A DNA stretch of 64,000 nt from Larus michahellis (taxonomy: Eukaryota; Chordata; Aves; Charadriiformes; Laridae): assembly GCF_964199755.1 (NCBI RefSeq), contig NC_133910.1:3742501-3806500 (forward strand), written 5' to 3'. This document shows positions 1 through 64,000 of the stretch, piece after piece. The translations under genes and the position numbers were made by a program. Numbering within the stretch: position 1 is the stretch's first letter; each line of letters starts with the position of its first letter. A model generated the notes under the pieces. It had not been told where the DNA came from, did no database searches, and saw only the letters and a program-made list of their open reading frames with translations.

Positions 1-1098
1 TTCAATGAAATCAATAAAAAAAAAAAAGAAAAAAAAAAAAAGTGCTTTAAAAGGAGTTTGGCTTTTTATGTCTGCTGGTGGCGATGGCAGCGTGCGGGGC
101 GGGGGCTGGTGCCAGGGGGGAGTTTCTCATCCTTGGCCTTGAAGAGAAAATTAAGAAAGAACAAAGAAAAAAAAAAAAACCAACCCAAACCTTTGCAAAC
201 TTTTAAGCAAGGAAAAAAGAAACCTGATTCCATTTTCCTCTTGTTCAGGGGGGGTTTGGTTTTTAAATTTTGCCTAATTTTTCAATCTTTAATTCACCCT
301 GTGTGGGCTCTGGCTGCGGGGCGGGGGGGGCAGCGCCGGTGCCCACGGCTGGGCAGAGCTCGGCGCAGCTTCCAGGGGCCCGTGATCCCCCCCCAGCACC
401 CACATGGGGGCAATTAAATAAATTAAAAAGGCCAAAGAAAGGGGTGAGGGGGAGAAGCTCCTACTTACCCGCAGCCCCCAGAGCTGTTTCCTACCCCAGG
501 AGGTGGGGAGGGTCTGGGGGGTTGTGGCAGGGGCTGGGTTTGGGGCTGCTGTGGGGGGTGAGTCGCAGGGTAGTGGGGCCGGGGGGGGCCCCAGGGTGCC
601 AGGGGGTCCCCGGGGTGCCAGGTCCCGGCTGGGTGACGAAGCACGGCCACCCTCAACCCCCCCGCATCGGGGAAAACACGCGCCGCCCTGAGTCACTGCC
701 GATCGATCGCTCACAAAAATATTCATAAACAGGAGGAAAAGCCCATCCCGATGCCAGCCGGCGGGGTGGGAGGAGGAGGGAGGGCTTTGGCTACGGCTGC
801 ACACACTCACCCACCTCTTGCCCACCCAGCAGGAGCCTTCGTCGCCTGCAGAGCCCCCGTGGTGCCCTCATCATCCTCATCCGTGGGTCGCTTCGGGACA
901 GAGCTGCTCCCGGCTTCCAACTCTGCAGCCCCGCGGCTGGAGAACCTCACGGCTCGTCCCCATCCGTGTCGCTATTCCCATCCCTGTCCCGCTGGCAGCT
1001 TCGGCAGCTCCCAGGTGGTTTTTCCCCATGCTGGGGATGTCCCTGCTGGCTTCAGCCTCACCCTGCACCATCCCAGCCCCAGCTGGGCTCTGGGCTTA
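1..1098. other. Upstream GC-rich sequence, no gene recognised
   Basis: This stretch is GC-rich with many short G and C runs, apart from an A-rich tract at about 18-41. Two AATAAA hexamers occur (about 13-18 and 417-422), but no coding sequence ends just before them, so I do not call a polyadenylation site. Short open frames on both strands are low-complexity Pro/Gly/Arg/Ala readings of GC-rich DNA. In mammals EHMT1 lies upstream of CACNA1B; I recognise no EHMT1 coding exon here, although a 3' untranslated region could not be recognised by eye. Confidence 0.5.
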
Positions 1099-1440
1099 GG
1101 ATCACAGAATGGTTTGGGTTGGAAGGGACCTTAAAGCCCACCCAGTGCCACCCCCTGCCCTGGGCAGGGACACCTCCCACCAGCCCAGGTTGCTCCAAGC
1201 CCCGTCCAACCTGGCCTTGAACCCCTCCAGGGATGGGGCAGCCACAGCTTCTCTGGGCAACCTGGGCCAGGGGCTCACCGCCCTCACGGCCAAGAATTTC
1301 TTCCTCAGATCTCATCTAAATCTCCCCTCCTCCAGTTGGAAGCCACCACCCCTCGTCCTGTCACTACATGCCCTTGTAAAAAGTCCCTCTCCTGTAGGGA
1401 GACCCCCTTTCCTGTAGGCCCCCTTCAGAAACTGGAAAGA
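1099..1440 (-). mobile_element. CR1 LINE fragment, 3' end, inverted
   Basis: The left edge reads cacagaatggtttgggttgg followed by AAGGGACC, the reverse complement of the CR1 3' terminus, so the element runs on the minus strand. It continues through the typical CR1 phrases for 'grouped near-C-terminal ORF2 plus 3' UTR': GGGCAGGGACACCTCCCA, a block matching 'tggccttgaacccctccagg', and a block ending near 'cccccttcagaaactgg'. It is severely 5'-truncated, as most CR1 copies are. It belongs to the same subfamily as the copies at 10248-10829 and 60735-61474, in opposite orientation. Not an active element. Confidence 0.93.
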
Positions 1441-1694
1441 TACTGGCACACTTGCTGCCGTCCTCCTCCCTCTGGGCACTTTCATTGCTGGTGGAGAAGG
1501 TGAGATCTCCCAAACCACCCACGTCTGGCAGCTTGAGGTCAATAAAACACCGTGTCTGTAGGTTGGTTGCGTTGGATGAGAAACGATGGGGTTTTGCCGC
1601 TGGAATTGCGAGGGGCGCAGTCAGGAACAGCCAGAGCTGTTGGGGAAAGCGAGCGGGGCCCTTGAAGCGACCCACGTGCCCTCTCACGTCGAGA

Positions 1695-1785
1695 CCATTT
1701 AACTACGGGCTAATGCTAATTATAATAATACTTTCCAATATTGTATAATTAAGCATTATAATGAAAATAATATGCTTTAATTGAA
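1695..1785. promoter_or_regulatory. AT-rich, homeodomain-motif-dense block (candidate enhancer)
   Basis: Within otherwise GC-rich DNA this block contains many TAAT/ATTA cores, the recognition core of homeodomain proteins (CTAATTATAATAATA, TATAATTAAG, CATTATAATG, CTTTAATTG). Its right half is an imperfect inverted repeat: AATTAAGCAT at 1747-1756 faces ATGCTTTAATT at 1772-1782, with a 15-nt A/T-rich spacer. The abrupt composition change and motif density suggest a regulatory element, but the same pattern could be a degraded AT-rich repeat. Function is inference only. Confidence 0.25.
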
Positions 1786-3045
1786 GGTGAGAAGTGGAAA
1801 ACCCCCAGAGAAATCTAATCTCTGAACATAACTTTCCTGGAACCGGTCCTTTTCCTGGGGCTGAGGGTGGGAAACACCCGTGGTTCCGGCGGTGTCGGGG
1901 GTCACGGGATGCTGGTCCTGGGTGCGGAGGGGATTTGCTCCCGGGGGAGATGGGCAGAGGTTGAACATCACCGGCTCGCGCAGAGTCACAGGTAACCCCC
2001 AGCTTTTGCTTTTCTGTGCAAATAAATGAAAATTAAATCTACATATTTAATGCCTCACCACATTTCCACAGGTGAGGATGAGCCGCAGCAGGGCTGTCTG
2101 TTTGAACAGGAATTTTTCACTCTGAGGGTGGTGTGAGAGATGCAAAGAAACCGTCAATCCTTCATTTGCCTTTTCCTGGGGATTTCGGCACTCGGTCTGC
2201 GATGCTTTGGGACATCCCCATGGTTGCGCAGCCATGCCGGGGAGCGGGACCAGGGGCTGGATGCTGGATTTGGGTGCGGAGCTCAGGTGGGGCATCTTCT
2301 ACACCCCACAGCATCCCACCCTCATCCACATGGCTGGGAGGAGGGTAATGGGGCAAAAAAGCTGATTTTACAGAGCTGGAGGGGATGCCACTCTCTTTCC
2401 ATGCATGGGATATCCCTGCTCCCCTCCTTCTTCCCACTGGATCCCCCCCAGTGAATGTTGGGGATGCCCCAGGCCAAGGTGGGGGTGCACTGTGGGTCTG
2501 GACCGAGCTGTGTCCTGTGCCCAGCGCTGACTCTGCGGGAGAGGGTGCGACGGCCCTTTTTGGGGTGCTGCACCGCGCTCACAGCTCGGGGCGCGGGGGG
2601 GGGTTGTGCTAATGCACTGCAGCAGCGGGGCCGGGTGATTCGGGGTCCCTTGTCGGGGGGCCGGGCTGTGACACTGAGCCGGGCTCCATCCTTCAACCCC
2701 TCCCGAGAGGCATCAGCCCCCTATAGCTATAAGGAAGCATCGCACAGGGGCCGATCGCCTGCTCTGGGGCCAGGGGGGTGACACGTGGATGGATCAAAAC
2801 CAGCCGCACGGGATGTCACAGCATTTCCCCGAGTCAACCTGCCGTCACCGAGAGGTCGTGGAGCTGCTGAGCTCGTCTCTCCAGGGGGTGCCGGGCAGGG
2901 GGGTGTGTGTTAGAAAGGCACCCGAAGGCGGTGGCCATCACCCTGCAGCTGAACTTACCCAGCAAAGCCATAGAATGACCCTGAAATGCCGGAGCTGACC
3001 CGGCTTCTGCTCTCTATAGACTCCATCTCTCCCTCCGTCCCGCAG

Positions 3046-3112
3046 CGCTGACCTCCCTCACCGAGGAAATGCCAGCGAGGGCGACGGTTATCCCACAGCC
3101 TGGGAGCGGCAG
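3046..3112 (+). other. Candidate small exon flanked by splice consensus
   Basis: A pyrimidine-rich run ending in CCCGCAG precedes position 3046, and CAG|GTAAGAG follows position 3112, so acceptor and donor both fit the major-class consensus. The 67-nt interior is open in two forward frames but matches no family I know. It might be an exon of a noncoding transcript or an upstream gene, or a chance pairing of splice-like sequences. Low confidence. Confidence 0.15.
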
Positions 3113-4044
3113 GTAAGAGTTATAAAAGGTCTATAAACGTACGATTTCACCCCACGTCTCATTTCTGAGCCTTTGCCAGGGCAGGAAGAAATATGAGTTT
3201 ATCTCACTGATAGCACAGAATGCTCCTTCGTCTGCCGAAAGAGCTCCCTTATCACCCTTTTAATTTCCTTTCCAGTGTTACGGGGCAGGATGAAAAGCCA
3301 CGGGCGCTGGCGCTGCCGGCAGGGAAGGGCCTTGATATCCCGGCTGTCGGCTACGGGAGCCTCGCGTCAGGCTGAGGGTCAGGTTTAAAGCCTGCAGATG
3401 GGATGGGGGCGATGAAGCAGGCGAGGAGAGAGGTGTTGATGCCGGCGGAAGGTCGGGATCAGCCCCCCCCCAACCCTTCCCCAGGCAACAGCACTAATGG
3501 AGCAAATGCCCAGAAAAAGAAAATATTACTTAACGCCGCCTGCGAGCGGAGGTGCCATGCTGCCGTTTTAATTGGGAGGGGGAGGTTGACCAAGCTCAGC
3601 CTCACACCTGAGTTTTCCTGCTCGACTCAGCTTTTTAATTTCTGTTTAACAGCCGCAAGAGTCGTTACAGAGGCCTCGGCACCTCCCGGCTGCACTGAGC
3701 CTCTGCCGGGGCTGCCGTGTTGCTGGCGGTGCCGGGTGGGAGGCTCAGGGGGCCGAGGTCTTACTGGAGGGACCTGCATGCCCGGGGAGGTGTCAGCGCC
3801 CTTCGGTCCAGCTGGGGCCAGGAGAAGCTGCAGCCACCGAACGGCACGGCTCCGGCGGCAGCTCCAGCGTGGGATGCGGCTCATCCCGGCCAGCCCCGGC
3901 TGCCCAGGGCTCCGTACCCAGCCTGGCGAGAGCTGCTTCCCCTGGAGCTCGGGCAGAGCCCAACCCTCGCGTCACCTCTGCTCTCACGGCAGCGCCAAAG
4001 GGACCTCAACAGCCCTTGCAGCAAGGAAATGCCCCCGTGCCTGG

Positions 4045-4055
4045 AAATTTTGTAT
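4045..4055 (+). repeat. Left target-site duplication of the CR1 copy
   Basis: The 11-mer AAATTTTGTAT occurs immediately left of the CR1 copy at 4056-4452 and is repeated exactly at 4453-4463 on its right. Perfect direct repeats touching both ends of a retrotransposon copy are the mark of target-site duplication at insertion. Confidence 0.75.
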
Positions 4056-4452
4056 CTCATAGAATCGCCTAGGTTGGAAGGGACCTTTCAGATCATCGAG
4101 TCCAACCATCAACCCAACACTGCCAAAACCACCACTGAACCACGTCCCTCAGCACCACATCTGCCCAGCTTTTAAATACCTCCAGGATTCCCTGGGCAGC
4201 CTGTTCCAAAGCTTGCTAACCCTTTCAGTGAAGAAATTTTTCCTAATGTCCATCCCAAACCTCCCCTGGTGCAACTTGAAGGTCGTCTCCTCTTGTCCCA
4301 TCGCCTGTTCCTTGGGAGCAGAGACTGACCCCCCCTGGCTACCCCCTCCTTTCAGGGGGTTGTAGAGAGCGAGAAGGTCTCCCCTCAGCCTCCTCTTCTC
4401 CAGGCTGAACACCCCCAGCTCCCTCAGCCGCTCCTCACCAGACTTGTGCTCT
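4056..4452 (-). mobile_element. CR1 LINE fragment with intact flanking duplication, inverted
   Basis: Starts with CTCATAGAATCGCCTAGGTTGG, the reverse complement of a CR1 3' end, and ends about 400 bp later. Read on the minus strand it encodes a remnant of the CR1 ORF2 C terminus: [20 protein letters not shown], then [17 protein letters not shown]. These phrases are characteristic of CR1 reverse-transcriptase C-terminal tails. The sequence is of a different subfamily from the copies at 1099, 10248 and 60735 (its 3' end carries the 'ccaacccaacactgccaaaac' type block rather than the GGGCAGGGACACC type). It is flanked by perfect 11-bp direct repeats, so both boundaries are defined to the base. 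5'-truncated and inactive. Confidence 0.95.
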
Positions 4453-4463
4453 AAATTTTGTAT
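4453..4463 (+). repeat. Right target-site duplication of the CR1 copy
   Basis: Exact second copy of AAATTTTGTAT, abutting the 5' (right-hand) end of the inverted CR1 at 4056-4452. Confidence 0.75.
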
Positions 4464-6661
4464 TTATAATGAATAAATGCCCCCCTGCCAGCCCCTCTGG
4501 GGTGGGTGGGGAAGTGGAAGGAAGGAAACTCAGGCAACGAGAGAGTCCCGACCACGTTACACCCTGATCAGCATGTGCAGAGGTGGCCAGAACAGCTGGG
4601 GTTTGTCAAGCAGCTCCTCACCTTCCTTTCTCGTGGAGGCCTGAAGGGTTTACAGGTACCTAAGGTGAAGGTCCTGGTCCTTGTCCCCTCCTTAGACCTG
4701 CTGGGACCAGGGGGTTTATGCCCAGGGCTGCCAATGCTCTCATTAAAGCCATCACAGCCTCGTGTTTGGCTGGATTAAATTCGTCATTACAGCAAACCTC
4801 CCCAGCTGACCTGGTAGGAGCAAGGCATCGGCACAGTAAGCCAAGACGTTGTTTAAATACTTGGAGCTCTGCTATCTAACAAGAATGACAAGAGATTACA
4901 TTAGGAAAAGGGCCGGCTATTTTAAGAGGGATCCATTTGCCAACTTCCCTGGCTGCAGAGGTCTTTAACGGTGCTGCAGGAATAGAAAGCATTGGACACA
5001 CATGGATCCTACGCGCCCAGCGAACCGCTGAGGGGGGGTTTGCAAAAGGCATAAAAAGCCCAGGCAGAGCATTTTGTGCTGAGTTAATTTTATGGGGGTG
5101 GCTGGGGAGCAGGACAGGGACAGGCACCTGGGGGGACACCAGAGGAACCACAGCTGCATTTTGCATTTGGGATGCTCTTCCCTTCCCCAGGGAAAGGGGG
5201 AGAAGGGTAAGTGTTACCAGCTGACCCTCTTTAAAAGCAAAGTAATTCCCATCCCACCCTGCCGGGGATGCTTTAAAACATCAGTGCTGGGGAGCTGTGT
5301 GCTGGTGCCTGGGCTCTGCTGGGGTTGGTGGGGTGCTCTGTAGCTGAATAAGCAGGACTAGAGGTAAGATGAGGATTTGTGGTGTTGAGAAGGTAGAAAA
5401 TCTCAAGATGTTTGGGCCAGAAGTTCTCTCTGCTTGGGTGTAGCTTACTGTATTGTGCTCATCCCTTGAGAGCCCAGGAAGGTGGGTGTCTGGAGGCCAC
5501 CGTGTCGAGGGTGTGAAGCACCTGGTTATTGGTAGCTTCCCCATCCTCTGTAGGAGCCTCCATCTGTGTTTTCAGAGTGAGTTTGGTTTAAATAGTGGTA
5601 TATTTGTCTGTGACTTGTAATGAGCTTAAAAAAAAATAATCAGCAATCCTTGTTTGAAAAGCAGAGCAACACGCAAGAAATCATTGAGGGTTTCTTTTCC
5701 TTCTTTCAGAAAGTGTAGCAGCAATGAAAGAGCGGTGATGGGCAAATAATAAAAGCCTTCTGTGTGGCTCACTCATACCAGGTAAAGTATAAAGCCCCAC
5801 TGATGCAGGGCTCAGGGTGGGCAGAAAATATTCCACCTGAGCAGCAGCAATTAGTGCACTTGGCTTTGTCTTTGTTGTGCTCTGTAAATATAATTCCGAA
5901 CAGCAGATAAGCTTCACCCAGACATAATATGACAAATATCCTTTTCTTCTGCCTCTGCTGGGAGGAGAACTTCTCTCTAGTTGTGCAGCTGTTGGTGGAA
6001 AATAGCTGGAATATGTTTCTTGGGAATTTGCGAACAGCAAATGTGGTCTGCAACATTAGCAAAAATAACTGTATGAATGAGTAAAAAAGGATTGGGGAGA
6101 ACATCCTCAACTATATCATGAACATTCCTTTGATGCAGACTTGAGTTGGAAGAAGTTGAGGAACTCTTGTGGCAAGAAAGCGTTTTGTTTTGTTGAGGAT
6201 GGCGCGTGTTTTCCCTCCTGCTCCAGCAGGGAGCTGCTTTTCTGCCTGTGGCGCAAATCTCCCAGAGCAGCCGCAGCTCCTCTGGGTCAAGTTCGGTACC
6301 TGAGGGGAAGCTGCAGCTGCGGAGCTTGGGGTGGAGAAAGAGCAGGAGCTGATGACTCGGGGGATGGATACGTGATGCTCAGCATCCGCACCCAGCGCGG
6401 GGACTGGAGTCGGGAAGTGCCGAGCTGCTGGCTGTTAAATGGGAGGCAAAAATGGGTTCAGGTGGGTCTGTGTCGATGCGCTTTGTGCCTAAGCTATCCC
6501 TGCATTTCATTTGGGTGTAAGTCCCCTTCTTGAACTCAAACGTGGCTAAATTGCTCAGCTGTGAGACCCCAATGTGCCCTGCTCCGCCCCAGGATTGGTT
6601 GTGTTTGGTGGTGGATGAGCAATCGATCCCCTGCCTTGCCTCTTGCTCACCCTGTATCAAG
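4464..6661. other. Intergenic sequence, no gene recognised
   Basis: Mixed-composition sequence with no recognisable exon, RNA gene or repeat family. Short open frames on both strands (for example minus 5681-6110) have no family resemblance and lack flanking splice or promoter support. Confidence 0.5.
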
Positions 6662-6765
6662 CCTTTGCGTGTCTTGGGGAGGTGGCGCCTTTGCGTGTCT
6701 TGGGGAGGTGGCGCCTTTGCGTGTCTTGGGGAGGTGGCGCCTTTGCGTGTCTTGGGGAGGTGGCG
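6662..6765. repeat. 26-bp minisatellite, four identical copies
   Basis: Four head-to-tail copies of a 26-bp unit (CCTTTGCGTGTCTTGGGG then AGGTGGCG) start at 6662, 6688, 6714 and 6740, followed by a degenerate partial unit. All four copies are identical by eye, which points to recent expansion or ongoing homogenisation. Each unit contains two CpGs. Two overlapping forward open frames reading through it merely repeat a short peptide and are not genes. Confidence 0.97.
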
Positions 6766-9700
6766 CGTTTTAACTAGATCCTCCTACCCATCCCTCTATA
6801 CATTCCTCTGTCATTCCTCTGCCTTCTCAGCAGCTGGAAGATATCTCTTTGCCTCAGTTTCCCCATCAGTAAAATGAGAACAGAACCTCCCAGTGGATTG
6901 GGTGGTCCTTTGTGCTCCGGACTTGCTTCCAGGTATTTGAAAACCTCACCCCAAGTCATTAACAGCTAATGAGGGTGCTGCTGTGCTGGGTCCTGTGTGT
7001 GCCTGTGGGAGGAAACCCTCCTGCTCTCATATGAAGACTGATAGAAAGCCAGGGATTTGGATCCGAACTCGTGAAGGCATTGGGGGAGACAAAAAGAGAG
7101 TCTGGTATAATATTGTTTTTTAAGAGGACAAAGCTTCTTCTGGAAAACATACTCAATTGTTTCGGCAGATATATATTTTTAGGGGTTTTTTTTGGTGGTG
7201 AAAGTACTATTGCAAACTTCATTAGCGCACTGCGAAGAAGGGAAAAGAAAACCGAATGACCTGGAAACTTTCCATCCTTGTCTCTCTGTGCAGCGTATCT
7301 GCTGGTAAAGGTGGTGGCAAACCCCCAGGCCGGGTGTGCTCTGGATTCAGTGCTCTGGCTGCCGAATGGATGTGGCTCTGGGATAATTAGCAGCCTCCCA
7401 TGCTGCTGTGCTGGGCACCTCCCAGGACACGGAAACCTCCCAGTATGGCTCTCCAGCTCTCCCATAACAGGAGACCCAGGGTCTGCAACTACAGACAAAT
7501 ACAGCCACCTCCTCTTTGGAGCATAACACTTTAAATGGTTTCTCTGCGCAGGGGTTCAGCTGTATGCAGACTCCTGCATCTCACTTCCTACGAGGGTTGT
7601 GTTTCTGTGTGTCTGGAAGGTGACGGTCCCTGTGCTGGGAGCTGCTTGCTGGCGTGGCAGCTCTGTTTCCTAGAAAAGCACTTGCCGGACCCTCTGCTGT
7701 TGCCTGAAGGCTGATCGCTGCCTCTGCGTTTGCCCTGACTGTGTGTGGAAACCTCCCCTGTGGGTGAAACACATTGGTTTTGGACGGTGCCTGGACCTCG
7801 AGGCCTACTGGCCTGCGCAGAATCAGTTTTCCTCCAATTATTTGCAATGTCTCCATAATCTTTCATAAGCTACATGCAGGAAAAAAGGACAAGGGCTGCA
7901 TGGCCCTGTTCAGTGAGGGTTTCCCTGCGCTTCCAGCATGGGATGGGAGATGCAGCTCCTGGTGCTGAGCCATCCTTGGACCCGTGCTGCACTGCCTGGC
8001 TGATCCCGGAGTCATCACTGCCCCATGGACTCTGCGGTGCCCGGCTCCCGCTGATAGCGGGCAGAGGATGGGGACAGAAAAGGGGTCCCTGGGAGCTGCT
8101 GCCTCCCCAAGCTGCGGGGGCGGCCGTCAGCCAGACCTGAAATGTTACATTTCTCTAGAACAACAGTTTTGCTGCATATTGGATTCTGTTAAAGGAATTC
8201 AATTTAGAAAACATTATGCCAGGGAGAGGAGGAGAAGGGCAAAACATTATGGCTAAATAATTTCAATTAACTATTCCAGACCTTTCTTGCTAATGCAGTT
8301 GAAATAAGTGCTGCCTGGTCTACAGATCTGCAGAACCAAGAGCTTCTCGCAGCATCAGCGAATGTAGCTTCGGCGATGTCTATGATGACTCCTTCCAGCT
8401 GAGGGTGGACCTAAGGACATGCTGTTTTGATGTTATTGAGCCTTAATTTTTGAAGCAAAACAGAGAAAGAAAAATCTGGACAGTGAAATAGAGCCCAGAT
8501 CCCTCTTATGCAGCCAGGCCTTGCTGCCACTTAACTTGGCACGTAGTACAATTTTCAAGCTAATTCTTAAATCAGTGTAAACACCCAAGTTTGTCCTAGA
8601 GCTAGGCGAATTATCTAACTCAATTCTGCTTTGGAAAAACAAGCCAGATCCAAATGCGAAGCTTTACCAGAAGCCTTTGGCCATCAACCATGCTTTTGAA
8701 AGCCAGCAGGTATTCATGCTAGAGAAAGTTAAATTCACTGTTCAGGTGATTGACTGTTCTTCATTGACCTTTTAAGTAATTGCCCTTGGTATTAAGACAC
8801 CAAGCAGTGTCAGGCTGCTTTCCTTACCCAGCTGCACTCCAGGCCAATTCCCAGATTTGGATGACAGAAATATTTACTCACAGTTGTGAGTGCTAGAAAT
8901 TCCTGGGACTTCAGTTCAAAATCAAAGGGAGCTCAAAGGTATGGAGGTTGGGGAGTGCAGTAAAGCCCTGACAAACCTGTCTGGGCTTTATCCTCACCTT
9001 ATCTCTGCCAGCTCTAAATTCTGCAGGGAACGTCATCCCTGAGCTTCCCAGCCAACTCTCATTCCTTTAGTCCCCTTCTTTGACATCCTAAAAAAATGAC
9101 AATGAAGAGTTGAAAACTGCTTTTTTTCCCCCCCCTCAAATGTTTACATGCCTCCCTGATTCACTTGTCTAAATATGTCGCCCCTCTAGTTGCTTTCCTT
9201 TCTGGTGTGAAGTCTTAATTTGGTTGTGAATTCTGTGGGGCAAAGACCATGTGGCTGTATAAGTTCGTGACCTGGGTGGTTACTGATCAAGTGACCTCAG
9301 AGGGTGCAGTATAAAATCTCAGACCTTTCAGTACTTTTCTTCTCTAGCATTGTGGAAAGCGCTGGCTTTCTGCTTGCTCTCCTCCATCTGTTGTCTTCCT
9401 ACTCTTCTCCATATTTTCATTCTCTAACCTGGTATTTGTCTCGCGCCTCTCATGGGTGGGGCTTTCTCCTGTATCTGCTTGGGGGGGGAACAAAAAAAGC
9501 TTTGATTTTCCTCTTAGCAGGAAAAGCAGCTCCGGCACAGGGTGCCCTGACCTTGTGCTGCTCAGACCCTGCTGGGGCTCAGTGTTTAAGGACAAACTGT
9601 TGTTACTGTTTTACCAAAAAAAAAAAAAAAATTCAACATGTGGCACTAGATCTAGGGACTTTTTGCTTTTCTGGCCCCTCTACCTCCTGTCACCTACCCC

Positions 9701-10247
9701 ACGCTAGATGTGTGAGGCTACCTGGAAGATGGGTTTCTTTATGGGCTGTGCGGAGGTTTTTCTTCTTCTCTTTCAAAAGAAGCAGAACTCTTGATGATGG
9801 TTCGTGCATCTTCACTCTGCTGCAGAGACGCAGGCCTGGAAGCTGTCACGGAGGCCCTTTCATGAGCATTTTAAAGCAAAAAATGAAACTGGTGCCTGAA
9901 GAGTAGATAGGACTAATGAAGCTGTTTTATCTTTTCCATTTGTATGTACACAGGGTAGGGGTAAGGGGAATCCTACGGTGTAGCAAACACATGTAGGGCA
10001 AAGCAGTTAATAGGATGAAAATGAAATCAATATCCAGGACTTAATTAAGAAGCCGGTTTTTTTCACATCCTGGGAGAAAGGCCCCCACATCAGAAATGCC
10101 AAACACTTGCTGGATTGCAGTCTCGCGCAGGCTGTGTCCTGCAGGTCACTGACAACCCAGCAGCATTATTAAATGTTATTTTCAACTGTGTCTTCAGTAG
10201 ATAACAAGAGAGGAACACAATGAGGGAAGAAACAAGGATGCTGTCGA
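6766..10247. other. Intergenic sequence, no gene recognised
   Basis: No recognisable gene. A 15-nt A run lies at about 9617-9631. The 200-residue forward frame at 9304-9906 reads through this A run as a lysine stretch and has no recognisable domain. The section around 8140-8290 is AT-rich and could be conserved noncoding sequence, but this cannot be judged from one sequence. Confidence 0.5.
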
Positions 10248-10829
10248 ACGCATCTGCATCTAAGTGTGGCCAGCAGGGTGAGGGAGGTGATTCTCCCCCT
10301 TTACTTCACTCTCATGAGGCCCCACCAGGAGCACTGTGTCCAGCTCTGGAGTCCTCAGCATAAGAATGGACCTGTTGGAGCGGGTCCAGAGGAGGCCATA
10401 AAGATGCTGGGAGGGCTGGAGCCCCTCTGCTGTGGGGACAGGCTGAGAGAGCTGGGGGGGTTCAGCCTGGAGAAGAGAAGGCTCCGGGGAGACCTTCCAG
10501 CCCCTTCCAGTCCCTAAAGGGGCTCCAGGAAAGCTGGGGAGGGACTCTGGATCAGGGAGGGGAGCCATGGGACGAGGGGGAACAGCTTCAAACTCAAAGA
10601 GGGGAGATTTAGATGAGATCTGAGGAAGAAATTCTTGGCTGTGAGGGTGGTGAGCCCCTGGCCCAGGTTGCCCAGAGAAGCTGTGGCTGCCCCATCCCTG
10701 GAGGGGTTCAAGGCCAGGTTGGACGGGGCTTGGAGCAACCTGGGCTGGTGGGAGGTGTCCCTGCCCGGGGCAGGGGGTGGCACTGGATGGGTGTTAAGGT
10801 CCCTTCCAACCCAAACCATTCTATGATTT
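10248..10829 (+). mobile_element. CR1 LINE fragment, about 580 bp, 3' end
   Basis: The right end reads GGTCCCTTCCAACCCAAACC then ATTCTATGATT, the CR1 3' terminus on the plus strand. The left part retains decayed ORF2 C-terminal coding text ([37 protein letters not shown]), followed by the 3' UTR block. It shares almost its entire length with the copy at 60862-61474, including the distinctive block CCCCTTCCAGTCCCTAAAGG, so both belong to one subfamily. Several stops and frame shifts interrupt ORF2. It is 5'-truncated, and no clear target-site duplication is visible. Confidence 0.95.
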
Positions 10830-12239
10830 TAATGGTCCTCCAGCTTTGGGAGCTGCTGCCCAGAGTTACACAGGTGTTTGGGGTTGGTCTGTGCAGCCCC
10901 CAAACCCTTCTGTGTGTGTTTCTGCAGGCTTCGTGCAGGAAGAAGATCCACTTCTGAGCGAGGAGAGGGTTTATAGGGCTCCAAGGTGAGACAAGGAGGG
11001 AACGCCAAGAGTGCATAACACTTCTCTTGGAAAGTATTGAGCTCTTTAGCTTTTATGCCACTTGCAAAGCAAAATGAGCCTGATGTGTTTACTTCTCAGT
11101 GAAGTGAAAAATGCATCCGTTCCCAAGAACTAATCCTTTATTAAACTGCCTGAAATAGGAACAGTAAAGACCTCAGTAAACAAATATTTGAAACAGTGAA
11201 CCGGGTTGATCAGTTCTTGCGTGTTATCAAATGTTTTAGGACTAAAGCAAGTGACTGATTTCTGATTAAAATATTGAATTTTTGTCCTGGTTGTGTCTAA
11301 AACAAATGACGTGCTTGGAAAGGTCAGAAAATGGATGGTTGAAGACCATGCCTGGCAGCGCAAGCACAGTGCTGGACCTCATGTTTGCAGGCTGACTTGG
11401 CAGAGGAGGCTGATGGAGCTGGGGCTGAACTGAAGAGAAGAGCAGAGCTGTACGGAACTACCTTGCAGGCCCGTTCCTCCATCCTGGCAGCAAGACGAGA
11501 CCTCAAAGTGGGCAAAATAGTCGTCCTCCTTTCAGATTTTCTCTTCCCAGATAGTGTAAATCAGTCGCAGCTGTCGCTGGCGGAGTGATTAACTTCACTT
11601 GCAAGAGAGAAGTAGGGAAATATTTATTAATCTAAACCAGTGATTTAACAAAGTCAGTAGTGAACGTGACAGTGTTTCATGAGATTTGATGGAAAGGTAC
11701 ACTTGGTTATTTACTGCATAGAGGCCAGGGTCAGACAAGCTCTCGGGGAGACCCTCCCGTTGAGTCCCGAGGCTCAGAAAGGACCCCCTGGCTTTCTAAA
11801 CTCCTTCTCAGAGAGGAGTCTGGGTGCGGCTGGATCCAATCCTAGTCCCAGACTTGGGTAACGGTTTATGTCTAAAGGATTATATATGCACGATCGATCC
11901 TTTATATCACTTAGCTAAGATTTCAAAGTTTAGTGTGCTATTAGTCACTGAGAATCTGTTGCGGCAAGGAATCTCTCAGCCTCGAGGAGAAGAACCTTAA
12001 GTGAGCGTCCCCACTCAAGGGGAGATCCTGTCGTGCAGCCCCCTGCCGTGCAGGAGAGCTCAAAGGGCTCTTGGGCTGTCCACTATTTATGGAGTAAGAG
12101 AATTGACCTATAGACATATTCACGTGGGAACAAAACATCTAGGTCCCCACTCCAGACAGGGTTTTGTCCGTGGGGCCAGCCATCCCCCCAAAGTCCAGGT
12201 GCAACTCATAACAACTCCTGCTGATGGCTGTGGCTTGAG

Positions 12240-12280
12240 CAGGAGCCGGGGGGGTGGGGAGGGGGAGGAAAGGGGAGAGC
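12240..12280 (+). other. Purine/G-run tract with quadruplex potential
   Basis: A roughly 40-nt purine-rich stretch with runs of seven, four, five and four G separated by one to three bases (GGGGGGGTGGGGAGGGGG and following bases). This meets the usual four-G-run criterion for a G-quadruplex on the plus strand. No gene is nearby, so no role is proposed. Confidence 0.5.
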
Positions 12281-14869
12281 ACACTGCCACAACAGTGAGG
12301 CTTGATGATTTAGATGTGATTCGTTTTGCTTGTAACTTTTCCCTCATTCGTGCCCTCTACTGCTGTTAGAACCTGAGCACAAAGCCAGTCTTTTATTAAC
12401 ACGCCGCCTGGCTCTCCTTGCTTTTGAGAGCTTTTCCTACAAGGTGTACTGGTTTTCCGCGTGTTTTTTAGATAGAACTATCAACCTGTGTGGATATGGC
12501 TATGGCTACCTGCTCAAGTGATGTGGTCTACTCTTCCTCCCCAGAAATGGCTGGTGGGCCTGTCCCTGCTCTGTTCAGGATGGTGGTTCGATGGTGCTCA
12601 TCTGGGTGGTTGTCCCCTCCACCCCGCTGCCCATGATAACTGTTTAGAGCAGATAGTGGTCCTGACAGCTTTGTGAGCACAAGGATGTACCATTACTTTG
12701 TTCCCACTTAGCTCAGGCTACAAAAACAGCTGGTGATGCTTTTGGGGGTGCCTTGGAGCCACTGCCACAACCTTGCTGCCCATATAGGAGGTACCATCAA
12801 CCTTGCTCAGCTCAAATACCCGATGAGCCAAGTCCTGCTCCCACAGCAGCTCCTGTTGCTCTTAACTTTGTCCTCATTGCTCAAAAATAAAAAGATCTCT
12901 GTCTACTCAACACCAAGCCCTTCTGGTCATTGGCTGACTTGTGGTCCTGGTGAATGTCGGTCTTTAGACCTTGGGGGGGGTTGCTCTGTAGTAGCTTCAG
13001 GTGAATAATGCCATGGAGAGGCAGAGTGGAAATGGTTCTGGGAGCTGGGCTGACCACCCTGCTTGCCGGCATTAGTGCACGTTTCTATTCCACCCCAGTG
13101 CTGATCCCTCTAATTTTCACGTTCCAGGAGACAATGTCAAGCGGATACTGAATGCCCCATTCACTGGCAGAGAAACGTGTCCCTCCCCTGAATGCTTGTG
13201 AGCCGTAATTACTATATTTAACTTGTAGAGATGCCAGTATTTAAAAAGCTGGCTGTACAATTGTACTTTGCCAAGTAGTAACTTGAATAGCGAACGCCAT
13301 CGTTTGACAGGAACATGGGGACTCGCCGCTTCCTTGGGAGGGTGGGGGGAGAGACCATCACACTGCTGTGCTCATGGAGGAGAACTGACCCAAGGAGAGG
13401 AGCACTCCTGGCTGCAACTGGTCTAAAGGTCCCAGACGACTGGTTAGTTAACTGGGGAAGTGTCTGATCTGATGATCATACGGGCTTCTTAGATGTTAAA
13501 GAGATCACCTAACAGCTGCTCGTGAAAGGCAGACTGCTCCAGCTGGATGGCCTTGCCTCTAGCCAGCCTGCCTTCCTCAGCTGGGCCCTGAGTCCCAGTT
13601 GTCCCTGAGTTTTGTGGGTTTCTTTCTCTGTGAAAGGTCCCAGCCTGCAGCAGACTGAGGCAGGGTAACTTCCAAGGAGAGCAAGACTGGGGTTTGGATG
13701 GTTTTTTTTCTTTGCTTCAGATCGATTCTCTGTTCTTTTAAGAACATAAGCAATTTCTGTGATCCCAGAAAACCAAACAGTGGCACAGGAATGTTTTCTT
13801 GCTAGCAATAATGCAACCCTGGGCTTGAATCAAATTTTTTAAAATACATGTGAATCCCCTCTGGATTCCCACAGGTTTTCTTAATGACATTACTTTTTGT
13901 CTTGCAAAAAACTTTCACTGCAGTCAGGGGGAAAAAAAGAGACTTGGATCTCTGCTTTAGTCTAAGTGGTGAGCTCCTGGGGAAGGAAGCACCCAGCAGC
14001 CCCGTTTGAGGGGCTGTTGTCACCTTGGGTTGCTGTGTTGGGTGTTTGGTGATGGGGCATCACCTTCTGGACTGCCCCAGCCTGGAAATAGCAGACATGT
14101 CTCCTGTGGAGGTTGGATGGGGCCCATCGCTGCATCTTTGATGTCACCGTCCCCTTTGGGAACTACGGTAACACCAGCAGACGTGTCCCACCACGCTTTC
14201 AGCTCCTCTGGGAGAGGAAAACCACTTTGCAGTAATCCTGACTTCATCAGGAATCGGGTGCTTATTGGCGAGGTGCTTATGAGAATCCCACAGGGCTATA
14301 AACACTTTCTGAAATTTTGCTTTAAAATAATTTTTTAAAATGGAAATGCTTTAGAGCTGTTTACAGTGTGCTTGTTTTCCAGAAGCTGGCAGTAGGTTTA
14401 GTGCTTGTGCAGAGTTGCCAGGTACCTCCAGGGCCCCTCTTCTGAGCACTGGACACCACTTGCTGCCAAAACTCAGACAAGAAGATGGGCCTCCTGGTCC
14501 TAAATCTGCTTTGCTTTGCTTTATTTGTTATTTTTAACCCCCGTTCTTGCCAGTTCTTGTGATGTGAAAATGTTAGCTGCAGTTTCTTCCTCTAATGTCC
14601 CACTTTCTGGCATTGCTGGGGCTCTTCTGCATCACAACCCACCGAAAACCTTGCTCAGATTTGCTACATTTTGGTGGTTTCCCTCATTTATGGTTCAGCC
14701 CGTGCAGTTCAGGCACACGCAGCTGTATACAGCAAGGGTTTGAAATACGAACTCTTCAGCCATCTGACTTCACTTGCGATAAATGCTTGGTAGTGGCATG
14801 TGCTCTGTTTGCTGATTAAAAATTATTTTCTCAGTAATAGAAGCTCTCAGTAGCTCCTCTAATGTGAGG

Positions 14870-14945
14870 AGGAATAATTAAGACGTCTTGGTAATGCAAA
14901 TAAATAATGCCTTTGGAGAGTCCTGAGTGCATCATAAATCATCAG
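14870..14945. promoter_or_regulatory. AT-rich block with POU octamer (candidate regulatory element)
   Basis: Contains a perfect POU octamer ATGCAAAT at 14894-14901, preceded by GGAATAATTAAG and the palindrome AAGACGTCTT, and followed by AAATAATGCC and CATCATAAATCATCAG. The clustering resembles vertebrate conserved noncoding elements, but conservation cannot be checked here, so this is a low-confidence suggestion. Confidence 0.2.
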
Positions 14946-15313
14946 AGTTGTGTTCCTGAGATGCCACCTCCTTGTGTCCTGATGCTGGGTGATTACAGCA
15001 GGGTTTTAGCGTGTGGTGTACACCGATCACCCGCTGGTCCCTAATGCCACCTGTAATGTCACTGCCTGAAGAGTCTAGCGGTGCTATGGTGTCCCCGATG
15101 TCTGGCTGTGACCTGTTATTGTTTTATGTAACCCCTTTATGACAGGAATGAAGCATCTCGGGATTTTTGGCTGTCTCCTGCAAATAGCCCCACCATGGAG
15201 AAAAATGCTGCCATCCCTTCATCTGTACCGAGGTGGAAGCATGCACGACCTGGCCTGACAGAACCCAGTGCTATGCTATAAATGTGTACGTACATATTTA
15301 TATTTATGTATGC

Positions 15314-15331
15314 TTATATATATATATATAT
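15314..15331. repeat. (TA)n microsatellite
   Basis: About nine TA dinucleotides in a row inside a locally AT-rich section. Likely length-polymorphic. No associated gene. Confidence 0.9.
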
Positions 15332-18300
15332 CCATGTATATAGAAATATTTGTGGTGGTGGTGTTAGAGCTTTGGGAGCACATACTGAGCTTCTGGGCAC
15401 CTACCAGGTATAAGGGAAGAGGCAAGTGCCTAAGAAAGAGATTCCCAAAGGGCAACCGGGAGAAATATCATGGGGAAAGGTGTGACTTTTCCACTAACTA
15501 CCCAAAGGGACACAGCTGTTGGATGCTGAACTGTTTCTATTGTGCTTATTTCTCAAGTCGAAGCTTGCACGCCCTCTGCTTGAGGTTGGTCTTCTCAGAA
15601 GACTTTCTGGTTCGGAGGAGGTGGTGGCACCTCTGTTATGCAGTGTCCCAGTGATGGGAGCATCAGGAGCTTCAACTGGGGTGCAGCCCATTAGAAGGGA
15701 AGTGCCTGACCCATGATAAATGTGAGCATGTGGGTTATTCGCTTGGCATTGCAACGGCTTTGGTAGTTTCAGGCATGACCAGAGGTGGGTGTTTAGAGAT
15801 GAAGGAAAGTTTTCTGGTGGAAATTTGGAGCTTTAAAGACTTAAGGTGCCCCCAAGTCCAGGGAGCAGCTGGGCAGGGGGTTTGCAGGTTTTGGTGGAGA
15901 TGGTCACCTCTGCAACAGCAAAGGGCCGAGTAAGTGGCTTTACACATATGCATTTCTGAAAGCTGCTCCAAAAAGAGCTAGACTCTTTCCTTAAAAAATT
16001 TTAGAAATGACTAATTGTGCACATGACGTCCCAGTTACCTACAACAGGTTCCAGTGCTAGAAACCAGCACATGGACAAAAGTACTTCCTTCATCCCTGCG
16101 AGAGTGAGAAATAAGTTCCGGTCCGAACGAAATAGGCTCAGGCAGAATCCTCTGTGAAGCACATTTTCATTCACGTTCTTGCAAGAGCGAGTGACCTAGC
16201 AAGTAGGCACACTTCCAGTTCTTGAAACACACCTTTTTATTCCCTAATCCCAGCCAAATTTTTCCCTCCCCTGTTTCCCATTGGTTGGGTACTCCAGGGT
16301 TCACAGTCTGTCCGAGGCGCCTAAAATTCTTCCCACGTGTCCTGCCTCTGTTTACTTCTCTTTATGCTACACCTAAAGGGATTATCTGACTAGTTTATTT
16401 CTTTCCTTTTTGGTAAAAGATTGCTCAGTGTCATTAGCCCTGGTTAAATGTTTGACTGCCCTTCTAGACACTAGTCCAGTAGGAATCAGTTTGTCCTTTT
16501 GTCTGTGTGATAAGAGATGTTCTACAAGCCTTTGCTGGAGCCTCTTTCTCTTGGTCGTTCCCTTATCATGTCACCTCTGATGGAAACGGCTTTTCTCCTC
16601 TGCAAAAGCAACACCTGCCTTTCTCACACAAGTGACTGACTGGACCCACCATGGGGCAAAGTCACTGCTCTCCTCTTTTGAGAGGAAACCTCTCTCGTGC
16701 AGAGCAGGGTGACTTTGCTTTGGGAGGCTCGGCTGTAAGCTTTTCTGAATGAACGCTAGCAGCTTCCCTTGGCTGAGACAGACTGGCTTGTTTAGTCTGG
16801 CCCGCTTGTGGAGTCTGGCATATGAGTATGGAAAGGAGCTGCAGGAGTGGCTCTGTGCTATGGGGTCATCCGTCTGTCATGCAGACCAACTTCTCACATT
16901 GCCCGACCCCAGGGAAGCGGGAGAAAGGTTTCCCAGGTCGTGGTGGGGTAGCTGGACCCCTCTGCAGGGATGAGAGCCCTGGCGGGGGTCCAGCTTCCCT
17001 GAGACCGGCATCACGGGAGGAAGAGCTTGTGGTGGGCAGTGGGTGCTCTGCTCCTGCCTGCTCCCAGAGCTTGTGGGAATCAGCAAGGAGTGGCTGAGTA
17101 TCTGTATAAATATCTGAAGCAGCCACTTGTGCCCGTGCTGAGGATGGAGAAGCTGTACAGCATGGCACTGGTGGCTGCTTAAAATCCAGTGCCAGCCCTG
17201 AGGCCGTGTCTTGTGCTCCCGATGGAGCCATAAGCAGAGCTCTCTGCAGAGATGCTCCAGATGCCTCGATGAGCCGATGTCCCTGGGCTGGGCAGATGGT
17301 TGTAAACTTCCCCCAGCAAATTTCCGTGCAAATCATTAGTCTTTCAAAGTGTTGTATAAACCACTAACCTGCTTAATTTGTCAGGCCACCCTCCTGAGTG
17401 CCAGGAGTTGATGAGCATGGGGAGAGCCAAAGGCAGAGGTGACGATACCGGACTGCAGAGGTGCAGGAAGCCCGTGGGTGTGGGTCGGTGGTACCCACAG
17501 CTTCGTCTGGGATGTGATGCCGGGTGAGAGGAGTTCCAGTTCTGTCCGTGCTGGAACAGAGGGCGCTGGAGCCCGAGAAAAATCCTGAGGCTGCAGCGAG
17601 CGGCTCCCGCATCCCTCGGCTCCCGCTGCCACCCACGCAAGGGCCGAGCGACCCGGCGGGAAGGGGAACCCAGGCGGTGCTGGCTTGGTCACTGCTGCCC
17701 CACGGCTGCGGGGCGGCTTTGGCAGGATCAATCTGCTAGTTGAGGTTTGTGGTGGTGATGGGCAATGTTCCCCCTCGCAAAGGCTGGCTGTCACGGGTGA
17801 TACCTGTCTCGGCAGCGCGGAGCCGGGCAGGGAAAGAAGCTGAGGCTGGAGGTGAATGGTTTTCCTCCCAGGCAGCTTCCCACCTTCTTCCCAGCAGCTC
17901 TGGGCAGCCTGAGGAGGCCAGACCCTGGCTGGGGTTTCTGTCCCTTGGCCACCAGCTCAGGTGCAGCGTGTGCTCCAGTCCCTCCGTGGGGGCTCTTGCC
18001 CCATAGGGTTTACAGCATCCTCAATTGGCTCCGAGCAGCCGGTACTTCTTGTCAAAGGGAGAAGCACCTTAAAATGCTGGTGATCACCCGCTTTTGTATT
18101 CCGGATTGACAGCAGTTTGCACCCTCTTAAACCCCTCTGTGCTGGCTCTATTACCTGAAGAAAATCTTCAGATTGCTTATTTACCTCTTTAGTGCAGTCA
18201 TCTTGGTCCAATGACTGGTTTTCCCCTGTTTTGTGGCCCTGGGGGTTGATTTTTCAGGCTGTACCACACTTCTGTTTGGCTGCACACTGTCATGTTCTCC

Positions 18301-18416
18301 TTCCCCCCCACTCCTTCATGGGGGCTCTGACCTCTTCATACTCCCCCATCTGCAGCAAGTGGAAGCGTAGCCCCTGTGTGTGCCTTGGGCTGCTGCTGCT
18401 CCTGGCAAGGACATGG

Positions 18417-18541
18417 GATCACAGAATGGTTCGGATTGGAAGGGACCTTAAAGATCATCTAGTTCCAACCCCCCTGCCCTGGGCAGGGACACCTCCCACT
18501 AGAGCAGGCTGCTCAAAGCCTCGTCCAGCCTGGCCTTGAAA
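18417..18541 (-). mobile_element. CR1 LINE 3' fragment, about 125 bp, inverted
   Basis: Begins ATCACAGAATGGTTCGGATT then GGAAGGGACC (reverse complement of a CR1 3' end), continues through GATCATCTAGTTCC and GGGCAGGGACACCTCCCACT, and stops at 'tggccttgaaac'. Only the last ~125 bp of the element are present, so this is a strongly 5'-truncated copy on the minus strand. Confidence 0.93.
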
Positions 18542-21500
18542 CGGGTCTTTCCAGGTGTCCCCCGCTGCCGTGGTCCACGGTCACCGTGCCTGGGACTGCA
18601 GTCATGGGAGATGGGGCTCGGAGGCTGTGCTGCCTGTAGGCCTGTGGCAAGGAGGAAGCTGTAGCCCTCTTAGCTCAGCGCTTCTCAAGCCAACGCTGTA
18701 GCAGCCCTCTCCTTCCCGTTTAGCAGGTCCCCATGGGTTTTGCTTGGTCCCGTCTGTAGGTGTGACAGGTCTCCTGGGCAATGAGCTAATGTCTGGAGTG
18801 GTTTTTGCTGGCTCAACCTAAATGTTCTCCCACCGGTGAGGGAAAGCAACCCCCCCACTTCATTTCGTGTTTGTGCAATGGGGATAAGTGATATGCTTAA
18901 AGGATTAACTCCTCCTTTTCCTCAGCCTCTCTTCACTTTACCATGTAGGCCAACAGAGAGAGTGTGATAGAGATTGCTGTATCATGTGTGTGACCACAAG
19001 AGATTAATTAAACAGTAAGCCCTAATTACTGAGGCTAAGGCTGACCGACTTACTGTGCCTTGTAAAAAAGCTGAATACTTAATTTACACTAGAATGTGGA
19101 CATAACTTTCACCATTAGCTGAATAAACAATGAGCACCCAAGCTAAACGGATTGGTTGCCTAATAGGTGTACCATTATAAATGGAGCTATCTCCTGGCGC
19201 AGGCTTTGGCTCCCCTCTGCCTCGGCTCAGGCTGGCAAACAGATACAAAAGAGCATTTTTTTTGTAAGGGGAACTGCTTTACAATTCACCAACCTGCCTT
19301 AAGCCTGGGGGATTCCCTGCCTCTCAATATTATTCAGCTTTCAGGCTGCTTATCAAAGTCGTCGTGATTTGCATTTCACTGCAGGTTGGAAAAAAAAAAG
19401 GGGGAAGATATTGAAAGGCATAAAAGAAAACAAAACCCCAACTCCCAGGGCAAGGCAGTGGAAGTAGGGCATCTAGCTCCTATTTCTGCCTTTCAATATC
19501 TTCCTTAATGACAATAATAGATTCTGAGAAGTTAAAGTTAATCTGTAGCTCCAGAGCTTTTTATTGTGTTTCTCCCCTTCTGTGTGCATTAACCTTTCAG
19601 ATCTTAGAAGGCTGTGGAGTGTGCGTTGCTTTTTTTTAATTCCTATTATTCTTGCTTGCTGCGTGGTTCTTGATCTGGTCCTAGAGAGAGTAACGGCACA
19701 TCCACCCATTAACTGTAGCTCATTGAGCACCTCATCAGACCTTCAGCCTTTCTCTTAAATTTATGTATTAGGTGGGTTGGAGGTCCCGAGTGGGTTCGAA
19801 GCTTTGCTGAGGTGAGCACTCTGCCGGAGGAAAGAGCATCCCAGGACTATGGAGTTAATAACTGAAACAGGGAAAAGCTAAGCAAAGGATGTCTTGATGC
19901 CTCTTTCGGGATGGGGGAAATAGAGTGATTTAAAGGCCTTCGTTGTGCCCACGTACCAAAGATTAAGAGTGCTCATGGAAAAGCCTTGGTGGCCCCCACG
20001 GCTCCTGGCCCTTGGGTCAGCACTTTGCCAGCAGACAATAAGGCTTGCTGCGTGTTGGCCAAAATACCTCCTGCATCTGCAGGCCTTTGGGAAGGGGGAG
20101 AAGTTATCGCTGCACTGGCTTTGCCTCTGCCTGCGTATGTCATGTGTGGCTGAATATATAGCTGCAATCTAAGTCAGTCAAAATGAGTTAAATGCCCATT
20201 TTTTTAGACGGCTTTTGTCCACTTTTTTTGTATGCTTTGCCTCTTATTTTGTGTGCTGTTTGAGCTGAAGACCCTCTACAGGAAACTAAACCTTGTTTTC
20301 TCTCATCTGACCACACGTCACTAAAACCTATTACTTTTCCTATGTTAAAAGGACTAAAACCATCTTGAAACTGGGAAGACTTGGGACATGCTGGTGAAAG
20401 GGCTCAAACGTACTTTTAGGAATATTTCCCTGCAATAGTGTTCTGCAAGAGGAAGTGATGTGTGAGTGCCACTAACCTGGTTCTAGCTTTGTCAGGATTT
20501 CCTAAGTCTGTATCAAAGGTTGAAGGGGAGCGCTCACTTATTGCAGCTGCAGCACTTTAGATGCTGTCTTTACTCCATACCGCTTCTCTGCTCCATAGTG
20601 ATGCCTTCTGGGAGACAAGCTTGCTCAGACAGCTGTTTCCAGCTGTTCCAGAGGAAAGGCTCTTTTTTTTGTAGTGCATGAAAATACTGTTTACCTGACC
20701 TCCCTCAGACCTACTGCATAAGCAAGTACCTAATTAATGATGTTGCATGCACAAGTGCCAAATTTTTGCAAATATTGGGTGCAGAAACACCCACTGAAGC
20801 TGCAGGTATCCAGAAATCAAACCATCATCTTCCCTTAGTTTTAGAATATGAACTGTCACAGCAACAGCCAGCCTACAACTGAGGAAGAAGAGGGCTTTGC
20901 AGTGTGTTATACTCACCGTGTAATGTTCTTTTTCAGTCCCCAAGTTCTTCAAAACCTTAGAGGACCTTGGAAATCTGGGCCCTTCTACACCTTGTCATTG
21001 GGCATCTCAACCCAGGACTTGGCTACTGTAAACAAGGACCCATTTCCCCGTATGTTCGTTTCTCTGTATTTTCTCTCTTTATGCCTCAGTAGCTTCTCTT
21101 GCCCATCACTGAGAAGATGACGAGCCCTTGCTCCTCAATCAATCTGCATTCAATAATAAAGCTGAAAATAATCCAGGCAAAGTGTGATTCCTTTTGCGGT
21201 GTGATTTGACATGCACCTGATGCGCTGGGAGCTTTGCATAATACGCAGCAGACGTCTGCGGGGGACAAGTACAGACACTGCTGGCTTTACGTGGAAGGGA
21301 ACCTGGGAGCGGGCTGTCTTCAACTTGCGTTAACCTTTGGGCAAGTGACTGATGAAATTTCCGAACTTTTCTGATTTTCCTTTGCTAACTCATCTAGCTC
21401 CTGATCTGGACCAGAAGAGTCCTGGTGCTCTGTCAGTTCTTATGGTGCTTCTCACTCCTGGATTTTAAGAGTGATGCTCACTCAGGGCTAAGCCTATACG

Positions 21501-23715
21501 TCACTTCAGTTTGTCTAAAGTCAGATTTGAAAAGATGTTTTGACATCTAGATGTTGAGAAGCATCTAGGTAGAATTTTAGAAGAGCCTAAGCAGAGGATA
21601 GACCTGAATCTTAATGAGGGAATCTTAATGAGGATTAGATGTCTAATTGTTTTTGCACCACAGACAGAGATGTACTGGAAGACAGGGTAAGATTCACCAA
21701 ATTCCCCTTTCTGATGATGAAGTCCTCAGTGGAATAGAGGTCCGCAGCACTGGAAGAGAAGGCGTGAGCTTGTTGCCTTTCCTCCCTGGCTGGTCAGTTT
21801 TGGAGAGCGGTGGTGTAGGAATGATCTTGGAAATACCAAGGAGAGTAAAAGCGTGAAGCCTGATGTAAAAATAGCTAGCACTTTTTATCCATCATCTCAT
21901 TGCCGTTCCCCCGCCATGAGCACTGGGGGCGTGCAGGCGGGTGGCTTTTCCACAGGGCAAACACTGCTATGGTGTTGCTGGGGCTCGGATACGGTACAGT
22001 AACGCTGTAAGTGGGACACTGGGTGCCAGGCAGAAGGTTTCTTGTCTGTCTTCAACAGACGGACAGCTTTGCTTCATTGCGTCCTGTGATTTTGTAGTTA
22101 TCTACAGCTGTGCATTTTCTAGTGTGTTGTAATTTAGACTTTGGTCCTGCTTGTTGAAGTACCTTCTGAGCTGACTGCCTGGTTATTTAGCTATGTGGGA
22201 CATGAAGCAAAGATGCCAGCAGCCTTAATTCAGCTAACTTCTTCCACCATCAAGGAATGGCTGCTGGGTTTCATGTCACGGTCCATCTACAAGGGAATGA
22301 TGTTCAACAGAATGAGTGCAACCGCTCCTGGGCTTCGCTCAAGGTGGAGAGGTGATGTGGAGAAGATGCTGAGCTGGGACTCGTGGTGCCCGATTTCCCT
22401 TCCTGACCTGCTCTGTGGCTGTGAGCGCCGTGCCTCAGTTTCCCTTTCCTCCAGTTTGACTGTTTAGACTAAGCTCTTGTAAATGGTAAGCTTGATCTGC
22501 TCTCCCGGGCTGGGGCAGCTGTGTGGTGCTGTGAGTTTGGGATGGCGCTAGCTTGGAGGTTTGTGCACCCCTTCGTGCGGAGCCGGAATTGCTGTGTCAA
22601 GCAGATACAACCCAGGGGCTTTGCCGTCAATAGTCCCAGCCCAACCGATGAACTCTTGGGGGCAGGGTCTCTCTTACTCTGCATTTGCCCGGCAGCTAAT
22701 GGTAATTGGCCCCAGCAGCTCTGGGTACTGTTCGTATTGCAGACGATACCACAACCATGACACGGAGCTGGATCTTTATGGGGCCTCTCTTTCCCTTTGT
22801 TCACTCTGCAATCCTTTTTTTCATGATAAAAGGATAACACAGCACCTCTCTCACTGCCCTCCCCTTGCTGTCTTTTGCATAACGCCATTCTGCGTCGTCT
22901 GGCAGACCGGAGCCTCCGTCTTTAACAATTTTCTCTACCTGCATCGCAGCAGGGTTTTCCTCTCGCACAGCTGGTGCAAAATGCACACCTGCAGATGAGG
23001 AGGAGCAGAAATCACTGGCCAGGAACACCTCAGGGAGCTGCTGTTCTTGGCCTGGAGCCGTGGACCTTCCTGTGGGCTGGAAGGTGATGTGCAGTCTGTG
23101 GTGTTTATTTTTTTAAAGGATATATGCGCTCTGTTTGGCAATAGTCTGGGTTCAGAGCTTCAAAACGTCCGGGATTGAAATGGCTGTCTGTTCCTCAACC
23201 TTGCACATTTTGAGGGGCAAATAACAGCTCGCTGAGCCCCGAGGTCACCTGGACGCAAGGTGTGCCAGGAAACCTTGGCCTTCCCTCTGAGCCGCTCAAG
23301 GTGTAGGCCAGGACCCCGGGGAGTCACAGCGTGGTGGGTGTCCCTGCCTCTCTTACAGGAAGAAATCTTTTACTTTCCTGCTGCTGTTTCTGCAAATGTC
23401 TCCCTCCTGACCTGCTTGGTGGGGAATGACAGCCCAAGGGGATGTTGGGGTCGTGGCCTTAATTTTTAACCACTGTCCCTTATATAGGACATGTGTGCTC
23501 ATGTCTCTGGAGCAGAGCAAGCTGGAAGTCCATTTCCATGTGGTGCAACAAGAAACCCTCCCAGAGGTGGCTCCAAACTGTCCCGAGAGTCCCCGTGAGC
23601 TGTTTTGCCAGGGTGAATAAATTAGTGCTCCTAGTGCTTGTCATGATCCGAGTGTCCTGGCCATCTGACATGCAAAGACCTGCACAATTGTACCATCTTT
23701 GTACCCATTTTACCC
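18542..23715. other. Intergenic sequence, no gene recognised
   Basis: No recognisable coding exon. An AT-rich section at about 18995-19190 contains several TTAATT/TAATTA-type cores and could be regulatory. A 14-bp direct tandem duplication (GAATCTTAATGAGG twice) occupies 21606-21633. Forward frames at 22141-22467 and 22561-22998 have no family resemblance. Confidence 0.5.
21606..21633. repeat. 14-bp tandem duplication
   Basis: GAATCTTAATGAGG occurs twice head to tail with no spacer and no mismatch. A minor local slippage duplication. Confidence 0.85.
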
Positions 23716-23786
23716 ACGGCAGGGGGGGTGGAACTAGGTGATCTTTAAGGTCCCTTCCAACTCGAACCATTCTATGATTCTATCAT
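23716..23786 (+). mobile_element. CR1 LINE 3' fragment, about 70 bp
   Basis: Reads GGCAGGGGGGGTGGAACTAG, GTGATCTTTAAGGTCCCTTCC, and ends CCATTCTATGATTCTATCATT, the CR1 3' terminus with its ATTCTATG-type tail repeats, on the plus strand. Only the extreme 3' end is retained. Confidence 0.9.
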
Positions 23787-26379
23787 TTTCTCCGCCCGGT
23801 CTCAGCGGGGCAGGCTTCGCCTTTCCAGATGGAAGTGCTGCTCCATTAAGCCTGGTCACCCGCCTCGGGCTCGGTGCTTGGGCTGGAAGGTGAAAGTCCG
23901 GGGAAATGCTGGGTGTCCTGGCAGAGCTGCAGGAGGAGGAGGAGGAAGGCTCCTTGCTGAAGGCAGGGACAGGCAGTGCTGGAGAGCAGCGTGATTCGCT
24001 CACCTCTTGTCTTTGGGGCTTACGAGGAGGAGTTAACTCATGACCGAATCCATTTTTAGAATTTGCCATGAAATGCTCTTTGCCCTCCTGTAGTGGTAGA
24101 TTATAGATGTCTGACCTGTTTCAGTGCTCTGAATTTTTTTTTTTTACTTTCTCTTAACTCCCCTGCTCTTTTCATAATCTTAAAAAGCCCAACTAAATCC
24201 TGATGCTTCCCCTCTCAAAGCTGAATAATCCTTGCAATTGCAATCTCTTTCTCGTGTTAAGGCTTTTGATGCTTAAGATCTGTGCGATCTTCCTTATGAT
24301 TGGGGAAAAAAAACCACCCACAAACAAAAAAAGAAAAACCCTGAGCATGCAGATTGGGAAAAGGGCAAGCTGTGGTTTAATAGAACATCCCCACGACATG
24401 CTCACGTCCCTTTCTCGCTGTCACAAACACCCCCACCACCCCGAGCCTGCAGTGCCGCGGTGGGGAGTCTGTTCCTGGGAGACAGGGCGGTTTGGTGGCT
24501 CTGGGAGGGGAGAAGGGGATGTGGGGGGGGTCAGAGTTTTACCTGATTCTCAATAGCATCTGATGCAAGAGACAGCACTTTCCTGTTTTTCTTTTTCTTT
24601 TTTTTTCTTGACTTTTCAGAGCTGTTCCCCCCCATCTTGTTGTAAGCAGGGGAGGATGCAGACATGAAGATTTGTGGAAATCAATGCATTTCGCTTTTCC
24701 AGATGCTGATTTCCAGCAGAAGAGGTGGGGGGCTACTGAAAATGGCATTTCCCCTTCTAGTGGCTACTGGTCAAAAGAACCAGATTTTTCCACTGAAAAA
24801 CATAAAACCCCAGAATGTATTAGATTTAGTGACCAGCAGCAGAGAAGTGAAAGAAAATTTAGACGACTAAATAAATCAGCTGGGGGGAATGTGCTTTTCA
24901 GATGAAAAGATAAATTCATTATAGAAAAATTGCAGTGAGGATGAAAATGAAAATGTTTTTAGGGGAAACTGTAAAGAGAAAAGAGCATTCTCCTGCCCTG
25001 TTCAGCCTGTGGGCTGTGAGCTCCCTGCACCCTCCTCCTCCCTCCAAAAAATAAAGAAACTGCTTCCCTAATGCCCCAGTTGTGTGGATCATCTCGGCAG
25101 TGGTGGGGGGAAGACTCATAGGAGGAAACATTCTCATTTTTGTCTCTGCCCAGGGTCTGCCTGGGTGTAACAGGGATCCTGAGGCAGCGGGGGCTGGAGC
25201 AACCTGGTGGCAGCCAAAGTGTGAGATCTTTCCCAAAGACTTCAGCTTCCTTCTCCAAGCAAAGGTTTTTCCCAATTAAACCAGCATTTGATTTAATCTG
25301 CAAATTATCCAAGACTGGGGTTGGGACAAAGTCCTCTTTTCTCTACCAGCTGCCCTCATGGCCTCCCAGCTTGTGCATGGGAGGGCAGCCTACAGGAATG
25401 GAGCTTCTCGCTGACCTTGTCTGCAGGGCTTGCGGAAACGGAGTGACTCTGGCGGGGTGCTTGGGTTGCTGTGTCTGACCCCCCAGGAGCAGGACGTGAT
25501 GAACATTCCTCCCTTGCTCCTTCAGTTCGTGCTGCTGCTGGCTCACCTCGGCAGCCAGTGCTGCCTCCAAGGGTATCTTCTGGCTGTGCTGCAGTGTGAG
25601 AAAGCCCTTCGGATACCAAAGCCCTATATGTAAGAAGATGATTTTTCCAGAGAGTCACCCTTTGGATATCATCAGCCCTTGTTTGTGCCATTTGTGGATG
25701 TTGCCAGCCCTTTTGCCGTCTCCTGAAGCCAGCAGGTGTTGTTGCTACAGGCTTGCCTAGTTGGTGGGTTGGTTTTGAACTGAGGCAGCTTGGATGACTA
25801 AGGCAAAAAACACATTAGCAGCAGAGTCCAGGGTTTCCTTACTGTGGGGGAAGTGAAAATGTCCCCCTGTTGACAGCCCTGACTTCTCTGGATGGTGCCT
25901 TCTAAAAGTTAATAGTTTGAATCCTGGATTTAGCCTAAATGCAAAAGCATATCCTCACCAGCTACTGCAGTGACTGTTGACGCGAGGCGCTCCAGGAGCA
26001 AGGAGGAGTTAGCTTTCTGACTTGTGGTGGATGGGAGCAACAGAGGGTGTTGGAATAAACAGGATTAAAGGATTTCGTCCATAAATACGGGATTAAAGGT
26101 ATCCAGTGCTCTGCAGGAGTCATTCAAACCAAGGAGAAACAAAGCAAGTTGTCCAGAAGGGCGCAGCTCCCTGTTTCAAGCCAGCCTGTGCTCGCACAGC
26201 CCTGCACGGCCTTATCCCTGTGTGCTGATGAGGGGGGTTACATCCCACCCCCCCCCCCCACATCTGTCCCTGCCACGGCGGTGCCCACCGGCCCCATGGT
26301 CCCAGGGGCTGGATTTGAAATGAGCACCCCCATTGCTCCTCACCCCCAGGCCCCCTCCTTGCGCCCCCATTACCTCCTG
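23787..26379. other. Sequence upstream of the CACNA1B promoter, no gene recognised
   Basis: No recognisable exon. A short (AGG)n purine repeat lies at about 23930-23947, and a 13-nt C-rich run at about 26250-26262. GC content rises towards the right, into the CpG island. Open frames in this interval are shadows. Confidence 0.5.
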
Positions 26380-26471
26380 TCCATTGCCCCCAGCCTTCAC
26401 GCTGCCCCCCGCCCCCGCTTTCCCCGGGGCTCCTGGTGGCGCAGCTGGGGCTGACCCAGCGCTGCCCCGGA

Positions 26472-26512
26472 CCCCCCCTCCCCTCCTCTCCTCTCCCCTC
26501 CCCTCTCCTCTC
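26472..26512 (+). promoter_or_regulatory. 41-nt homopyrimidine tract in the promoter
   Basis: An uninterrupted C/T run rich in CCCTCCCC- and CTCCTCTCC-type blocks, with approximate mirror symmetry. Such tracts can form triplex (H-DNA) or, on the G-rich strand, quadruplex structures, and bind Sp1-family zinc fingers. A role in CACNA1B transcription is inferred from its position about 0.85 kb upstream of the start codon. Confidence 0.6.
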
Positions 26513-26686
26513 GCCACGGCTGCGGGCACCCATGGGTGCAGCAGCTGGGCAGCGCACATCTGGGCAGCGCACATCTGGGCGGCGGCGCGCAGGCGCGGGG
26601 GCCTCCTCCCCTGTTCCCCCCCCCCAACGCTCCCCAGACGGCGGCACCCCCCGGCCGGGGTTTTGCGCGCCCGCGGAGCCCCGCGC

Positions 26687-26715
26687 GGGGGGGGGGGGGG
26701 GGGGGGGGGGGGGGG
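26687..26715 (+). repeat. 29-nt uninterrupted G run in the promoter
   Basis: Twenty-nine consecutive G bases followed by AGGGG. This has strong quadruplex potential and is very prone to length variation and sequencing or assembly error, so the exact length should be treated with caution. Confidence 0.8.
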
Positions 26716-27059
26716 AGGGGCTCGGTCCCTCCTTCCCCGCGGCCCCGGGGAGTGGCCGCGTCTCCGCCGTATTTATGGGGGTGGGCGGCGGCGGCCGGGC
26801 CGGGCCGGCTCCATCCTCCCCTCCCTCCATCCCTGCCCGCCTCCCGGTGCCGGTGACTGGAGCGGGCGGAGCCGCGGCGGCCCATTGGCTCCGGGCATCA
26901 CATGCGGCGGGGCCGGGCCGGAGCCGGGCTGGGCTGGGCACGGCGGAGTCTCCCGCGGCGGGCACGGCAGCAGCGCAGCCCCTTCCCAGCCCAGCGCCCC
27001 GCCGGTCACCGCGGAAGGGACCGCGCCCGCCGGCCACCCCTTACCCCGCAGCCCCGGCC

Positions 27060-27101
27060 ATGAGGTCGGGCCGGAGAGACGGCACCTGTGCGGGGAGGTG
27101 A
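27060..27101 (+). other. Candidate upstream ORF 1, 13 codons
   Basis: An ATG in fair context (GCCATGA) opens a 13-codon frame (MRSGRRDGTCAGR) that ends in TGA at 27099-27101, about 255 bases before the CACNA1B start. It counts as an upstream ORF only if transcription begins upstream of 27060. A donor-like AG|GTGAGC overlaps its stop codon at 27096-27103. Confidence 0.3.
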
Positions 27102-27183
27102 GCGGAGCCCCGGAGCCTCCCTCCTACCCCCCGGGCAGCCACAGCGGCGGGGAAGAGGAGGGGGTGGAGGACGGGAAAGGCGC

Positions 27184-27229
27184 TTTTTTTTTTTTTTTTT
27201 TTTATTTTTTTAAATATATCTCTATATTT
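27184..27229 (+). repeat. Poly-T and A/T-rich block in the 5' leader or core promoter
   Basis: Twenty T, one A and seven more T are followed by AAATATATCTCTATATTTT, in the middle of GC-rich sequence, 128-173 bases upstream of the start codon. The TAAATATATC part resembles a TATA box. The block could also be a homopolymer expansion inside the 5' UTR. Length polymorphism is likely. Confidence 0.7.
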
Positions 27230-27291
27230 TGCTGCGATCAATCCCGATCCCGCAATTGAAGCCCCCGGAGGGAGAAGTGCTGCGCGCTGTG

Positions 27292-27606
27292 ATGCGTCTT
27301 CCTCTCGCCTCGGCTGCCAGTTTGGATTGTAGCGCCCGGCTCCGTGCACTGAGAGAATGGCTCGGTTTGGGGATGATCTGCCAACCCGCTATGGAGGTGG
27401 AGGGCCGGCCGGGGCTGGAAGAGGGAGCAGCCGGCAAGGTGGCCCCCAAGCCGGCCAAAGGATGTATAAGCAGTCGATGGCTCAGAGGGCCAGGACTATG
27501 GCTCTCTACAACCCCATCCCTGTCAAACAGAACTGCTTCACAGTCAACAGATCCCTCTTCATCTTCAGTGAAGATAATGTTATACGGAAATATGCCAAGA
27601 GAATAA
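27292..27606 (+). other. Candidate overlapping upstream ORF 2, 104 codons
   Basis: An ATG at 27292-27294 (G at -3, C at +4) lies 65 bases before the CACNA1B ATG in a different frame. It stays open through the channel start codon and almost all of exon 1, stopping at 27604-27606, ten bases before the exon end. If present in the mRNA it would compete with the channel start codon, which has a stronger context (A at -3, G at +4). The peptide has no recognisable domain, so coding function is not claimed. Confidence 0.3.
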
Positions 27607-27616
27607 CAGAATGGCC
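27357..27616 (+). CDS. CACNA1B: CACNA1B exon 1: N-terminal cytosolic part of Cav2.2
   Basis: This exon encodes the first 86 residues plus two bases of codon 87 of the pore-forming alpha-1B subunit of the presynaptic N-type calcium channel. The start ATG has a strong context (GAGAGAATGG). The protein begins [14 protein letters not shown], then a short Gly/Ala/Gln-rich variable stretch, then the conserved block [20 protein letters not shown] (about residues 37-56). In mammalian Cav2.2 this block carries residues needed for G-protein beta-gamma modulation. [20 protein letters not shown] and [11 protein letters not shown] follow, leading to IS1. The VKQNCF and KRITEW residues fit CACNA1B better than CACNA1A (VRQNCL, KKITEW) or CACNA1E. 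The exon ends in phase 2 and is followed directly by ATATCCTTT, a U12-type donor. The N-terminal variable part looks somewhat shorter than in mammals. Paralogue identity is judged from residues, not an alignment. Confidence 0.92.
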
Positions 27617-27625
27617 ATATCCTTT
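27617..27625 (+). other. CACNA1B: U12-type 5' splice site
   Basis: ATATCCTTT, a complete match to the minor-spliceosome AT-AC donor, directly after the last two bases (CC) of a proline codon. Confidence 0.95.
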
Positions 27626-27719
27626 CGGGGAGGGTGTGTGGGCACGGTGGGGAAGGTGGGGAGGGGGAGAGCGAGACTGGGGGAAAGAGACGCCCCATGT
27701 CAGCTAAGGATGAGTGGCT

Positions 27720-27910
27720 GGTGCTAACGTAGAAGTGCGTGTGTGATCCAGTGTGTGCAATGGGTGTGTGTGACATGGAGCTGTGTGTCCGACATAATGT
27801 ATGGCCGTGTAGCTGGGTATCATAGGAAATTGCTTCTGTGTGAACAGTGTAGTGTGCTTTCGACTATGCTGGGGCGCGTGTAAGACATACATGCATTTCA
27901 GTGTGTGTTT
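27720..27910. repeat. GT-rich low-complexity sequence in intron 1
   Basis: Dispersed GTGTGTG and TGTGTGT blocks separated by short unique sequence, probably a decayed dinucleotide repeat. The long minus-strand open frame across it (27704-27892) is a His/Thr-rich shadow. Confidence 0.7.
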
Positions 27911-29042
27911 AGGTGTGACATATACATTTACATAGATTTACATTTCCTACAATTTAAGATAAATGCAAAGCATTCTGTGAGATTCATGCTAATGAATCCT
28001 GATTCTTATTTCCATCTTAGAGCCTTTCAACTCTTCTTTCTCACTCTGAATAGAAGAAGGAACGTGGGATAAAAATGGTGACACCTTAGCATTAAAGCTG
28101 CAGTGATAGTAGAGATATTGATAGCCAGGGTACGTTGTGAATCCCATTAATACAATCATTGCAGCTAGGTTTTTTAGTACATCACCTCCTAAACACATTA
28201 GAATCAATATGAATCTTGTCACTTTGATTAGGTGCATAGCCTAAGCTTAGTCTGTACTAAAAAAAATTTAAAAATAAAAAAGAAAAGCTTTGTGGCAGAG
28301 CGAGGCATTAAGTCAGGAGGAGGCTCATCTGCTGTGTTGTGAAAGGGGCAGATGCTTTCTGTCTCAGCACCAGCTCCCAGGCCAAGTGAGCTGCAGAGAT
28401 CTTCCTCAGAAGGGGGCTTTGCTTGTAATGATGCACACAGTGGGGTTGTAAGCCATGAGAAAAGGGAAGCAGACTATTTGAGGTTACCAGGGAGTAGATA
28501 CAGTGTGTGAGTGCGTGCGCGTGTTTGTGTGCAGGAGTGCATTACACTGGTGATCTCAAGGGAGCTGGTTGTTTTCTTTTCATTTGATATCACACACCTA
28601 TTAGTCCTCAGCTAACAGCAGCAAGGCCTCCTTCCATCCTCCTAGCAACACTTTCCATTGCTATAGAGGCCAGCTCCCATTCAGGCTTCCCCAGTCTTCA
28701 TTTCCTTGAGGGGGGCTAACAGGAAAAAAAATACACCAGTAGAGTGCATGTACTTCCCTTTCCCCCTGAATGCGCATGCATATTCATTTTTCTGTCCATA
28801 TTATAAATTCACAGGGGTTGCTGTACTTCCTCATCCATTTCTCCTGCATTCAAGTCGGAATAAACAAGCTCCGAAGCTGGGCTGGCAGGCAGAGCATCGT
28901 GTTCCCTGCCAGGCCAGACGCAGTCTAGCCCTCGCCTGTCTCTGGGGCGACTCGTCTGCGTCGTTTCTCGGGAAGTGTGGAGCGGGGACCCACAGCGCTG
29001 CGGCTGCCGCGAAGCCGCCGGCCGCTCCCCACGGCGGGGCAG

Positions 29043-29063
29043 CACGCTGTCCCTGGTGCTGAA
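29043..29063 (-). promoter_or_regulatory. RE1/NRSE element, REST binding site
   Basis: On the minus strand this reads TTCAGCACC-AG-GGACAGCG-TG. Both RE1 half-sites are perfect; against the canonical 21-bp RE1 only a variable central base and the last two bases differ (18 of 21 identical). REST (NRSF) is a zinc-finger repressor that silences neuronal genes in non-neuronal cells by recruiting CoREST, SIN3 and histone deacetylases. The position in intron 1 of a neuron-specific channel gene is typical of functional RE1 sites. REST occupancy itself is inferred. Confidence 0.88.
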
Positions 29064-29188
29064 CGGGAGCTGCCCGCGGTGCTGAACGGGAGCTGCCCGC
29101 GGTGCTGAACGGGAGCTGCCCGCGGTGCTGAGAGGAGCCGTCCGCGGTGCTGAGCGGAGCTCCCCGCGGTGCTGAGCGGAGCGCGGCT
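29055..29188. repeat. 22-23 bp minisatellite built from RE1-like motifs
   Basis: Six copies of a unit beginning GGTGCTGA start at 29055, 29078, 29101, 29124, 29146 and 29168. The first four starts are 23 bp apart and the rest 22 bp. Copies 1-3 are identical over most of the unit (GGTGCTGAACGGGAGC then TGCCCGC); later copies diverge (GGTGCTGAGAGGAGCC, GGTGCTGAGCGGAGC). Read on the minus strand each unit recreates an RE1-like site. Besides the strong one at 29043-29063, motifs lie at 29066-29086 and 29089-29109 (18 of 21), 29112-29132 and 29134-29154 (17 of 21), and 29156-29176 (16 of 21). All face the same way. Long minus-strand open frames here (28809-29326) are readings of the repeat and not genes. 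Confidence 0.9.
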
Positions 29189-29792
29189 CCGCCCTGGGCT
29201 CGGCAGGGTTCGGGACTGGAGATGAGGGCGAAAGGCAAGGGGGCACCTAGAATCGGGTTTGCCTCCTTTCCCGTGAGATCGGTTCCATCCTACATCCCGA
29301 CAGGGCACTGATGGTTTGATTCTCACCAGGAGCGGGCATTGCGATCTAGCAGTAATTCATGTTTTGGACCTGCATAGACACTCTAAATTGAACTTTTCTA
29401 GCCCATCGCTTATTTACACTATGCGCTCAAGTTAAATGACAGGGAATTTCTGAAGAATAATTCAGCAGATGGCATTCAGTTATTTTGGGGCAGTTTAGCT
29501 TATCAATCTTATTTAAAAATAATAATTATTAATAGCTTTTTGTTTCCTTTGGACCTTTTGCTTTCTTGTTCCCAAATTCCTTGAGCAGCTCAGATTCCGT
29601 GTAAGTCACCAACTTTCTCAAGGAAGAGAACAAATTTCCTACTTTTCTTCCAAAGACACCCCAGGAAGAACTGAGGAAGTCAAGGAGACTAAATGTCTTC
29701 AGAAAAGACGAGAGATCATAGAATGCTCAACTAATGTAACCATTTAGGTAGAAATGGGATTTGGATGAGGTTCTCCTTGTGTTGTCTGTGTC

Positions 29793-36715
<6,923 letters not shown>

Positions 36716-38246
36716 TAAGTGACCTCCTCTTGCCCTAGGTTTAAGGGGGACTCTTGCTTTGATTTGTGTTGTTTTTTTAACTGGGGGTTGGGGTGGGAGT
36801 GATTTTAGTGAAGTAGTACTAAAAAACTGTATTTCTGACCTTACTGTCTTTAAATTATGGCTATTGTGCTGAATGAGTGTCTTTCAAAGCGTTCTTTGAA
36901 CCAACTAAGAGGAGGTTTGGAGGATATTTATTTGTATATACGCTGGCATGTGTCTTATCCAGACACTTACTGACATTTCTCAGACTTTGCAGGTTCTAAT
37001 TGCCACTAGGTACTTGAACCTGATTTAAATCAGTCTTCTGACATTACAGGATGACTTTAAAAGTCAACATGGAGTGAGCTAACAAATCAAACGCATCCCA
37101 CTTTCAAGCTACTACAAGTCTGAGGTCAGGGAAGTTTCTGCAGGAATGAATTTGGTCTGCTTAGAAAATATCTTTTCCAAAAATAATTCAAAGAGGGTGC
37201 CTGTCTTCTAAAGGATGGAGCTGAAAATGTTACCTGTGTATTTTGTACCCTGGTTTGAAATGATATTGCTAATTTCTTTCTTGGAAATGCTTACAATATT
37301 TTTATGTTATGCATTGCAACAGTTACTATTACCTATTTATATAAATGTAGTGTAATGCTAGAGGATAATGAAAACACAAACATTAAGTAACACTTATGGT
37401 CTGCAAATTGTGCTTTAAAGCTCCAAAGGAAATGTTCCAAAGGTCTGTGTGAGGTCCTGATCTTGCAGCCTTCATCTTGGAAGGATTTCAGTTACTTTTT
37501 CCCCCAGAAGATTGCAGTCTGGCTCTTGTTATTAATGTGCACTCATTTCACACACCTTCTCTGCGACTGTGTGTGATGAACATATATTCTTTGGTCTGGT
37601 TAGTGGCGTAAAGCTGTTAGGAAAATGCTTGCATACATATACAAATGTATTCATTAGATACATTATCACTGTAATTCTATTTGCATTCAGCGTGGCGTGT
37701 GATATAGCAATTGAGAGGCCAAAGGGAATTCTTTATGTATTGAGAGGAAGAAAATAAATATGCAGGGCTTGATTCTCCTGCTGCTGGGGCTGGGTATTTA
37801 ATCAATAGAAACTTCAGTGGAGCCACAAGGAGAATCAGATTTACATACTTGGAAGCATAGGGGGTACCAGGATGAAAAGAGAACTAGCACAGATGCTACA
37901 ATTATTCGCCCCGATGGTATGTTCTGATTCCTAGTTAACGCTATGCCCTTTTGTGTGTTTAAAAAAAAATAAAATTAAAATAAAATCAAGGCCATGATTC
38001 TGGAAAGGACTTTGGCATGTGGCTTAATTTATCCTTCAGCAAAGCATTCAAGTACACGTTTGAATTCAGCTGACTCCACTGCTTCTGTACTTAAAGTTAA
38101 GGCTATATGTAAAAGCTTTCCTGAATTACAGCCATATTGTTATTTGTTTAGGCATGTTTTTGATTTGTTTTTTTTTTCATAAACACAGGCCAAGAATCAA
38201 AATAGATATTTTTTTTTTTAAACTGCCTAGCTGTGATGGAGACATG

Positions 38247-38407
38247 CGAAGTTTTGCAACAGTAGCTGAAGCCTCGCGTGTGCGTGCCGTGCTTGTGGAA
38301 TCGCAACCGACTGTGCGATGCTATAGGCGTGACACCGGCATCTTACTGGTGCCGGTTTTATTGTGAGCGCTGTTTGCAGCGCTGTTTGATCTCGGAGCAT
38401 AATTGCG
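38247..38407. promoter_or_regulatory. Isolated CpG cluster with hairpin in intron 3
   Basis: About 15 CpG dinucleotides in 160 bp, within an AT-rich intron that is otherwise CpG-poor. It includes an inverted repeat, ACCGGCA (38334-38340) facing TGCCGGT (38350-38356) with a 9-nt loop, and a near-perfect 12-bp tandem duplication AGCGCTGTTTGC/AGCGCTGTTTGA (38366-38389). CpG retention suggests protection from methylation, as at small regulatory elements. Function unknown. Confidence 0.3.
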
Positions 38408-41400
38408 GAATATTGGCTTGATTAGACAGCTGTAATAAGGAACCCTGTTGCCATCTGCAAACACGCGTATTCTTTTGAAGTACAATCCTGTTAACGTCAA
38501 AGCTGCTGGTTTCCAATGGTGATACTAGCTGGGCTGTATTGAAATTGTCTTGTACATGGACTTCCCACCAGGCAGGCAATGCAGGGAAGGCAAAGTGTAA
38601 ACTGCTCGACATTAAGTCCAAGAGTCATCTCCACTGAGGAAATCCGCAGACCTCTAATCCTGTCCTTCCAGGGCTGGATTTAGCAAGGCGCTTGAGCTCG
38701 TGCCAAATTTTGGTGTCTGTGGGGCGGGGGGGGGGGGTGGGGCGCTGAAGGGAGCTACTGAAAATAAAAGGGTTACTGGTGTGCTTGGTTAGATAAATGC
38801 TTTCCTGAATCCGGGGCTGTATTTCCAAACCCAGTAATGAGGTGGAGGCACATGTAGTAGAGAAATAACGCTGAAAGACCTGCAGCTTCACACAGGGGAC
38901 TGAATTAGTGTTTTCTCTGTAGCCTGTTGTGTTTTGCTCTGAATTTCCTACATCCTTATTATGTTCTTAGCTCACTCCTGTGTTGCCATGGGTCTGTGCT
39001 AGAAAGCAGGAGCTCCTCTTCCTTGGGTTTCCCTCACTGGCCCAAAACCCTTTCATCTGGCCATTGCCTGCCCGAGCTGGGCTAAAGGGGGGATTCTGAG
39101 CAAGGCTGTTTATTGGAGACAAACAACATCTTGGCATTTCTGCGCTAAGATTTTAAAGGCAGGTTGCTGAGGAAGAACATTTACTGCTGACAAACCCGGT
39201 TGTTTCTCCAGGGAGGGGCTGTGAGGTGGCGACACGAGTGGGACCTTAATTTTCTTTTCTGTGGAAGGTAGTCTCAGATCTGCGTGTTTCAAAAAACGAT
39301 CAAGGAGGTTCTGTAATTTATTAGAGAATAATAAAGGACAGTGCTGAACTCATACTTAATGTGTTCTTATAAATATAGATAGGTAGGGACACCAGTTTTT
39401 GAAATATCATTTTACTACTCTATCAAAAGCTTGCCTTTGCCATATGTGCAAGATTTCTACTTGAAAATGTTACTTCATGTTTCCCAGGCGGTGATCAGCG
39501 TTCAGTTCCTGAGCTCAGTTTCACATTGATCTTCAATATTATAGAGGGATTTTGATTTATCTTTTTTTTTTCCTCTGTAAGCATGAAAGATCATGAAAAC
39601 GCATTTCATGATACCTCATGCAGAGCTGTACACCTGCTAATCCTGTTGAGTGCAGTTTTATTAAGGTAAATGGTGAATGTCGGAAAATCTGATCTCATTT
39701 TCAGCTTTTAGCTAAAACCCATAAAAGCAAAGAGCAGCTTTGCTCTCGTTAGCTGTTTCCATAGGAAGAAGGCCAGCCAGTGTCTGGGTGTGCTTTGGAG
39801 GAAGCTGTGGGGGAAGGCTCTGCATTTATTGAACTTACCCTTATGTAAATATTACAATGATCAGGCGGTAACCCTTTCCACCTGTTTTTTTCCAACCTCC
39901 CTTTTGGCTACTCAGTGCCTGAACACTGGCATTATTGATAAATATGGTGGGTTTTTTTTTTATTTACCTGCAGTGATGGACATTTTGTTTGTCAAAGTAG
40001 AACTTGTTAATCAGAAAATAAATTAGGGCTGTGTTATATGTAGGCAGGATCAATATCCTATTGAGCTGAACTGGAGTCTAACAGATAGTGGCCCAAAAGG
40101 GCTTGGTTTGTTTTTCCAGAAAAAGCTCCCTCGGTTTCTTTCCACAGCAACGCTGTGGCGCCTTTTTCCCTTTTACTTTCAAGGAAGCATGCTGATTTGC
40201 TGTTAATAAAGGCCTGGGAAAAGAATAGATTGCTTCTGGAAAGATTTTTGTTTCCTTTGTCATTTTTTTAGTTATTTCTTGTAAACTCCTCCAGTTGTAG
40301 ATGAGTATCGAGGAAAGCTGCCCTGCTGTGATATGCCTGTTGCTATTGTGGAGAGACACGTATATTTTACAGCTCCTGCTCATTTTATTTTCACATTTTT
40401 ATGGGATTGCATTTGCTCCGGTGATGACATCACCCATTAGCAGCTCTAAATCACACAAAAATGTAATTTCTCAGCTGGCCTGGGACTATGTGATCTTCAT
40501 GCACTTTTCCCAAGGTAGGAGCAAAGGGACTGTTTATTCTGTTGCTTCAACCTGTCTTGGAGTGGAAACCTCAGAAATCCACAGTTGTCTTGGGAACAGA
40601 GTCCTTCCTGCATCCAAACCCCTCCGATGGCTGTGGATGGAGGTAAGAGCCTGGATTCAGGGCCTCGAGGGTTCAGACCTGTTCCTGTTGGAGTTCACGG
40701 GAAGATTTCTCCTGGTGTCCTGGGCTTTGGATACAATAGCATCTAAACTCTAAACTACAAGCATCCTCTCTAGCTGGAGCTGGTGCAACAGGGTGGCTGC
40801 TAAGGGGAAGAATGCAGGACAAGGCATGGATAAAATGAATCTTATTTTCTTGATTCCCAAAATCCATGTTTTTTTCTCAAAAATCCCTAGACATCTGAGT
40901 CTGATGGGTTTTAAACTGTGTCATCCAAGAGGACTGTACTCCTTGGTTGTGTTTTTGAGCCTGTTTATACTTTTGCCTTCATTATATTCTGGGTAATGGG
41001 TCTCATGCTTTAATTACTACAAGAAAAAGTGCTGCTTATCCCTTTTTTTTTTTTCATCACTAGCTACCTGAGATTTCCATTGTTGCCTTCTAGATTTTAT
41101 ATAGTAAGATCTGGAGAATATGAATACCTTTTTCTGCATGCCTTATGGTTTTATGAGCCCCCAGCATTTCCCTGGTCTCCCCTGAGGGCTTGTCTGTGCA
41201 CCGCTGAGCTGTGCTGTCGCTCTGGTCCTTTCTTAGTTCTACCATATCCCCTGGGAGGCAGTGCCTGCAACCGTGTGCGGTGTTTGTCCAACACCCAGAG
41301 TTGCTGAAGACTGGTATAAATAAATGGAGCACTTGAAAGGATCATGCTCCGTCTTTTATGAGCAGAGTTAATTTATTTATTTTTTCTTTTTGGCCTTCAA

Positions 41401-44400
41401 TCAGCCTGGGTTGAACACTCTCGAAGAGTCCTGGTAGCTTCTTGAGCCAGTTGGATCAGCTGCCTGGGTCTCTGGGTGGGACTGGCAGAGACAGCGTGTG
41501 CCAGGCCTGGAGCTGCCAAATGATGTGCACAAAGTCTCTGTGCTGTTACTGATGTCTCAGGCTGTCGGGAACAAATTACAAAAGCTAGAATTATTTTGAT
41601 TGTCTGGATGACTGAGAAATGTGCTCCGAGCTCCTGGTGGTGCTAATAATCTTGAAGGTAACTCATTTAGTAGCATAATAAAGACCTGTTCATCCTTGAT
41701 GTTAGCTTTGCTGGTTACCAGGATCATCTTAGTATGTGGGCAGTCTGAGATGCTATTCCTGGTGCAGTGTATGAGGAACAGCGGCAGCCTTGGTTGCAGC
41801 GATGACTGTCAAAGGGGGGAGGCATAAGAACCATCGAGCCTGGTCTGCGCAGCAGGCTATGGACCTCTCATGCATATTCAAGGTGGACGTACCTCCTAGA
41901 GAGCGTGGGGTGTAACGTGACCATGAAATATTTGAGAATTGAATGTCTACTTGAGGGCTGGGATCCTTAAAGCTAAAGCCGTCATATATACACAGATGCC
42001 TGTAGTCTGTAGCATTTTTTCCTCCTTATGCATGTTCCTGGGCATTCAAAAGCCCTTAGACTGGATGTCTGAATTTCAGGGTCTGATGTGGCTGGCTCTT
42101 GTGTACTCCCCAAAACACCTCAATCTTCCCACCCACAAATAACTATAGAATATCATAATTTGAAAACCAAAATTAAATAGAACTCCTTAGATGCTTCCAG
42201 CATCATTGCTGGAATGCTCAGTGCTTTGTTTATAAGCTTTAGATCCAGACACCTAGGGAATAAAGGGGCTAGGAGCAGGGAAATATGGGTTTATCTCTGC
42301 TTTTCCGACATGGAACTCTTGGTAAAGCTGAGCAGTGACAGGAGTTGGGAAAATAGGTACTTTAAGAAGGACAAGCTTCATCTTGATGAGTTATCACTAG
42401 GAAAGCAAGTAAGCCTCTTTGCTTGGTTATACAGTATGGGTGGTGACGGACTAAGGCTGATTGCTATTAGCACTGTGCATGAGTCATGCTAAGAGCAAAG
42501 CCTCTATAGATTTTAATGGAGCTGATCCTTGTTTTCAATTTCTTTTATGCTCCAATGATGGATGGATACTTGCTGGCTCAGAAAAGCTAAGGGTACCTTC
42601 TGAAATCAGATTAAAAAAAAAAAAAAGGACAAGGCAAAGGGAATTTACATGTTTTCCTGAATGCAAGGTGTTAACGAGAGTTAACTGGCTGGAGTGTGGG
42701 GGCCGTAATGGAGGAAGGCCAGTAACCAAATTTGTTTTGTTGAGGCAGAGAAAAATGAGTGGTTAGTAATTGGAAAGGAAGAGAGTGTGTGAGGTCTCAG
42801 TTTGAACAGTCTAAAGTAGTTTGAAATTCTTCTATTTTCTGTCCCTTGGCCCTCTGGATTCTTGGGGAGCTGAAGAAACAGTTTCCTTCAAAGGAGAAGG
42901 TGCTGGACAGGGAGGAAGGATTTCTGGGCTCTAAACCCATGTTGGAAAAAGTTCCTATGTCCTTTTATGAACAGTTACAGCCAGTTTAGCCCAGTGGGGC
43001 AGCGGGTTCCTTGAGACTGGAGCATCCTTTCCCTCTGGGCTTGTTTCACCTAGCAAAAGGGGTCCAGGCCATGCTGAGTCTGGTGGAGCGTTAATTAGGG
43101 CTTGTGTCTTTTTTTTGTTACTTATAGTGGCTTTTGTGCATTGATTTTTGGTGGGGGTGGGTAGAGGCAGGTTGAGTTAAGCAGGTGGGTGTGTAATTGT
43201 GTGGCTGGCTGCTAAATTAGAAGGAGACTTTCCTGAGCAGAGGAGGACTCAGGGCTGTGCTTAGAGGAAGGCTGCAGATGGTCACAGATCCTAAAGACCT
43301 GCAGGTGGGGACGGCCCTTCCCTGGCAGAAGTTATCCTTGAAGCATGGCTCTGCTCTGGTTGTGGCAAACCAAACGTTTCGGGTCAGAGTGCTTCTCAAG
43401 GGCAAATAGATAATGAGATTGACGTTTTTCTTTCATACTTTATTAGAAGCGACTGCAAGATATTGAATACCTGGTACGTGGACCGATAAATGATGGTACC
43501 GCACAACAAGAAGCCGGAAAGTTGAGGCACAGACAGATAGCTTTTCTCCAGAGAGAGAGGAAATAAAAGCATTTCTTCAGATTTCCATCTTCTGCTGTTT
43601 TCCATGTTTCATGCCTGTTTGTGCTCCTTTGAAGCTTTTTGCTCACAAAGAGGGGAGTGTCAGACACCGTCTGAGGGCGCTGACATCTCCCTGGCCCGCG
43701 GGGCCTGAAGGTGGGCAGCTGTAAAGTAAAAGTGGCCATCCCAAGTGAAAGGGAGGTATGCTTGCTCATCACAGCCAGGGCTTTATCAACGCCAGGCAGG
43801 ATCAGGAGTGCAGAGTCCAGAGTTTTTTAGCTTTTTATGGCTTTTGAAGGGAGGCTGGTGGTAGGAAAATATTACCTCTTGTGAGGGGGCCAGCTGTATG
43901 ATGCAAAGGCAACTGGGGAGACTGTGGGTGGGAAGAGGACTCTGGACCTCATGATCTGCTCCTAATGTCTGATCCTGCCCTAGCAATCGAGTCGGGGGGA
44001 CATCTGCTTGACTGCTTGCTCCTCTCTGTAGGTGGGAAGAATTGCATACCTAGCTGCTGTTATAGCTGGGTATGAATACTAGGAGTTCAAAACCAAAACA
44101 GCAAGTAAAAATGCAGCTATGAAGTGTTCTAATGTTCATTTACTTAATGCTTCCTGGTTTAAAAACAACAAACAAAAACCACCCCCCCCCACCCCGAACA
44201 CCCAAGTCCTCTGTGCGGTGTTGAGTGCTGTCGCATGATTAGATGAGGAGGAGTGCACAGGATTTCTCAGGTTCCTGTTTCTCAAAATGCTGCTTTTGCT
44301 CCTGTGTCCCAGTTCCCAAGTGGCTGGCTTTTGATGACAAACTGCCTTCTCATCTGAGATGTTAAGAACCTGGCTGTGATTGTCGAAAAGAATGAGGATT

Positions 44401-47400
44401 TAGAAAATCAGCCTAGTTTTAATTGTAATCTAATCTCGAGTGCCAGGAGCAGCAGTGTCACTTTTGCACACGCATCCTTGGATCCAAAATTCACCCCCAA
44501 GGCTTCAGGTGCTAGGGAACCACTGCCTTCCTCAGGGCTTTCGGAAAGCATCCAGGAAACTTAGTGGAGGTGGAAAATTTGTTTTCCGTGTTGTTCTTGG
44601 TGAATGGCAAGGTGTGTGGGACTTTCTGGCCAGGGCAAGGCTTCAGTACTGGAAGGTGGAACCAGGAGCATGAGTGGTTCCAGGTCTCTGTATAGGTAAC
44701 CCAAGCTCTAGGTCTCTTTGACACCAAAGCTAGGCTCTTTGCTAAACTTCAGCTATCTTGGATCTTCTCTGTGCCGAAGGAACTGACTGAATCGGGATGG
44801 AGGGAAGGGATCCTCTGAGAATGAGTTCACTAATACCAGTGGCTGCAGGATGAACGGGGCAGAGTGTCCCCTGCATGAACTTCTGGTGGCATGGGAAGGC
44901 TGCTTTTGGGCTATGGGGAAGTCTGGCAGCTTAGGTTGAGAAAGAAGTCCCGCTTCCTACATGCGGCACGTGTCAAACATGTAGTGTGTGCTAGAGGGTT
45001 TGGAAAGTTGCCTGATCCTCACAGAGGAGCATGGCCACTAAACAGTGCTCTTCAAATACGTATGAGAATTCTTTCCTTCCTGTCACGGTCAGATTTGCTA
45101 AATCAATGGTTGACACTAAATATAAGGCTTTGTGTCTCCTCCCTCCTCCATTTTCCTGTATGCTGGTGGACAGGAAAATGGCCTTTCATTGTTTTTTGAT
45201 TAAGAAATGAACTTATTTGTTCAGTGATCTCAAGGTAGAATATTGAGGAAACAGGTCATTTTTTTTTCTGGTGGATATTCTTATCCTGGCAGTGCTGGAG
45301 AGGATGTCTTGGTTTCAAGAGCTGGCTACAGGGGAGTGTGTGTGTAGGTGGTTCTCGTGATCAGCTGTAGACTTTTAAAAGCATCCCTCTGGAGCAAGGA
45401 GTTCAGGCCACTCCTGAGTTAAACCCCAGGTTTTAGCCAATAATGGGTTTAGCTGTTGCCTCAGTTCAAGGCAGTTCATGTTGGGCTGTGTAAGGTTTAA
45501 GCGGGGAAAATATGAGAAGTAGAGATTGGAGTGGTGCTGTGCTTCACTGGGAATAGATTGTGCTTGGGGCTCTCAAATGAGAATAGGGCTGCTCCCAGCA
45601 CGTCACACCTATGCCATAAATCTGTTTGCAGATGCTGTGCGGGTTGTTCCTTATGGATTTTTCTGGAGAGAGGCTAAAGTTGACTGTTTCCGCTCGCCTC
45701 ATTAAGTTTGTAAAAATTCCCTGGAAGGGTCTGCAAAACAGGAAGCACCCGGTGTAGGACTAAGGGTTTAGGAGCACGTTGATGGTCCATGGGGTGACGT
45801 CGAGGTAAAGAAATGAAGGACAGAAATGAGCTGCTTGGAGGAGGCTAAGACTTTCAGCTACAGAATGTCCCTGTGCTGAAGAGCTCTCAAACTAAACTGA
45901 TAATCAGAAATACTTAGTCGGATGTAACTTGGTTCTGGTTCAAAGAGGACTTTAAAGAACTTAAATTGCTTATTTTCTGTTTAAAAAAAAAAAAAGAAGA
46001 CCGAAAGATTGAACTGTCTTTTGGCTTAGTTCCCCATCTGGAACGTCCTGAACCAAAATCCTTGAATAAAGTTTGGGCATGGGAGTTTAGGCAGAAGGCT
46101 GTGAAAATGATTAAGGCGTTGGAGAAATGTCCATTTACAGAGAAATGAAAAGGCTGAGAGAGTTAAAATTAAGAGGAAAGTCTCATAAGGGTGAGATAGA
46201 TAGGGAAATATGATTTCCTCTCTTTTTTTCTTTATCTATTTTGGTAGGATTCAAAAAGCATCAGTAAAGAAATTGAAGTTTTAGAACTTCTTTAGTAATG
46301 GAAATGTAATTAACTCATGGAACTCATCACAAGAATTTGCTTCAGCTGAAATGGTCTGGTTTGGGTCTTGAGACCAAAGGAGCCTAGAGATCATCTACAG
46401 ATTCACCAGAGAGGAAATGGATTTTTGAAGGAGGATGATTAGGCCCTTTTCCTGGTGCTCCCTGAAATAAGTTAGGTGGAAATGTGAACTGGCTGTTTCA
46501 TAATTGTCCTTTTCTTTATCTTGTAATTTCTTCTGAATCATGCTGGAGACATGACTCCAGAGCGGCAATCCAGTCTGTTACATCATGACCTGTGAAATAC
46601 AGCAGTATATGTCAAGGCTAAACTTTGTCTTTTTATACATGAAACAATATCAATAGGAGTAGTGGTATTCCATCACTTATTGTCTGATTTAAAGATCAAA
46701 CGTCGTCTTGCAAGCTGTGCTACAGCTTAGAGAGAAACTTCAATACTCCAGTGCTGTGCTAAGTGTGCCCTCAAAACCTGCGAGCCGAAGCTTCAGGGAA
46801 AGATCTGGGTTTGAAAATTGTCACTCATTTAAAGGGAATCCAAGGTGGTTTCTAATAATGTAGATGCCGCTTGGATAAAGGTCTTCTGCTTTTGTAGAGG
46901 AGTGAGGTCTGGCACCATGAGGCCAGGTGCTGCGGAAGTGCTGCTGCTTTCTTTCCATGGTGGAACATTGCCTTGACCTTGCTTTGGGAGCAGAGGGCTC
47001 TCCTCGGCTGCGGTCTCCAACTTTTGCAGGGTTTGGAACACGGAAGAAGATTCTGGCAGGCGACATTTTCTTGTCAGAGAGTGGCCCTGTCCTGAATGAG
47101 GCTTCAGTCAGACCTGAAAACATGTCCAGCTGCCTGGTAGTCAGGCATCAAATCTCTCCTGCTGAGTAGGAGTATTAACAAACTTCCCTCCCAGTGCCAA
47201 AGACAAATTTCTGCTGCTTTTCTGGCCTCCAGTGTTGGGTGAAGGGTGGTAGCCAAAAGCTGTGTAAAGCAGCAGTGAGCTATTTCTGCACTGTGAAGAA
47301 ATGTGCAGTGTTGGCTGGTGCATTTGATGGTAGATGGGTAGCATCTCTCTTGATGGTCATCAGAAGTAGGTCTGGGGAAAATACACAATGAAAGCCCCAA

Positions 47401-50400
47401 GTCTTGGCTTGATAATGACATGTACCATTGTATCCTGGCTACTGTGGCCATAGGACAAAGATTGAAGTCCAGCAAACTCCTTAAATGTCTCTTTAATCCC
47501 ATTCTTTTCAAAAACTCATAACCGTGTTCTCCAAGTAAGTGATGCTGTATCAGTCCAAAAACATTTGTCTGATAACACCTATATCCTCATCACTGACCTA
47601 TGCAGGTTATATCTATCCCGAGAAACATGTGCTGAAGCAAAAAAATTTACCTTCCTTGTCTTCTGACGCCAAATCCCAGCTGTGTTTACCTGCTTCCTGG
47701 GCAGAAGCACTACAAATTCCTGAAGTTCTGTGATCAGATTTATCTCCAAGCCTGGACTGAGTGGGTGAATTCTGAGCTTGTCGCACAGTTTAAATTTCTT
47801 TTTCTATAGTAATGAATAAAATATTTAAGTTACTTACGTACAATGTAAGAGGATTTGGAAATACTAAACATGGCTACCGGTCGTGGAAAAGATAAGACCA
47901 CTTCATGATTCACTAAGTCTATTATTAAAAGAACACTGAACTTTTTTTTCCCCTCCCAAGTTACAACATTAAAGCTAATTATAACAAGTATAAAATTATG
48001 GTAACCCCTGACTTTCACAAGAGGTGAAAAGGACAAAGGAAGCTCAGCATGATCCAATTTCCTTGTTTTAATTGGAAGGCATGAAAGAATGTGAGACTAT
48101 AGCAGCAGAGGATGCTGTGACTGAGACAGATCCAGGATAATACAGTTTCAGTTCCCTTGCCTGGCAGAGTGAGTGATGGAGTGGGATTTTGGATGTCCTG
48201 TTTTTCTCTTCTGCCCATGTTATTGGCTAATAAAGGATTTTAGGCCATTGCTTTTCTCTTTTTTTTGTCCACATTTCTACCTCTCTAGAAATCAAGATAA
48301 TACCCGAATTTGTAATGTACTAGTGAAAAGAATGGTTGACAGTATTGAAAAGAAGTGAGGTTTAAAATGTCTCAAAAGAAGTAAAAATAAGTCTTTAAAA
48401 ATGTTGAAATCAAGTGAGGAGAATTTGAATCAGAAGTAAAATAGATGGTAACAGCATAATCTTCTAGAAATGCAGATGCTCACTCACAGTGAGTGGGAGA
48501 ATCTTGCATGGAGCTCAGTGTTCGTGTACCACGGGGAATGTGTTAAAACGATGGCGTGCCACACAGGGGAAATTGCAAATGTGGGTGTCTGTCAGATTTT
48601 AACCTGAGGAAAGATTGGACCTTTGGGGGAGGTGACATGCTTTGAGTCAAAATGTCCAGAAGTATTGTCACTGATTTGCTAGAGAATAAAAAAAAAAAAA
48701 GGAGTGGCTCCTCTTCTGCCGGAGCAGAAGTGACTGCATAGAGGAAGAGGAAAGTCATCCATAGCAAAGTCAGTCTTCAGGGTGACATCTTGGCTTTAAA
48801 TTGCTTGGACCACGGGTAGATTTTGAAAAGATATGGCTCATGGTGCATAAAGGAAGTGAACAAAAGTGAGAAGTTGGAAGTTCTTGCCTGGTCCTCTTTC
48901 CATAGGAGAAGGACAGAGACTATAAAGGTTTACTGCAGCACAAGCCCTCACGGGAAAGCAGCACGGCTGAAGCCATCGGCTATAACCACTTGCCAGGCTC
49001 AGCTGTTTGGGTTTCAAAGGCCTGATCTGAGAAATCAGGCAATGGCTGCTTGGCATGAAGGAGCCCAGAGACCAAAAGCAAGCAGGACGTGTATTTTATT
49101 CTTCTTCTTTTCAAAACCTGGAAGACCTCCAGCTCATCACATGATACTTCTGCTTCTGATCCCTCTGGGGCTGGCCTCTGGTCTTGCTTGTGTGGGAAGG
49201 ATGAGAAAACCTTCCCTTGTATTTACAAACCTCTGCTCTCTAACAGTGGTGGGATCAATGCCATGTGGGGTGCAATATGGGGAATTAGCGTCCCTTTTCC
49301 CCAGGTCACTGGATACTTCCTTGCCCATTAGCAGGAATGGTGTAGCCCCCTGCATCTTTGGAAACCTTTGTTCCTAGGGAGGAAAGTTTAGGTGAGGCTC
49401 GATTTCAGTCTAATAGCCTGTTAAAATCTTCACATCGTTTCTTTGAGAATGCCATTAAAAATCAATTACATTAATGGGGCTCAGTTGGAGATGTTCTGCA
49501 ATATGGATAGGATCAAGAAAAGTGACTTTGCAAAACAGGGCCCTTGGTGCTGCAGACATTTGCTCTGCTGGATCTTCCTGGTCATACGCATGGACCAAAC
49601 CTGATATTTTATTTTTCAGCTCTGCAGAAGCCAACCTAGCTGTTCAAGAACCAGTGGTAAATGTCACATAGCATGGTGTAAACCCATTGCCAGTAGGGTT
49701 AGGAGAAGGTCATTCTCTTGTCTTATTATAGATGATGCCCCAACTATATAGTTGAGGTGCTTGCCTAAAATTATCCCAGCATCACTATCAGCTCTTGGAC
49801 CTCCTTCAGGTCTTGATCATCCAACTCCAACTGTACAGCAGCTGTCTGGTACTCCTTACTGCTCATGTTGCAGTGCATCCAGGAGCTTACCATGTCATTG
49901 TGTGGCAAATGGTCCATGTTCTCTCTCCGGTCCCAAATAGAAGGCCTATCTGTTGGCTGGGAACCAGCTTGGGTGAATGGAGATCAGCTTTACTGCATGA
50001 TGGCCAGCCCAGGCTGGGTCGCTTGGCCCCATCTGGGAAACAGTGGCACTGCCCAAGTGCATAAAGGTGTTGAGAGGATGAAAGTGTTGGAACATCTTTA
50101 ATAATCATATCCTCTAGTAAGGGAGGCTGCCAGATAAGTAATGCTGTCCCCATCCTTCCTGCACTGAACAACTGCCTTCACCTCTAATTCCCAGTTTACA
50201 ATTCATCATCCTCTCAAATCTCATTTTATGCACAACTGTGAGCTACTGTTTTTCACATGGAAAACATGTGAAACATAGGTTATGTGCCTATTCCTCCTCT
50301 TAAAAAGCCTGTCTTTTTTTACTGGCCAGGTGATCTTTCTGTTTAAAAACTGAAAACAACAACTCAGAGGTTTGTGAACAAGATCTTTCAGACATCAAAA

Positions 50401-52938
50401 GATGGTATCCAACCCAGCCTGCTGCTCCAGAGATAGGAGACGATTGAGAGAAACAGCCTTCTGTCCATGGCTAGGTTATTAAAGCACTGTAACGCAGTTT
50501 GTGAAAGAGGATCCCTATCCATGGAAAGACTGCGACAGAGCGAGGCTTGATGTCCTTGCAGGAGTGGCGCAGGCAGCATGTATGCCGTGGGAAGGTGAAC
50601 CACATGGGCACCTTGTTGTGAGGCTGATCAGGACCTTGTATAATGGAGCGACAGAGAGGACAACCTCAACTGCTGCTTCCATGGGGTGTGAGTTAACAGG
50701 TGCCCACCCTGTGCTCAGGGCTGTGCTGGTGGGGTCAGGGAGCCATTTGTTTCACCATGCAGCTTGTTTCTGGCAATGGTGGCATTGCTTTGGCCCTGCT
50801 GCTCGTGTAGGAAGCACAGTTGAAGCTGGGATTGCAGTGAACCTGGTGAGGAAAGCTCTTTACCTGGAACGTCATGGCACTAGGATGGATGGATTGAGGC
50901 AGGGCTGGGAAGGAGTCTGCAGCAGCCACAGTGACTTGGGGTGAAGAAAGCACAGGAGGTGGACAGAACATCTTCACCAGGACAGAGACAAGGCCTTTAG
51001 GTACGTCCCTGCTGGGCATTTTCCATGCTATTTTGAGACTCCTGACTCTTTTTGCAGGGATGTTTGTAGGAAGGGAGATCAGTGAAATCCAGATGCCTCA
51101 TGCCAGCGTTTCCAAGTGGTGTGTGGGCAGCTCAGCTGCAGGCAAGTGGTCTGATAGTCCCATGGTGTTTGCAGCCAAGTGTTGGGCAGTGTGTGGGTGT
51201 CTGTGTGAGGTGCAGGGAAAGCCTACAAGTCTTGAGTACTGCGTCTCGTCCATAAGAGATTTCTAGCTGCTACTGAGTTCTTATCTTTACCAGGTACCAT
51301 GGGTCGTACTTACATCTGCTTTCCTCTTTAGGAATAAGGGACTTGAGCAAAACCAAAACAACAAATGAAATCTTTAAAACACTGGCAGAAATGGGGTGAG
51401 GACGTGCACAGTTGCTCTGTGTGCCTTGATTGAAGGACTTACAAGGTGTAGCTAAAAAGAGCTGTCTGTTGCCTTAGCTAAAGCATTGACGTAGGGTGGC
51501 AGGTAGAAAAGTGCTGATCTGGTACCCTTCAACAGAGTTGCATCCTGTGCAAGGGCTTCAGTCGGTGTGTTATCACCCTTAATGTCTCAGGGATGAAATC
51601 TAAAACTGCATGTGAGCTCCTGGGGCTCCGTCCCCTCCCTCGGCACCGCTGCCTGCCACCTCGAGCAGCCTGCGGATCAGCCGGGGCTCGGCGTACTTAA
51701 GATGCCGCAGACCCTGGGAAGGTGACTTGGTGGAAACGACTAGCAAAATGCTCGGGCTTTGCTTTGCAGCTTGAGGCTGGCTAACTGCAGCGTGCCTTTC
51801 GAGAGACACGAAGGAGGGTTGTTGAAGCTGGGGCGTTAGGTAGCTGGCTCCTGCAGCGCGTGGAGCTGAGCTGCAGTCTGTGCCGGATGCAGATCCTCTT
51901 CCCTTATGCTTTGATTAAAGCAAACTCAGCAGTGCAAAACCCACCTCTTGCCACTTCCCACCTCATCCGGCCCCAAGGCTGGTTCGGGCGCGTGTGCGAG
52001 GAGGATCACTAAATCCATGAGCTTAATATGAGAGTAACCTTGTAGCAGAGAGATGGAAAGGGCGTTGCTGGAGACGAGCCCCGGCCAGCCTTACAGTGCA
52101 GGGTTCTTGGAAATGAGCTGTGTTTCAGGCAAATATCTGGGAGCCGGGGACTTTTTTTAGCCTGTCTCTTGCTGTTCATTTTCTCCCTGGCACTGGGGCC
52201 GCAATTCCAGGAACCTTGGATATACTTGAGAGAGCCTCTCAAACATGGATAAAAGTAATTAAACCTCTCAGCTTTCTCCTTTTTACACTCATTGTAGTTC
52301 TTCAAACGTAGATTTAAGATGGGGACAAAGTGTACAAGCAGAGATCTGACATCCTGTTCCAGCATCAAGCAGGGGAATGAAAGGATGAAGAGACTATTCA
52401 GAGGGTTCCAGCACCGCTCCTGAAGCAAGGAGACACGGTTGTTTGCCGCCAGGTGCGGCCTTTCTTACTGTTCCCCTCTTCCCCCCTCCATAATTAAGCA
52501 GTTAAATTTAGCTGTCTGATAGGTATGGAAATGTATGTGGCGCGACCACTTTAGTTGTGCAAATAACTGTTATTTTGGCTTGCTTGTAGCGCTGACAAAT
52601 CAAGGGAATTGTTTCATGCTATGCACAAGCACTGAAAGAACCGAGTTTCAGATGAAAAGCAGATTAAAAGGGCAAGACAATTGGGTAAAATGAGGACTAA
52701 CATTTTTGTCTAATCTGGATTAAGAAAATTTTTTGAGCTCTTAATGGTCTCAATAACTTCCATTTTATTTGTGAAATGAAAATGTAACATCCTTCCAAGT
52801 AGAAAAGACCAAACTCTATAAAGGTTTCAATTTAACAGTGTTGACATACAAAATGTTCTCCATGTTCCCTTCCTTCAAGGAAATGTTTTGGCAAACTTAG
52901 CATGAGTTTCTGAAGTGTTGTGGTTGACCTAAATCTAT

Positions 52939-52956
52939 GGGGGGGGGGGCGGGGGG
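52939..52956 (+). other. G-run tract in intron 3
   Basis: Eleven G, one C and six G, followed by AGGA. Short G-quadruplex-prone low-complexity sequence, with no evident function. Confidence 0.7.
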
Positions 52957-55900
52957 AGGAATTTCTCTTATGCTGCTGCAATACTCAGTTCCTGGGCAGA
53001 TGGGTCCAGCAGACAGAGCATCCTTAAAGATTCAGCCTTTTGCTGAAATGTCTTCTGCGTTAATGAGTCTTCCTGATTGCTCCGTGCTTGCTGGCATGGA
53101 GCGATGGCCCAGCCCGCAGAAGCTGAACTTCAACCTGCTACAGCTAATTTTAGGGTTGCACACCAGTGTTGTGGTCCTTGGAATTGTTTTGATCTCCTGA
53201 GGGTCTCCATCTCCCAAGAAGCTGGGCTGCCCCAAGCCACCCTCCTGAGCCCATCTCTGATGGAAAGCCGTTGCTTGTGCTCATCAGCGGAGGGGCGCAA
53301 GATGCCCGCAATGGAGTGCATGCATTGGGTGAGCGTCAGCCTGGGCTCCCAGTGAGATGGTGCACGCTGGGCTGCTGGGGCACAGATGGTGTCCTCACTC
53401 TGTCGAATATTAACTTGCGTCTCTATGGCACACCTGCCCCTGGAGCCTTTTACAACCCGTGCGTGCAGCATGCACATGATGAGTGGCATCGCAGCTCTGT
53501 TTGCTCTCGGTGCTTTGCTCTTGTGGGGTACAGGACAGTGGGGAGGAGGGTTTCTGGTCTGCGTTGTCCCAGCTGCACCTATGTCATGGCAGGAGAGGAG
53601 ATGGCCTTCCTGGGAGCACAGAAGTGCTCGATGGGGATGCTCCTATGAGCAAGGACATCCCACCAGGCACCTGGTCTACCTCCAGACTGACTTGTCCTGT
53701 CACAAAGCAGACTCAATGCCCCAAAATAATTTTCTGCTCAGTGAGCAATTAGTCAGAAATGGGGAAATGTTGGAATGAACCCTGGCTGGCAGCGTGTCTG
53801 TACCGAGCTCATCTTTGATCGCCCCCATGCTTCTCCGCTGGGCTCCAGCTTTGTTTGAGGCTGCAGGAGGGACTGTGCTAATCTCATTTGCCATCTTTAT
53901 TGTTCGCTGCACAGCCCTGGGCCTTATTTACAGCTCACCATTCAAACCGTGGGCTGAAGATGGGAATCTTCATTTCCTTCTAGGCCTTTTTTTATGAACC
54001 TCACTGCTATAGTACGAGTGCTTCACACAAACATTAATTCACTTTCACAACACCCCTGTGAGACAGACTTTGATGTTTCTTATTTTACAGTGGAAAGAGA
54101 GGTATAGGAATATGAAAGACAAAAGTAACCATTAATTTTCACTTAATACTTTCAAAGCATGTTTTTGGGAACAGTGGTAGGCTCGTTTCTCCTGTATGTG
54201 CTAGTTCCCTGTTGAGTTTCAGGGCACCAATCCAAAATGAAAGATTTTTAGGGCTTCTCTTAACATCACTGGAGTTTTCTTACGGTCCTCCTTGATTTAG
54301 GAAAGGGCTCTGCCACTTCATCGGTTCTGAAGAACGCTCAGACACCTAGAAAACTCCACCTTAAAAGTAGAAAACTAGAAACAATAAAAAGAGGTGGGAG
54401 TGTTTGGCTTTAAGTCTGTTGGTAACTTCATGTACTTCTCATCTCATGATGCGTAAACGCACACAGGAAGGAAAAAAAATCACGTAGGTGACGGTGGTAA
54501 AGAACGTCTTAGTGGACATTTTAGCTTAAAGATGACAGTTTATGCAACTTGTACTGAATGCTCATCTGAAACCTTCTACCACTCATCCCATCAGTTAGCC
54601 CTCTTTGCCATCTGTTAGTGAAAAGTGATTTTTTAAAGTTGTTGGTGATATAGCTGTAGTGTGAAGGAAAAAAACTTAGTGGTATTATTTCTTTACTTGG
54701 TATATATGTACTTTAGGAGAAAAATGTCCAAGAATAATTGAGATGAATCAGTTTTCTATATGTGGATTGTTTGAATATTTAACATCTGAGATCTTGTGAA
54801 GCAAAAGGGGCAAGGAACAAACGCTGTTTATTTTTAGGACTGGAAAGTGGATGAAGCTGCTGGCCTAGATCGTGTACTCCTTCCAGGAGGAGCAAGGGAG
54901 AAAACAATCAGAAGCAGAGTGTGTCTTTGTGTGGCGGGGAGCATTTCTCATATTTATTTTAGCTGACAAACCCAGTTTGTGTTCATGTTAAATTGTTTCA
55001 TTGCGGGGGGGAGGAAGTAAGAAAGGATTCACGTGGAAACTTTGAATAAAATATCTTCCCTCTTTTTGATACTGGTTCCATTTCAGTTGTCCGAATTGAA
55101 AGTTGTGTGAACTACTTGTATTTACAAAAAACTCCGACAAACAAATAAAGTAAGGGAAGATCTTATCTCTCACCACCTCTTCCCCCATCCAAGCCTTCCT
55201 CAGGGGTTGTGAGCTGCCTGGTGAAAAGGCCCCCCCAGAGCCCCATTTGGCCCAGAGCAGTTGTAGGTGGGATCGTGCCCTGGAACTCAAAGGCCACTAT
55301 GGGACTTTTTGTTTCAAGGGGCCAAACCTGGGTACGTTGCATGGCATAACACAGGGGAGTTGCTTGGTACCCACCTGGGAGAGGGGATGGGGCGGGCTGG
55401 CATTGCCACATCCCTGCTGATGTTCCCTGCTGTCTGCAAACCTGCACCGAGAGATGCTGATCTTCATTGGTGTTATTGCAGTGTTTTGGGGCCCACAGCC
55501 CCGCCGGTGCCAGGTGTTGTACAGACCAGATGGTCTGATGAGACAACAGCTCCGCAAGGTCGATTGTAACCCTCAACTGGTTAAGCACATTAGTGGTTGT
55601 AGTTGCTGCCTTAAAAGTTTACCCTTTTGACCAATTGGCAACAAGAAAAGGGGGGGATTCATCTGGGAATCGAGTGGCTCAGAAAATGAACCCATCCTGC
55701 CATTGCCCTCTGCTCCGCGTTCTTTTGGGGAAACAAGGCTAAACTGTTCAAAGACTAAACGTGTCATACCTGTTTCCCTTGGTAGTGGCTGCTTCCTTGC
55801 TTTCCCAGCTGTCAAATGTAAATATCTTGGGAGTTTTATGGGCACTTTCCCTTCTCCTCCCCTCCCCTGTGCCATTCCTGGCACTTCGCGCTTGGTTACA

Positions 55901-57064
55901 GTGAAAGATGCAATTTCACCACTGACCTGCTCACAGAAATTCAACTGTTTGTCAGATGGGTTATAAATAGTCTCCAAATTAAGCCATAGTTACAGGTCAG
56001 GAAGAAGTCTGTGCTTTCTCTGCAGTTCTTACTGGGAGATATTGCTGTTACTTTAAAATTAAAAATAAGAGCAAGATATACTGAAAAGATGGAAATAAGC
56101 GGGGAGAAAAATTGCCTTTCAGCTGAGACTGGAAAAGTTCTACCCAAAAGAAGAATATTTCTGGAAATGACAACTCAATGGAAACGTAGTTCTCTAGTGC
56201 ATTCACTGTTAAGTGAACATTATTTATATTGGAGGAAAGAAACACAATGTGGCATAAGTTATTTGGCTGCATGCTTTAAGAAAAAACAACAACCAAAAAA
56301 CAAAAAGAAAATCCGTGAGCAGACATTCATAGTTTGCAAGTGGGGAGACTGGGATACAGATGAGATAAAGGATGAAGACTCCAGACTATTGCTCTTGTAA
56401 TTTGCATTTTGTTGGTATGTATAACGTTAAATTGCGATTATATTTGTTTCCAGCAGAAGCGCTTAGCAAGCATAGGAAAAACTGTCGGAAACATTAAACA
56501 TATATTCAAACTAGTTTTCTTGGAATGGAACAATTAGGAGTAAATAGCTGCTCTTTTCTTGCTGGGGTGGGATCGTGTTCTTCATGTTGTTTTAATAGCA
56601 AGTCTAATGCTGTTTTGGAGACCTTTTTTGGAGAGGCAACACATTCTTAGCCATGTGATCCTGCAAACTGCAGTTGTTTTATGCTAATGTTTGGATGCTT
56701 CTTGGTCCAAAGGGGGCGATGAAACCCCAGCTGACTTGGGCTGGTTTGTGTGATTGACAGGTGGTTTCAATTCTGGTGCAAATCCAAGCAGAAGCTTTAT
56801 TCTTCCTTCCCTTTACTTGCCCTTCTAAAGGCATTAAAACGGTTTGTGTCCTACAGTTGTGTGGTGGTGTTGTTCCTGCAGAGTGGGTTCTGCATATGCC
56901 TTGCTGGGACCTACAGGTCCAAGGATTTTGGTGTGTCAGGTTCTGCATGAAGATGAGAGAGTGATGGGAAGGTGAGGGAGCTCTCAGTGATCCTCCTCTT
57001 CCCCAGCTCAAAAATGTTCTTGTGTACACAAGAGGCTTTTCAACATGTTAAAACTAGATGTTAA

Positions 57065-57303
57065 GCTAGAGCGGGGCAGGTTTAGGCTAGACATGGGGAA
57101 GAAGTACTTTAAGGATGGTGAGACACTGGCCCAGGTTGCCCAGAGAGGGGTTGGAGGCCCCATCCCTGGAGACATTCAAGGCCAGGCTGGATGAGGCTCT
57201 GAGCGACCTGATCTAGTTGAAGATGTCCCTGCTGACTGCAGGGGGGTTGGACTGGATGGCCTTTAGAGGTCCCTTCCAACCCAACACATTCTATGGTTCT
57301 GTG
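57065..57303 (+). mobile_element. CR1 LINE 3' fragment, about 240 bp, in intron 3
   Basis: Reads GGGGCAGGTTTAGGCTAGAC, then CACTGGCCCAGGTTGCCCAG, and ends GGTCCCTTCCAACCCAACAC then ATTCTATGGTTCTGTG, a CR1 3' end on the plus strand, the same strand as the host gene. It differs from the 10248 and 60735 copies (for example GGCCTTTAGAGGTCC near its end), so it is a different subfamily. 5'-truncated and non-coding. Confidence 0.92.
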
Positions 57304-60300
57304 TTCATCCTTACTGCAGTCTCTTGTGATGGTACGCTGGATGAGACCCCTTCCAACCTGCTGCATAGCTGTTTTTTTTTCAGGTGAGTTGCACACATCT
57401 TTGGAAAGGGCCTTTCCTTTTGTCAGTGGGAAAGGCAGAGGCTTTGTGTTCAGGATTTAGCGGTTTGCTGTAGGTGGTCGGTCCTTAACACTGTTATTGC
57501 TAGCTTCGGTGGGTGTCAATCAGTCCCAAAATCTTTTGACCGTGTTGCACTATGGAATTCCCAGCTTGGGACTGGCTTGGTTGGTGCAGTTGCTGTCAGA
57601 GGTCCCACTGGTTTCTCGTGGGTCCGCAGACGGTTCAAGGGGGTGACGATAGAAGGCTGTCACATTTGTACAGTGCAAAGAGATGGGTCCTCCCGTCCCA
57701 GGGCTGGTTGTGCTCACCTTGTCCTTCCCCGTTGTCGCAGACTGATGCGCAGAGATGGGGGCGCAGCTGTGCTGTTTGTACACCCCGTGGGCAGGAGGTG
57801 GGGAGACACAGCATTGCTGGTGGGGACCTGCCAGCTGCTGCCTGCAGGGCAGCCAGCAAGGATGGTTGGGTCTGCAGGGCTCCCGTTACCCTGCCGAATT
57901 ATCCCCTCAGCAATAAAGTCAGATTGACAGCTAAAATATTTTTTCTTTTCCTCTTTGTAATGACTTTTTTACTCAAAATTTATGGATCTCTTTATGCTCA
58001 TAAAACATAGAAAGTATATTCTCTGTCCTAGTCCAGCATCACTTGTGTAAATTTGAATCCATCACTTTGAAATGATATCATTGCAAATGGGGTGCGGGAT
58101 GAACAATGAAATATCTCGAACCCTAGGAACTTCAAACTAATGTCCTTTACTGCTGAGTAATTACTGTCCCATAAACTAATCCTTTGTACCTCTGAATAAA
58201 GCTTTCCAGGCCCTTATGCCACAAAGTCCTTCAAACTGTCCCTTTCAAGCTGGTCTGAACCAAAAATATACATAGACTTCAGGTCCTGATAATTTTTCAG
58301 CCCTTTTAATTGGTTTTGTAGAGCTGTTTGGGGCTGGGAGTGTGGCTGGAGCACTTCTCTGGATGACTTTGTCCTGGACGCCAGCGTCATTTGCAATCAC
58401 CCCCTTGCTTTTTAGGTCTCCCAGACAGCATGCCAATTTTGCAGCTCGTTCTTGACCCTTTTGGAGCAAATAACAAATTGTTGCAGTCATCTTTTGTTGC
58501 AGATATGTTCTACCCTGCTCTGGTGGCTGTGAATAGATGCTTCTAGGAAAATCTCATGATGGGATTTTTGCTGATGAAAGGAGAGGAAAAACTCCAACTC
58601 CAGGTATAGACTAACATATCTCATGTCCTTCTATGTGTCAGGTTTGCTTCTGTTTCTCATTGCCCGCGGCATAATGAAGGCGAATCTGGCCCCAGTTATT
58701 TCGTGCGCAGCTCAAAGAAACAACTGGTGTCACTGAGCGTCTGGAAATTTCAATCTGCTCTCTTCCAGGAAAGTCTTTTCTCCCACTTCACCAGTGCTTT
58801 ATGATTGATCTTGCTGAATTCTAAAATTGCTCTCTTGGTTATAGATGAGGGACTGACTCTGGTGTCTGAAAGGAGCCTTAGCAACATGAATGTATCTCCA
58901 CAATTTTTAGGATGATTACTCTGTCTTACAGGCTAACAATCAGATTTTCCCCTATTTCTTCTTTTGCGGTTTGCGCTGTTAGGTTTTCAATTTGTCAATT
59001 TTTATGTTATTGTTCTATCTATTCTGTAGAAATCTGAACCCTGGGATTGCTCTTTTTGCACCTTCTTATCATTTGAAACAAAGATCACAAGGACAAAGCC
59101 ACGCAGACAAGTTCTCTCTGTCCCACCCCAGAGCCTCTAAGGATGTGAAAGGTCGGGCAATGGAGAGCCCTGAACCTGTTTGTGGCCTAATGAATCTGTT
59201 CCACAATTACCTCATTTTGTAATCACTAGTGGGTGCCAGAAGCTTCAGGAAAAATCAACCCCAACCTGAATGACCATCAGTCTTTGTCATTAAACAGAGA
59301 CTGACCCAATCAACTGGAGCTATTTAAAAATTTAAATATAATCTCTTGGGTGTCTGTCTCTGCGTGAATCTCTAGAGGCTGCAGATCTGTCTTGGGTCTT
59401 CTAAGAGAACTTTTCAAAAAAGATTTAACTTCTCTCTCTCATACTTAGGATCAAAAGCGAGATGGCCCTGATGATCTAAGTAAATGAATGTGCTGCTGTT
59501 GGGCCATTTCATCTTCATAAGGGCCATTTAGCACTCTTCTATTTTTTTTCCGCTGGTGCAAAGGAGCTCTTCAAAGTAAGGGTCAAGGAACTTGATGCAG
59601 ACAATTGATGCCATCCTCCGAGCTGTCCTTGCCAGCCGCCCAGCTTTAAATATCTCAGATGACACTGTGAAAGACTCCCCGCAGGGCTGTGAGAAACCAG
59701 AATGAATGAGTATCCTTGGATTAAATGATGATTAAGTGGCTGACGAAACGGGATGAATGAGGTGCTGCAAGGCAAGAACTCCTCCATTATAACAGCTGAC
59801 CTCGGGCCAAATTTCCTCTGCTTCCCCCCATCTGTAAAAATGGAATTCTATTGCATCATGAGCTAAGGTTGAAGTTAGCGCCTTACAAACCAGCTTGCTC
59901 TGGAGGGCAGAAATCACCTTTTTGTTCATAGCACCTACCTCAATATTTCTGCACTACTAATGATCTTTAGTAGAAACTTTCATATAATGGGCTAAGAACC
60001 GAGGTGGGTTTTTCCCTAGACTGAAATCCTTTGTGTGAGCCATGTACCAGCTCAAAATGGCTCCACAAAGATGTCCCCTGAGCAGGTTTTCATGAGGCCT
60101 GATGGAGACGGTCATGCTTCCAGCTTCTGTGCATCTTTCGTCAAAGAGCTTGTAGCAGCTGGCAAGCAGACAATTATCGAATATCTCATGAAAGATGAGA
60201 GAGAAACATAACTATTACCCGTCTTCTAGGAGAGGAAATGAAGGAGGGAGGTAGTAGAATAGTAATAAAGCAACAGAGAACAAAAATGCAGTCGCCTTGA

Positions 60301-60734
60301 TGTTTGATTTAGGCAGCTGCCTGCTTTTTTAAGACCAGGAAGGGGAGCTGGTACAGAGCACGCTAAATTCCTCCTCCTCTAGAGCTCGGTGTGAAGTTCA
60401 TTGCAGATCTTCCTAGAGCAGATATAAAAGTGAGGCCCCAACCCAGCAAGGTCACTAAGCCCACATGGTGCTTCTAGCTGAACTGGTTTTTTTTTAGTCC
60501 TAGCATCCTGGCAATGACACATCTTAGCATCTGCCTCCGTAAGCCTTCCTTGCACCTTTAATTATGTGGTTTCTTCTTAGCTTCCTGGCCAGATCTTCGG
60601 AGCACCATTGTACATTGGGAAATAGCTCCCTGCCATCCACCCCAGCGGTTACATCCGTGTGCTATGGGAAGTGAGTGTTACAGGTTGTAAAACAGCCTGG
60701 GTTCATCAGCAAGCACGAACACGGGCTATGCAGA
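57304..60734 (+). other. CACNA1B: CACNA1B intron 3, middle part
   Basis: No exon or RNA gene recognised. AT-rich, mostly unique sequence. The segment around 59440-59900 has several TF-motif-like words (GGATTAAATGATGATTAAG near 59718) and might be conserved noncoding DNA, but I cannot test this. Confidence 0.6.
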
Positions 60735-61474
60735 GAATGGATTGAGAGCAGCCCTGAGGAGAAGGACTTGGGGGTGTTGCTGGATAAGAAGCTCGACAGG
60801 AGCTGGCAACTTGCACTCGTGGCCCAGAAAGCCAACCGCAGCCTGGGCTGCATCTCCAGCAACGTGGCCAGCAGGGCGAGGGAGGGGATTCTGCCCCTCT
60901 GCCCTGCTCTGGGGAGACCCCCCTGCAGTGCTGCCTCCAGCTCTGGGGCCATCAACATACATGGGACCCCATGGGGACCCCAAGAGGTCCATGTCCAAAT
61001 GGACATGGGCCTGTTGGAGCAGGTCCAGAGGAGGCCCACAAAGATGATTAGAGGGCTGGAGGCCCTCTGCTGTGAGGACAGGCTGAGAGAGCTGGGGGGG
61101 TTCAGCCTGGAGAAGAGAAGGCTCCGGGGAAACCTTAAAGCCCCTTCCAGTCCCTAAAGGGTCTCCAGGAAAGCTGGGGAGGGACTCTGGATCAGGGAGG
61201 GAAACCATAGGACGAGGGGGAATGGTTTCAATCTGGAAGAGGGGAGATTTAGATTGGATATCAGGAAGAAATTCTTCACTGTGAGGGTGGTGAGGCACTG
61301 GCCCAGGTTGCCCAGAGAAACTGTTGAGGACACATCCCTGGAGGGGTTCAAGGCCAGGTTGGACGGGGCTTGGAGCAACCTGTTCTGGTGGGAGGTGTCC
61401 CTGCCCAGGGCAGGGGGTTGGAACCAGATGATCTTTAAGGTCCCTTCCAACTGTAACCATTCTATGATTCTATG
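60735..61474 (+). mobile_element. CR1 LINE fragment, about 740 bp, in intron 3
   Basis: The longest CR1 copy in the window, plus strand. Its left part encodes a decayed ORF2 (reverse transcriptase) C-terminal region: EEKDLGVLLDKKLDRSWQLA, AQKANRSLGCISSNVASRAR, then LLEQVQRRPTKMIRGLEALC and [17 protein letters not shown]. The 3' UTR block and terminus CCATTCTATGATTCTATGAG follow. About 160 codons remain open from upstream flanking sequence to 61157, but the endonuclease and catalytic polymerase motifs are missing, so it cannot move by itself. Same subfamily as 10248-10829. Confidence 0.96.
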
Positions 61475-64000
61475 AGTTTGCTAAGAGAGGTGCTGTACAT
61501 GTTTAGGATCATGGTTGTAAAGTCCTTGGTGTCTTACCTGCACAGTTTGGTTTTACAGAAAACCAATTACTATTTGAATGATGAGAAAAACGACCCATTG
61601 CAGGCTGGATGAAGGATCCCTGGCTCTTATAAAAGCTCAGTGCTGTCACTGGGAGATACTTGTTATGTATATCTGGAAATCTGACAGATGAAGTAAAGAA
61701 GTGGAAATTTGTTTTCTGATAGGAAAACTACTTTAATTCTTTACAGTCCTTGTGCATGTGAACAATAGTGTTATCTGGGGGTCTCAAGCACAGCAGGAAG
61801 CATCTCTGCTATTTCCTGAATAAGCTTGCTGGCCCTCTTCCAGCTTTTAAAAAGTCGTGGGGAAGGCAAAAAAAGGCATGCTTAGCATGGGTGTATGACA
61901 TTGGCAAATACCAATGGTGGTCTTTTGTATCAGTGTTGGAGATTTTATGTTTGCCTTCCTGGAAGTGACGGTTTCTTCCACAATCAGTTGATTCACTTAT
62001 TCCTTCTGGATGATGCTATTTTCTTGAGCCTTGAATGCACTCCTCGTCAGGCGGAAATACCAGATGTGACTCTGGTCTTGTTCCCTGGGGCAAGTCATTG
62101 CCATCAACAGAATCTTGTCACCCACCTGGATGAGCGGAGCGTCACAGAGAGCCTTCTTTTCCTGTAGTCCAAGTTATTTTAGTTAGTTTGGGCCAAATAT
62201 TTAATGATCCTTTTCCTCAGAGGAAGTCAGAGATCTCTCTGAGATTGCTCTAAATGAACTCTACAAGGTTCTTCACCCAGATTTCAGTCTGTGAGCAGTT
62301 TTCCTCACAGCCTAGGTGGTACTTTCTGCCTCTTTGCACAGACAAGATGTCTGACAAAACCTCAGAAAAATCTTAGTGAGTCGAAGGGGAAAATGTTGGC
62401 CTGAAGTAACACGAGGGCATGGCAACTTGGTGTGTGGGACAGGGGAAGGCAGGTGGAGGTGCTCGGGGCTTGGTCTGAAGGGCTCAAGATGGTTGGGACC
62501 AACACGTTCTCCTCAATGCCGTGGAGGCTGGTGGAAAGCTCTGCAGTGTGGTTCATCCAGACAGGCTGGAAGGGATGGAAACTGGATATCAGAATTGCTT
62601 TTGATGTCAGATAGGTTATTCAGGTGGTCCTGGTGGCTGGAGGTGACACAACTGAAAAATAACAGGACTTCTTCTTATGGGCAGCGTTACTGTCCTTTCA
62701 CGTGTTCACAGTGCTGGATAAAAGTGGGTGGGAAAGGCTGTCTGCTGAGCTTTCTCAGCTAAATATCTTGTAAAAGCAGGGACTGCCAGGAGAAAGACGA
62801 TACAGTCTTTGCCGTCTTCAGGAAAATGTGGTAGGAAAAGGGCTGGTTTTACAAGCAATGATGTTTCATAGGATTGGATGCTTGGTGAGTTTGGCAAAAG
62901 GTTGTTATAAGGCTGTCAGCCACCGGGACCCTTAACTAGGAAAGGCAGCATGAAGTCTCTTAGCTGTGGTTTAACCATGCTTCAGGGGCTGGGGCACACA
63001 AGGTCTCCTTCATTTTCTCCTTCTCATTTTCTAAATTGTGGTTTTTGATGTGTTTGTAAGAGCTGTTTTAAATTTATTCCAGCACAAGCATCGTTCTCCC
63101 ATTGTGCTGAACAAGGGGCTCTCCAGAAGGCCAAAGAGATGGATAAGAGCATGCATAGGGAAAGAAGCAATACCATAAGGGAGGAAGACATGAGATTTCT
63201 TTTTTAATTTGTTAATACATATGTTGAAAGATGGACGTTTCAACCCAAAAATGGGGAAGGAAGAAAATTTAAATTCCTTCATTTTGGAATGGCCCCTAAT
63301 TATATTGCTTTTATGTATCTGAAATTATACTCTTCAACTTTATGCTTTGAAATAGCACTGGTCTAAACTGTAAATAAAAATTAATTAAATGACTCATACA
63401 TCATAAATCTGTTACTTTCTGGTCAAACTAAATATTTGGTTGACCTAACATAGTTTCTCCTGGATACTTTTCCCTAGGAAAGCACATTGTCTTGCATACC
63501 TTTTTCTTAAGTTTTCATTTGGATCATCAAACTGAAAAGTTCCCTTATCTAACTCCAGGTAGCAATAATTATTTTTTTTTTCTGCTGTTTCTACACCAGG
63601 AAATCTATTTTTCCCCCCCAGGGAAGTGTCTGGAATCAGGATTTTCCATTGCTAGTCTCTTGTGAAATGCATTCTTCTCGAATCAGAAGGGACCTGCCTG
63701 CTGGCATGGGAAGTACTTAAACCTGCCAGGGAAACAGAACAAAGCAAATACAGGAGAATAAGGAAACTAAGATAATGTTTGACAGCACTGAGCCCTGAAA
63801 AGAGTATTCTGTAGAAAGAAGGGGTCTAGGATGCAGTGCCAAAGAAGATGCTTTATTCTGTTTATCTGGACTGTTTTGATACCTCTGTTGAGGAAGCATG
63901 TTGATAGGAAGAATATTCTGTTACACAAAGCAGCATCCTGTCTCTGGTCTTCTGTAGTCTGTGATGCCAGAAGAAATACGCGGAAGAAAATCGATTCCTC
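61475..64000 (+). other. CACNA1B: CACNA1B intron 3, last part in window
   Basis: AT-rich unique sequence to the window edge. No channel exon 4, other gene, RNA gene or repeat family recognised. Confidence 0.6.

Follow-up and report, generated by a model that had tools for sequence, protein, structure and literature searches.

The locus studied here raises the question of whether a minisatellite can multiply a neuronal silencer, since in the first intron of a calcium channel gene of the gull Larus michahellis six successive repeat units resemble an RE1 (NRSE), the binding site of the repressor REST. The window, i.e., the whole stretch of DNA that was analyzed, comprises 64,000 nucleotides (64 kb). 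Its gene features that frame the array are the following:

27357..27616, plus strand: coding part of CACNA1B exon 1, 260 nt from the ATG, by CaV2 comparison
27617..29814, plus strand: intron 1, AT-AC (U12-type), with the donor ATATCCTT at 27617, a branch-like TTCTTTAAC at 29793-29801 and the acceptor AC at 29813-29814
29815..29920, plus strand: CACNA1B exon 2, 106 nt, by CaV2 comparison

CACNA1B is the best name for the gene because exons 2 and 3 are identical to human CaV2.2 (82/82, against 80/82 for CaV2.1; bit scores of 241 vs. 227.5), despite an exon 1 that is slightly closer to CaV2.1 than to CaV2.2 (129.5 vs. 124.3 bits). Together with the positions of exons 1 and 2, this bears out the gene and the intron to which the initial annotation had assigned the array. 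Exon 1 is mosaic-looking, as it starts like human CaV2.1 (MARFGD...) and ends like CaV2.2. Synteny with EHMT1 was also considered as support for the identity of the gene and was set aside, because a GLP SET-domain query had no match in the 64-kb window; the exons therefore carry the identity by themselves. Exons 1 and 2 join in frame into a CaV2 N-terminus, and among the three acceptors tried this was the case only with the AC at 29813-29814, with the branch-like element about 13 bases upstream of it. AT-AC introns are known in voltage-gated channel genes, and here it is such a minor-spliceosome intron that houses the REST-like array, which starts 1,427 bp past exon 1 and ends 638 bp short of exon 2.

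Concerning the array itself, both strands of the window were scanned with the RE1 consensus at a cut-off of 15/21 or better, or of no more than a single miss to the degenerate 17-mer. Nine 21-mers passed, and six of these are the units of the array, all on the minus strand and with start-to-start steps of 23, 23, 23, 22 and 22:

29043..29063, minus strand: RE1 unit 0, TTCAGCACCAGGGACAGCGTG, 18/21 matches, exact match to the 17-bp consensus NTYAGMRCCNNRGMSAG
29066..29086, minus strand: RE1-like unit 1, 18/21, one core miss (A14G)
29089..29109, minus strand: RE1-like unit 2, 18/21, same sequence as unit 1, one core miss (A14G)
29112..29132, minus strand: RE1-like unit 3, 17/21, one core miss (A14G)
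29134..29154, minus strand: RE1-like unit 4, 17/21, A14 kept, one core miss (A16G)
29156..29176, minus strand: RE1-like unit 5, 16/21, with A14G as its single miss to the degenerate consensus and also C15G, which the consensus permits
29055..29179, no strand assigned: minisatellite detected by TRF, 23-bp unit, 5.5 copies, 87% matches, consensus GGTGCTGAACGGGAGCTGCCCGC

The rescan thus returned the coordinates, the orientation, the spacing of 22-23 bp and the 16-18 matches out of 21 that had been claimed for these motifs. Being repeated head-to-tail with a TRF period of 23 and 5.5 copies, the array is a minisatellite in the usual sense (unit of roughly 10-60 bp), and it includes three exact copies of a 23-mer at 29055-29123. 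Each repeat unit equals a whole RE1 plus 1-2 bp, so the gap between neighboring 21-bp sites is 1-2 bp only, and the consensus scan supports the view that the minisatellite unit is itself almost an RE1. The spacing had also been described as close to two helical turns, which does not stand: with 10.5 bp per turn, a step of 22-23 bp overshoots two full turns by about 34 or 69 degrees, and the sites therefore wind round the helix. Apart from this array, the window holds a second minisatellite upstream of CACNA1B (6661-6770; 26-bp unit, 4.2 copies, 98% matches). It also holds five matches (0-2 mismatches; 0.16 expected) to two copies of ATTCTRTG, the tail repeat of the CR1 retrotransposon, at 61459-61474, 57288-57303, 23769-23784, 18412-18427 and 1095-1110; such matches are in keeping with a bird or another reptile.

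The reading that we favor, with a probability of roughly 0.5, is that an RE1 silencer in CACNA1B intron 1 has been multiplied into 23-bp tandem copies, of which a strong first site and weaker helpers would act together in silencing the gene outside neurons. The quality of the single sites bears directly on it. According to the 17-bp consensus quoted in PMC4430910, with a gap of 2 bp between the half-sites (the canonical RE1/NRSE), unit 0 is the only one of the six to match, while the other five carry one core miss each (A14G in four of them and A16G in one). Unit 0 had been called a near-perfect RE1, which is true of its core, whereas three non-core positions (11, 20 and 21) are off the consensus used. 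A REST matrix was derived from Table 1 in PMC1794552, whose 16 rows contain 14 distinct sites (two rows repeat the sequence of another row); this matrix is a small one, and the sites behind it were predicted in the vicinity of miRNA genes, with binding support for some only. At a pseudocount of 2, units 0 to 5 score 23.0, 24.7, 24.7, 22.9, 22.4 and 19.7 bits, and these are the six top scores in the 64-kb window, with the seventh place at 13.7 bits; the gap from sixth to seventh is 7.1 bits at pseudocount 1 and 4.9 at pseudocount 4. Leave-one-out scoring of the 14 tabulated sites gives a wide range (10.7 to 29.6, median 24.5), inside which all six units fall, two of them above the median (pseudocount 2). 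Whether only the first motif passes a threshold, a check raised by the initial annotation, was hence answered in two ways, as the exact 17-mer singles out unit 0 and the 14-site matrix makes all six stand out in the window.

When only the core positions named in PMC1794552 (2-9 and 12-17) are scored, unit 0 is the best at 24.1, followed by 19.8, 19.8, 19.8, 19.3 and 16.6 for the others, while on the full 21-bp matrix the units at 29066 and 29089 are slightly above it (24.7 vs. 23.0). The ordered decay of the later units is true for the match counts (18, 18, 18, 17, 17, 16). Five of the six units have G at core position 14 or 16, whereas the 14 tabulated sites show 10 A, 3 C, 1 T and no G in column 14 and 14 A in column 16; as G is absent from both columns, the copies are likely weaker. 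A possible, though less probable, account is that the first site works alone, and that the other five are by-products of the minisatellite with a broken right half-site, unbound or too weakly bound. It agrees with the restriction of the exact 17-bp consensus to unit 0, with the lead of that unit in core score over the 16.6-19.8 of the rest, and with MPRAduo, a human reporter assay in which, as described in PMC9903721, weak RE1 motifs below a score threshold (20.86, obtained with FIMO and JASPAR MA0138.2, a matrix other than the 14-site one) did not silence. It fits less well with units 1 and 2, which equal or exceed unit 0 on the full 21-bp matrix. No pair of half-sites 7-9 bp apart, as in a non-canonical RE1, was found in the array; at gaps of 0-30 (left at least 8/9, right at least 5/6), half-site pairs occurred only at gaps of 2, 24 and 25.

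The pattern of change among the units is relevant to the same alternative and to the origin of the array. Across the six units the left half-site (positions 2-9) shows no variation, as nine of the 21 columns vary and none of them falls in 2-9 (post hoc P 0.0024), which would argue against the first site working alone; this value is probably inflated, since the right half of unit 0, just beyond the TRF-delimited repeat, is likely to lie past the repeat edge. Among the five copies alone, with four variable columns, the sparing is not significant (P 0.12), in agreement with that alternative. Given this P value and the post hoc nature of both, left half-site sparing was not relied on as a sign of selection. 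Unit 0 stands apart from the copies at position 14 and also at positions 10, 11, 19, 20 and 21, as can happen in an edge unit.

A unit made of a whole RE1 plus 1-2 bp fits the tandem duplication of an RE1-bearing stretch. Judging from their tandem form, the copies would have been produced from a 23-bp stretch holding one RE1, by slippage or unequal exchange, after which substitutions would have taken one core A:T pair from each copy; it is plausible, as initially proposed, that a functional RE1 seeded the repeat. Position 14 is the consensus A in two units, 0 and 4, and G in the remaining ones (4/6). The A shared by the first and fifth units would fit an ancestral unit with the full consensus, although the majority of G leaves the polarity of the change ambiguous. 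If an ancestor with A is assumed, the changes of A or T in the five copies would all lead to G or C (positions 1, 14 and 16), which, over these three columns, fits the prediction of biased gene conversion for repeats rich in G+C.

Chance was evaluated with dinucleotide-preserving shuffles. Over 300 shuffles of the window, the best 21-mer matched at 14 positions in 101 shuffles, at 15 in 169, at 16 in 29 and at 17 in one, and an 18/21 match was reached in none of the 300; the mean count of 21-mers with at least 16 matches was 0.10, compared with six observed. An exact match to the 17-mer consensus was present in 9 of 200 whole-window shuffles, which makes the exact match of unit 0, taken alone, weaker evidence, and in 3 of 5000 when only the local stretch of 341 bp was shuffled. 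The top matrix score over 300 shuffles was 22.2 (in one shuffle), above the weakest unit (19.7) and below the best (24.7). The units, being copies of one another, do not count as six independent events, and what they provide is a single good RE1 together with a good RE1-like repeat unit; the six RE1-like units are nevertheless confirmed as a genuine feature of the sequence. The same numbers, and the composition of the surrounding stretch, have to be weighed for two further explanations:

28880..29220, no strand assigned: stretch rich in G+C and CpG that surrounds the array (GC 0.73, CpG observed/expected 0.89, 40 CpG)

G+C-rich minisatellites are common in bird genomes. It is unlikely that the array is simply one of these, with no REST function and a fortuitous likeness to RE1: the richness of the stretch in G+C and CpG, an exact 17-mer that is not very rare per 64 kb and the single shuffle scoring 22.2 are all compatible with such an origin, while the failure of all 300 shuffles to reach 18/21 counts against it, and so does the location in the first intron of a channel gene specific to neurons, whose mammalian counterpart, Cacna1b, is reported to carry an RE1 (PMC12108343, citing Johnson 2006). 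An intronic CpG-rich element, methylation-sensitive or serving another factor, with RE1 likeness as a secondary trait, would account for GC and CpG observed/expected values above both flanks (immediately downstream, 0.416 and 0.61; immediately upstream, 0.465 and 0.30) and is very improbable in view of an RE1 likeness far above the shuffled background.

Returning to the favored reading of a strong first site with weaker helpers, REST is known to bind RE1 directionally, its zinc fingers 7-8 taking the left half and its zinc fingers 3-5 the right half, as stated in PMC8096226. Unit 0 has both half-sites, whereas the copies have a complete left half-core and a right half with one miss. In REST-expressing cells, REST would thus bind the first site through both half-sites and recruit co-repressors, and this recruitment would keep CACNA1B silent outside neurons. 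The weaker copies might offer one or a few extra binding events, or places for rebinding, and so make silencing stronger or steadier than with a single site; a fully loaded row of six REST molecules is not envisaged. In the experiments described in PMC8096226, a CELSR3 probe with four tandem half-sites gave two shifted bands, and the tandem sites of PCDH-gamma-a did likewise, which indicates that more than one REST can occupy a tandem array; the sites there are 9 bp apart, against 1-2 bp here, and full loading is therefore doubtful. According to PMC3531662, a four-site cassette in zebrafish suppressed expression in skin and notochord more than a two-site one, and expression in the brain was suppressed too. 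On the strength of these tandem-binding and cassette results, an anchor site with weak helpers is preferred over the anchor alone. The crowded row of REST suggested by the initial annotation appears doubtful, with five of the six sites bearing a core miss and 1-2 bp between 21-bp sites. We regard as quite unlikely the more far-reaching version, in which the minisatellite would be a native RE1 platform with neighboring REST molecules on several sites, copy number and the G+C-ward decay of the cores would set the strength of CACNA1B silencing, and repeat length would act as a heritable dial of the N-type channel between lineages or individuals.

Should the copies be bound, nature would have provided, within one intron, a dosage series for a silencer site that is well understood. 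REST occupancy and silencing could then be tested against site number at the tightest possible spacing, and so could the question of whether repeat expansion alters how a presynaptic calcium channel gene is expressed. With binding at the first site only, the locus would be an ordinary RE1 beside a decaying repeat. Among the open-licence papers listed for tandem or minisatellite RE1s, judged by titles and abstract openings, no description of an RE1 minisatellite in CACNA1B was found. The PGBD5 paper (PMC3902484), considered as a precedent, was set aside since its consulted portion is not about repeated RE1s.

The statement that RE1 sites usually occur singly is roughly right, with the qualification that clusters are in print: PMC1794552 lists more than one site for 75 of 566 predicted REST target genes, NSF having four in less than 100 bp. 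With tandem or clustered RE1s published for NSF, CELSR3 and PCDH-gamma, and REST at the MIR137 VNTR, the general principle of more than one RE1 near a target is known; what seems unusual here is a repeat unit that is almost exactly one RE1, present six times, in a bird-type CACNA1B. The NSF cluster (Wu and Xie, 2006; PMC1794552) resembles the array in packing several predicted NRSEs into a short stretch of a neuronal gene, but it consists of four sites predicted in mammals with conservation, whereas six units in one bird sequence are described here. CELSR3 and PCDH-gamma-a (PMC8096226) share the tandem half-sites in one orientation and the neuronal gene; the reported arrangement is left-11bp-right with 9 bp between sites, in contrast to a 2-bp gap, 1-2 bp between sites and six units, and multiple REST molecules were bound there in vitro. 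The MIR137 VNTR (PMC4393679) is likewise a tandem repeat with a predicted REST site, and its allele is reported to alter reporter activity and the response to REST isoforms; it differs in its 15-bp unit, its position at an internal microRNA promoter and its 4-12 copies in people, compared with a 23-bp unit that is almost a whole RE1. Engineered cassettes, namely REx2/REx4 (PMC3531662) and 2xNRSE (PMC3529185), also carry head-to-tail NRSEs and silence outside the nervous system, but as described they are man-made, with exact consensus cores and, for REx2, a spacer of 27 bp. Finally, the RE1 of mammalian Cacna1b, as cited in PMC12108343, corresponds to the avian array in both gene and factor.
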